DNA of 40,519 nucleotides, taken from IMG/VR virus record IMGVR_UViG_3300027896_000097, positions 1 through 40,519 of that record; one strand, given 5' to 3'. The position numbers and the translations under genes were made by a program. The DNA comes from a virus. This document shows positions 1 to 40,519 of this stretch, piece by piece (the stretch's first letter is position 1; each line of letters begins with the position of its first letter). Below the pieces are notes generated by a model. The model saw nothing but the letters and a program-made list of their open reading frames with translations. It made no database searches and was not told where the DNA came from.

Positions 1-264
1 AATGAAGGGGCGGGGACAGGTGAAATTCAAGTCGCGCTACCAGTAGCGGCCAGTGAAAACGAAACACAGCTTTCCCCTTCTGTTGGTTATGCGGCCAATG
101 GAACATCTGCTTATTATCTCTATGGTCATCTTTCTGCTAATTACGCCACAATTGAATTGCGGTCTATGGGAGCAACTAATACAACGGCTATTCAGTATTT
201 CGGCGGTCTTTTACAAAACAACGCGAACCGAAATATCTGGATGTCATTTAATTATGAATTATAA
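1..264 (+). CDS. C-terminal end of a virion-associated protein (partial, 5' end outside window)
   Basis: The reading frame is open from the first base and stops at TAA 262-264, giving 87 residues with no start inside the window. The segment is rich in Ala, Asn, Thr and Tyr, with alternating polar/hydrophobic stretches such as SAYYLYGHL and TAIQYFGGLL, which suggests beta structure. Family not recognised. It lies just upstream of the neck genes, and the far end of the window stops inside the capsid gene, so a virion protein encoded after the capsid is the likely identity. An overlapping frame from 53 was rejected because it has no ribosome binding site and runs through this frame. Confidence 0.6.
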   Translation, partial: NEGAGTGEIQVALPVAASENETQLSPSVGYAANGTSAYYLYGHLSANYATIELRSMGATNTTAIQYFGGLLQNNANRNIWMSFNYEL

Positions 265-274
265 GGAGAATAAA

Positions 275-376
275 ATGCGACGCAACATATATTTATTTGG
301 GGGTTATAACGGCCACCGTACCGGGGACTTGGACAGCGGGGGATTATTGTTTCGTTACTGGATTCTACGAGACTAA
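275..376 (+). CDS. small protein, 33 residues
   Basis: ATG at 275 follows AAGGAG (263-268) with 6-base spacing and lies 10 bases after the preceding stop. It ends at TAA 374-376, 13 bases before the next start, which has its own AAGGAG. The product is short, basic and aromatic (begins MRRNIYLFGG, ends YWILRD). No family recognised. The two well-placed ribosome binding sites on either side suggest a real small gene in the virion operon, but a short leader peptide or chance ORF cannot be excluded. Confidence 0.45.
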   Translation: MRRNIYLFGGYNGHRTGDLDSGGLLFRYWILRD

Positions 377-389
377 TTAAGGAGCAATT

Positions 390-1274
390 ATGAATATAAC
401 AGGGCAGATATATTATAGCGGGCAGATGTTCGTATTCGATGAGAACGGGAACAAGGTCGAGACCCTGATCAATGCTGACTTTACCAAGACGCTTTATATC
501 GATGGGGTGCTGATCGGAAGCGTGGGGGTAACGGTATCTCATCTCACCCGGGGCGGATATCAAGCGCATTTCACTCCCGATCGGGCCGGGTCGTGGACCC
601 TATTCATTGCACAGGCCACATATAACCCCGCAGGCTGGACCGAGCGCGTCGAGGTGGATCCCGCCCGGGTAGCGCCGACTCCAGTGCCGGACGATGGGGA
701 TTACGACGCCCTGCTGGCGGCGCAGGAGCCTTCGGATTTTCAGGCATATTTTACCCGGGATTTTAAGTATCTGCCGGAGTACGTAAGCACGAAGACTTAT
801 TTCTTAGATGATGTGGTTTGTGTTTCGGCGTTTTATAAATGTCTGGCCGATAGCGTGCAGGGAGTACTCCCCGGAAGCGATCCCACAAAGTGGGAAGCCG
901 TTAATATCAGCGCGAGCGTATACGTACTGGATTCTGATATTGACAAGGCGTTTGATCAGGCCCTGCAGAACGTCAACGCTGACATATTTGACACTTCCCG
1001 GTCGGTGGTCGACGCTTACTTTTATTGCTCGGCTCATTTTCTGGTCATGGATATCCGAATGGCGGAGTCCGGGCTGGACAACCGTTCTGAGGGATTGGTC
1101 AGCTCGAAGTCAGTAGGCGGGGTCAGTGTGAGCTATCAGCTTCCGGAGGCGTTCCGCACGGATCCCAACTTCGCATTTTTCGCGCAGACCGCTTACGGGC
1201 TCAAATATCTCAGCTACGTTATCCCGAGAGTCACCGGGCGGCCGGGGATCGCGGCAGGAGCAACGCTTTACTAA
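390..1274 (+). CDS. head-tail adaptor (DUF4054-like) fused to an N-terminal Ig/carbohydrate-binding-like region
   Basis: 294 residues behind AAGGAG. The last ~120 residues look like a DUF4054 head-tail adaptor: a helical part (residues ~175-235) then the signature GLVSSKSVGGVSVSY and a terminal ...YGLKYLSYV segment. The preceding ~50 residues (about 122-170, with YVSTKTYFLDDVVCVSAFYKC) resemble a small CBM5/12-type carbohydrate-binding fold, and residues 1-100 look like a beta-sandwich. DUF4054 proteins are normally about half this length, so this is an extended form that may display a sugar-binding module at the neck. The stop overlaps the next start by one base. Adaptor assignment is good; the N-terminal reading is inference. 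Confidence 0.75.
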   Translation: MNITGQIYYSGQMFVFDENGNKVETLINADFTKTLYIDGVLIGSVGVTVSHLTRGGYQAHFTPDRAGSWTLFIAQATYNPAGWTERVEVDPARVAPTPVPDDGDYDALLAAQEPSDFQAYFTRDFKYLPEYVSTKTYFLDDVVCVSAFYKCLADSVQGVLPGSDPTKWEAVNISASVYVLDSDIDKAFDQALQNVNADIFDTSRSVVDAYFYCSAHFLVMDIRMAESGLDNRSEGLVSSKSVGGVSVSYQLPEAFRTDPNFAFFAQTAYGLKYLSYVIPRVTGRPGIAAGATLY

Positions 1275-1762
1275 TGGCAGATAAAACTGTACGAGTAACG
1301 ACTGACCTTAAGAAGCTTAACCAGCTGGTAGCAACCTTCGCGGAAGCCAACGGTCTGGCGGTCAAGGTGGGAATCTTGGCTGATCACAATGCCCGAGCGG
1401 GAAGCGGTAAGGATGTAACGAATGCCGGGATTGGATTGGTACATGAGTTCGGATCGTACATAAAACATATCCCTGAACGCTCGTTCATTCGTATGCCGCT
1501 TCGCAAGAAACAGGGGGAAATAGTAAAGGAGATACAAAATAGGATCGGCGATCATTTATTCCAAGGAATTAAACCGTTCCTGCAAACGGTCGGGCATATT
1601 GCGGAAGGGGTGATCGAAGATGCTTTTGCTACCGGGGGATTTGGGTCTTGGGCGCCAATCGCACCTGCTACAGAAAAGCGTAAAAAATCAGATGCGATAT
1701 TGATTGATCAGGGTTTTTTACGGAGTTCAATTATGTCTAAAGTAGTGAAGGTGGGGGAATGA
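1274..1762 (+). CDS. phage virion morphogenesis / tail-completion protein (HK97 gp10 / Mu gpG-like)
   Basis: 162 residues. The middle has the pattern of the virion-morphogenesis family: VKVGILAD near residue 30, then GLVHEFGSYIKHIPERSFIR, corresponding to the family's 'VGI ... h.FG ... IPaRPF.R' signature, followed by a long helix and a C-terminal 'ApaT...K..d.iLidqG.LR.Si' segment. These proteins complete the neck between head connector and tail. The gene overlaps the adaptor gene before it and the following gene (ATGA-like overlap at 1759-1762), consistent with translational coupling. Confidence 0.75.
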   Translation: MADKTVRVTTDLKKLNQLVATFAEANGLAVKVGILADHNARAGSGKDVTNAGIGLVHEFGSYIKHIPERSFIRMPLRKKQGEIVKEIQNRIGDHLFQGIKPFLQTVGHIAEGVIEDAFATGGFGSWAPIAPATEKRKKSDAILIDQGFLRSSIMSKVVKVGE

Positions 1763-2145
1763 GAAACATAACAAACGCCTCTGATGGACGGGTTGGTCCT
1801 TTCCCCCGGATGGACGGCGCGCTGGCCGGGTGGACCAATACTATGCAGTTCCGCAAGGTCACCGATACGATCGTGGACTACGAGAATGTAAAGACTGAAA
1901 CTGTATATCCTTTCGAAGGTGTTTTTCAGCCAATGCAGTCACGGGACCTATATTTCAAGCCCGAGGGCCAGAGAAATTGGAAGTGGTGGACGCTCTTTAC
2001 CCGGACCGACTACGATATCAGCAACGGGGATATCATTGAGGACTTTAAGGGTGTAAGATTTAAGGTGATACGGTCGAGTGACTGGGGGCAGGCGGGGTTT
2101 TACCGCTTCGATGTCCTTGAAGATTATACGGAGCATTCAATATGA
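1759..2145 (+). CDS. neck protein, probable head-closure / stopper
   Basis: 128 residues, overlapping both neighbours by 4 bases. It is rich in Trp, Phe and Tyr, with an SH3-like beta pattern in the middle (YPFEGVFQPMQSRDLYFKPEG ... VRFKVIRSSDWGQAGFY). Its position between a virion-morphogenesis gene and the tail terminator is where a head-closure protein is expected in contractile phages of this class. The sequence alone does not identify a family with certainty, so the role is mainly inferred from gene order. Confidence 0.55.
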   Translation: MRNITNASDGRVGPFPRMDGALAGWTNTMQFRKVTDTIVDYENVKTETVYPFEGVFQPMQSRDLYFKPEGQRNWKWWTLFTRTDYDISNGDIIEDFKGVRFKVIRSSDWGQAGFYRFDVLEDYTEHSI

Positions 2146-2678
2146 GCAATGAAAACCAAGGCAATGAATATCTAAAAGTGGTGTCGAAGATCCTTGAGAC
2201 CGAGATGGATCTGGCGCCGACCGACCCGGCGTCCGAGAATCCCAACGATCATCGGGTGTTCATTTACAACCAGAACTTTGTGCTCCCGACTTATGACTAT
2301 TTATTCCTGATCATCTCTGAGATCCCGGGCAAGGTGATCGCGGCAAAGAGCCAATTCGATCCTGTAACCAATAAGGACGTTCAGGAACTGATCATGCAGA
2401 GGGAGCTTGGAATCGATATTATGAGCCGCAACGATGAGGCCCGGACAAGGAAGGAAGAGGTGCTCATGGCACTCAGCTCTATGTACAGCCAGCAACAGCA
2501 GGAAGCGAATGGCTTCCGGGTATTTTCTTATTCGATGTCATTCGTAGACGTATCGGAGAACGAGGGTGCGGGCCGGATCAATCGGTACCGGGCCGCCATC
2601 ATCCTGCACGTCCGATATACAAAACAGAAAGATATTGACTACTTTACGCAGTTTGACTTCACAGCTGATTATAATTAA
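2142..2678 (+). CDS. tail terminator / neck terminator protein
   Basis: 178 residues. Features match neck terminators encoded immediately before a DUF3383 sheath: an N-terminal helix, a VFIYNQNFVLPTYDYLFLII beta stretch, a central helix containing REL.IDIMSRN, then SSMYSQQQQEANGFRVF and a C-terminal antiparallel sheet (RYRAAIILHVRYTK). Terminators cap the tail tube and join it to the head. The next tail gene (sheath) is displaced by an HNH endonuclease gene, which sits in what would otherwise be a contiguous operon. Confidence 0.65.
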   Translation: MSNENQGNEYLKVVSKILETEMDLAPTDPASENPNDHRVFIYNQNFVLPTYDYLFLIISEIPGKVIAAKSQFDPVTNKDVQELIMQRELGIDIMSRNDEARTRKEEVLMALSSMYSQQQQEANGFRVFSYSMSFVDVSENEGAGRINRYRAAIILHVRYTKQKDIDYFTQFDFTADYN

Positions 2679-2718
2679 ATAGACTGCAATTTCGCTCCGG
2701 TTTATGCGACAATGACCC

Positions 2719-3378
2719 ATGGTCTGGAAGCAATTCAAGTGTGACGTTTGCGGGAAGCCATTCAAGAGGAAGAACCCTAATGGGTTGCGACGTTTGCGTT
2801 GCTCAACCCGATGCCGGAAAAAGCACTATCGGAAGTACCTCAAATCTTACTATAAGGCGCACCCCCGGGAAAAGATAAAACGAGTGCGGAAGTGCATCAT
2901 TTGCGGCAACAATTTCACTCCGCATCTGCGGCAAAATAAGTGTTCCGAAGAATGCAGGCGGAAGAATAAGAACGAGATAGTATACCGTTGGGTGAAAAGA
3001 CACCCGGAAAAGTTTCGAGAAGTGGCCCGAAAGAGCCAGCGGAAGCGAATGAAAAACAACATCCAGTTTAACATAGCTTGTAGATTAAGGGGGAGAATCA
3101 GCACTGCAATAAGAACTGCTTTTACTGCCAAGTCAATATCAACCCGCAGATTATTGGGTTGTTCATATAATTACTTTAAGAGATATTTCGAGGAAAAGTT
3201 CACCGAGGGGATGTCTTGGGAAGCATTTATGCAAGGCCGGATCCACATCGACCATATTAAGCCCTGTGCGAGCTTTGATCTTATTGACCCTAAGCAACAG
3301 TTGATCTGCTTCCACTACACCAATCTCCAGCCGCTTTGGGCCGCCGATAACTTGAAAAAGAGTTGTCATTTAATATAG
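2719..3378 (+). CDS. HNH homing endonuclease with two zinc-finger motifs (intergenic insertion)
   Basis: 219 residues. The N-terminus has two Cys4 knuckles (CDVCG with C28/C32; CIICG with CSEEC), a basic linker, then a C-terminal HNH core with HIDHIKPCASFDL and ICFHYTNLQPLW..DN, the arrangement of phage HNH homing endonucleases (the His-His / Asn triad cuts DNA with a metal). It sits between the tail terminator and the sheath. No Shine-Dalgarno precedes the ATG. Its frequent AAG/CGG Lys/Arg codons differ from its neighbours. It is most likely a free-standing mobile gene that homes into the intergenic space; no intron features were seen around it. Confidence 0.85.
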   Translation: MVWKQFKCDVCGKPFKRKNPNGLRRLRCSTRCRKKHYRKYLKSYYKAHPREKIKRVRKCIICGNNFTPHLRQNKCSEECRRKNKNEIVYRWVKRHPEKFREVARKSQRKRMKNNIQFNIACRLRGRISTAIRTAFTAKSISTRRLLGCSYNYFKRYFEEKFTEGMSWEAFMQGRIHIDHIKPCASFDLIDPKQQLICFHYTNLQPLWAADNLKKSCHLI

Positions 3379-3392
3379 CGTAGTGTTATACT
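3363..3392 (+). promoter_or_regulatory. sigma70-like promoter for the tail sheath operon
   Basis: TTGTCA (3363-3368), 18-base spacer, TATACT (3387-3392), about 31 bases before the sheath ATG. The -35 overlaps the last codons of the HNH gene, so the endonuclease insertion may have brought, or separated, this promoter. The -10 is identical to that of the promoter before the cement and capsid genes. Confidence 0.6.
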
Positions 3393-3422
3393 ATCCATAG
3401 CGATTCATAAGGGGGTATTACA

Positions 3423-4934
3423 ATGGAAGTTGATCTCAGTAAGATTATAAATGTGACCCTATTATCTACGCCGGTGGGGATGTCGGATTTCAATGTTAAT
3501 GCTTTGGGGATGTTCACCAGCGAGGCTCCGGGCGTGGCTTTTGCCGATGGTTACAAGGTTTATACCTCTCCCGATGATGTCGCCGTAGATTTCGGATCAA
3601 GCTCCGAAACCTACGCTCAGGCCGTAACGGTCTTTTCGCAGTCACCTAATATACTAACGGGCAACGGATATCTTGCAATTATACCCCTTGAAACCGTAGC
3701 TAACCCCACCCATGGGACTATGCTTACGGGAGAGCCCGGCACGCTGGCCGCATTTAATCTGATCGAGAACGGCGCTTTCCGGGTGTCAATCGACGGCGCA
3801 GAGGTCGAAGTTTCCGGAGATGGTGGGCTGGATTTCAGCGACGCCGCGGATATGGCTGGGGTAGCAACCGTGATCAGTGGAGGTTTAACGGGAGCCGTCT
3901 GTACCTATGACGCAAACGCCAACGGGAATAAGGGCGGGTTCTTATTTACCTCAAATTCTACCGGGGCGACTTCCAAGATCTCGAAGCTTTCATCTCCGGA
4001 CAGCACCGGAACCACGGATATCTCCGGGGCCGCCTATCTTAACGGGGCAGGGAATGTCCGGATCGTTAACGGACAGGCAGGAAGCACGACCGAGAATATC
4101 GTGGACGCGATCGAGCGGACCAAGGGCGATGTGTTTTACCTTGGGATCCTGATCGCCGCGACCGTAAGCGTTGATGACCTGCTTAATCTGGCCGAATATG
4201 TCCAGACGCAGGATAAGCTTTTATTCGTGGGCCGGTCCGATTCGGGCGAGATAGAGACCATTTTCAAACTGATCGGGGAAGGAACCCTCACCCATACCCG
4301 CAGTTTTTATTATTCCCTTGGAGCCGAGGATGCCCGGGTCGCAGTCGCGGCATACGCTTCCCGCCTAATGGGGATCAATTTCAACGGGTCCAACACCATG
4401 TGCACTATGAATCTCAAGACGCTGGCCGGGATCACTCCGGATCCTGACGCGGCCACGGACGCAATTCTGCTGAAAGCCGAGAACTACGGATTTGATATCT
4501 ATGTATCGATTGCCGGGAATTCAGCGGTCATGAGCTTCGGCGGGAATCAGTACAGTGATCAGGTCTACGGTCAGCTCTGGTTGAAACTGGCCCTGCAGGT
4601 AGCCGGGTTTAATTACCTTGCGACCACCAACACCAAGATCCCCCAGACTGAACCCGGAATGAGCGGGCTTAAGGGGGCGTACGCTTCGGTCTGCAGGCAG
4701 GGGATCTCGAACGGGTATCTGGCTTCGGGGCTGGCGTGGACGAGTCCTACGACCTTCGGCAACCCTGATGATCTGCGCCGGAATATCATTGACACCGGGT
4801 ACTATATTTACAGCCAGCCGATCGTTCAGCAATCGGTCGCGCTTCGGACGGCCCGCAAGGCGCCCTTATGTCAAATTGCTGTGAAAGAATCTGGGGCCAT
4901 TCACCACTCCGATGTCATCGTTCAGGTTAACTAA
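3423..4934 (+). CDS. contractile tail sheath protein (DUF3383-like)
   Basis: 503 residues. The N-terminus (IINVTLLSTPVGMSDFNVNALGMFT ... GVAFADGYKVYTSPDDVAVDFG) is typical of DUF3383 sheaths, followed by a variable central insertion and a C-terminal half with the ...YSDQVYGQLWLKLALQVAGFNYLA region. Sheath subunits polymerise around the tail tube and contract to drive it through the cell envelope. The ATG follows AAGGGGG. The tube gene starts 14 bases downstream, the usual sheath-tube pair of a myovirus. A frame inside it (3907-4152) is a shadow. Confidence 0.9.
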   Translation: MEVDLSKIINVTLLSTPVGMSDFNVNALGMFTSEAPGVAFADGYKVYTSPDDVAVDFGSSSETYAQAVTVFSQSPNILTGNGYLAIIPLETVANPTHGTMLTGEPGTLAAFNLIENGAFRVSIDGAEVEVSGDGGLDFSDAADMAGVATVISGGLTGAVCTYDANANGNKGGFLFTSNSTGATSKISKLSSPDSTGTTDISGAAYLNGAGNVRIVNGQAGSTTENIVDAIERTKGDVFYLGILIAATVSVDDLLNLAEYVQTQDKLLFVGRSDSGEIETIFKLIGEGTLTHTRSFYYSLGAEDARVAVAAYASRLMGINFNGSNTMCTMNLKTLAGITPDPDAATDAILLKAENYGFDIYVSIAGNSAVMSFGGNQYSDQVYGQLWLKLALQVAGFNYLATTNTKIPQTEPGMSGLKGAYASVCRQGISNGYLASGLAWTSPTTFGNPDDLRRNIIDTGYYIYSQPIVQQSVALRTARKAPLCQIAVKESGAIHHSDVIVQVN

Positions 4935-4947
4935 GGGAGGATAAATC

Positions 4948-5400
4948 ATGATACAAGCATTAACGGGCGCGGATGTCATCAAGATCAATGAAAACATTTT
5001 TTCGGATCTCGCCCCGGGGGACACGGTGACGCTGGAGTACCCTAACGATTTGGGTGTGGTAAAGACCGGAAAGAATGGAAACAGTATTTTCGCTTTCAAC
5101 GCCACCGGGCAAAATGTCAAGGTCAAGGTCCGGTTGATCGCGGGATCGACTGATGACAAATTTCTGCAGACCCTGCTGGCTTCGTGGATCAAGGACCCAT
5201 CTGGTTTTACGCTCATGACCGGCCAGTTCATAAAGACCGTGGGAGACGGCGCGGGCAACAGGAGCTCGGTGGTTTATGATCTCTCGGGCGGTATCTTTAC
5301 CAAGATCCCGATCGCCAAGGAGAACGTTGAAGGCGATACCGAGCAAGCCGTGGTCCAGTACGACCTCTCGTTCAGCAATGGTCCTCGGTCGATAGCATAA
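4948..5400 (+). CDS. tail tube protein (DUF3277-like)
   Basis: 150 residues behind GGGAGG. Sequence features fit the DUF3277 tail tube family that always follows DUF3383 sheaths: DVIKINENIFSDLAPGDTVTLEYP at the start, GKNGNSIFAFNATGQ, and the terminal VVQYDLSFSN. Subunits form hexameric rings stacked to make the inner tube. Position between sheath and chaperone genes is canonical. Confidence 0.85.
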   Translation: MIQALTGADVIKINENIFSDLAPGDTVTLEYPNDLGVVKTGKNGNSIFAFNATGQNVKVKVRLIAGSTDDKFLQTLLASWIKDPSGFTLMTGQFIKTVGDGAGNRSSVVYDLSGGIFTKIPIAKENVEGDTEQAVVQYDLSFSNGPRSIA

Positions 5401-5415
5401 TAAAAAGGGGGGAAT

Positions 5416-5793
5416 ATGTTTAACTTCACGGCGCCGTCCGGCGCCCGGGTCGAGCTTACGATCAGCGATTATTCCACGTGTGTTGACCTCTTAAGGGCGG
5501 TCCGGCGCGTCACCCAACAGGACGGTCGGCAGATCGAGAACGTAGACATCCTTATAGACCCCGAGGTCGACCGCCTAATTTATAAGTGCATGGAACGGGC
5601 TACGTACACTCCGGTCAATGGAACCATTGAGAAGATCTCCCGGGCGACGTTTGAGCCCGAAGATCGCCGGTGCGATTTCCTGCCGGTCGCTTCCGAGGTC
5701 ATGGCGCAGAACCTAAACCCTTTCGTGAGCCACCTGTTATCCGGGTCAGAGGACACATCCCGCGGGACGACAAGCTCCCCGGCGTCGAAATAA
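5416..5793 (+). CDS. tail assembly chaperone, unshifted product (gpG-like)
   Basis: 125 residues, ATG preceded by AAAAGGGGGG. It contains a small alpha/beta domain (SDYSTCVDLLRAVRRVTQQD) and ends in a Ser/Thr-rich tail. Position between tube and tape measure is that of the lambda G / GT-type chaperones, which coat the tape measure during tail assembly. A second frame lies one base back and remains open to 5966, and an in-frame slippery heptamer pair occurs at 5715-5724, so this gene is most likely read in two forms. The function is inferred from context and from the frameshift layout. Confidence 0.7.
   Translation: MFNFTAPSGARVELTISDYSTCVDLLRAVRRVTQQDGRQIENVDILIDPEVDRLIYKCMERATYTPVNGTIEKISRATFEPEDRRCDFLPVASEVMAQNLNPFVSHLLSGSEDTSRGTTSSPASK
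5715..5724 (+). other. programmed -1 frameshift site
   Basis: AAACCCTTTC is read in the zero frame as ..A AAC CCT TTC, which contains two overlapping X XXY YYZ heptamers in the correct phase: A AAC CCT and C CCT TTC. Slippage by -1 after TTC moves translation into the frame that continues to TGA 5964-5966. Such sites are conserved in tail chaperone genes of long-tailed phages. Confidence 0.6.
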
Positions 5794-5966
5794 AAGCCGA
5801 CGATAAGATCGTATCCGCTGTCAGGCTGGCTCGCTCAGGTTACGGCACCCCGGAGGAGATCTTATCTATGCGCGCAGATATCGTGGTGATCATGTTGGCC
5901 TACGAGGAGTTCAGGAATGATTACGAACGAGCATATCTTTACCTCAACGACCCCAGCAAGAAGTGA
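5724..5966 (+). CDS. tail chaperone frameshift extension (gpGT-like C-terminal domain)
   Basis: After a -1 slip at 5715-5724 the frame encodes 80 more residues, ending ..LNDPSKK, for a predicted fusion of about 183 residues. The extension has an acidic-helical C-terminal segment (TPEEILSMRADIVVIMLAYEEF) of the kind that binds the tape measure in GT-type proteins. No convincing ribosome binding site precedes an ATG in this frame, which favours frameshifting over separate initiation. Separate translation from ATG 5670 cannot be excluded. Confidence 0.6.
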   Translation, partial: REPPVIRVRGHIPRDDKLPGVEIKADDKIVSAVRLARSGYGTPEEILSMRADIVVIMLAYEEFRNDYERAYLYLNDPSKK

Positions 5967-5972
5967 TATAAT
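5964..5972 (+). promoter_or_regulatory. extended -10 promoter element before the tape measure gene
   Basis: TGATATAAT: an extended -10 (TGn) joined to a perfect TATAAT at 5967-5972, overlapping the chaperone stop codon and 27 bases before the tape measure ATG. No good -35 was seen. The same TGATATAAT string recurs at 10129 and 25036, both at module boundaries. Confidence 0.4.
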
Positions 5973-5998
5973 ATGAGCATGGTTATAGGGGTTATACA

Positions 5999-7240
5999 AT
6001 GAAGATCGCCGAATTATTCGCCTACATTGGTGTTGTTACCGATGAGCAGAAGCTCAAGGACTTTACCAACCTACTGAACGAGGGGAAGAATTCCCTGCTG
6101 AATATCGCGGCCACCGCCACGGGTACCTCGATTGCCTTCGGTGCCATGTTTGACAAGGCCCTGAATACCGCGCTGGCGTTATCGCACTTCGAGGCCCAGA
6201 CCGGGCTCTCCGCTCAGACCCTACAGCTGTGGCAACACGTGGGCGAGAGTGTGGGGGTTACCGCTGATACGGTCACGGGATCGATCGTGGCGCTCAATAC
6301 GCAGTTGGCCGCAGTCCGCTACGGGGGAGGGAATGCCTCGGCATTCGTCAAGATGGGAGTGAACGTTGGTCAAGATGCTTGGGGCGTACTAAAACAATTG
6401 CGGGAAATTAAGGCCAGTGGGGCATATTCTCCGCAGGATTTTTCCTACTGGATTGGCCGGATAGGATTGTCGACTGAGATGGTAAAGCTCCTGCAATTAT
6501 CGAATAAGGAATTCGACAAGCTGTCCAACCGCGAATCGATCATCACCCCCCGAGAAATGGAGAGCCTGTTAAAATTCAACGCCGCGCTACGGGAGACTGG
6601 CGAGAACATCACCAAGGTGTTCACCCAACTTTCCGCACAGTTTGCTCCCAGCATGGAGGAGACCCTTAAAGGCTTTAACAAATGGTTCAATGATAATCGG
6701 GGCAACATGACCAAGACAATCGAGGATATCGGGAGCTGGACCAAAAAGATCGCCGGGGAGACCAAGGGGGCAATAGATGAGATCAACCGTATTGCGAACG
6801 CCACTGGGGGCTGGAACGCGGCTGTAGTAGCGCTGGTGGGGTCTTTGGCGCTCCTGCACCCCGAGTTCGTGATCCTTACCCTGATCATCGATGCGCTGAA
6901 TGAGCTGAATAATTTCACTGTGGGGAAGGGTTCGTGGCAGGACAAGCTCCATAATTTTATGAGCGGGAAAGGTGGATTGATCAGCAAGGGCTTCGGGCTG
7001 GGGACCAACTTAGGAGAAGGATGGCTGGGAGATCAGGTTTTTGGATTAGGTAACGCCATAAAATCATGGCAGGGAAGGGAGCCCGGAATGAATTTAACCC
7101 CTTACAGCTTTGCGCCTCAACCGGCTGGGGGAATCACGATCACTCAGTACATTACAGGGTCCGGGGATCCCAAGGAGACCGGGGATATCGCGGCCAAGGC
7201 GATAGAAAAAGTGATCAACAATGCGGCTGGGAAGATATAA
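5999..7240 (+). CDS. tail tape measure protein
   Basis: 413 residues, Ala/Leu-rich and mostly helical, with an N-terminal MKIAELFAYIGVVTDEQKLKDF motif typical of short tape measures and a hydrophobic central stretch (AAVVALVGSLALLHPEFVILTLI, residues ~275-297). Tape measures set tail length at roughly 0.15 nm per residue, so the tail would be about 60 nm, short for a myovirus. It lies directly between the chaperone pair and the baseplate hub genes, as expected. Confidence 0.8.
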   Translation: MKIAELFAYIGVVTDEQKLKDFTNLLNEGKNSLLNIAATATGTSIAFGAMFDKALNTALALSHFEAQTGLSAQTLQLWQHVGESVGVTADTVTGSIVALNTQLAAVRYGGGNASAFVKMGVNVGQDAWGVLKQLREIKASGAYSPQDFSYWIGRIGLSTEMVKLLQLSNKEFDKLSNRESIITPREMESLLKFNAALRETGENITKVFTQLSAQFAPSMEETLKGFNKWFNDNRGNMTKTIEDIGSWTKKIAGETKGAIDEINRIANATGGWNAAVVALVGSLALLHPEFVILTLIIDALNELNNFTVGKGSWQDKLHNFMSGKGGLISKGFGLGTNLGEGWLGDQVFGLGNAIKSWQGREPGMNLTPYSFAPQPAGGITITQYITGSGDPKETGDIAAKAIEKVINNAAGKI

Positions 7241-7243
7241 TCC

Positions 7244-8107
7244 ATGAGCATAAATGATGTCCTTCAAAGAGCGGTCGGGCAGATAACCGATTTTCAGTCA
7301 TGGATCGACCAGCAGGCCAACCGCTTCATCGTCCAGCCGGGTACAGCCCGGGGGATTTCGGGCTTCGTTTTTAACGTCAAGACCGATGATCGGATAGAGC
7401 TTCGGGCAGATATCACGGATTATGTGGTTGAGGATAACAGCTATGTTAATGATCACATCGCGCTGAAGCCCCTGACCATAACGCTTTCGGGCTTCATGGG
7501 GGAGATCAAGAACGAGGTCGAAGTCGGGCTTCCCGGCGCGCTGAATACGATCCAGAACAAACTCTCTGTGATATCCGAGTACCTCCCGGAGCGATCGATC
7601 TCGGCCATTCAGAGTGTCCAGAAGGCGCTCAATGGTGTCCAAAATTTCGTGACAGATGCCAATAATGCCATTAAAAAAACCCAGAACCTGCTGGAGACCG
7701 TCAGCGTCTGGTCCACCGGGAACACGGTTCAGGAGCAGGCATTTTCCAAGCTCATGGGGATGTTCCGAGATCGATCGGTTGTGACCGTTGAGACTCCTTG
7801 GGGGTATCTTGATAATATGGCGATCACTTCGGTCGTGATGGAACAGGACGGGAAGACCAAGGAATGGTCTGATATCAGCGTGTCGCTCAAGCAGTTACAG
7901 TTTGCCCATGTTGAGGAATTTTCGGCCAATGCTTTTGGTCGGGCAGGGGAAATGATCTCAAGCATTATCGACAAAGGCAAGGTGATGGGGATGGAGGTAT
8001 TGAGTTTGGCGACTGCGCCTTTCAATTCGATGCCCAGCGGTCCGGTAAAAGGAGCAATGGCCTATCAGTTGGATCCGGACCTGAATAACATTCAAGGATA
8101 TTTATAA
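7244..8107 (+). CDS. Dit-like baseplate hub protein
   Basis: 287 residues. The N-terminal ~120 residues (GFVFNVKTDDRIELRADITDYVVEDNSYVNDHI..KPLTITLSGFMGE) resemble the Dit-like N-terminal domain that makes the baseplate hub ring on the tail tube. The rest includes a helical insertion and a second beta segment (VTVETPWGYLDNMAITSVVMEQDG) typical of Dit-like proteins acting as tail-completion/hub components. It starts 4 bases after the tape measure stop and ends directly against the next gene. Confidence 0.7.
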   Translation: MSINDVLQRAVGQITDFQSWIDQQANRFIVQPGTARGISGFVFNVKTDDRIELRADITDYVVEDNSYVNDHIALKPLTITLSGFMGEIKNEVEVGLPGALNTIQNKLSVISEYLPERSISAIQSVQKALNGVQNFVTDANNAIKKTQNLLETVSVWSTGNTVQEQAFSKLMGMFRDRSVVTVETPWGYLDNMAITSVVMEQDGKTKEWSDISVSLKQLQFAHVEEFSANAFGRAGEMISSIIDKGKVMGMEVLSLATAPFNSMPSGPVKGAMAYQLDPDLNNIQGYL

Positions 8108-8467
8108 ATGTATAAAATTCAAAATATCACCACTGATCCCAAACAGGCTTTTAGCCTGACGGTTCCCAATAGCGGGGACGTAGCCCAGCTCGCCTTGCGA
8201 TATAGTTCGAATTCGCAGGGATGGGTCATGGACTTGACCTATGGGAATACGGTGATCACCAATCGAAGAGTATGTTCAAGCCCAAGCCTGTTACGGCAGT
8301 GGAAAAACATCTTCCCCTTCGGGCTCGCCTGTTTTGCAGTAGATGGGACAGATCCCTATTACATCAGTGATTTCCAGTCTGGCCGGTGTTGCCTGATGGT
8401 TACCAGTGCGGAAGAAACGGGGAATTATGAAAAATTCCTGTCGGTGCAAAAAGATGCCGAAGCTTAA
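8108..8467 (+). CDS. baseplate plug protein (cyanophage Pam3 gp18-like)
   Basis: 119 residues. The pattern NQAFSL-like start, ALRYSSNSQGWVMDLTYGN, then VCSSPSLLRQWKNIFPFGLACF and DPYYISDFQSGRCCLMV matches the small baseplate plug proteins described in the Pam3 baseplate. These fill the hub centre between the Dit-like ring and the spike. ATG immediately follows the previous stop with no gap, suggesting coupled translation. Confidence 0.65.
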   Translation: MYKIQNITTDPKQAFSLTVPNSGDVAQLALRYSSNSQGWVMDLTYGNTVITNRRVCSSPSLLRQWKNIFPFGLACFAVDGTDPYYISDFQSGRCCLMVTSAEETGNYEKFLSVQKDAEA

Positions 8468-9449
8468 CAAGATATATGAGCTTTGGGTACAGGAACATGA
8501 TTCCCTTGATTACTTTATTGTCCGGCCACCGATGTCGGTAGAATTTAACATCGAGCGTAACGTCTGGGCACAGTCCTCAGATGCCAACTTCAAAATCTAT
8601 AATCTTTCCGCAACCACGCGTGGAAAGATATTCAGGGATCGTTTTGAAGAGTGGGAGCCTTCAATCCCAGTAAATACAAACTTCAAACTTCCCGATGGGT
8701 CGATCGGAACCAATCGCCCGGGCAATGTTCAGTTTTACGGGGGGTATGAGCATGATGGGAAGGGATTGTCGATGCTATTTAATGGACAGCTTCATTACGG
8801 GCATTCAACCCGCCGGGGGCCGGAATTCATTACCGAGCTCGAATGCCTTGACCTTTCCGTCAGCCAATATGCCAGCCAGTCAGCGCGAACTTTAGCGGCG
8901 GGAAGGAATAAGAAAGAGATTATCGAATGGCTTCATAATGATATTGGGTCCGGGCCCGGTATTATCGGGCCGGGGTTTGATGAGCCTTTGGGAAATATCC
9001 GGGGGGTAACATTACAGGGCAACACATTAAAACTGCTTCATGATGTAACGAACGGGAACTGGTACTCTGATCTGGGCATACCCATCGCCATTAAGGATTG
9101 GGAAGTAATAGACAACCCAAACATTAGAAAAATTAGTCCGGAAACGGGAATGATTAATGTTCCGATAAAAGCCAACAACGTCGTAATAGCGACATTGATG
9201 TTTACCCCTGAAATAATAGTCGGCCAATACATCCAAGTTGAGACCGCCGAAGGATCACGTGCTCAAGGTTTGACGGCCTTGGGGAATAAAACTACTTCAC
9301 GCGGCAACTATGATGGGAATTATAAGGTTTTGGGTATTAAGCACGCTGGGATCATTTCCGGTACCCATGACGCCCAGACCATAACCACGGTTTCGCTCAT
9401 AAAGTTAACACGAGCGCCGGTATTCGTGTCACTGCCGGGAGCGTTATAA
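8454..9449 (+). CDS. baseplate hub protein
   Basis: 331 residues from the chosen start. The region RPPMSVEFNIERNVW..SSDANFKIYNLS resembles the N-terminal barrel of gp27/gpD-type hub proteins that sit above the spike, and the protein continues with alternating beta strands. Context (plug before, Gp138-like spike after) supports a hub role. The start is uncertain: ATGs at 8406, 8427 and 8454 are in frame and all overlap the plug gene; 8454 was picked because the recognisable sequence begins there. The end overlaps the next ATG by one base. Confidence 0.6.
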   Translation: MPKLNKIYELWVQEHDSLDYFIVRPPMSVEFNIERNVWAQSSDANFKIYNLSATTRGKIFRDRFEEWEPSIPVNTNFKLPDGSIGTNRPGNVQFYGGYEHDGKGLSMLFNGQLHYGHSTRRGPEFITELECLDLSVSQYASQSARTLAAGRNKKEIIEWLHNDIGSGPGIIGPGFDEPLGNIRGVTLQGNTLKLLHDVTNGNWYSDLGIPIAIKDWEVIDNPNIRKISPETGMINVPIKANNVVIATLMFTPEIIVGQYIQVETAEGSRAQGLTALGNKTTSRGNYDGNYKVLGIKHAGIISGTHDAQTITTVSLIKLTRAPVFVSLPGAL

Positions 9450-10150
9450 TGGAAAAGAATACTGTCGCAATCAGCCTTGGAGATCTCTTGAATAAGAAGG
9501 CTGATGAGGTGGTTCGTAATCTGTTTTGCGCGCTTCCCGGACGGATCGAGACCTACGACCCCGCGCTCACCACGGCCACCGTTTCGGTAATGATAAAGAC
9601 TGTAAATGAGAAGACCGGGGATATCAAGCCTTATGCCGGGTTGGTAGACGTTCCGGTCCTGCAGTTATCCGGTGGGCTTGCGGGGATCAATCTGCCGATC
9701 ACGGCCGGGGATCCGTGTCTGGTGGTTTTCGGTGATCGGGATATCGACAATTGGTTTGCTACGGGATCCGCACAGCCGCCGAACAGCCGCCGGGTCCATA
9801 GCGCGGCCGATGGTTTCGCGATCGTGGGGTTCCGGCCGCTGACCAATCCGGTCGACCGGCCGGACTATCTGGCGGCCGGGCTCTACCGGGATGCCACCCA
9901 GATCTCGATCAAGAACAACCGGGCGGCCATTAAGAACGGGACGACCGACCTGCTTACGCTCCTGCAGGCGTTCTGCGACGCGGTGATCTCGTCAATCAAT
10001 TCAATCGGTGCCTCGCCTTCGCTAACCACGGTGCAGAGCGGGTCTACTCCGCTGTCGGTTTCAATCAGCAAAGATACGTCTGCGGTCACGACCGCCAAGA
10101 ACAATCTGATCAACTTATTGTATTCAGGTGATATAATAACGCCGACGTAA
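9449..10150 (+). CDS. baseplate central spike (Gp138 N-terminal domain type)
   Basis: 233 residues. The beginning (..ALPGRIETYDPALTTATVSV) and the following OB-like part (VDVPVLQLSGG ... ITAGDPCLVVFGDRDIDNW) match the phage Gp138 N-terminal domain of membrane-piercing spikes, then a beta-helix-like segment (DATQISIKNNRAAIKNG) and a helical tail. It would be the needle tip driven into the envelope on sheath contraction. It is the last gene before the lysis region. Confidence 0.75.
   Translation: MEKNTVAISLGDLLNKKADEVVRNLFCALPGRIETYDPALTTATVSVMIKTVNEKTGDIKPYAGLVDVPVLQLSGGLAGINLPITAGDPCLVVFGDRDIDNWFATGSAQPPNSRRVHSAADGFAIVGFRPLTNPVDRPDYLAAGLYRDATQISIKNNRAAIKNGTTDLLTLLQAFCDAVISSINSIGASPSLTTVQSGSTPLSVSISKDTSAVTTAKNNLINLLYSGDIITPT
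10129..10137 (+). promoter_or_regulatory. extended -10 element before the lysis region
   Basis: TGATATAAT with TATAAT at 10132-10137, inside the last codons of the spike gene and 28 bases before the peptidase ATG. No clear -35 was seen. Second of three copies of this string in the window. Confidence 0.35.
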
Positions 10151-10164
10151 GGGGGTAACGTATT

Positions 10165-10488
10165 ATGAAGATCTGGAGCCAACGGGATCCGCGCTGGAAA
10201 GACTTACTGCTGGGAAAATCGGGTCTGACGATGGGCAGGGAGGGGTGCTATGTAGTTGCGATTTCAAGCATACTCGAAAGATCTCCGGATGAGGTTTTAG
10301 AAGTTCTAAATAAAAATGATTGTTTTGACTTAGATGGATTACTTGATAATTTGAAGGCCGCAAAAGTCCTCGGATATTCATACCAAGAAGTTAAAAAAAA
10401 TCCGATGAGGATTTGTATTGCCGAGATTGATTATAGTCCGGCACCGGGGATTCAGAGTCACTTTGTGGTTTGGTTGGGGGGAAATTAA
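10165..10488 (+). pseudogene. C39-like cysteine peptidase / endolysin, N-terminal part (gene interrupted)
   Basis: 107 residues. The start (WSQRDPRWKDLLLGKSG) followed by TMGREGCYVVAISSIL is the pattern of peptidase C39-like domains, with the catalytic Cys in GREGC and the catalytic His in SHFVVWLGG near the end. The frame stops at TAA 10486-10488, right after the His strand. The missing last strand with the catalytic Asp (DPWTG) is found 500 bases further at 10991, after a reverse-strand HNH gene. Phage proteins of this kind commonly sit beside holins and are suspected to be peptidoglycan or peptide hydrolases. Whether the truncated product is active is unknown. Confidence 0.65.
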
Positions 10489-10973
10489 ATATGCTTATAA
10501 AGCGAGGGATTAAATCCTTTTTTACAATATGGGCAAATTATTCTTCCTTGATGGTTTTTAAGGTTTGTTCTAAGTTCGAGATTTTCAATTCGATTATCAT
10601 CTCGGATTCCATTAATATGATGGGTCGATTCGCCCTTTTTCAAATATCGACCAAGAAATTTCTCCATAACAAGCCGATGCTCAGGAATATATCCCGACTT
10701 CGTAGTAAAGGGATGTTCGCGATTTTTGATCATAATATATCCCCCTGCCCATATTACACGGCCTCCCTTCCAAGCAGGATTTTTATCATAGCTGTTGCGT
10801 TTACTCGTTTTTTCTCTCCATTCTTTCGAATTACAGGCACATTTACTGCTACAATATGTTCTGCGATTAAAATGCCAATTAGATTCAATCTTTCTTTGAG
10901 GTGGTTTTCTATCCGGCCATTCTTTTCTTGTCATCTTTTTACCGCAACCCAGGCATTTTTTAGTTTGTTTCAT
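10485..10973 (-). CDS. HNH homing endonuclease inserted in reverse into the peptidase gene
   Basis: 162 residues on the minus strand. An N-terminal CLGCGKK..CSSKC zinc knuckle is followed by an NPAWKGGR segment, then the HNH core EHRLVMEKFLGR and HHINGIRDDNRIENLEL, and a last CPYCKKGF motif. The core is closely similar to the HNH protein at 16575. The gene fills nearly all of the ~500 bases that split the C39-like domain, leaving no space for an intron ribozyme. A consensus promoter (10981-11009) reads into it with the ATG about 7 bases after TATAAT, so its mRNA is probably leaderless; no Shine-Dalgarno is present. Confidence 0.85.
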   Translation of the reverse strand: MKQTKKCLGCGKKMTRKEWPDRKPPQRKIESNWHFNRRTYCSSKCACNSKEWREKTSKRNSYDKNPAWKGGRVIWAGGYIMIKNREHPFTTKSGYIPEHRLVMEKFLGRYLKKGESTHHINGIRDDNRIENLELRTNLKNHQGRIICPYCKKGFNPSLYKHI

Positions 10974-10980
10974 AATGATT

Positions 10981-11009
10981 ATTATATATCATGGGGATTA
11001 AAATGTCAA
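10981..11009 (-). promoter_or_regulatory. consensus sigma70 promoter for the reverse HNH gene
   Basis: On the minus strand: TTGACA (11009-11004), 17-base spacer, TATAAT (10986-10981), then 7 bases to the HNH ATG at 10973. Both hexamers are exact consensus. The -35 overlaps codons of the downstream peptidase fragment (KMS). Confidence 0.8.
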
Positions 11010-11266
11010 GAATAATGGATCCGTGGACTGGCACAATTAAAGAAAATCATTGGAAGGTTATAAATTACCGAATAATAAATATCCCAATCTACCCCGCAAG
11101 GCCCCCAGACGTAGAGGAAGCCCCTACAGCGCAAGCAAGCGCCAAGCTGGCGGCATTGCCCAAGGAAGGGGTCCCGGTCGCACCAGCCTCAAATTCCTTG
11201 AGCTGGAGGGGACTGTGGGAGACTTTACTGGGCAGGATCGGGGAATGGCTGAACGGGCTGGGATGA
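10991..11266 (+). pseudogene. C39-like peptidase, C-terminal part with linker (interrupted gene)
   Basis: 91 residues. The start contains RIMDPWTGTIKENHW, the last catalytic strand of a C39-like peptidase (Asp of the Cys-His-Asp set), followed by a Pro/Ala-rich linker and a helical amphipathic tail (GLWETLLGRIGEWLNGLG). Joined to the fragment ending WLGGN it would give a continuous domain. No good ribosome binding site precedes ATG 10991, so it may not be made separately. The stop overlaps the next ATG (ATGA at 11263-11266). Confidence 0.6.
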
Positions 11267-11466
11267 ACGAGATACCTTCGATCGAGGAAGCCCGGGCGGC
11301 GCTGGATCTTAAGGAGGCCCATGTCAGCGTGGTCGCGGACCCCAAGTTGAAGGAAGATAAAAAAGCTTACTGCGAGAGCATTGGCCTTTATTGCCGGTCA
11401 TGTGGAAGATGGTGGTGTTTTAACCATGATGATTATAAGGAGGTGAGAAAAAATGAACGAACCTAA
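11263..11466 (+). CDS. small Cys-containing protein in the lysis region
   Basis: 67 residues, start chosen at 11263 because its ATG overlaps the previous stop. The C-terminal half has YCESIGLYCRSCGRWWC.NHDD, a candidate single zinc-binding knuckle. No family recognised. The next gene overlaps its end by 14 bases, and that gene's ribosome binding site (AAGGAGG) is inside this reading frame. Confidence 0.55.
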   Translation: MNEIPSIEEARAALDLKEAHVSVVADPKLKEDKKAYCESIGLYCRSCGRWWCFNHDDYKEVRKNERT

Positions 11467-11686
11467 ACCCGGTATCGCGACTACGGAATTTTGGGCAGTG
11501 ATCGTTAACACGATCATCGGGCTTCTTACCATGATCGGGATCGTAAATCCCGCGTCCAAGGATGCTTTGGTCCAATCGCTCAACACCTTGGTTGGGGCGG
11601 CTATCACAATTTCAGGCGTGATCGCGTATCTGATCAGCCGGACATGGCTGAAGGCCAAGACGCCTGCTGAAATAAAAAACGCTTGA
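11453..11686 (+). CDS. holin-like small membrane protein
   Basis: 77 residues with two hydrophobic segments (about 14-31 and 45-62) separated by a short polar turn (NPASKDALVQS), and a charged C-terminus (RTWLKAKTPAEIKNA), like phage class II holins. It has a strong AAGGAGG site and follows the peptidase fragments, so a lysis role, forming pores in the inner membrane, is likely. A two-TM spanin-like or other membrane function remains possible. Confidence 0.6.
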   Translation: MNEPKPGIATTEFWAVIVNTIIGLLTMIGIVNPASKDALVQSLNTLVGAAITISGVIAYLISRTWLKAKTPAEIKNA

Positions 11687-11886
11687 TGCCGTTGCTCCGG
11701 ATCATTGACCGATGTGTGGCCGCTGGGGTTTCATGGGATGTCGCCATGTCGAGGATCCGGGGCGATTATTATCAGGAGCAGATCGACTACGCCGTCAGGG
11801 AGTACCAGCGGCAGTACCCCCAGCGGATGGAGACCAACATTCCCGGTTTCCAGAAATGGATTGATGAGAATAGCGGGCCGAGGTGA
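11686..11886 (+). CDS. small hypothetical protein
   Basis: 66 residues from ATG 11686, which overlaps the holin stop by one base (a TTG at 11683 is also in frame). Predominantly helical and charged (YYQEQIDYAVREYQRQYPQRM). No family recognised. It is the last gene of the virion/lysis transcription unit, 38 bases before the terminator. Confidence 0.5.
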   Translation: MPLLRIIDRCVAAGVSWDVAMSRIRGDYYQEQIDYAVREYQRQYPQRMETNIPGFQKWIDENSGPR

Positions 11887-11923
11887 AGGACGGGTTCCCC
11901 CCTTGCCTTTCCCGGAACGTGAA

Positions 11924-11961
11924 CCCCGGCCGGGGATTATGAACCGGCCGGGGATTTATTT
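11924..11961 (+). terminator. strong rho-independent terminator
   Basis: A perfect 10-bp GC stem, CCCCGGCCGG (11924-11933) with CCGGCCGGGG (11944-11953), loop of 10, followed by ATTTATTT. It closes the structural/lysis unit. The 12022-12049 promoter for the next unit follows. The rest of the 11887-12080 gap holds no gene. Confidence 0.75.
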
Positions 11962-12021
11962 GACATGGCGGGTGGGGTTTATTATTGAACCTTGGGGGCT
12001 ACGGTCTTTTTTAATTTCCGC

Positions 12022-12049
12022 TTGACAATTCTTTTGGGGGGAGTAGAAT
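12022..12049 (+). promoter_or_regulatory. sigma70 promoter for the replication/regulation unit
   Basis: TTGACA (12022-12027), 16-base spacer that includes a G6 run, TAGAAT (12044-12049). The first gene starts about 32 bases further on. A weaker candidate (TTGACA 11960, N17, TATTGA) is immediately after the terminator. Confidence 0.65.
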
Positions 12050-12080
12050 TTGGTTTCAATGATTGATTTGAGGAATGGGC

Positions 12081-12266
12081 ATGGATGAAGCGTTAGAGGA
12101 AAAACTGAACCGGATTTTCTGCAAAGCCATTGCACGGGCGCTTGGCGCTATGGAGATTGAGAACTGCGGCCAGCCGGTCAAGGCCGCGGTCAAGTCTTAT
12201 TTCTGGGATGTGATGGGCGAGACCTTGAGGATCCTGCGCGAAGATTATCCGAAGCTATTTAAGTAA
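12081..12266 (+). CDS. small hypothetical helical protein
   Basis: 61 residues from ATG 12081, chosen over ATG 12075 because only the former has usable spacing to TTGAGG. Helical, with one Cys and a Trp-containing second helix (SYFWDVMGETLRIL). Family not recognised. First gene after the promoter at 12022, so likely early expressed. Confidence 0.5.
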   Translation: MDEALEEKLNRIFCKAIARALGAMEIENCGQPVKAAVKSYFWDVMGETLRILREDYPKLFK

Positions 12267-12288
12267 AGGGAAAGGTGAGGTATAAAGA

Positions 12289-12828
12289 ATGGATTATATA
12301 AGAGATACCCGACAGCGTGTTTTTGTGATGAACGATGAATATCTGAACGGCTACGCGAAGGTCTGCGGGATCTACGCTACGGGCGTTTATCTATCTCTAT
12401 GCCGGCACGCTGGGAAAGACCAGACCTGTTTTCCATCTAAGCGGCTGATTGCCGAAGAGCTGGGGATATCTGAGAGGCAGGTCTACGACTCCTTAATGGT
12501 CCTTCAGCGAATGAATTTGATCAAGATTAATAGGCAGGACCGATTAACTAACGGGTCGTTTCGTAATAACACCTACGTGCTTCTTGACAAAACCGTCTGG
12601 ATGAAGAAGCCGCAGGCATATTGTGCCGACGGCATATCAGGACATCCGCCGCAGGCATATCAGCGCAATCACCGTAGGCACACGGTGCCTACTAAGGATA
12701 CACATAAGAAGAAGGGTACACATAATAAGGGAAAGGCAGATTTTTTAAATTCTGATCGGATCCCGGAATCGGACGAGGCCCGGGATATCATTAAGCAACT
12801 GAGGGGGAGTATAAATGAAACCCGATAA
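12289..12828 (+). CDS. winged-helix (HTH_36-type) DNA-binding protein, possible replication initiator
   Basis: 179 residues. Residues ~20-85 form a winged helix of the HTH_36 kind: YLSLCRHAGKDQTCFPSKRLIAEELGISERQVYDSLMVLQRMNLI. The C-terminal half is basic and low-complexity with many His/Lys (HNKGKADF..). Such proteins in phages often start replication or regulate early genes. No primase or DnaD-like domain was seen. Overlaps the next gene by 14 bases. Confidence 0.65.
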   Translation: MDYIRDTRQRVFVMNDEYLNGYAKVCGIYATGVYLSLCRHAGKDQTCFPSKRLIAEELGISERQVYDSLMVLQRMNLIKINRQDRLTNGSFRNNTYVLLDKTVWMKKPQAYCADGISGHPPQAYQRNHRRHTVPTKDTHKKKGTHNKGKADFLNSDRIPESDEARDIIKQLRGSINETR

Positions 12829-14152
12829 ATCAATGACCGCTGTCTGGCCGCTATCGAAACTAAGCAACTGGGACCGGAACCCCCGGGAGGTTACTCCGAA
12901 GGCTTTGGAGCGGCTCAAGCGGCAGATACAGAAGCACGGGGTGTATAAGCCCATCATCATCAACACCAACCCCAAGGTCGCTCCGGTGGGGGCAGTGGCC
13001 GGCGGTAACATGAGGCTCCGGGCCATGCAGGAGCTCGAGATCCCGCAGGTCTGGGTCATTCCCAAGCACTTCAAGACCCTTAAGGAGATGATCGAGATCT
13101 CGCTTTCCGATAATGACCGGGTGGGCCGGTACAACGAAGAGAGGCTGGTCAGTTTGGTTTCGGGCATGGAGATCGATCTCGGGGACTACTCGGTTGATCT
13201 GGGAGAACCCCCCAACCTCGATGTGATCGTAAAGAACTACGGGGCCCCGGGCCCCAAGGACGATGAGGCACCGCCGCTTCCCGCCAAGCCCCGGTCGAAG
13301 GTCGGGGATTTCTACGAGCTCGGGGAGCACCGGGTGCTCTGCGGCGACTCGACCTCTGAGGAGGCGTTCGAACGGCTCATGGGTAAGGAGCTGGCGCAGG
13401 TCTGCAATACGGACCCGCCCTACAACATCGATTATCACTTCTGGGCTCGGGATCCCCGGGGAACCAGAAAAAAGAACGACCCGGACGGCCGGATGTTCAG
13501 CGATGATATGACCAATGAAAAGTACCTCGAGTTTATAACCACCGTGGCCCGGAACATCTTTAAATTCTCGGCCGACTCGATGTCGATCTACTGGTGGTTT
13601 GCTCCGCGCAACATCGAACCCAACCTGCAGGCGCTTCGGGACGCCGGGTTTTATCCCAGCCAGTGGATCATCTGGTTGAAGAACAGCCTTATGCTTTCCC
13701 GGCACGATTATCATCACTGCTTCGAGCCCTGCCTTATGGGATGGAAGAAGGGGCAAGTGCATCTGGGAAATAAGAACATACTCAATCTCAAGGACGTATT
13801 TTCGGAATTCAAGAACGACGACGAAGCGCTTAAGCGCTGGCTGTCGCAGGTGTTCATCGAGGAGTTCGATGTCTGGTTCCAGCATAGGGACAACACCAAG
13901 GAATATCTGCACCCCACGCAGAAGCCGGTCGCGCTGGCCGAGCGGGCGATCAAGAAAAACAGCCAGCCCGGGGATATCATTTTAGACGCCTTCGGGGGGT
14001 CGGGGTCCACGCTGATCGCGGCGCAGAAGCTCGGGCGCCGGGCGCGGATCATGGAGCTCGATTCCGCGTATGTCGACGTGATCGTGACGCGGTACTGTGG
14101 TTTTGCCGAAGCCAGTCAAGTGATTAAGAACGGGAAGAAGATTGCATGGTAG
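12815..14152 (+). CDS. ParB-fused DNA methyltransferase (N6-adenine or N4-cytosine, beta class)
   Basis: 445 residues. Residues ~9-95 are a ParB/Srx-like domain (NPREVTPKALERLKRQIQKHG, then GAVAGGNMRLRAMQEL). The C-terminal part is a DNA methyltransferase with the catalytic DPPYN at 200-204 placed before the SAM-binding DAFGGSGST near 396-404, the beta-class order. The HPTQKP segment of these enzymes is present (residues ~365). Such fusions are frequent in phages and are thought to methylate DNA against host restriction. Specificity cannot be told from the sequence. Confidence 0.85.
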   Translation: MKPDKSMTAVWPLSKLSNWDRNPREVTPKALERLKRQIQKHGVYKPIIINTNPKVAPVGAVAGGNMRLRAMQELEIPQVWVIPKHFKTLKEMIEISLSDNDRVGRYNEERLVSLVSGMEIDLGDYSVDLGEPPNLDVIVKNYGAPGPKDDEAPPLPAKPRSKVGDFYELGEHRVLCGDSTSEEAFERLMGKELAQVCNTDPPYNIDYHFWARDPRGTRKKNDPDGRMFSDDMTNEKYLEFITTVARNIFKFSADSMSIYWWFAPRNIEPNLQALRDAGFYPSQWIIWLKNSLMLSRHDYHHCFEPCLMGWKKGQVHLGNKNILNLKDVFSEFKNDDEALKRWLSQVFIEEFDVWFQHRDNTKEYLHPTQKPVALAERAIKKNSQPGDIILDAFGGSGSTLIAAQKLGRRARIMELDSAYVDVIVTRYCGFAEASQVIKNGKKIAW

Positions 14153-14159
14153 AAAGGAC

Positions 14160-14190
14160 TTGACAAGATGACACCGTATGGCACTATTAC
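14160..14190 (+). promoter_or_regulatory. possible promoter for the RHH-SSB unit
   Basis: TTGACA at 14160-14165 with TATTAC at 14185-14190 (spacer 19, longer than optimal), directly after the methyltransferase stop and 37 bases before ATG 14227. Confidence 0.35.
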
Positions 14191-14226
14191 TGCAGGTTGA
14201 ATGAATGCATGGAGGAGGTGGAAAGA

Positions 14227-14463
14227 ATGGCTAAAAAGTTATCGGAGTATAAAGAGAAGATTCGGAAGCAGATGACTGAGGAAAAACCAAAGCCCAAAGA
14301 ACCAAAGGAATGGATACTTATAATCGTTCAGGCGGAGTCGCATGAGCAGAAGGAGTTGTTCCGGGCGGCGGCGAAACATTTGGGGACGTCGATGTCGGAG
14401 TTTATGATAAGGTGCGCACTTGGTCATATGGCGAGTCTGGTTGATAAAGGAGGAAAGGCATGA
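14227..14463 (+). CDS. small ribbon-helix-helix-like protein
   Basis: 78 residues. The start at 14227 is preceded by GGAGGAGGT with 7-base spacing, better than the upstream ATG 14197. The sequence WILIIVQAESHEQKELFRAAAKHLGTSMSEFM has a beta strand followed by two helices, as in ribbon-helix-helix regulators. Overlaps the SSB gene by 4 bases. Could autoregulate the preceding promoter. Confidence 0.5.
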   Translation: MAKKLSEYKEKIRKQMTEEKPKPKEPKEWILIIVQAESHEQKELFRAAAKHLGTSMSEFMIRCALGHMASLVDKGGKA

Positions 14464-14804
14464 GTGGATTGAATAGGTCCATATTAGCAGGCAGATTGGT
14501 CGCGGATCCCGAGGTCCGGTATACCAGAGAAGAGACTGCGGTTGCCAACTTCAGGATCGCCATAAAAACCACGGGCAAGGAAGCCAACTTTATTAACTGT
14601 GTGGCGAAAGGCAATCTGGCGAAGATCTGCGGAGAGTACCTTAAGAAAGGGAAGCTGGTCGCGGTGGAAGGAAAACTGCAGATCAGGAAGTGGTCCGATA
14701 AAAGCGGCCGAGTAAGGACCGAAACCGAGGTTTTGATCGAGGATCTGCAGATGCTGGATTCCCGAATGTATCAGGCCGGGGAAAAGGCCAAGGAGAAGCC
14801 ATGA
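14460..14804 (+). CDS. ssb: single-stranded DNA-binding protein
   Basis: 114 residues. OB-fold SSB pattern: LNRSILAGRLVADPEVRYT, VANFRIAIKTTGKEANFINCVAKGNLAKICGEYLKKGKLVAVEGKLQIRKW and a last beta strand. It binds single-stranded DNA during replication and recombination. The usual acidic C-terminal tip (DDxIPF) that recruits partner proteins is missing; the protein ends basic (GEKAKEKP). Overlaps the next gene (ATGA). Confidence 0.9.
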   Translation: MSGLNRSILAGRLVADPEVRYTREETAVANFRIAIKTTGKEANFINCVAKGNLAKICGEYLKKGKLVAVEGKLQIRKWSDKSGRVRTETEVLIEDLQMLDSRMYQAGEKAKEKP

Positions 14805-15007
14805 TCGTGGCGAGGGACGAGCGGCGGTTCCGGGCTTCGGTCTATATTGATGTCTGGGTTTCGCGCACCGATGATCTGGAAGCTGATCGGATAGCGGCCC
14901 ATCGGATCGCCGATGAGTTTGCCGGCCTGCGGCCCAACAGCTACGTGGGGGGAGTAGCGGCGTATGGGCAGGGGGAGATTAGTAAGGCACTGGACCGGGA
15001 AATATAA
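14801..15007 (+). CDS. small hypothetical protein
   Basis: 68 residues, coupled to SSB by ATGA overlap. It has an alpha/beta pattern: FRASVYIDVWVS then a charged helix DLEADRIAAHRIADEFAGL and a short beta end. No family recognised; probably soluble and involved in DNA metabolism by context. Confidence 0.5.
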   Translation: MIVARDERRFRASVYIDVWVSRTDDLEADRIAAHRIADEFAGLRPNSYVGGVAAYGQGEISKALDREI

Positions 15008-15018
15008 GGGGGGAAAGT

Positions 15019-15468
15019 ATGAGCGAAGATTATAAATATATGCTGAGTTTGAAGACCGCGGACGGGCAGGTAATGGTCGTAGTGAAAGCGGACACCGCTT
15101 TGGAGTTCGATTCCAAGATTGTGGAGGCCAAGAGCCTGTATCATAAGCACTTTCCGGATCCGGCGGCCGCGGAAAAGGAATCGGGAGGGCAGAGCCCGGC
15201 GGCGCAGGCGAAGGAGTTTTTGAAGAATGCCGAGAAGGCGTCTAAGGAAATGTCTGAGCACACCGAAGCCGCGCATGAAAAGAAAACGCCCGAGGACGTT
15301 ACGGTTAAGTGCCAGTTCTGCGGAGGTCCTATGGATGATAACCGGGGCAAAAGCAAGAACCCCAAGGCCCCGCACTATAAGTGCTTGGACGCTTTGAAGA
15401 AGGGTTGTTTTGGCGCGGCATGGTGGAGAGGCGGACAGCTGTCATGGAGCAATAAACCACCCCGCTAA
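15019..15468 (+). CDS. small protein with C-terminal zinc ribbon
   Basis: 149 residues behind AAGGGGGG. N-terminal ~45 residues form a beta-alpha unit (YMLSLKTADGQVMVVVKADT), a low-complexity helical linker follows, and the C-terminus has CQFCGG...HYKCLDALKKGC, a zinc ribbon related to those in phage single-strand annealing or ERF-like accessory proteins. Family not recognised with certainty. Followed by the structured region at 15479-15560. Confidence 0.5.
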   Translation: MSEDYKYMLSLKTADGQVMVVVKADTALEFDSKIVEAKSLYHKHFPDPAAAEKESGGQSPAAQAKEFLKNAEKASKEMSEHTEAAHEKKTPEDVTVKCQFCGGPMDDNRGKSKNPKAPHYKCLDALKKGCFGAAWWRGGQLSWSNKPPR

Positions 15469-15478
15469 CAGGGTAGAG

Positions 15479-15560
15479 GGCGAGGTGACAATGCACCTCG
15501 CCTGTGATGTAACGGGGCCGGGCGCCTTTAATGGCAGAGGCTTTTCACCTGCCCGGCCCC
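15479..15560 (+). promoter_or_regulatory. structured RNA region: two perfect hairpins before the next gene
   Basis: Hairpin 1: GGCGAGGTG (15479-15487) pairs with CACCTCGCC (15494-15502), 9 bp, loop ACAATG. Hairpin 2: GGGGCCGGGC (15514-15523) pairs with GCCCGGCCCC (15551-15560), 10 bp, with an inner GCCT/AGGC stem. Hairpin 2 ends 2 bases before AAAGGAG, the ribosome binding site of the gene at 15575. There is no U-run, so this is not a terminator. Loop 1 includes an in-frame ATG (15491) and its stem includes a Shine-Dalgarno-like GAGGTG. Confidence 0.6.
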
Positions 15561-15574
15561 TAAAGGAGAAAACG

Positions 15575-16051
15575 ATGGATCCCAAGATTTGTGAACACTG
15601 CGGGGCGAAGATGATCGAATACGAACATGGTTTTAACCGGGGACTGCGAAATTGCCTGCAGAAGTTGTTTAACGTGGGAGTTGCCCGAATGCGTGGATCG
15701 GCCGATGGGTATCGAGCCTTGGTTTTGGTCAAGGAGCTTGGGCTCACCACCAGCGAATGGACCAACTTCGCTAAACTTCGTTACTGGGATCTGGCCGAGA
15801 AGGTGATCGGGGAAGGGACAAAGCACAAGGGCGGTGTCTGGCGGCTCACCAGTAAAGGGTACGGATTTATTAATGAATCTTATATCATTCAGAAGACCGC
15901 AATAGTTTGCCGGAACGTGGTGCTCGGTTTTAAGGGCCCCGGGATCCGGTTTGATGGGAGCCTCGCGCCGGAGTACCAGCACCGTGGGGATTTCCAACAG
16001 CAGGCGCGGGAGCAGATTGAAGTGACCCCGGGCCAGACCAGTTTAATATGA
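15575..16051 (+). CDS. hypothetical protein with N-terminal zinc knuckle
   Basis: 158 residues from ATG 15575 with AAAGGAG. It begins with CEHCGAKM (candidate zinc knuckle), then a helical region (LNKLF..GVARMRG) and a winged-helix-like part (WDLAEKVIGEGTKHKGGVWRLTSKGYGFINES). The closest sense is a small DNA-binding or regulatory protein; family not recognised. The same frame is open further upstream to ATG 15491, which lies in a hairpin loop, giving a possible longer form. Confidence 0.55.
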   Translation: MDPKICEHCGAKMIEYEHGFNRGLRNCLQKLFNVGVARMRGSADGYRALVLVKELGLTTSEWTNFAKLRYWDLAEKVIGEGTKHKGGVWRLTSKGYGFINESYIIQKTAIVCRNVVLGFKGPGIRFDGSLAPEYQHRGDFQQQAREQIEVTPGQTSLI

Positions 16052-16195
16052 GGATAAGCCGAGTTGAGCCAAGGTCCGGGGACCAAACGCCTCGGAGTCA
16101 TACTTTACCCGGTAGAGATCGAGCGGGGTGCGCGACCCTAATGGGGCGGCTTAAACACACCGGCCCCGCCGATCGATAAATAGGAGGAAGGGAAA
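16052..16195 (+). other. non-coding gap with moderate secondary structure
   Basis: 144 bases without a gene. Short hairpins can be drawn: CCGAG (16059-16063) with CTCGG (16091-16095) enclosing GGTC/GACC (16073-16084); GGGT/ACCC (16126-16138); GGGGC/GCCCC (16143-16167). It ends with the GGAGGAAGG ribosome binding site of the next gene. No tRNA fold and no terminator tail were found. Confidence 0.35.
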
Positions 16196-16573
16196 ATGAT
16201 CAAGCGAGAAGAATTCGAAGCCTACAAGGTGATCGTGGAATCCAAGGAGACCCGGGAGATACTGCTGGGGGTCAACCCCGATGGGATCTCGAAGCTCGGG
16301 GCCGAGATGAGCGCCTACTACGCCCGGCTGTCCAACGAGCTGGCGGTGGTAAAGGACGAGATCATGACCGAGTTTTTGAGATTGACGGCCGAGCCTTTGG
16401 ATGGATCCAAGCCACTTGCGGCCACCCGGGCCGAGAAGATGGCCGAGGCGATTTCCAATGGTCAGCGTCAGGTGAGCCGGAGGGAGATTGAATACTTACG
16501 AGATGCGTTAGATAAAATAGGGTTTGCTTGCAGTGCTCGTTGTCGTGCTTTTAATAAAGAAGGATTTTTTTGA
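16196..16573 (+). CDS. hypothetical helical protein, possibly shortened by the adjacent HNH gene
   Basis: 125 residues behind GGAGGAAGGG. Almost entirely helical and charged, with a Glu-rich start and a QVSRREIEYLRDALDKIGFACSA segment. The end (CSARCRAFNKEGFF) changes in character and the HNH gene starts two bases after the stop, so the original C-terminus may have been displaced by that insertion. In operons of this type such proteins precede the SbcD gene. Function unknown. Confidence 0.5.
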   Translation: MIKREEFEAYKVIVESKETREILLGVNPDGISKLGAEMSAYYARLSNELAVVKDEIMTEFLRLTAEPLDGSKPLAATRAEKMAEAISNGQRQVSRREIEYLRDALDKIGFACSARCRAFNKEGFF

Positions 16574-16574
16574 A

Positions 16575-17099
16575 ATGAACCTCACAGAAGAAACCAAGAA
16601 AAAGATTAGTAAGGCAAGGCAGGGAATAAAATTTACGGCAGAACACCGAAAGCGCTTGAGCGAATCTCACCGGGGGATTCAAGCGAGAGAAAATCATCCA
16701 CGATGGAATGGCGGCAGGCAAATGTGCGCCCGAGGATATATTCGGATTCTTTTACCCAACCATCCTTACGCCGATCGGCATGGTTATGTCCTTGAGCATC
16801 GTTTGGTCATGGAGGCCCATCTGGGGCGGGTGCTTTTACCCACGGAGGTTTGCCACCATATAAATGGGATCCGAAATGATAATCGGATAGAAAATCTCAT
16901 GTTATTCAGCTCGCACGGTGAGCATATGAAGTTTGAGGCAACCTTGCCGGGGTATATTTGCCCTTTGCCCAAGAGAAGCGGATTTAAGTTAACGGAAGAT
17001 CATAAAAGAAAGATCGGCGAAAGCAATCGCAGGAACCGCTTGACAAAGAAAGACGGTATGGCACAATTTAAGCAGAAACGAAGGAGGGAGCAGGCATGA
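16575..17099 (+). CDS. HNH homing endonuclease (forward)
   Basis: 174 residues, start at 16575 preceded by GAAGGA. N-terminal repeats of a NUMOD3-like motif (TEETKKKISKARQGIKFTAEHRKRLSESHRG) often found in homing endonucleases are followed by ENHPRWNGGR, then EHRLVMEAHLGR and HHINGIRNDNRIENL, the HNH core. A second NUMOD3-like unit (TEDHKRKIGESNRR) ends the protein. It shares its core with the reverse HNH at 10485. Located between a helical gene and the small zinc protein it overlaps by 4 bases. Confidence 0.85.
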   Translation: MNLTEETKKKISKARQGIKFTAEHRKRLSESHRGIQARENHPRWNGGRQMCARGYIRILLPNHPYADRHGYVLEHRLVMEAHLGRVLLPTEVCHHINGIRNDNRIENLMLFSSHGEHMKFEATLPGYICPLPKRSGFKLTEDHKRKIGESNRRNRLTKKDGMAQFKQKRRREQA

Positions 17100-17317
17100 A
17101 GGCCACTGACAGCGATATCATCTGCCCGATTTGTAAGGGTAAGGGGAGAATTGTTTTAATCCCTCGCAATTCTTTTGTTTACTTGCGGCAACGTGCGGCC
17201 AAGATTTTAGTGGGAAAGGGATTTAGTTATCGTCAGGTAATGAGGATATTAGGATACAAAAGCCCAGACACGATATTCCATATTATTAAATATAAAAAAT
17301 ACAAGGGGGGAATATGA
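17096..17317 (+). CDS. small zinc-ribbon / helix-turn-helix protein
   Basis: 73 residues. N-terminal CPICKGKGR is half of a DnaJ-type zinc motif, and the C-terminal half (AAKILVGKGFSYRQVMRILGYKSPDTIFHIIK) looks like a helix-turn-helix. Overlaps both neighbours by 4 bases, so it belongs to the SbcD/C transcription unit. Likely DNA-binding; family not recognised. Confidence 0.5.
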   Translation: MKATDSDIICPICKGKGRIVLIPRNSFVYLRQRAAKILVGKGFSYRQVMRILGYKSPDTIFHIIKYKKYKGGI

Positions 17318-18447
17318 AAATAGCTATCTGTGCGGATCTCCACTTTCGAGGGAAGAATCTTCAGGATAAAATCAAGGCGTGGGAGAGCGCTGTCGATAAG
17401 ATGATCGAGGCCAAGGTTGACGTTATCGTGCTGGCCGGGGACATATTCGATACCCGGCAGATCGGTGGCAGAGAGGCGAGCACGGGGACCGTATACCGGG
17501 CGTTCATGGAAGGCATCAACCGATTGAAAGAGGATCGGGAGGAAAGTGGTCAGTTTGCGGACATCGTTGCAGTCCAAGGCAATCATGAGTTGGCCACCGG
17601 GGATCAGCTTTCGGCGCTGGAGCCCCTCAAGGACGCCGGGGTTCAGGTGAAGGATGAGTTCGGGCTGGTAGACGACTTTGCCGATGTTACCATTGCCTAC
17701 ATTCCTTGGGTTGCGGACACCGGAAGCCGGGCCGAGGAATTGAAGCGCTGGTTACTCTGCATTAAGAAGGCGTTTGAGCTGAAGCCCAACAAATTCAAGC
17801 TGGTTGTCGGCCACCTCACGGTCCGAGGCGCCCAGCTGAATTCAGGGATTCAGATCGTGGGTTCGGAGTTCGAGGTGGATCCGGCCCAGCTCATGGGGCT
17901 CAGGGCCGACTTGATCGTTTTGGGCCATATCCACAAGCGGCAGTGGTTTGGGGATAAGTCTGGGGATAAGGTATGCTACGTAGGCGCTCTGTCGCAGGGC
18001 GACTTCGGCGAGGAAGGCAATCCGCAGGGATTCATGATTGTTGATACTTGTCAACGAATGCACGAGTTTGTGGACATTCAGGCGCCCGAATATATTCTAT
18101 GCGATTTTACAACTGATGATATTAAGAACTTTGAAAAAGAAGAAGAACGTTCCCCGGTAAAAGAATTAGACGAGCATATGATTAAATTAGAGACGGATCG
18201 TGGTTCGTATATGAAATTTAGGTTGAATAAAAAGCCTGACAACATGGACGATTTACTCAAGATCCCCAACCTTACCATCGAGATCGTGCCCGATCGTATC
18301 GCGCCGGTCCGGTTGGTCGAAGGAGTAGAGGCCGGGCGAAGCGATCTCGATATGCTGGATTCCTATCTGGTTAGCCGCGGGTTACTGGACGCGGACCGGG
18401 CGCGGATCCGGGAGCGGGCGCGGGTACTGTCAGAGGCAATAAAATGA
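17314..18447 (+). CDS. SbcD/Mre11-like nuclease subunit
   Basis: 377 residues. Metallophosphoesterase motifs in order: DLH (D8, H10), AGDIFD (about 41-46), QGNHE (88-92), a GHLTV segment near 167, and GHIHKRQW near 204. These ligand two Mn ions in the Mre11/SbcD/T4 gp47 family, which degrade DNA ends and hairpins with an SbcC/Rad50 partner. The C-terminal ~130 residues would bind the coiled-coil partner. The partner gene follows after a 61-residue ORF. Start chosen at 17314 with AAGGGGGG. Confidence 0.85.
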   Translation: MKIAICADLHFRGKNLQDKIKAWESAVDKMIEAKVDVIVLAGDIFDTRQIGGREASTGTVYRAFMEGINRLKEDREESGQFADIVAVQGNHELATGDQLSALEPLKDAGVQVKDEFGLVDDFADVTIAYIPWVADTGSRAEELKRWLLCIKKAFELKPNKFKLVVGHLTVRGAQLNSGIQIVGSEFEVDPAQLMGLRADLIVLGHIHKRQWFGDKSGDKVCYVGALSQGDFGEEGNPQGFMIVDTCQRMHEFVDIQAPEYILCDFTTDDIKNFEKEEERSPVKELDEHMIKLETDRGSYMKFRLNKKPDNMDDLLKIPNLTIEIVPDRIAPVRLVEGVEAGRSDLDMLDSYLVSRGLLDADRARIRERARVLSEAIK

Positions 18448-18629
18448 TAACCTCAGAGGAGATGGAATTCTGGTTGAAAAAAAGAGGGAAAGATTATCCG
18501 CTGGTAACTTATCATGGCGGAGCGATGAAGGCATACGTCACTTTTGAATTGCCGCTGGATGAGATTTCCGAACACTACGGAGTGGATAAAATTAAGATTG
18601 GCGATAAGGTTTATAGTAAGGTAAAATAA
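18444..18629 (+). CDS. small hypothetical protein between SbcD and SbcC genes
   Basis: 61 residues, ATGA overlap with the SbcD stop. Charged alpha/beta (MEFWLKKRGKDYPLVTYHGG then LDEISEHYGVDKIKIGDKVY). No family recognised. Being coupled to both nuclease genes it may be a phage-specific partner of the complex, but nothing in the sequence shows that. Confidence 0.45.
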   Translation: MITSEEMEFWLKKRGKDYPLVTYHGGAMKAYVTFELPLDEISEHYGVDKIKIGDKVYSKVK

Positions 18630-18644
18630 CCGAAGGGGGGAAGC

Positions 18645-20804
18645 ATGAAAATCAATAGCATTCATCTGCAGAACATCGGACCGCACCGTGACGCCACTTT
18701 TGAATTCAACGACCCGATCATCGCCATCACCGGGACCAATGGTTCGGGAAAGTCATTCCTAATCGAAGCCGTAGTGGCCTGCCTGTACGGATCCTTCCCT
18801 TCCCGGCCGGGGTCGCTTTACGATCGCATGACGCAGGGGTTTGAAGGCATGGCGATGATGAGTGTTCGATTTGAGATGAATGGGCAATGCTATCATGCCG
18901 CAAGGGTATTGAAGCGAACGGGGAAATCGTCATCAGCGGAGGCGCATCTCCATCAAATTAAAGCCGACATAGTGGATGGGGATAAAGCTCAAATGACAGT
19001 GGAATGTCATGCTGATCGGATCGCCGGGCCTAAAGTGACTGATTTCGAGCAGGCGGTGGTTAACCTCTTGGGCCCGCAAGACCTCTTTATGGCATCAGTG
19101 TTCAGCTCTCAAGGAAACGCCGGGGATCTCTGCAGTGCGCGGCCGGCCGAACGGAAGGCGGTATTCGCGCAGTTGCTGGGGCTGGGAAGGTTTGATCTGA
19201 TCTCATCGGCGGCCAAGGATAAGGCCCGGGGATTGGAGATCGATCTGGGACTGCAAGAGAGGGCACTCGTGGGGATTAAGGAGCGGTCCAGCGGGCTCCC
19301 AGCGGCGCAGGAGGAGCTCACAGCGGCGTTTGGTGCCGGAGAGGGGTATTCTGTCCGGCAGGCCGAATTACAGGCCCGTGTAGCCCAGCTGGAGGCCGAG
19401 GTGCGGTCGGGGGAGGTTGCCTTGGAGAAGTGGCGCGGGCTGGACGCCCGGGTGCAACAGCTCGATCGGGAGATTGAATGGGGTGAAGGCGATCTTGTGG
19501 GGGAGCGGGCGAGGTACGTAAGCGTAAAAGAGATAATTGATCGGGCGCCGGAGATTGAGCAGGCCGAGAAGGACTTGGCCGATGATCTGATAGAACGGGA
19601 AGCGATACAGGCGGCAATTCAGGCGCAGGAGAGAGAAAATAACGAGCGGAGACTGGCCCACGAGAAACAGCAATCTGATCACCGGGCCGCCACAGTTGAC
19701 TACGAGAACAAGCGTGCCGCCATGAAGAGGCTATTTGAGCAGGCTTCGCTATTGGATAAAACCCCGAACCAAGAATGCTGTGAGCGGTGTGTGCTGGTTG
19801 CCAGCGCAGTTAAGGCTGTGAACGAAATGCCGGAGGCCCAGCGGGCAATGGACGAGGCCGAACAGAAGGTTAAAGACTTGGTTTGCAAATTTTCTCCGCT
19901 GGAACTACACGATGTATCCGCGAACAAATCCACTCTCGCACGGTGCAATGCCGATATTGAAAGGCTCAAGAAGCTGGCCGCCGACGCGCCCCGGCTCCGG
20001 GAGGCGCAGGGACGGTTGTCTGAGTTGATCGTTTCCGGCAAGGCCAAGGCGGCGGAGCTGGAGGCCAAGAAGGTTGAACGGGTGAAGGTTACTGCGGAAG
20101 CCAATATGGCGGCAATGTCGGTGAGCGATGTCGCCAAGATGTCGCTGGAACAGGACAAGCTTGATCTGGCCGCAACCGATAGAATGATTTCCACGCTGAC
20201 TTCGGAGATCGGCGCGCTTCGGGAGCGGATCTCGGGGATGGAGAAGGCCGCCGCGGAGGCGAACGCCCTCAAAGAGAAGATCGATCAACTTATTATCGAA
20301 GCCAGTGACTATCACCAGATCGAGCAGGCGTTCGGCCGATCCGGGATCCAGCCGATCCTGATCGAGCAGGCCCGGCCGGAGCTGGAAGATATAGCCGGGG
20401 AGCTCTTAGGCAAAGCCACGGACGGGCGCATGGCGGTCCGATTCGAAACCCAGAAGGAGCTCAAGTCAGGCGACATGGCCGAGAGCCTTGACATCATCAT
20501 CACGATGGACGGGATGGAGCGCAAGATTGAGGACTTGAGCGGCGGTGAGCAGAAGCTGATTAAGCTGGCAGTGCGTCTGACCCTGGCAATTTGGCAGGCG
20601 CGGAAGGGTGGATCCCGACTCAAGACGCTGATAATTGACGAAGTGGCCGATGCCTTGGATGGGGAGAACAGCGAACGGGTGCTGGCACTGCTGGGATCGT
20701 TGACCGGCCAGTTTGATCGGATCTTTATCGTGAGCCATGACGATGATCTACTGGAAGAGATCCCTGCGCGGATCAATCTGACCCGGAAGGGGATAGCCCA
20801 ATGA
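18645..20804 (+). CDS. SbcC/Rad50-like ATPase subunit
   Basis: 719 residues. Walker A GTNGSGKS at 30-37, Q-loop in the PQDLFMASVF region, long coiled-coil arms broken by a zinc hook with CERC at about 378, then the ABC signature LSGGEQKLIKLA, Walker B TLIIDEV and the H-loop FIVSHDDD. It would form the ATP-driven clamp of the nuclease complex with the 17314 gene, as in T4 gp46. The hook is CxxC with Glu-Arg between the cysteines. The stop overlaps the next start. Confidence 0.85.
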   Translation: MKINSIHLQNIGPHRDATFEFNDPIIAITGTNGSGKSFLIEAVVACLYGSFPSRPGSLYDRMTQGFEGMAMMSVRFEMNGQCYHAARVLKRTGKSSSAEAHLHQIKADIVDGDKAQMTVECHADRIAGPKVTDFEQAVVNLLGPQDLFMASVFSSQGNAGDLCSARPAERKAVFAQLLGLGRFDLISSAAKDKARGLEIDLGLQERALVGIKERSSGLPAAQEELTAAFGAGEGYSVRQAELQARVAQLEAEVRSGEVALEKWRGLDARVQQLDREIEWGEGDLVGERARYVSVKEIIDRAPEIEQAEKDLADDLIEREAIQAAIQAQERENNERRLAHEKQQSDHRAATVDYENKRAAMKRLFEQASLLDKTPNQECCERCVLVASAVKAVNEMPEAQRAMDEAEQKVKDLVCKFSPLELHDVSANKSTLARCNADIERLKKLAADAPRLREAQGRLSELIVSGKAKAAELEAKKVERVKVTAEANMAAMSVSDVAKMSLEQDKLDLAATDRMISTLTSEIGALRERISGMEKAAAEANALKEKIDQLIIEASDYHQIEQAFGRSGIQPILIEQARPELEDIAGELLGKATDGRMAVRFETQKELKSGDMAESLDIIITMDGMERKIEDLSGGEQKLIKLAVRLTLAIWQARKGGSRLKTLIIDEVADALDGENSERVLALLGSLTGQFDRIFIVSHDDDLLEEIPARINLTRKGIAQ

Positions 20805-21058
20805 GACCCACAAAAGGCTGGGCGGTATCAAGTGAGACTACAAATAAGCTGGTAAGGGTTGAGGACTTGGATAGGTGGATTAGGGTTGAAAAACAATGTG
20901 GAACTGAATTTGAAGATGAAACTCATTACTATCTCCCCCAAATAGACCCAGTAGAGATAGGGAAGCAGCTGAAAGAAGAAAATAATGCGGGGAATACCTT
21001 CAGGCATTATCATCGTGCCATTGATGATTTCGTTAAGGCGTTGGAGGGGAAGGAATGA
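20801..21058 (+). CDS. small hypothetical protein
   Basis: 85 residues, ATGA-coupled to the SbcC gene. Acidic, mixed alpha/beta with VEDLDRWIRVEK and a terminal helix (TFRHYHRAIDDFVKALEGKE). Family not recognised. It is followed by a promoter, so it ends the recombination unit. Confidence 0.45.
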   Translation: MRPTKGWAVSSETTNKLVRVEDLDRWIRVEKQCGTEFEDETHYYLPQIDPVEIGKQLKEENNAGNTFRHYHRAIDDFVKALEGKE

Positions 21059-21064
21059 TCGGGC

Positions 21065-21092
21065 TTGACAAATAATGCGGGATTGATAAGAT
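21065..21092 (+). promoter_or_regulatory. sigma70 promoter for the 3D-domain/modification unit
   Basis: TTGACA (21065-21070), 16-base spacer, TAAGAT (21087-21092), 21 bases before ATG 21113. The -35 is exact; the -10 matches 4 of 6. Confidence 0.55.
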
Positions 21093-21112
21093 AGCCGGAA
21101 AAGGGGGGATGT

Positions 21113-21583
21113 ATGGATCTCAAGGAGCTACTGGGGAAGGTGGCTGGCGACGACTGGATGACTTCGGTTTTTTATGTGGTTTCGTTATTTTTGATATTGA
21201 TATTTTTCCTCTTTATTATATTTTCCGGTGTTAAATCAATCATGGCATATGAAGTTGTGCGGGCCGAGTGGGTTTCACTTGGTACCCGCGAGATCACGGT
21301 TTTCCACGCTATATCAGCGGAGTGCGATAGTGAGCCCGACATCGGAGCTGGAGGTCGCGTGGCGATCGCCGGGCGTCCTACGGGGCACTGGGCGGCGTGC
21401 AATTTTTTACCCTTCGGTGCCAAGGTCATGATACCGGCGATTTCCGGGGCCGTGATCTGGACCTGCAGGGATCGGACAGCAAAGAAGGTCGGGCACCGCA
21501 TTGATTTACTTTACCCGCTGGGATCACCGGGAATCGGGGTGCGCCGGGTCGAGGTACTAAGATTAAAGGAGGTAGCACGATGA
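21113..21583 (+). CDS. membrane-anchored 3D-domain protein
   Basis: 156 residues. One strongly hydrophobic segment (about 17-42) follows a short N-terminal cytoplasmic part. The C-terminal half has the double-psi barrel pattern of 3D domains: REITVFHAISAECDSEPDIGAGG, an ACNFLPFGAKVMIP segment, CRDR and RIDLLYP with a conserved Asp. 3D domains occur in lytic transglycosylases and resuscitation proteins that cut or bind peptidoglycan. A cell-wall enzyme facing the periplasm is the best guess. The start has AAGGGGGG. Not obviously linked to the lysis cluster, which is 10 kb away. Confidence 0.55.
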   Translation: MDLKELLGKVAGDDWMTSVFYVVSLFLILIFFLFIIFSGVKSIMAYEVVRAEWVSLGTREITVFHAISAECDSEPDIGAGGRVAIAGRPTGHWAACNFLPFGAKVMIPAISGAVIWTCRDRTAKKVGHRIDLLYPLGSPGIGVRRVEVLRLKEVAR

Positions 21584-21969
21584 TCGGATGGAAACCAGAG
21601 GAAGATGATAAACTGCGGCAGGCATATGGCAAGACAGGCACTGAGGAGATCGAGAAAATGTTCGGGCGCAAGAAGCAGGCTATCTGGCTCCGGGCCAAGA
21701 AGCTGGGGATCGTACAGGGAAAATCACCGAAGCGGCACTGGTCTGTCAAAGAAGCTGAATTGCTTTTTGCTTTAACCAAGCGCATGGCGGATCCCAAGGA
21801 GATCGCAAATGCGTTTCCCGGAGTGCCCATGGATGAGATTCTCAGGGAAGCGGAGCGCATCGAATGTGATATCTGTTATCTTAAAAATAGAGAAGTAATC
21901 AGGCGGAGCGTCGATGTTATAATAGATCTGGATATGACCCTGAATTTTAAGAACGTGAGGGTTTCCTAA
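21580..21969 (+). CDS. Myb/SANT-like HTH protein
   Basis: 129 residues. The first half has two helix-turn-helix-like units with the Trp spacing of Myb/SANT or GcrA-like proteins: WKPEEDDKLRQAYG...TEEIEKMFGRKKQAIWLRAKKLGI, then HWSVKEAELLFALTK. Likely a DNA-binding regulator. ATGA overlap with the 3D-domain gene and a two-base gap to the next gene place it in one unit. Confidence 0.6.
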   Translation: MIGWKPEEDDKLRQAYGKTGTEEIEKMFGRKKQAIWLRAKKLGIVQGKSPKRHWSVKEAELLFALTKRMADPKEIANAFPGVPMDEILREAERIECDICYLKNREVIRRSVDVIIDLDMTLNFKNVRVS

Positions 21970-21970
21970 A

Positions 21971-22495
21971 ATGTCGCAATGTCAACAATGGCTTATTGAT
22001 CAACTTAAGGACATGAAAGATTACTCGGTAATGGAGATCGGGACCCGCCGTTGGGGGCAGAACCCAACCCATCATAAAGACTGGTACCCCGGGGCCGGGA
22101 AGTATGTGATGACAGATTTCATGGCGGGCGAAGATGTGGATGTGCTGGCCGATGCCCACGAGCTCAGCAAGGTTTTCGGAGAAGCTTCGTATGATGTTAT
22201 CATGGCGGCGTCGGTATTCGAGCACCTTGAGCGGCCGTGGATCGTTGCCGGCGAGATATTAAAAACATTGAAGCCCGGAGGCATATTTTTTATTCAGACC
22301 CACCAGACGTTCCCGGTCCATGGATACCCCTACGATTACTTTCGTTACACCAGACAAGGGCTCGATGTCTTATTTAAAGATGCCAGCGAGAAAATGTCGG
22401 AGTACGAATTCCCATGTGAGATCACTTCTGAGCGGCTTGGCCTGATGAAGAATAAGCAATCATGGCTTAATGTTTTGATCGCGGGGCGTCGATGA
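21971..22495 (+). CDS. class I SAM-dependent methyltransferase (Methyltransf_11/23 type)
   Basis: 174 residues. It has the motifs of small-molecule/sugar methyltransferases: SVMEIGTRRWG (motif I), MTDFMAGEDVDVLADAHEL (acidic loop), YDVIMAASVFEHLERPW and LKPGGIFFIQTH. The DNA-methylase catalytic motifs (DPPY, PC) are absent, so a small-molecule, glycan or protein substrate is more likely than DNA. The next gene overlaps by 4 bases and also contains a methyltransferase domain; together with a glycosyltransferase they form a modification cassette. Confidence 0.7.
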   Translation: MSQCQQWLIDQLKDMKDYSVMEIGTRRWGQNPTHHKDWYPGAGKYVMTDFMAGEDVDVLADAHELSKVFGEASYDVIMAASVFEHLERPWIVAGEILKTLKPGGIFFIQTHQTFPVHGYPYDYFRYTRQGLDVLFKDASEKMSEYEFPCEITSERLGLMKNKQSWLNVLIAGRR

Positions 22496-23547
22496 AGGAT
22501 ATTTATATTGCGGGGCCGTATAGTTCCGGGAAGTCATGGGCGGCTCAACAGCTTTCGCTCGCGCTGGGAATCCCGTTTTTTGAGACTGACGCTGTTTATA
22601 TCCCGCTGATACGGAAATACGGAACGCCAGTCGACTTCCCGGAGTGGAGTTCAAATGAATCCCGGCAGGAAGCCGCCAATGGCTTACGGGATATGCTTAA
22701 AAATACGAACGGGATGATCATTAACGGAGTGCATCTGAATTACCGCGATATCCGACAGCTCATTTCCGGGATCACCGGGCGGCCGTATTTACTTTTTAAC
22801 ATTGTGCCAAGCTACGAGCGATGGCTTAGGTTGTTTGATTTCAGGCTTTTGCAGGCGCCGGAGGTAACTTCAAGGCATCACCGGACGTGGAGCTTTTATG
22901 TAAAATGCTTGGGGAGATTTGAAGCCCCCGACGATTTTTATTATACCGTTGAGAACGGCCGGGATTTGATCTGTCAGATGGGGTCGTATCAGCGGCCAGA
23001 CCTATCAGCCCGTAAGTTTGCCGGGTTGCCGGTGGATCAGATCAGGGGGCGGGTGCTGGATCTCGGTTGTGCCGAAGGGTTAATGGGCAAGTTTTTGCTG
23101 GAGCGCGGGAAGGTCAAAGAGGTGGTGGGGGTGGATACCAGCTGGTGGTTTTTGGAACAGGCGCGGCAGAATGGGAATAAGGTGGTATTGGGAGACCTTA
23201 ACACCTTTGATCTAACGGATCTCGGGATGTTCGATTATACGTTATGCCTGTCGATCCTGCATCGGGTAATGGATAAGGAGCACCTTATCCAGCAGATCGC
23301 CGCCTGCACGTGGCATGAGGCCATATTCGAACTACCCCTCAATAGGCGCACGGGGCTGATATGCGAGCGCTACGATTCTGTGCCGGGGCATACCACAGCC
23401 GAGACGCAGGCGTGGTGCCCGAGTCAGGATATCCTTGAGTTGTGGTTTAAGAAATACTTTTCGGGTTTTGAAATGGTCGGACTGTCGCCGTTGCATTATG
23501 GCGACGAATCATGGAGGGTGGTATATAGATGTCGAACGCGTATTTAG
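22492..23547 (+). CDS. P-loop kinase fused to a methyltransferase
   Basis: 351 residues. N-terminal ~140 residues: IYIAGPYSSGKSWAAQQLSLALG, a Walker A kinase-like start (GPYSSGKS, 8-15) followed by ETDAVYIPLIRKYG and a helical lid. The C-terminal half is a Rossmann methyltransferase with RVLDLGCAEGLMGKFLLERG and VVGVDTSWW, then DYTLCLSILHRV. The pairing of nucleoside/sugar kinase-like and methyltransferase domains in one protein, next to another methyltransferase and a glycosyltransferase, suggests stepwise modification of a sugar or nucleotide. The acceptor is unknown. Confidence 0.65.
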   Translation: MKDIYIAGPYSSGKSWAAQQLSLALGIPFFETDAVYIPLIRKYGTPVDFPEWSSNESRQEAANGLRDMLKNTNGMIINGVHLNYRDIRQLISGITGRPYLLFNIVPSYERWLRLFDFRLLQAPEVTSRHHRTWSFYVKCLGRFEAPDDFYYTVENGRDLICQMGSYQRPDLSARKFAGLPVDQIRGRVLDLGCAEGLMGKFLLERGKVKEVVGVDTSWWFLEQARQNGNKVVLGDLNTFDLTDLGMFDYTLCLSILHRVMDKEHLIQQIAACTWHEAIFELPLNRRTGLICERYDSVPGHTTAETQAWCPSQDILELWFKKYFSGFEMVGLSPLHYGDESWRVVYRCRTRI

Positions 23548-24656
23548 ATCGGATCTATCTTAAGAAGCATACGGGGGTTAACTTTCAAAACGACTGGCAG
23601 GACTACGCTGATTCCTTGAAGGTCCGGCGCCGGGACCGAGCTATCCGAGTTATGATCTATATCGGGGTTTTCAACGTTGCCTATTACCGGGCCTTTGCGC
23701 CCTTTATGGAGCTGGCTAAGCGGCCGGAATATGATATCCGCATGGGGAATTTATTCGGGAATCAAGACGATATCGACTGGGCTGACATCATTTATTTTCA
23801 GCGGGTCACCGATCGCAATATCATCGCGGAATCAAAACGCGCCCGGACGCTGGGGAAGAAGGTGCTTTATGATACGGATGATTTTATGCATGGGCTCCCG
23901 GCGCACCATCCCCAAAAGCGTAACATTGAAAACAGTCGGTACCTGATCGATCAGGATGAGCTTTGTAAGGCTTGCGATACGGTCACGGTATCTACGGATT
24001 ACCTAAAGAAGATGTACTCGGAGAGATATCGTACGCCGATCGTTGTCTTGCCTAATTGTATTCGCGCCGAAGATTACGATTCCCGGATAAAAACCCAATT
24101 CCGGAATGATCGTGTTTATCTGGGGTGGGCGGGAAGTTCTACGCACTTCCATGATCTCAGGGTCGCGACACCGGCGATACGGGAGCTTATTGGAAAGCAC
24201 CCCAAGCTCAGTCTGGTTACGCTAAATTATCAAGGAATCGAGAAGCAACCATACGAAGATGCGTTTGAAGGCGTGCCGATGGAGCGCCGGGTCCATATCG
24301 GGGGAACCCATCCGCACCTTATGGGGAACATTATCCAATTACTGGATATTGGTATTGCGCCAATTTTGAAGAATGATTTTAACCGTTCAAAGAGCAATTG
24401 TAAGTTCATGGAATATGCGATGAGCGGAGTACCGATGGTCGGGACCGATCTTGAACCTTATCAGGCCGACCGATCGTATGCCGCACTGGTCAATGATAAT
24501 TTTTCCAACTGGTACCGGGCGCTTGAGGATTTAATTCTGGATGCTGACCGCCGGGCGGCTCTGGCCGAAAAAGCCAATCGCTGGGCCCGCAGACGATATG
24601 ATATCAAGGCAAACTTAGGAGCATGGGACAATCTATTAAAGGGGTTGATGGAATGA
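23529..24656 (+). CDS. glycosyltransferase, GT-B fold (group 1-like)
   Basis: 375 residues. The sequence fits a GT-B enzyme: an N-terminal Rossmann half including WADIIYFQRV and KKVLYDTDDFMHGLP, then a C-terminal donor-binding half with VYLGWAGSSTHFHDL and the EYAMSGVPMVGTDLEPY loop. Phage enzymes of this type glycosylate DNA bases, virion proteins or surface glycans. It overlaps the kinase-methyltransferase gene by 19 bases and precedes NinG. Confidence 0.75.
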   Translation: MSNAYLDRIYLKKHTGVNFQNDWQDYADSLKVRRRDRAIRVMIYIGVFNVAYYRAFAPFMELAKRPEYDIRMGNLFGNQDDIDWADIIYFQRVTDRNIIAESKRARTLGKKVLYDTDDFMHGLPAHHPQKRNIENSRYLIDQDELCKACDTVTVSTDYLKKMYSERYRTPIVVLPNCIRAEDYDSRIKTQFRNDRVYLGWAGSSTHFHDLRVATPAIRELIGKHPKLSLVTLNYQGIEKQPYEDAFEGVPMERRVHIGGTHPHLMGNIIQLLDIGIAPILKNDFNRSKSNCKFMEYAMSGVPMVGTDLEPYQADRSYAALVNDNFSNWYRALEDLILDADRRAALAEKANRWARRRYDIKANLGAWDNLLKGLME

Positions 24657-25027
24657 AACAGCGGTCGATCAAGGGGTTGCGGAACGCGGCGTGGGTACTG
24701 ATGTCTGAATTTGTGCGCCGTCGGGATAGGGGGATTTGTTTTACCTGTGGCGATCGACGCGATTGGAAGCAACAGCAGGCCGGGCATTTCGTTCATAAGA
24801 ATTCCCTCGACTTTGACGAGAGGAATGTTAATTGCCAGTGTGCCCGCTGTAATAAGTGGCTTCATGGGAATTTAACGGTTTATGCCATGCGGCTCATGGA
24901 AAAGTATGGAAAGGAGATCGTTAACGATCTGGTTGTGGCGGGAAACTTTGTGCTAAAATTGGGACGGGGAGAGATTGAGAACATCATAGCCGATCTTAAA
25001 AGAAAGATTTCATTGCTGGATAATTAG
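24653..25027 (+). CDS. ninG: NinG/Rap-like recombination protein
   Basis: 124 residues from ATG 24653 (overlaps the previous stop; ATG 24623 is an alternative). It carries the NinG pattern: RDRGICFTCG, KQQQAGHFV, LDFDERNVNCQCARCN and a terminal helix. The Cys and His residues form an HNH/endonuclease VII-like zinc fold used in resolution of recombination intermediates in lambdoid phages. It ends the DNA-metabolism block; the next gene starts the baseplate wedge. Confidence 0.8.
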   Translation: MKQRSIKGLRNAAWVLMSEFVRRRDRGICFTCGDRRDWKQQQAGHFVHKNSLDFDERNVNCQCARCNKWLHGNLTVYAMRLMEKYGKEIVNDLVVAGNFVLKLGRGEIENIIADLKRKISLLDN

Positions 25028-25035
25028 GTTTCAAG

Positions 25036-25044
25036 TGATATAAT
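25036..25044 (+). promoter_or_regulatory. extended -10 promoter with transcription start at the ATG of the wedge gene
   Basis: TGATATAAT, with TATAAT at 25039-25044. The next ATG (25051) begins 6 bases after the -10, about where transcription would start, and no Shine-Dalgarno precedes it. The wedge unit would therefore be leaderless for its first gene. Confidence 0.45.
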
Positions 25045-25050
25045 ATCTAT

Positions 25051-25407
25051 ATGCGATTTAGATCTGTAGATACTAACAATGACTGGAACTTTGGTAATGG
25101 AACGCAGGCTTACGCAACCGACCTGCAGGCGCTCATGCTAAACCTCAAAACCCGCATATTGTCGTGGATAGGAGACTGTTTTTTTGATCAAGGGGCCCAT
25201 GTCGACTGGATGAACCTGCTGGAGTATAGTAAACGCCCCCAGCTGATCAACGCGATCAAGGCCGTTGCTTTCCGGACTGCCGGAGTATTGCGGGTTTATA
25301 ATATCGCGGTGGATGTTACCGGCCGGACGGCGAACGTGAGTTTTTCCGTGGATACGATTTACGGGCGTAACATCCAGAATTCACTGCAATTGGCGATAGG
25401 AACATGA
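25051..25407 (+). CDS. baseplate wedge protein (gp25/W-like)
   Basis: 118 residues. The pattern LMLNLKTRILSWIGDCFFDQGAHVDWMNLLEYSK, an N-terminal helix/strand core with VYNIAVDVTGRTANVSFSVDT at the end, is that of gp25/GPW-type wedge proteins, a small bridge between sheath and wedge. It starts the second tail cluster, separated by about 15 kb from the hub genes. Start chosen at 25051, preceded only by the promoter element. Confidence 0.65.
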   Translation: MRFRSVDTNNDWNFGNGTQAYATDLQALMLNLKTRILSWIGDCFFDQGAHVDWMNLLEYSKRPQLINAIKAVAFRTAGVLRVYNIAVDVTGRTANVSFSVDTIYGRNIQNSLQLAIGT

Positions 25408-25408
25408 A

Positions 25409-25687
25409 ATGGAAAACGAAGAAATAAGGGATCGAATAATCGGGATTGAACGGGAGGGCTGTCAGGTGGGGAAGGTGCATGGAGAGCAGATCAAAAATCT
25501 CTGCGATTCTATTACCCGGCTCGAGAATTTGGCGAACGGGATGGCTGAGAAGTTTGACAAGACTATGAAATCAATCGACAATAAGTGGATGATCGGGATG
25601 GGGTTGATATTGCTGGTATCTTTTTTGGCGGGAATAAATGTGGGGGATATCTTGAAGTCGTGGGTAACCCATGGCGGGTTGCCATAG
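25409..25687 (+). CDS. small membrane protein with coiled coil (XhlA-like)
   Basis: 92 residues: a charged helical N-terminal part (IKNLCDSITRLENLANGMAEKFD) and one transmembrane segment at about 60-78 (WMIGMGLILLVSFLAGINV). Haemolysin XhlA-like proteins have this shape and help holins or sense membranes. Placed between the wedge and J genes, which is odd for a lysis protein. Function uncertain. Confidence 0.45.
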   Translation: MENEEIRDRIIGIEREGCQVGKVHGEQIKNLCDSITRLENLANGMAEKFDKTMKSIDNKWMIGMGLILLVSFLAGINVGDILKSWVTHGGLP

Positions 25688-25697
25688 GAGATGAAGC

Positions 25698-26897
25698 ATG
25701 GTAGTTAATGAAGTTACGGCGGCAGGGCTTATAACCCAAGGGCTCGATGAGATCATAACGGACCTGCAGACCGCGTTTCAATCGATCTACGGTTCGGATA
25801 TCAATCTCGATTCAAACAGCCCGGACGGGCAAATGATCGGAATTTTCGCCCAACTTAAAGCCGACCTGCTTGATCTTATCACGCAGGTTTATAATTCATT
25901 CGACCCCGATGTGGCTGAGGGCGCGGCGCTGGACGCCCGGGTAGCTCTCAACGGGATCCAGCGGATCGGAGGAACATACACGATCGCCCCGGTTGAGATA
26001 ACTACGGATCGGGCATTAACGCTTTATGGGATGGACCAAGAGGTCGAGCCGGTATTTACGGTAGCCGATACTTCGGGAAATAAATTCCAGCTGATAACTA
26101 CGCACGCCTTCGGGGGCGCGGAATCAGATGTGGCACTTGATTTTCAGGCGGTCGATGTCGGAGCAGTTGATGTCGCGGTCAATACCATTACTACGCAGGT
26201 AACGATCGTGATCGGGGTTACGGTAGTTAACAATCCGGACCCTGCGGATTCGATCGGAGCGAACGAGGAATCGGACGCGGATCTCCGGCTTCGGCGGCAG
26301 GTATCGCTGGCCACAGGCTCCCGGAATTCAGTAGATGCCATGAGATCGGACCTGCTAAATACGACTTCGGTTACGGACGCCTATGTTTATGATAATTATA
26401 CGAGCTCTAATGATACCAGCTTTGCTGGGCTCACCATCCCTTCTCATACGATGTGGGCCATAGTGGAGGGAGGATCGAATGCCGACATCGCGGCTTCGAT
26501 GTATGCCAACCTTGGGTATGGGGGGATGTTCTTAAGTGGGACCAGCGATGTTACAGAGCCGATACAACAGCCGACCGGGGATTGGTTTGATATCAAGTTC
26601 AACCGGCCCATTTATCAGGCATTGGATATTAAATTTACACTTACCGCTAAAAAGGTCGGGGCAAGCTATACCGCGGCTACGGTGCAGGCCGCTCTGGCGG
26701 CGGCACTGTCTTACAGTCTTTACGAGAAGGCCACGAGCCAAGATATTGTAGAGGCGCTGGCAACGATCGTGCCTTTATTTACTCCGACAGCAGTTTTGAT
26801 ATCACTCCACACCGTGGCGCGCTGGACCGAGATAAAAACCCCGGCCAACCCACAAACAAAGTTTACTGTGGCGGCTGTGGATATCGCGATTACCTGA
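25698..26897 (+). CDS. baseplate J-like protein
   Basis: 399 residues. The start (AGLITQGLDEIITDLQTAFQSIYGSDINLDSNSPDGQMIGIFA) and the repeat-like ADTSGNKFQL / NTITTQVTIVIGVT region match the baseplate J family (gp6-like wedge protein) that forms the outer wedge ring and connects to fibres. The SIGANEESDADLRLRRQVSL motif is a clear family signature. Continues directly into the DUF2612 gene. Confidence 0.85.
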   Translation: MVVNEVTAAGLITQGLDEIITDLQTAFQSIYGSDINLDSNSPDGQMIGIFAQLKADLLDLITQVYNSFDPDVAEGAALDARVALNGIQRIGGTYTIAPVEITTDRALTLYGMDQEVEPVFTVADTSGNKFQLITTHAFGGAESDVALDFQAVDVGAVDVAVNTITTQVTIVIGVTVVNNPDPADSIGANEESDADLRLRRQVSLATGSRNSVDAMRSDLLNTTSVTDAYVYDNYTSSNDTSFAGLTIPSHTMWAIVEGGSNADIAASMYANLGYGGMFLSGTSDVTEPIQQPTGDWFDIKFNRPIYQALDIKFTLTAKKVGASYTAATVQAALAAALSYSLYEKATSQDIVEALATIVPLFTPTAVLISLHTVARWTEIKTPANPQTKFTVAAVDIAIT

Positions 26898-26907
26898 GGT
26901 ATAAACA

Positions 26908-27723
26908 ATGGCTGAGATCGACAACTTAGTCGACTATTATCAGAACCTGCTGATTATGCAGTACCATGATCTCCCCCGGGCCATGGATACGATCGGGGAC
27001 GTTTCACGTGAAACATTGTCCGATATGGTCTGGAAGGCTGTCCGTGACTGTTTTGACTATCAGACGGCGATCGGGATACAGCTTGATATCTTGGGGAGGT
27101 ATGTGGGGGCATTGCGGAAGACTGAAGATTCAAGTGATCTATCGGATTCTGATCTCCGGTTCCTGATCAAGATGAAGGCTATTAAAAACTCAACCGATAA
27201 TTCCATGAAGAGCATCGACGACTATATGTGGCAGTTTTTCGGCAATACAGTCAACGTTGTTAACAATGGCGATATGAGCATGACCTATCAATTCTCTGCT
27301 TTCCACGCGTCTATTATGAATTTCGCCGAACAGACCGATTCCCTGCCCCGGCCTCTAAGCGTGGCCATCATTATCGAAGGGGTAACCAATGACAATGGGG
27401 ATTTCGGATTCAGTTTCGGGGGATCGGCCGATGCAGATATATGGGGATATGGGTTTACGCCACTTAATGCGCTGATCACCGATGAGGCGGATACTTCGAT
27501 TTCAAGTACCGAAGTCGTTCCGGTCTATGGGGTTGCCGGGGTTACGGGAGTATGGCTGGCGTCAGATCCCGGTCATGTAGGAACGAATTACTATGTGGGT
27601 GGAAGTTTTGATGGTGATGTGATAACCTTAGGGACGCCATTGCCGGGACCGTCGGGGGGATTGACGGCGGTTATTACGACCTATACGGCATATTATGGCG
27701 GAACTTACTTGATGATTTTTTAG
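26908..27723 (+). CDS. baseplate wedge/tail protein I-like (DUF2612)
   Basis: 271 residues. The N-terminal half is DUF2612-like: VWKAVRDCFDYQTAIGIQLDILGRYVG with downstream SDLRFLIKMKAIKNSTDNSM and a YMWQFFG motif. It lies right after J, as tail protein I does in P2-like baseplates, and would anchor the fibre. The C-terminal ~90 residues (after DFGFSFGG) are an extra Gly/Thr/Tyr-rich beta region not typical of the family, probably a fibre-attachment or receptor segment. Confidence 0.7.
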   Translation: MAEIDNLVDYYQNLLIMQYHDLPRAMDTIGDVSRETLSDMVWKAVRDCFDYQTAIGIQLDILGRYVGALRKTEDSSDLSDSDLRFLIKMKAIKNSTDNSMKSIDDYMWQFFGNTVNVVNNGDMSMTYQFSAFHASIMNFAEQTDSLPRPLSVAIIIEGVTNDNGDFGFSFGGSADADIWGYGFTPLNALITDEADTSISSTEVVPVYGVAGVTGVWLASDPGHVGTNYYVGGSFDGDVITLGTPLPGPSGGLTAVITTYTAYYGGTYLMIF

Positions 27724-27732
27724 GAGGGTGTC

Positions 27733-29067
27733 ATGGCAAAATTAACACGGGCAATTCAAAAAGTATTCGGATCGACGGCGGCGGTTGGCGAGATCGAGCA
27801 GATTGGATCATTGAGGAACGGAGCGCAGAACTTCACCACGAACCCTGTGACCTTGCAGGCGCTACCGCTTTATCTTGGGGGATTGAATTCAATTGTGAGT
27901 GCGAACAATAAGAAGATCCCTGCCCTCGAAGATATCAACGGGCTTTATTTTCTGATCACACGACAGCTGTCGTACCTCTTCCAAGAAGGGGTGCCCGAAT
28001 ACGATTCTACCACCACCTATTATATCAATAGCATAATAAAGAAGACCGGGACGGCAACCGGGGTGATCGATCTTTACGTTTCGCTGGCCAATGATAATAC
28101 CGGAAACGCGCTGACTGATGTAACCAAATGGGCGAAATATATCCTGCCGATCGCCAATGGGGGAACGGGGTCAGCTTCCACAACCTACTGCAGTTTGACG
28201 GCTAACGTTTCGGGGACGTTGCCGATTGCTCACGGAGGGACAGGGCAGACGACTGCGGCTTTGGCGGCAACCGCCTTGGGGTTGGGGACCGGGAACACGC
28301 CCTTATTCGCGGGGTTGACCCTGACTAATGCTCTGGCGATCGCACAGGGAGGAACGGGATCTACAAGCGCTTCGGCGGCGAGGACTGCTTTGGGATTGGC
28401 GATCGGAGTTAACGTGCAGGCGTATGCCGCGATTCTGGCCGGGATGGCGGGGATGGGATCGGGAACCGGAGTGGTGTGCCAGACCGGAGCTTCAAGCTTT
28501 GCCAAAAGAACTATCACGGGCACTGCCAATCAAATAACGGTAGCCAATGGGGACGGGGTTTCCGGCAACCCTGCTTTATCCTTACCGCAGAACATTGACA
28601 CAGCGGCCAGCCCTACCTTCACTGGATTGAACTTCACCACTCCGATTACCAGATATTTATCGATTCCGTCGGTTGCATTTTTTACAAGCGGGAATGGAGT
28701 AAGGAACTATGGGAATGGCACTTTGGTTCAGAATGCCGGGGATTATCTTAATGCCCCGGTAAATCTTCCCCATGGGGCTGTTGTTGTAAGCGTAACAGCA
28801 AAGGGGAACCTTGCGGCGAATTCATTGCTGAATTTTGTATTAACGGTGAAGGCATTGGTTTCGGGGAGTGGTGAAGCCGGGACCGTAATGGCCGCGGCCA
28901 ATACTTCTACGGCTGGCGAGCAGACGATCACGGATTCGTCTATCAATAGTGCCACAATAAACAATGCGAATAATTATTATTGGATTTGCTTTCGTAATAA
29001 CGGGAATGCGGCCTTAACGTTTGAGGGAGTGATGATAGCATATACGGTATCGGTTGCGTTGCCATAG
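27733..29067 (+). CDS. tail fibre protein with GGTG repeats
   Basis: 444 residues behind AGGAGGGTG. After an N-terminal baseplate-binding region the protein has repeat motifs common in phage tail fibres: IANGGTGSAST, IAHGGTGQTTAALAATALGLG, IAQGGTGSTSASAARTALGL, then the widespread segment around TGTANQITVANGDG..GNPALSLPQ. The last ~120 residues would be the receptor-binding tip. Codon-level repeats in this region could permit recombination with other fibres. Confidence 0.8.
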   Translation: MAKLTRAIQKVFGSTAAVGEIEQIGSLRNGAQNFTTNPVTLQALPLYLGGLNSIVSANNKKIPALEDINGLYFLITRQLSYLFQEGVPEYDSTTTYYINSIIKKTGTATGVIDLYVSLANDNTGNALTDVTKWAKYILPIANGGTGSASTTYCSLTANVSGTLPIAHGGTGQTTAALAATALGLGTGNTPLFAGLTLTNALAIAQGGTGSTSASAARTALGLAIGVNVQAYAAILAGMAGMGSGTGVVCQTGASSFAKRTITGTANQITVANGDGVSGNPALSLPQNIDTAASPTFTGLNFTTPITRYLSIPSVAFFTSGNGVRNYGNGTLVQNAGDYLNAPVNLPHGAVVVSVTAKGNLAANSLLNFVLTVKALVSGSGEAGTVMAAANTSTAGEQTITDSSINSATINNANNYYWICFRNNGNAALTFEGVMIAYTVSVALP

Positions 29068-29104
29068 ATCAATAATCCGGAAACTGATATTTTTGGTGGT
29101 AGCA

Positions 29105-29572
29105 ATGGCTCTATTTACAAAAGTGAACGGGATATATAAAGAGGTTTCCGATCGACTGGCGATAAAAGAGCCGGGAATAGAAGGTCATATGGATTACGAA
29201 GACCAAGAGAGAATGGCTCAAATCGCCAAGATGCTGACCGATGATATCGATCAAACCCTCCGGGGGTTGAAGGCGGCCAAGGACTTCGTACCTCGGGACA
29301 ATACTTGGAAGGTAATGGCGGAGACGAACCCGGTCATTAAGGACTTTATTGAAAAAGGGGATCCCGCTACGGTAAAGGTGGGGACCATTGCGGCCGTAAC
29401 AGCGTTAAGTGATCGCTGGGCAAAGATGGAAAACGGGATTCAAAGGAAAGCCGAGATGCTGGCGGTTTTGGCGGCTGAGGGTTACGCGCTGAAGTATTCG
29501 ATGGACCACAATCTTTTAATGGCTGGGCAGATCCCGCCGTTCATGATAACATTATGGGGGAGGCGATTCTGA
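29105..29572 (+). CDS. hypothetical protein after the tail fibre gene
   Basis: 155 residues from ATG 29105 (an earlier start at 29054 would overlap the fibre gene). Mostly helical, ending in MITLWGRRF. By position it could be a fibre chaperone or an additional wedge component, but no family is recognised. Stop overlaps the signal-peptide gene's upstream region by one base. Confidence 0.5.
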   Translation: MALFTKVNGIYKEVSDRLAIKEPGIEGHMDYEDQERMAQIAKMLTDDIDQTLRGLKAAKDFVPRDNTWKVMAETNPVIKDFIEKGDPATVKVGTIAAVTALSDRWAKMENGIQRKAEMLAVLAAEGYALKYSMDHNLLMAGQIPPFMITLWGRRF

Positions 29573-29974
29573 ATGAAGAAAATGATCGGGCTCTTGATCT
29601 TACTGCTGGCCGCGCCGGTGATGGCCGATTCCTATCTCTACCTCGAACAGCACAAGGACATCAACGGGAGCTTCGAATACCGTATCCCGAAGCTGGAGCT
29701 CAACCAGCAAAAGCTGGCCGGGTATATACTGGGAACCAAGTGCTACTACCTATCAGAGTTCGAAGCCGCCTTGGTCTACACCGCTCCCCGATCGGACGCC
29801 TTCCACCTCAACCACCACTCAGTGGAAGCCGCTTGGAACCTCGGGGTAGAGGTGGGGCCGCTCTGGGCCACCTACAGCCTCGGGGGTCGGGGGTACATCG
29901 AAGGCAACGACTCCGGGATCCCGGCAGGCGTGGAAGGATTCAACGACCTGCGGTTGGGGATAACATGGAAGTGA
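29573..29974 (+). CDS. exported beta-rich protein with signal peptide
   Basis: 133 residues. MKKMIGLLILLLAAPVMADS is a Sec signal peptide with a probable cut after VMA. The mature part is beta-rich, with alternating Tyr/Leu/Gly strands such as AGYILGTKCYYLSEFEAALVY and LWATYSLGGRGYI, and might be a small outer-membrane barrel or periplasmic protein. Exported phage proteins of this kind can block superinfection or alter receptors, but this is speculation. An overlapping frame (29554-29985) was judged a shadow. Confidence 0.6.
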   Translation: MKKMIGLLILLLAAPVMADSYLYLEQHKDINGSFEYRIPKLELNQQKLAGYILGTKCYYLSEFEAALVYTAPRSDAFHLNHHSVEAAWNLGVEVGPLWATYSLGGRGYIEGNDSGIPAGVEGFNDLRLGITWK

Positions 29975-29976
29975 CC

Positions 29977-30014
29977 TGTGGATAACTTATGAAAGCACCG
30001 ATAGAGCACCGATA
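29977..30014 (+). repeat. DnaA-box-like site and tandem 10-mer before the terminase genes
   Basis: TGTGGATAA (29977-29985) is the exact complement of the DnaA box TTATCCACA. It is followed by two copies of AGCACCGATA (29994-30003 and 30005-30014), spaced 11 bases apart, just before the small terminase ATG (30018). Such a tandem array could be a packaging (pac/cos) recognition site or a replication element. Confidence 0.4.
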
Positions 30015-30017
30015 CAT

Positions 30018-30389
30018 ATGACAAATTATAAGCCAAAATCTAAAGGGCTTCGGCCGCCGTGGCAGAAGGGGGAGTCAGGCAATCCGGCCGGGCTTCCCAA
30101 GGGCTACGAGCGGGCCTCGACCCGGTTCAATCGTTTCCTGAAATCCAAGATCGATGTGGAGGAGAAGGGACCGGACGGGCGGATAAAGAAGTCCAAAAAG
30201 GTCGCTCATGATGTTCTGATCATGAAGGCCATCCACGATGCCGTAAGCTCCACCAATTCCGCTACAGAGCGCACGCAGGCCCGGGAATCGATCCTCAGCC
30301 GGATCGAGGGGAAGCCGGTCCAGCCGATCGGAGCCGCGCCGGACACCATGGTACAGCTGACTATCTCACCCGTAGAAGCCCAGCTGTGA
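30018..30389 (+). CDS. terS: terminase small subunit (DUF5681-like)
   Basis: 123 residues. The N-terminal GESGNPAGLPKG is the DUF5681 signature of small terminase-like proteins, followed by a helical part (KKVAHDVLIMKAIHDAVSS) and QARESILSRIEGKPVQP. It would recognise the viral DNA and load the large subunit, which follows immediately. Weak ribosome binding site. Confidence 0.65.
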   Translation: MTNYKPKSKGLRPPWQKGESGNPAGLPKGYERASTRFNRFLKSKIDVEEKGPDGRIKKSKKVAHDVLIMKAIHDAVSSTNSATERTQARESILSRIEGKPVQPIGAAPDTMVQLTISPVEAQL

Positions 30390-30390
30390 C

Positions 30391-31614
30391 ATGGTTTTTG
30401 TTAACACCCCCAAGCAAGAGCAGGCTCTCAGGCTGATCGCAACTAACACCACGACCGGGCTCAAGGGCGGAAGCCGCTCGGGTAAGACGCTGATCAATCT
30501 TAAAACCATTATCATCCGGGCTCTCAAGTACCCCGGGACCAAGCACCTCATCACCATGTTCAGGTTCGCCGATGTTAAGAGAGCTATCTGGTACGACTCC
30601 ATGCCGAAGATAGACCAGATCATGGATCTTAAGGGGGCGTTCCGGCCGAACAAGTCGGACTGGTTTTACGAAGGCCCCCGGGGATCACAGGTCTGGGTCG
30701 GGGGGCTGGATGACAAGGAACGGGCCGATAAGATATTAGGGCAAGAGTATGCCACCCTGCACTTCCCCGAGGCTTCGCGGTTGCCCTTCGATTCCTACGA
30801 AACCGCCCGGACCCGGGGGAATCCACCCAAGGGCGTTCCCTTGCGGGTGCTGATCGATTACAACCCCCCGGGGATGGGGCATTGGCTTTATAAGATGTTC
30901 GAGGAGCATAAACTGCCAAAAGGTGAACCGCTTCCGAGAGATGATTTTGCCAGCCTGTTGATGAACCCGGCCGACAATCCAAACCTGTCACCGGAATATA
31001 TCAAAAAGAACCTCATGACCATGAGTGCCATGAAGCGCAAGCGTTTCCTGCTGGGGCAGTACGGTGTCGAGGAAGGGGCGCTCTGGCAACGCAAATGGAT
31101 CCATTATAAGAAGGTGCCAATTGAAAAGCTCCAGCGGGTAGTGGTCGGAGTGGATCCCACGGGGTCCACCCGGGGCGATGCTGTGGGCATCGTGATCGCT
31201 GGCCGGGATGATAAGGATTATTACATTCTGGGGGACTATACGTTGAACGGTACTCCCAAGGAATGGGGGGATGAAGTGGTAAGAGGGTACGAGAACTTTA
31301 CGGCCGATTGTATTGCCGCGGAGAAGAACTTCGGCGGGGATATGGTTGAATCTACGATCACCGATATGGGGCGCCGTAACGTCAACGTCAAGCTGGTGCA
31401 GGCTTCCCGGGGAAAGATCGTCCGGGCAGAACCAATATCGGCAATGTATGAGCGGGGGCAGGTTTATCATACGCAGGAATTCGTGGAGCTCGAAGATGAG
31501 CTTTGCACTTACACCGGGGAACTTGGAGAGGCATCGCCGAATCGACTCGATGCATTGACGTGGGCGCTCACCGAATTATCGGAAGGGGCTTTAAGCCTTG
31601 CGGATGTTTTATAA
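30391..31614 (+). CDS. terL: terminase large subunit
   Basis: 407 residues. Walker A GGSRSGKT at 26-33, an acidic EYATLHFPEAS Walker B-like region near residue 120, and an RNase H-like nuclease half beginning VVGVDPTGSTRGDAVGIVIAG and finishing ASPNRLDALTWAL. The ATPase drives packaging and the nuclease cuts the concatemer. Immediately follows the small subunit. Confidence 0.9.
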   Translation: MVFVNTPKQEQALRLIATNTTTGLKGGSRSGKTLINLKTIIIRALKYPGTKHLITMFRFADVKRAIWYDSMPKIDQIMDLKGAFRPNKSDWFYEGPRGSQVWVGGLDDKERADKILGQEYATLHFPEASRLPFDSYETARTRGNPPKGVPLRVLIDYNPPGMGHWLYKMFEEHKLPKGEPLPRDDFASLLMNPADNPNLSPEYIKKNLMTMSAMKRKRFLLGQYGVEEGALWQRKWIHYKKVPIEKLQRVVVGVDPTGSTRGDAVGIVIAGRDDKDYYILGDYTLNGTPKEWGDEVVRGYENFTADCIAAEKNFGGDMVESTITDMGRRNVNVKLVQASRGKIVRAEPISAMYERGQVYHTQEFVELEDELCTYTGELGEASPNRLDALTWALTELSEGALSLADVL

Positions 31615-31626
31615 CCGTTATATAAT
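31598..31626 (+). promoter_or_regulatory. probable promoter for the portal gene
   Basis: TTGCGG (31598-31603), 17-base spacer, TATAAT (31621-31626), 26 bases before the portal ATG. The -10 is exact, the -35 only half matches. Confidence 0.4.
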
Positions 31627-31651
31627 TCAGCGTATGATATAAGGAGCTGGA

Positions 31652-33091
31652 ATGAAAACAAAGATCGCACCCAAGGACGCGAGGTTATTACAACAGGCCG
31701 TAAAATTCATCAGGGCAAACGCACGGGATAAGAAAACTAATTTGATGCTGAATGGTCTTGAAGGATTGGTGACAGATCTTGGCGCGCTCTCCCCGCAAAT
31801 CAATCAGACAGATACATTGGAAATAAATCTTCGAATGCATCCGCTGACTTTTGAGCGCCAGACTCTTACCTATCTTTACATGGAGAACGGGATTATAAAA
31901 ACCGCCATCGATCAGCCAGTGGACGACGCGGTCCGGGGCGGGGTTGATATCGAATCGCCGGAGCTCGATGTCGATGATATTCAGGCGCTGACTAATTACC
32001 TCGAAGAGAGAGGTGTCTGGGAGCGGATCAAGACCGTGATGAAATGGGGCAGGCTTTTTGGGGGTGCCGGGCTGATCATTAACAACGGGCAGGACAGTTC
32101 GACGCGGCTGGACCTTAAATCGATGGATGAGAACTCGCCGCTGGCGTTTGAAGACGCCGATCGATGGGAACTGTCAATGCCCAATAAGAATGATGAGAAG
32201 CAATTGCAAAACATGATCTACCCCGCCGGCGATATGTTTTTTTATTATACGAAGCCGGTCCACCGTTCCCGGGTGATCGCTGTAATGGGAGACCGGGCGC
32301 CGAGCTTGGCCTACAGGTTGTTTATGGGATGGGGAGTGTCCGAGGTTGAGAAGATGGTACGGGATATTAATCAGTATATTAAAGCTCAGGATATGATATT
32401 CGAGCTCATCGATGAAGCCAAGATGGATGTCTATCGGATCAACGGATATACGTCCTCGCTGGCCCGGCCGGGGGGACAGCAGAAAATGGCCACCGCCATC
32501 GGGCTCACCAATTCCCTGAAGTCTTACCTCAATGCTTTGATACTCGATAAAAACGACGAGTACGATCAGAAGCAGTTAACATTTTCCGGGCTGGCGGAGA
32601 TCATCAGGGAGATCCGCATCGGGATCGCGGCCACGCTCCGGATGCCGGTCACCAAGCTTTTCGGGGTATCAGCCACGGGGTTTAATAGCGGGGAAGATGA
32701 TATCGAGAATTACAATGCCATGATCGAATCAGATATCCGGAGCCGCATGAGACCCTTGATCGCCAAGGTAATAACGATGGCCTGTATTAAGCTTTTTGGT
32801 TACCAGCCGGAAACCAGTTTCAAATACAAATCGCTCCGCATCATGAAGCAGGGCGAGGAAGAGGATCTGAAGGTCAAAAAGCAGACCATGGTCTTGAACC
32901 TTTACGATCGCCAGTTGATGACCGCCAAGGAATCGATGGATGCACAGCGCAAGGAAGGGTTGCTCACGATCGAGAAGACTGCCGCCGAACAAGGATTGAC
33001 GGATGACTATCCCAACAAGCAGGCGCAGGTCCAAGATGATGGGAAAGATGAGAACGGGAAGGACAAGAAGCCCAATGCAGCCAAAGAATAG
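31652..33091 (+). CDS. portal protein (DUF1073-like)
   Basis: 479 residues. The DUF1073-type signature includes PVDDAVRGGVDIESPEL, WGRLFGGAGLIINNGQD, a YTSSLARPGGQQKM segment and LFGVSATGFNSGEDDIENY, typical of phage portals. The portal ring is the DNA gate and joins to the DUF4054 adaptor at the other end of the window. C-terminal ~35 residues are Lys/Asp-rich and probably disordered. Confidence 0.85.
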   Translation: MKTKIAPKDARLLQQAVKFIRANARDKKTNLMLNGLEGLVTDLGALSPQINQTDTLEINLRMHPLTFERQTLTYLYMENGIIKTAIDQPVDDAVRGGVDIESPELDVDDIQALTNYLEERGVWERIKTVMKWGRLFGGAGLIINNGQDSSTRLDLKSMDENSPLAFEDADRWELSMPNKNDEKQLQNMIYPAGDMFFYYTKPVHRSRVIAVMGDRAPSLAYRLFMGWGVSEVEKMVRDINQYIKAQDMIFELIDEAKMDVYRINGYTSSLARPGGQQKMATAIGLTNSLKSYLNALILDKNDEYDQKQLTFSGLAEIIREIRIGIAATLRMPVTKLFGVSATGFNSGEDDIENYNAMIESDIRSRMRPLIAKVITMACIKLFGYQPETSFKYKSLRIMKQGEEEDLKVKKQTMVLNLYDRQLMTAKESMDAQRKEGLLTIEKTAAEQGLTDDYPNKQAQVQDDGKDENGKDKKPNAAKE

Positions 33092-33206
33092 CTGGGACAT
33101 TGGTATCGACATCGATTTTTCTCAATTCGGATCTCCGGTTTGGAATGAACTCTGCGGCGGTACGCCGCCGATCATAGTATATTACGTTACCTTCAGTTTG
33201 AATTAG
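33075..33206 (+). CDS. possible small protein, 43 residues
   Basis: ATG 33075 overlaps the portal end; the frame runs to TAG 33204-33206, 8 bases before the next gene. A weak GGAAGG site is upstream. Contains Trp/Ile-rich sequence (WDIGIDIDFSQFG) and a GC hairpin GCGGCG-GTA-CGCCGC within it. It fills the gap between portal and head morphogenesis genes; may be a real small gene or simply an open frame. Confidence 0.3.
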   Translation: MQPKNSWDIGIDIDFSQFGSPVWNELCGGTPPIIVYYVTFSLN

Positions 33207-33214
33207 GGGGGATA

Positions 33215-35080
33215 ATGATACCAACGATCCAATTCAGGGAACAGTACGGGGAGGTCATATCACGGCTAATCGAGGAGTTTTTCTATGGGCTTATTTACAA
33301 GCCCTTGCTCGACGTAATAAACAAGCACCTGCCGGAGGCGCCGGTAAAGTTGTCGGCCGCGGATCCCCCGGAGGACGAGATGCCGCTGATGAGAAAAATT
33401 CAGGACGGGGTGATAACGTACGACGGTCAAAGCTTCGCGGGAACGTTCGATTCCCGGTCAAGCAAGGCGATCCGGAAGATGGGGGGCGTGTGGGATCCCA
33501 TCAAGAAAGTATTTCGGATGGGTCCGGGGAAGCTGACCGATAATCTGAAAGTCGCGGTCCGGGCCTCGCAGGACCGCTCGGAGAAGATCCACGCGGGACT
33601 TACCAACGAGCTGGGGAACATTGAATCGCGGATCGATCCTGCCGTTGAGGAGCTTGATCTCAGCCACGGGATCGACCGGGTGATCGCGGGACTGCAGAGC
33701 CAAACGATCAACGCCATGAAAGCAATCGGTGTGCCATATACGCTGACCCACGGGATGCGGGAACGATTGAAAGCGGACTACACCGATAACATGAAGCTTT
33801 ATATTAAGGGCTGGGCCGAGGAGCACGTCAAGACGCTCCGGGATAAGGTTGCGGCCAACGCCATGGCCGGGTATCGCTTCCCCCGGCTCATGGACACGTT
33901 AAAGACTGATTACGGGGTCAGCGCGAAAGGGAAGGCACAGTTTTTAGCGCGGCAGGAGACCAGCCTGTTTATGTCGAAGTTTCGGCGGGAGCGCTTCAAG
34001 GACGCCGGGGTCAACTTTTACGTATGGCAGACCGTGGGGGACAGGAAGGTCCGGGTTGATCATCAGGCGCTGAATAAGCGGGTTTTTCAGTTTGGGGATC
34101 CCCCGGTGGTTGATGTAGCGACCGGCCGGAAGGCGGAGCCGGGCGAGGATTTTAATTGCTTACCGGCCGACTCACGGATTGATTTCGTTCACGGAGTAGA
34201 GAAATGTTTCCGGCGTTGGTATAGCGGTCATTTGACCACGATCGTTACGGCCTCGGGCAAAACGGTTCGAGCCACACCGAATCATCCGGTGCTTACGACT
34301 CGGGGATGGAAGGCGATAGGTTTGCTCGATGAGTCGGACTATGTCATCGATTTGTCCAAGGAACTGGCCAATGCGCCGATAGCCGATGGCGATCAGCGTA
34401 TACCCATGATCAGCGAGATATTTGAAGCGCACAGGGAAACGGGCGCGAGCCACACGTTCATGGGGGAAACGAATCAGTTCCACGGCGACGGCTCCAACTG
34501 CGAGATCGATGTTATAGACACCGCAGGGCTTTTGAGGATCAGCAGGCAGATTGATGGACTTGAGCTGGTCAAACAATTCGCGCTCGCCTTCGCCAACAAT
34601 CTTACATCGGCTTTGAGCGGTTTTCGCCAGAATCTTTTGTCTTTTGTTTTTGGGGATGTGTTTGCAGGCGGGATGGGAAGCGGCAGTCAACTTTTGGCGA
34701 TCGGCGAAAGTCATGCGACTCATGCGAATGGTATTGGCTTCAGAAATGCTACGAATGGATATGCCGGCTTCGAGGAGCCGCCGACGGATTACAATACGTT
34801 CAAGGTGGGTTCGTTTCGAAATGGAAAGTTCGCTCTCGCCGGAGAGATACGCATCGATGATGGGTTTTGGGTCAAACTGCAATCGGTTGCCCGAGTGGCG
34901 GCGGATCGGGTCGCAGGCATTCGGAACGATCTTTTTAATGGCCATGTTTTTAACCTCCAAACCGATTTAGGATATTATACATCAACAGGTGTCATTGTGT
35001 CAAACTGCCGGTGCGTTGCCCGGCCGATCACCAAGCCGGTGCATAAAATCGGGACCGAGTGGAAAATAATTGACGAATAA
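33215..35080 (+). CDS. MuF-like head morphogenesis protein containing an intein
   Basis: 621 residues as translated. The exteins (residues 1-314 and 598-621) form a Mu gpF-like minor head protein: RQETSLFMSKFRRERFKDAG, then VWQTVGDRKVRVDHQALN, and the motif EDFN joined to CRCVARP, where MuF proteins normally read ED..CRC. Between them lies a 283-residue intein starting with Cys315 and ending with Asn597 before Cys598. Splicing would give a 338-residue mature protein that helps connect DNA, portal and capsid. ATG has TTAGGGGGG. The intein also holds an antisense gene. Confidence 0.85.
   Translation: MIPTIQFREQYGEVISRLIEEFFYGLIYKPLLDVINKHLPEAPVKLSAADPPEDEMPLMRKIQDGVITYDGQSFAGTFDSRSSKAIRKMGGVWDPIKKVFRMGPGKLTDNLKVAVRASQDRSEKIHAGLTNELGNIESRIDPAVEELDLSHGIDRVIAGLQSQTINAMKAIGVPYTLTHGMRERLKADYTDNMKLYIKGWAEEHVKTLRDKVAANAMAGYRFPRLMDTLKTDYGVSAKGKAQFLARQETSLFMSKFRRERFKDAGVNFYVWQTVGDRKVRVDHQALNKRVFQFGDPPVVDVATGRKAEPGEDFNCLPADSRIDFVHGVEKCFRRWYSGHLTTIVTASGKTVRATPNHPVLTTRGWKAIGLLDESDYVIDLSKELANAPIADGDQRIPMISEIFEAHRETGASHTFMGETNQFHGDGSNCEIDVIDTAGLLRISRQIDGLELVKQFALAFANNLTSALSGFRQNLLSFVFGDVFAGGMGSGSQLLAIGESHATHANGIGFRNATNGYAGFEEPPTDYNTFKVGSFRNGKFALAGEIRIDDGFWVKLQSVARVAADRVAGIRNDLFNGHVFNLQTDLGYYTSTGVIVSNCRCVARPITKPVHKIGTEWKIIDE
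34172..34945 (-). CDS. antisense homing-endonuclease-like protein encoded within the intein
   Basis: 257 residues from ATG 34945, wholly inside the intein on the opposite strand. Order: basic N-terminus, HTH-like part (AYLSGESELS...IRRRLLEAGISIRSISEANT, ~32-71), a linker with MTFADRQ, then a restriction-like core: GEGERELFDQLKS (E121), QKPCGVYNIDLAV (D147), VAVELIRFPHE (E156, H162), RFKYLADHGYTLIAIGYR and a C-terminal DDIVRL helix. This resembles the Vsr/EDxHD type of homing endonucleases. GGAGGTT sits 7 bases before the ATG and a consensus promoter lies just upstream. Unlike the other reverse frames it reads as a compact natural protein. Confidence 0.75.
   Translation of the reverse strand: MAIKKIVPNACDPIRRHSGNRLQFDPKPIIDAYLSGESELSISKRTHLERIVIRRRLLEAGISIRSISEANTIRMSRMTFADRQKLTAASHPACKHIPKNKRQKILAKTAQSRCKIVGEGERELFDQLKSINLPADPQKPCGVYNIDLAVGAVAVELIRFPHERVARARFPVRFKYLADHGYTLIAIGYRRIGQFLGQIDDIVRLIEQTYRLPSPSRKHRMIRCGSNRFARGRNDRGQMTAIPTPETFLYSVNEINP
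34952..34958 (-). promoter_or_regulatory. Shine-Dalgarno of the antisense endonuclease gene
   Basis: Minus strand GGAGGTT (plus strand AACCTCC), 6-7 bases before ATG 34945. On the plus strand the same bases encode the NL of the intein block F motif VFNLQT. The strong site supports 34945 as the start rather than TTG 34960. Confidence 0.7.
34974..35003 (-). promoter_or_regulatory. consensus promoter for the antisense endonuclease gene
   Basis: Minus strand TTGACA (35003-34998), 18-base spacer, TATAAT (34979-34974). All 12 bases match the sigma70 consensus. The predicted start is near 34967, giving a ~22-base leader with GGAGGTT. The -35 lies in codons V-S-N at the end of the intein, so the promoter is inside the element and moves with it. 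Confidence 0.8.
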
Positions 35081-35092
35081 AGGGGTGAGGAT

Positions 35093-35281
35093 ATGAAGAA
35101 TCTAATTATGGTGGGGTTATTGATCGTAGCGGCGACGGGCGTCTGGGCTGTTGATAATAGCCGGGATATCTTGAAGGATCAGGAGACCGTGATCGGAAAC
35201 GTTATTGATACGGGCGTGCTGGGCGACAATGGCTTGACAATTAAGATAGACACTTCGGTTGACTGTGTAGTGGCACAATAG
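35093..35281 (+). CDS. small exported protein
   Basis: 62 residues. MKNLIMVGLLIVAATGVWAVD is a signal peptide with a probable cut after VWA; the mature part is 42 residues and acidic, with one Cys. First of three consecutive signal-peptide genes between the head and scaffold genes. No family recognised. Confidence 0.55.
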   Translation: MKNLIMVGLLIVAATGVWAVDNSRDILKDQETVIGNVIDTGVLGDNGLTIKIDTSVDCVVAQ

Positions 35282-35285
35282 CCGG

Positions 35286-35314
35286 TTGAAAATAATCGGC
35301 GGGCAGAGTAGAAT
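35286..35314 (+). promoter_or_regulatory. sigma70 promoter for the exported-protein/scaffold genes
   Basis: TTGAAA (35286-35291), 17-base spacer, TAGAAT (35309-35314), 20 bases before ATG 35335 and right after the preceding stop. Both hexamers match 5 of 6. Confidence 0.6.
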
Positions 35315-35334
35315 GTCAATGAGGTGATATATAA

Positions 35335-35634
35335 ATGAAAAAAGCTTTTATTGCTATCATGGCTGTACTGTTTATAACGATCCCGGTTTTTGCGACATCC
35401 CCGGTTACCATCAAGGAAGGCCGGATATTCGATCGGTTTTTCTTATCGGATCTTGACACCAAGGTTTCAACAGCGGAATACTTCGGATATCTTACTTCAG
35501 ACGGAGACTGGTATATCATGAAGATGGGCGGGAGCATCGAAGTTTCGGCCCGGTACGCTGGTGGGAGCTCGGGTTATCTTACCGCATGGGGATCCCGAGA
35601 GTCTTTGACTTACAAATACTTTAACGGGCAATAA
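35335..35634 (+). CDS. small exported protein
   Basis: 99 residues. Signal peptide MKKAFIAIMAVLFITIPVFA, cut before TSP; the mature part has beta pattern (YFGYLTSDGDWYIMKMGGSIEVSA). Family not recognised. Two bases separate it from the next signal-peptide gene, so they are cotranscribed. Confidence 0.55.
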   Translation: MKKAFIAIMAVLFITIPVFATSPVTIKEGRIFDRFFLSDLDTKVSTAEYFGYLTSDGDWYIMKMGGSIEVSARYAGGSSGYLTAWGSRESLTYKYFNGQ

Positions 35635-35635
35635 C

Positions 35636-36148
35636 ATGAAGAAATTATTGGTTTTATTTGTTTTGCTTTTCTTGGCGACGTTCGCAGTTGCTACGCAGAC
35701 AGTTGTCAATCCCTATACGGGATCGCTCCAACTGATCAATGCTGACGGGCCGCAAGGGATTGCTGGTCCGATCGGACCCACCGGAGAGGCTGGGAGTGTT
35801 GGGACTACTGGCGAGGCTGGTCCGATTGGCCCCAGAGGATCTGGCACCACGGTGGAGTGCATAGATACGGGGACTCAGCTGGTATTTCTGGATGTCCTCA
35901 ATCACGTGGTCACTTCGGCCGAGGCCCTTGGCGGCGGTTTCTATATCCCGTGGAGCAAGACGACTGCCAACAAGGTCGTGGGGGTCGTGGGAACAATTTA
36001 TATTAACGGCAACGGGCAAGATACTGTTACGGCTAACAATTCATCGTACTATATCATCAATTATCAAGGTGGGACTAATCAGTGGCAGGTTGCCGGAGGA
36101 ATAGCTTCCAGTGATGTGTGGTCGATTCTAATTTATTATTTGAAATAA
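35636..36148 (+). CDS. exported protein with collagen-like Gly-X-Y repeats
   Basis: 170 residues: signal peptide (MKKLLVLFVLLFLATFAVA), about 45 residues of collagen-like repeats (GPQGIAGPIGPTGEAG ... GEAGPIGPRGSG), then a beta-rich C-terminal domain (FYIPWSKTTANKVVGVVGTI). Collagen-like repeats are common in phage fibres, but here the protein has a signal peptide, so it may trimerise in the periplasm or at the surface. Cellular target unknown. Confidence 0.65.
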   Translation: MKKLLVLFVLLFLATFAVATQTVVNPYTGSLQLINADGPQGIAGPIGPTGEAGSVGTTGEAGPIGPRGSGTTVECIDTGTQLVFLDVLNHVVTSAEALGGGFYIPWSKTTANKVVGVVGTIYINGNGQDTVTANNSSYYIINYQGGTNQWQVAGGIASSDVWSILIYYLK

Positions 36149-36158
36149 GGAGTGGTTT

Positions 36159-36398
36159 ATGAGCTTATATCGTAAGGTTCAGGGAACGCTGGTCAACGTC
36201 GCTTCGGAGCAGGTTCAATATGGACCCAATGACAAGATAAAGAATTACCGCATTTTGGCTTTCGTGGTCCATAGCTGGTATCACATTGCCACATGGCCCG
36301 CTGAAAGTGCGGATCAAGCGCTCAAAGAATTCAAGAAGGCCAACCCCAAGGCCGAAAATCAATACGGTGGACTTAAAGTTGACGAGAACGGAGGGTAA
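36159..36398 (+). CDS. small hypothetical protein
   Basis: 79 residues behind AAGGAGTGG. The first ~20 residues (MSLYRKVQGTLVNV..) resemble those of the next gene product (MALYQKKNGIRTLVNA..), suggesting duplication of a short N-terminal segment. The middle has a Trp-rich part (VVHSWYHIATWPAESADQAL) and a charged end. Family not recognised. Confidence 0.5.
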   Translation: MSLYRKVQGTLVNVASEQVQYGPNDKIKNYRILAFVVHSWYHIATWPAESADQALKEFKKANPKAENQYGGLKVDENGG

Positions 36399-36400
36399 AT

Positions 36401-37285
36401 ATGGCACTATATCAAAAGAAGAACGGGATCCGCACGCTGGTCAACGCCGGGGGCTACGGTCCTGAGGGTGATCTGACCCGGGAGGTCGACTGGAAAGATT
36501 TCGAGTCGGAGTTCGGGGATTACGTATCGAAAGGCAAGAGCATTGACGAAGCGCTCAAGATGGTCGGCAAGGCGAACGGCGGCTGGACGCTTCAGGAGAT
36601 GAAGCGGATCCGGGACCGGGGGCTCGGGCTTAAGGGAAACGCCGACACCATCCCCATGGACAAGGACGAGCTGGTGAAAGAGCACGAGGATCTGACTGGT
36701 CTGCTGGGCAAGACCGCCGAGGAGCTGGAAGCCGAGAAGAAGAAGCAGGAGAAAGAGCTGGCGGAATACAAGGCAAATGCCACGGCCGATGAAGAAAAGC
36801 ACCTCAAGGATCTGGAGGATCGACTGCAAAAGGCTACGGGCAAGGAAGCCGAGAAGATCCAATCCGAAATCGACAAAATACTTTTTCCCAAGAAGAATTC
36901 CGATAACGCTATCGATCTGGACGCCGCCGCTCAGGACGCCCGGGAAGGGTTTCAGAAAGGACTGTCGGAAGCTAACGTGCGGGAGCTGGTCAAGCAGAAG
37001 TATAAATTTGATGAACGGGACGATGATATCCTGAACGCGGTCATGGAGTTTACCAAGAAGCAATTGAAGACCAATTCCCAAAAGCAGATCCCTGATGATG
37101 ATGCTTCAATCGGCGCGGACTGGGATGCCAAGAGCCGGGAAGAAAAAGGCCGCATACTAAAGGAAGCGCTTAACGTTCCCGGAAGCCATTTATTTTATGC
37201 CGGGTCGGGGGGCAAAGCGCCGGTCGATAAGAAGTGGTCGGAATTCACTCGTGCCGATCGCATCTCGATCATAGGGGCTTGGTAA
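36401..37285 (+). CDS. hypothetical coiled-coil protein before the scaffold gene
   Basis: 294 residues. N-terminal MALYQKKNGIRTLVN segment shared with the previous gene, then a charged coiled coil (about 95-160, TAEELEAEKKKQEKELAEYK), a helical region and a C-terminal SGGKAPVDKKWSEFTRADRISI. Possibly an accessory scaffold or virion protein. Overlaps the start of the following gene by one base. Family not recognised. Confidence 0.5.
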   Translation: MALYQKKNGIRTLVNAGGYGPEGDLTREVDWKDFESEFGDYVSKGKSIDEALKMVGKANGGWTLQEMKRIRDRGLGLKGNADTIPMDKDELVKEHEDLTGLLGKTAEELEAEKKKQEKELAEYKANATADEEKHLKDLEDRLQKATGKEAEKIQSEIDKILFPKKNSDNAIDLDAAAQDAREGFQKGLSEANVRELVKQKYKFDERDDDILNAVMEFTKKQLKTNSQKQIPDDDASIGADWDAKSREEKGRILKEALNVPGSHLFYAGSGGKAPVDKKWSEFTRADRISIIGAW

Positions 37286-39279
37286 TGAAATACGTAGCGA
37301 AAAAGAAGGTAAAGCATAATTCCTGCACCAACTGCCCCAAGGTGGGGTTCGGAAAGAAAATCATCTCCATGGTCAACGCCGTGGTCCATGGGACCCGGCC
37401 GAAGAAGTACGAATGCCGCTTTATGGCCCCGGGGCTGACCAACTACCCGGGCGAGGGTGGGAAGCAGGAGAAGTGGCTGATCTCGCGGGAAACCATGAAC
37501 GCCATGCAGAACAGTTTTATCGGTTGCCCGGTGGTCGCGGAGACCAAGCATGAGGCGGGCACGGTGCCCGATGACTTCAACCAGCGGGTGCAGAAGGGCG
37601 ACTACGACGGGGTGATCACCGCAGTGCGGACCAACGCTAAGGACGGATGGGACTGGGCGGAGTTCATAGTCTGGGATCCCGAGGTACAGGATCAAATTGA
37701 GAAGGACGGGTTTAATGTCAGCTGTGCTTATAACACCGTGGAGTCGCTCCCCGGGGGCGTCTACAACGCCATCCCTTACGATGCCGAGGTAGCGAAGGGT
37801 GAATACATTCATATGGCGATCGTGCGGGCCCCGCGGCAGACCGACGCCCGGATATTCCTGAATTCAATTGACAAGCGATTGACAACCAAAGAAGCGGGTG
37901 CAATAATGTTCGCAATGAACGGTGTTAATTATAAACTGTATCCAAAGGGGAAACTTAACGCAGATGATCAGGACCGCGAATCCCTGCTCCGCTCCATTTT
38001 CAACCTCAAGCGATTGCGGGACGGGACCGCCGATTACGACACCGTGGTCAAGGCGCTGGAGGGAACGACTGAGCAGGACTTAATTAACATCGAGGACGCG
38101 ATGAGGCGGGAGCTGAAGAAGAATGCTTCTGACGTTCTATCTTACCTTGAATCCGCGATCGCCAACAAGCTCCCGACGGATAAGATCATATCTGATCTTA
38201 AAGAGAAGGGGCTGTCCGAGGAGCAGGTTCAAGATGAGATCGGGAAGCTTCATAAAGAAATGTTCAAGAAGAACAGCCCGGAGGAAGGGAAGAAGATACT
38301 GGATTCAATGGCCAAGCACATTCAGGATGGGATGACCTCTCCGGAGGCGATCTACGATGCGATGAAGTCTGAGTTTACCATCCCGGCTGATGAGGAACAG
38401 ATCGTCCGGTTCCTAATCAGCAATGAGATCAATAGATTAGCAAAGAAAAACGAGGGAGGCAATGAAATGGAAAAATGTAGTAAGTGCGGCAAGTTGATGA
38501 CCGAATGTAATTGCGCGAAGGAGAACGAGATCGATCCGGAGAAAGCTATTATCACCACCCCCGAGGGGGACGTGCCGATGAAGGATATGATCAACGCATG
38601 GAAGGCCGCAGAGCTGGCGAAGGCCGCTCTGGTCAAGAAGAACGCGGATAGCATTGAAGATATTCTATCCGAAGCCATGGAAAAGAAATGGTCAAAGGAA
38701 CAATTCATTGAAGCCTGTGTTAAAGCTGGCATCTCAAAGGAAGCGGCCGAGAAGGCGGCGGTTGAAGGTTTGAGCGGGAAAGAGAACGCCGCCCCCAAGG
38801 TCGGCCTCGATGACGAGTTCGAAGGAGTTAAGGTGTCTGATATGTATAATGCGTTCAAGGCCGCTAAGCAGAACGCCGAGACCCCGGAAGAGAAGAAGGC
38901 GCGGGAAGAGGCTGAGGCAAAGAAAAATGCAGATGAGGCTGAAGCAAAAAAGAAAGCGGACGAGGAAGCTCTTGCCAAGAAGAACGCCGATGACACCCGC
39001 CGGGCCGCACTCAAGGAAGAGGGGAAGACGGACGAGGAGGCCGAGGCGATCATGAAGTCCGAAGCCGAGGCCGTGGAGAAGGCAAAAAAGGAAGACCCAC
39101 CGCCGGCCGATAAAGAGAAATCTGATCTGGCGGAGAAGGAGAAGAAGGAAAAGGAGCAGACCAATTTCAATTCCATTGCTAATGCGCGCCGGGAGTTTGT
39201 GCCTGAGGTGCCGACGGAAAAGAAGCGGATCTCAAAGTCCGAATCAGTGAAGATCAACAAAGCTACGAAAGAGTATTGA
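37285..39279 (+). CDS. prohead protease-scaffold fusion (DUF2213-like)
   Basis: 664 residues from ATG 37285. The N-terminal ~200 residues match DUF2213: KYECRFMAPGLTNYPGEG, QNSFIGCPVVAETKHEAG, GDYDGVITAVRTNAKDGWDWAEFI, DGFNVSCAYNT and GEYIHMAIVRAPRQTDARI. The remainder is helical, with a Cys motif (CSKCGKLMTECNC) near residue 400 and a long Lys/Glu/Ala-rich coiled coil, as in phage scaffolds. Cleavage after helping capsid assembly is likely. A strong internal start at 38467 (below) could yield the scaffold alone. Confidence 0.7.
   Translation: MKYVAKKKVKHNSCTNCPKVGFGKKIISMVNAVVHGTRPKKYECRFMAPGLTNYPGEGGKQEKWLISRETMNAMQNSFIGCPVVAETKHEAGTVPDDFNQRVQKGDYDGVITAVRTNAKDGWDWAEFIVWDPEVQDQIEKDGFNVSCAYNTVESLPGGVYNAIPYDAEVAKGEYIHMAIVRAPRQTDARIFLNSIDKRLTTKEAGAIMFAMNGVNYKLYPKGKLNADDQDRESLLRSIFNLKRLRDGTADYDTVVKALEGTTEQDLINIEDAMRRELKKNASDVLSYLESAIANKLPTDKIISDLKEKGLSEEQVQDEIGKLHKEMFKKNSPEEGKKILDSMAKHIQDGMTSPEAIYDAMKSEFTIPADEEQIVRFLISNEINRLAKKNEGGNEMEKCSKCGKLMTECNCAKENEIDPEKAIITTPEGDVPMKDMINAWKAAELAKAALVKKNADSIEDILSEAMEKKWSKEQFIEACVKAGISKEAAEKAAVEGLSGKENAAPKVGLDDEFEGVKVSDMYNAFKAAKQNAETPEEKKAREEAEAKKNADEAEAKKKADEEALAKKNADDTRRAALKEEGKTDEEAEAIMKSEAEAVEKAKKEDPPPADKEKSDLAEKEKKEKEQTNFNSIANARREFVPEVPTEKKRISKSESVKINKATKEY
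37879..37907 (+). promoter_or_regulatory. possible internal promoter in the protease-scaffold gene
   Basis: TTGACA (37879-37884), 17-base spacer, AATAAT (37902-37907). It lies in coding sequence, so chance is possible. It could drive a transcript for the internal scaffold start. Confidence 0.25.
38467..39279 (+). CDS. nested scaffold protein, internal in-frame start of the DUF2213 gene
   Basis: 270 residues identical to the C-terminal part of the 37285 gene. GGGAGG (38454-38459) is placed 7 bases before the in-frame ATG 38467, a strong Shine-Dalgarno in coding sequence. The product would begin MEKCSKCGK and keep the zinc motif and the Lys/Glu/Ala-rich coiled coil without the protease. This is the arrangement of lambda Nu3 inside gene C. 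Whether it is used is unproven. Confidence 0.5.
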   Translation: MEKCSKCGKLMTECNCAKENEIDPEKAIITTPEGDVPMKDMINAWKAAELAKAALVKKNADSIEDILSEAMEKKWSKEQFIEACVKAGISKEAAEKAAVEGLSGKENAAPKVGLDDEFEGVKVSDMYNAFKAAKQNAETPEEKKAREEAEAKKNADEAEAKKKADEEALAKKNADDTRRAALKEEGKTDEEAEAIMKSEAEAVEKAKKEDPPPADKEKSDLAEKEKKEKEQTNFNSIANARREFVPEVPTEKKRISKSESVKINKATKEY

Positions 39280-39305
39280 CAAAAGAGGACGGGCAGTAAT
39301 ATACT
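39276..39305 (+). promoter_or_regulatory. sigma70 promoter for cement and capsid genes
   Basis: TTGACA (39276-39281), 18-base spacer, TATACT (39300-39305), overlapping the scaffold stop and 40 bases before the cement ATG. Strong match to consensus, suited to the most highly expressed virion genes. Confidence 0.65.
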
Positions 39306-39345
39306 GATACCGTAGTAAGTATAAAGGTTATAGGAGGAATGTAAA

Positions 39346-39828
39346 ATGGTAGATATAAGGAAGCCGCTCAACGTTTTCGCTCAGAGTGTTAATGTCGGTC
39401 AGATCGCGGAGATCAGTGCCGCGGGCCCCGAATCCCAGACGGTGATGGTGGACCCTGAAGCACATCGCCCAATTTATCCCGGGCGGCCAGTTATGCTGGT
39501 CCCGGGTTATTCGCAGGTACCTCTGGTAAAGAGGGTCGATGATCCTGATACCGATCCGATCTATGGTCTGGCTCTTTTCAATCCCAAGGTGGGATCATGG
39601 GTCGCTAACGATGTCCTGCAGGTTACAACCCCCGGTACGGTTATCTTTTTAGAATCAAGCGGATCCCTTTCGAGAGGGGATCAAGTTGGATTAACTTCCA
39701 ATGGTCACCAGATTCAGGCCGCGACCCTTGCCAATTACATCGGGCAGTTGCTCGATGATGCCAGCTCGGACGATATCGTTCGGGTGGAGATTGCGGTTCC
39801 GATCCGGGTTTCGAAAGCCAGCGCATAA
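39346..39828 (+). CDS. capsid cement / decoration protein
   Basis: 160 residues behind AGGAGG. Beta-rich sequence (VNVGQIAEISAAGPESQTVMVDPEAH, YPGRPVMLVPG, DPIYGLALFNPKVG.WVANDVLQV) similar to phage structural cement proteins that are encoded just upstream of DUF2184 capsids. These stabilise the capsid surface. Placed between scaffold and capsid as expected. Confidence 0.65.
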   Translation: MVDIRKPLNVFAQSVNVGQIAEISAAGPESQTVMVDPEAHRPIYPGRPVMLVPGYSQVPLVKRVDDPDTDPIYGLALFNPKVGSWVANDVLQVTTPGTVIFLESSGSLSRGDQVGLTSNGHQIQAATLANYIGQLLDDASSDDIVRVEIAVPIRVSKASA

Positions 39829-39884
39829 GGTTCCGAGACGCAAGAGCGAATAAAGTTTTGGTATAAAAAGGAGATGGAAGTATC

Positions 39885-40519
39885 ATGAAGCTAATGTTAA
39901 ACGGTAAAGAAGTGGAGATGGATAATTTTAGCGCGGATCCAGCCAAGAGCGGGTTCAACAGGTTCGCGGTAAACGTTCCTACGTATGCGGAGTTGTCGCG
40001 GCCGGTCAAGGCGCACCTCAACAGCCTGACCATTGATCAGTCTGGATACGAGCATGCTATCACGGTGCTCACCCAGATCAAAGCCCAAGTCGTCAAGCAG
40101 AAGTTTTACGAGGTTAACCCCTCGGACTTTATGCCTGTCGTGGTCGGGGAAGGTGCGTGGCTGAATAACCTCGTTTTCAATTCCGTCTATATGAATGCCG
40201 ACGACTTCGAGTCCGGCATTGTCGATAGTTCCCGGCCCAACAACCGGAAGCCTTCGACCGATATCGAGATCATCGCAAAGCCGATCGCGATTGTCAGCTG
40301 GAATAAGGCTTTCAATTACTCGGTGATCGAAGTTGCTCAGGCCGCCAAAGGCAACGTCGATGTCGTTACTGTAATGGAAGAGGCCCGCAAGACGAACTGG
40401 GATCTCGGCATCCAGCGCGTAGCCTTCTTGGGGTCCAAGACCCGCCCCGACATTCTCGGGCTCTATACTGCCGAGAGCGTCAACATCAATACCACGTTTA
40501 TCACGGCGCCGGTTTCCGG
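39885..40519 (+). CDS. major capsid protein (DUF2184-like), 3' end outside the window
   Basis: Open frame from ATG 39885 to the window end, 211 residues, truncated by the window. Contents resemble DUF2184/HK97-type capsids: FEVNP-like region KFYEVNPSDFMPVVVGEGAW, then NRKPSTDIEIIAKPIAIVSWNKAFNYS and EARKTNWDLGIQRVAFLGSK followed by LGLYT. AAGGAG is 12 bases before the ATG; ATG 39894 is an in-frame alternative. Its predicted HK97 fold makes the icosahedral shell. Confidence 0.75.
   Translation, partial: MKLMLNGKEVEMDNFSADPAKSGFNRFAVNVPTYAELSRPVKAHLNSLTIDQSGYEHAITVLTQIKAQVVKQKFYEVNPSDFMPVVVGEGAWLNNLVFNSVYMNADDFESGIVDSSRPNNRKPSTDIEIIAKPIAIVSWNKAFNYSVIEVAQAAKGNVDVVTVMEEARKTNWDLGIQRVAFLGSKTRPDILGLYTAESVNINTTFITAPVS

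Follow-up and report, generated by a model that had tools for sequence, protein, structure and literature searches.

Introduction

Descriptions of inteins generally distinguish those with an endonuclease in the sense frame from mini-inteins, in which it has been lost. The locus considered here, found in a viral DNA of 40,519 nucleotides (IMG/VR record IMGVR_UViG_3300027896_000097, the whole of which is hereafter called the window), raises the question of whether one and the same stretch of DNA can code for an intein on one strand and, on the other, for the enzyme that would mobilise it. Such a mobility enzyme, antisense to the splicing protein, had been proposed in a first-pass annotation made from the letters of the window, and the proposal is now supported, at the level of sequences, by conservation, by profile and fold matches, by free-standing homologues, and by a promoter together with a Shine-Dalgarno sequence. 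As such, the 849-base insert in the MuF gene is very probably composed of an intein on the sense strand and a homing endonuclease gene on the antisense strand.

The sense strand: a MuF gene and its intein

The insert interrupts the coding sequence of a phage head protein, with the following features on the sense strand (coordinates of the window):

33215..35080, plus strand: MuF-like minor head protein gene, split by the intein (PF04233, E 7.7e-11; phrog_15127, E 5.7e-65)
34157..35005, plus strand: intein of 283 aa, from Cys1 to Asn283, with Cys+1 in the C-extein (PF14890, TIGR01445)
34274..34288, plus strand: intein block B, TPNHP (from the translation; H43 invariant in 72 inteins)
34391..34891, plus strand: intein middle, residues 79-245, presumed to be mostly a passive linker (low pLDDT; more variation at position 1 than at position 3)
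34889..35005, plus strand: C-terminal splicing part, i.e., blocks F and G, ending GHVFNLQTDLGYYTSTGVIVSN (pLDDT; sense-type substitutions back at its end)

The MuF ORF forms one continuous frame of 621 aa matching Phage_Mu_F, in which the intein exhibits Cys1 at 34157, GHVFNLQ as block F and Asn283 at 35003-35005, followed by Cys+1; both the coordinates and the profiles agree with the intein initially annotated from Cys1, TPNH, block F, Asn and Cys+1. The Intein_splicing profile (PF14890) matches with an E-value of 8.7e-6 on the full ORF and of 1.9e-6 on the intein alone, under Pfam's cut-off, and TIGR01445 scores the intein alone at 24.7 bits for a cut-off of 24.5. When the full sense ORFs of relatives were scanned (n=73), Phage_Mu_F was recognised in 61 and Intein_splicing in 58, and Cys1 as well as the terminal Asn are kept in 124 of 126 aligned sense inteins. 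In block G, the penultimate residue of the window intein is Ser, not His. A non-His penultimate residue is a recognised variation and does not exclude the status of intein; among 101 relatives, 37 inteins end in Ser-Asn and 51 in His-Asn.

In the AlphaFold2 model of the sense intein, pLDDT exceeds 90 at residues 1-60 and 251-283 and mostly ranges from 34 to 66 at residues 121-240, so that, as modelled, the splicing halves would be the well-predicted part and the middle mostly a passive linker. A sense-frame endonuclease in the intein middle was considered and rejected, since the profile search of the intein returned no such domain and the structural model of this part is poor. An Rfam scan of the region found no RNA element, hence no sign of an intron.

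The antisense strand: a putative homing endonuclease

On the complementary strand, a single ORF covers nearly the whole intein, with the following parts:

34172..34945, minus strand: putative antisense homing endonuclease gene, 257 aa from ATG 34945 (relatives, conservation, AlphaFold2)
34769..34867, minus strand: HTH domain, helices 27-34, 39-46 and 50-59 (AlphaFold2; HTH_7 and HTH_58 matches in relatives)
34313..34585, minus strand: nuclease domain, aa 121-211, with E121, D147 and E156 (profile and fold of I-Bth0305I, 3R3P; residue conservation)
34181..34291, minus strand: C-terminal beta-hairpin, aa 219-255, over intein blocks A-B (mean pLDDT 93-96; synonymous suppression at block B)

The ORF of 257 residues originally placed at 34945-34172, wholly inside the intein, is exact to the nucleotide; it can also be read as 262 aa from an upstream TTG at 34960, with the same stop at 34172. 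Respective to the sense codons, the third position lies opposite the first antisense position and the middle positions coincide (1:3, 2:2, 3:1). Structure prediction of both frames gave a confident model for the antisense protein and, for the sense protein, a model confident mainly in the splicing halves. With an alignment of 78 proteins as input, AlphaFold2 yielded for the antisense protein a mean pLDDT of 89.5; the model shows the HTH helices, a core of the restriction-endonuclease type and the C-terminal hairpin.

Compared with the PDB using Foldseek, this model ranks the catalytic domain of the homing endonuclease I-Bth0305I (3R3P) at the top (probability 1.0, TM 0.66 by target, E only 3e-3), and the same chain also comes first when the family profile is run against PDB sequences with hmmsearch (E 2.6e-7). 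Among the 78 members, Pfam matches correspond to PF18741, a restriction-endonuclease fold (31 members, best E 4e-9), HTH_7 (33 members), HTH_58 (20 members, best E 7.6e-12) and DUF559 (7 members). The window protein alone has no Pfam match and no phmmer match in the PDB, and its identity consequently rests on the relatives and the family profile. The HTH-like and nuclease-like parts discerned in the first-pass annotation are thereby borne out, the antisense family being, by profile and predicted fold, an HTH and nuclease combination nearest to I-Bth0305I. Its layout in the alignment starts with one HTH unit or two, continues through a linker (R..SEA..RM....R..L..AAH.AVRG) to the nuclease core (GxGE...L...GI...Q.AVG.YN.D.A.G.VAVE) and finishes with a tail. 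Of the four residues originally singled out in the nuclease-like part, D147 and E156 are invariant among the 78 aligned relatives and E121 is kept in at least 90%, but H162 falls outside the conserved columns; Q138, Y144 and N145 are nearly invariant. The last residue of the VAVE motif is E156, and the complement of this motif is FHGD, a nearly invariant motif of the sense frame.

Relatives and conservation of both frames

A tblastn search of phage records with the antisense protein returned 74 matches (best E 3e-23, in Edwardsiella phage MSW-3), those examined being either antisense to inteins of MuF or head genes or a free-standing gene in Acinetobacter phages, and viral contigs contributed over 100 further loci with relatives of the protein. 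Alignment A1, composed of 15 broad sequences, proved too divergent as a scan query and subsets were used in its place. Across the approximately 118 loci examined, with GC contents of 0.35-0.71, all but about four have, along the matched stretch, an open frame on each strand, bearing in mind that most loci were gathered by antisense similarity, which biases the counts of open frames and of stop codons. The exceptions are an antisense stop in L039 and L132 and a broken sense frame in L010 and L045. In L039 and L132, there is one stop each in the antisense match and the sense intein is still open, which possibly reflects early decay of the nuclease, in line with a homing cycle.

Loci picked by sense similarity (n=11: L014, L015, L144-L152) include nine with an intact antisense ORF of the same family, the remaining two being Gordonia phage Sitar, whose antisense nuclease is of another type, and an unverified record in which the frames are broken. 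The non-redundant set, below 80% identity, amounts to 101 inteins. The conservation of the antisense ORF among intein homologues, put forward as a check in the first-pass annotation, is thus found in about 100 divergent inteins and, as far as can be read from these sequences, the two-strand arrangement is kept in about 100 distinct phage inteins. In the genome collection, relatives occur only in Aggregatibacter and in one Peregrinibacteria contig, i.e., a short contig binned to Candidatus Peregrinibacteria and bearing a relative of the nuclease (JABINC010000024.1).

Selection on the antisense frame

In the exteins, the third codon positions of the sense frame vary most, as in a sense gene. In the body of the intein, on the contrary, it is sense position 1, i.e., antisense position 3, that varies most, and the sense pattern returns at blocks F and G. 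This flip to antisense-type substitutions was found in three separate clades, the one of the window among them. In 30 locus-disjoint pairs, changes at sense position 1 outnumber those at position 3 in 29 (p=3e-8), with totals of 1685, 636 and 1162 at positions 1, 2 and 3, respectively; this codon-position test is independent of frame openness. At block B, the sense synonymous sites are suppressed. The sense codons TTA, CTA and TCA, which would stop the antisense frame, number 201 vs 971 expected after re-encoding by the extein codon usage of each locus, a count biased by the antisense-based sampling. When the window intein was re-encoded synonymously, the antisense open run averaged 97 codons vs 264 observed, and none of 200 re-encoded sequences was as long. 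Identity compared with synonymously re-encoded sequences was above the null in both directions but, because re-encoding saturates synonymous sites, this test was not used and the position asymmetry alone was relied on. Judging from these substitution patterns, the antisense frame is under purifying selection at the amino-acid level, the clade of the window included.

Antisense expression signals within the splicing motifs

A perfect antisense promoter and a Shine-Dalgarno sequence, absent from the first-pass annotation, came out of the follow-up:

34998..35003, minus strand: -35 box TTGACA, within the Val-Ser-Asn codons ending the intein (12/12 promoter shared by 11 non-redundant inteins)
34974..34979, minus strand: -10 box TATAAT, after an 18-nt spacer (promoter match)
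34953..34958, minus strand: Shine-Dalgarno sequence GGAGGT, within the Asn-Leu-Gln codons of block F (codon bias)
34943..34945, minus strand: ATG start, opposite CAT, the His codon of block F (CAT/CAC bias)

This predicted sigma-70 promoter matches at 12 of 12 positions (TTGACA-18-TATAAT, 35003-34974) and sits within the last codons of the intein; in the 11 non-redundant inteins with such a full match, two different placements are found. Promoter scores are higher than those obtained upon synonymous re-encoding (Wilcoxon p=1.3e-8, n=70, the members not being phylogenetically independent). Codon choice in block F is similarly skewed, the His codon being CAT rather than CAC by 63 to 7 across the family (238 to 365 in the exteins), and the Leu codon being CTC in 52 of 78 members and CTG in one of 78, when CTG makes up about 32% of extein Leu codons. 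The -35 box sits on the codons of the usual penultimate His, and promoters matching at 11 positions or more are present in 18 of the 37 Ser-Asn inteins vs none of the 51 His-Asn inteins, in which no sigma-70 promoter was recognisable.

Empty sites, free-standing copies and a second nuclease type

Relatives from Gordonia, Klebsiella and Salmonella phages include precise intein-less alleles. Considering as intein-less an allele where at least 80% of a joined-flank query lies in one place, contiguous alleles were recovered in 79 of 108 records with the Gordonia queries, 42 of 51 with the Klebsiella-type and 297 of 356 with the Jersey/Kagunavirus-type. The divergence of the intein and that of its host gene are, in the sequences compared, incongruent in both directions, e.g., exteins 99% identical with nucleases only 83% identical (L005/L114), or exteins 54% identical with nucleases 79% identical (L068/L069). 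In Escherichia phage KMB36 (L147, OR525703.1), the intein occupies another MuF site (TSTTC|FTAET ... IVKN|CRARD) with the antisense nuclease intact, which suggests a change of homing site.

In Acinetobacter phages IME285 (L010) and BUCT629 (L153), the same nuclease is annotated as a gene of its own, which meets an intein-less MuF gene tail to tail, and the other frames across the IME285 gene are full of stops. The contig L045 provides a second, independent free-standing nuclease beside an intein-less MuF gene. These free-standing nucleases may be either ancestors of the antisense gene or escapees from the intein.

The Gordonia phages Sitar, Lennon, Nordenberg, Thing3, SchottB and Barsten harbour, at the same MuF site, a different-looking intein with an antisense LAGLIDADG-like protein, encoded in Sitar (L148, MH153809.1) at 1483-2193 of the locus. 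This protein matches phrog_5046 (endonuclease) with E 1.6e-15 and, weakly, Pfam LAGLIDADG_3 (E 0.26), and a cyanophage and Caulobacter phages have relatives of it that are annotated as endonucleases. Since two unrelated nucleases are found antisense in MuF inteins, antisense carriage seems to have come about with two types of nuclease.

Proposed mechanism and alternative explanations

The sense strand would be translated within the late MuF head protein, where the ends of the intein would fold as a splicing domain and excise the insert, the middle being tolerated as a linker. From a promoter within the C-terminal splicing motifs, an antisense transcript would arise and be translated from the Shine-Dalgarno sequence and ATG in block F. 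The product, with its HTH, its Vsr/I-Bth0305I-like nuclease and its C-terminal hairpin, would cut the intein-less MuF gene at the insertion site and, upon repair off the intein-bearing copy, the element would spread; a private promoter would free the timing of the nuclease from late head-gene expression. Dual coding under selection, the nuclease and HTH identity, the start signals, the empty sites and the free-standing relatives are read from the sequences; what we infer is that the antisense strand is transcribed and translated, that its product cleaves the MuF site and brings about homing, and that the promoter uncouples the timing of the nuclease. More broadly, it is likely that recurrent and widespread encoding of homing endonucleases in antisense, involving two or more unrelated types of nuclease, keeps phage inteins mobile, the splicing motifs having been bent to carry promoter, Shine-Dalgarno sequence and start, e.g., from the penultimate His to Ser at the -35 box, and the nuclease being expressed independently of the late gene.

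In the register 1:3, 2:2, 3:1, similarity of the sense frames imposes a degree of similarity on the antisense ones, and among GC-rich members chance alone often yields a long antisense ORF (with several P values of 0.1-0.3), from which one could view the antisense ORF as a by-product, kept open by the sense codon composition and seemingly conserved through sense conservation. Such a by-product is hardly credible; it is refuted by the codon-position pattern, where, along the intein body, first positions of the sense codons change more than third ones, opposite to what sense-only coding would give, by the avoidance of TTA, CTA and TCA, and by free-standing homologues persisting where other frames are broken, and it further sits ill with the open frames of AT-rich members (L014, 303 aa) and with the HTH and nuclease profile matches.

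A real antisense gene could still serve another role than homing of this intein, e.g., as a repressor, a superinfection-exclusion or a defence nuclease, considering that the HTH-nuclease architecture is generic and that its target is a predicted one. This is quite improbable for a gene whose product, among solved structures, comes nearest to a homing endonuclease, which is bound up with a mobile intein whose insertion site is conserved and empty in many alleles, whose free-standing versions adjoin intein-less MuF genes, and which resides in an intein devoid of sense-frame endonuclease. It is likewise unlikely that the nuclease was functional once and that most present copies, the one of the window included, are fixed relics in an immobile intein; the antisense stops at two loci, L039 and L132, would fit a homing cycle, but the purifying selection on the antisense frame extends to the clade of the window, and the window copy has intact active-site residues, promoter and Shine-Dalgarno sequence.

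Significance and comparison with known systems

If an intein with an antisense homing endonuclease is the right reading, many phage head-gene inteins regarded as endonuclease-free would be armed on the other strand and overlooked by annotation. The family is also large and diverse and makes a testable example of two proteins whose genes, on opposite strands, overlap almost from end to end; free-standing versions of one partner provide a natural control, and the sequence of splicing motifs is linked to the control of an antisense gene. The first-pass annotation knew of no described case, and none was found in a search of an open-access full-text library; the parts, namely the intein and the homing endonuclease, are known and, as far as that search shows, it is the two-strand arrangement which is new.

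With canonical LAGLIDADG/HNH inteins, the element shares a splicing domain in a conserved gene, an element-borne endonuclease and precise empty sites, but here the endonuclease would be a separate protein of the opposite strand with its own predicted promoter, and the sense middle has no endonuclease. With EDxHD/Vsr-like homing endonucleases (I-Bth0305I, 3R3P), the likeness lies in the nuclease fold and profile as well as in a multi-domain organisation with a DNA-binding part; the differences are the antisense location in an intein and the conserved set, i.e., E121, D147 and E156 without H162, the crystallised chain of I-Bth0305I having an Ala aligned opposite D147 of the window protein. Split inteins in fractured genes with a free-standing endonuclease of a then-new homing family were reportedly described by Dassa and colleagues in 2009, the endonuclease gene being said to lie between the intein halves with no overlap. 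Common to both is a homing endonuclease family tied to phage-type inteins, but the window intein is continuous, not made of two separately coded halves, and almost fully overlapped.

In the ShiLan element, an endonuclease gene lies out of frame in a non-intein insertion (Arsenault et al., 2025; PMC11855218); as here, the endonuclease gene is hidden in another frame and the insertion is open in the host frame, but the window gene is on the minus strand and within an intein. Finally, group I introns whose homing gene lies on the opposite strand, as in Porphyra (PMC2585584), likewise associate a self-splicing mobile element with an antisense endonuclease gene. Because such introns are spliced as RNA, their sense strand needs no open frame, whereas the intein must code on both strands.
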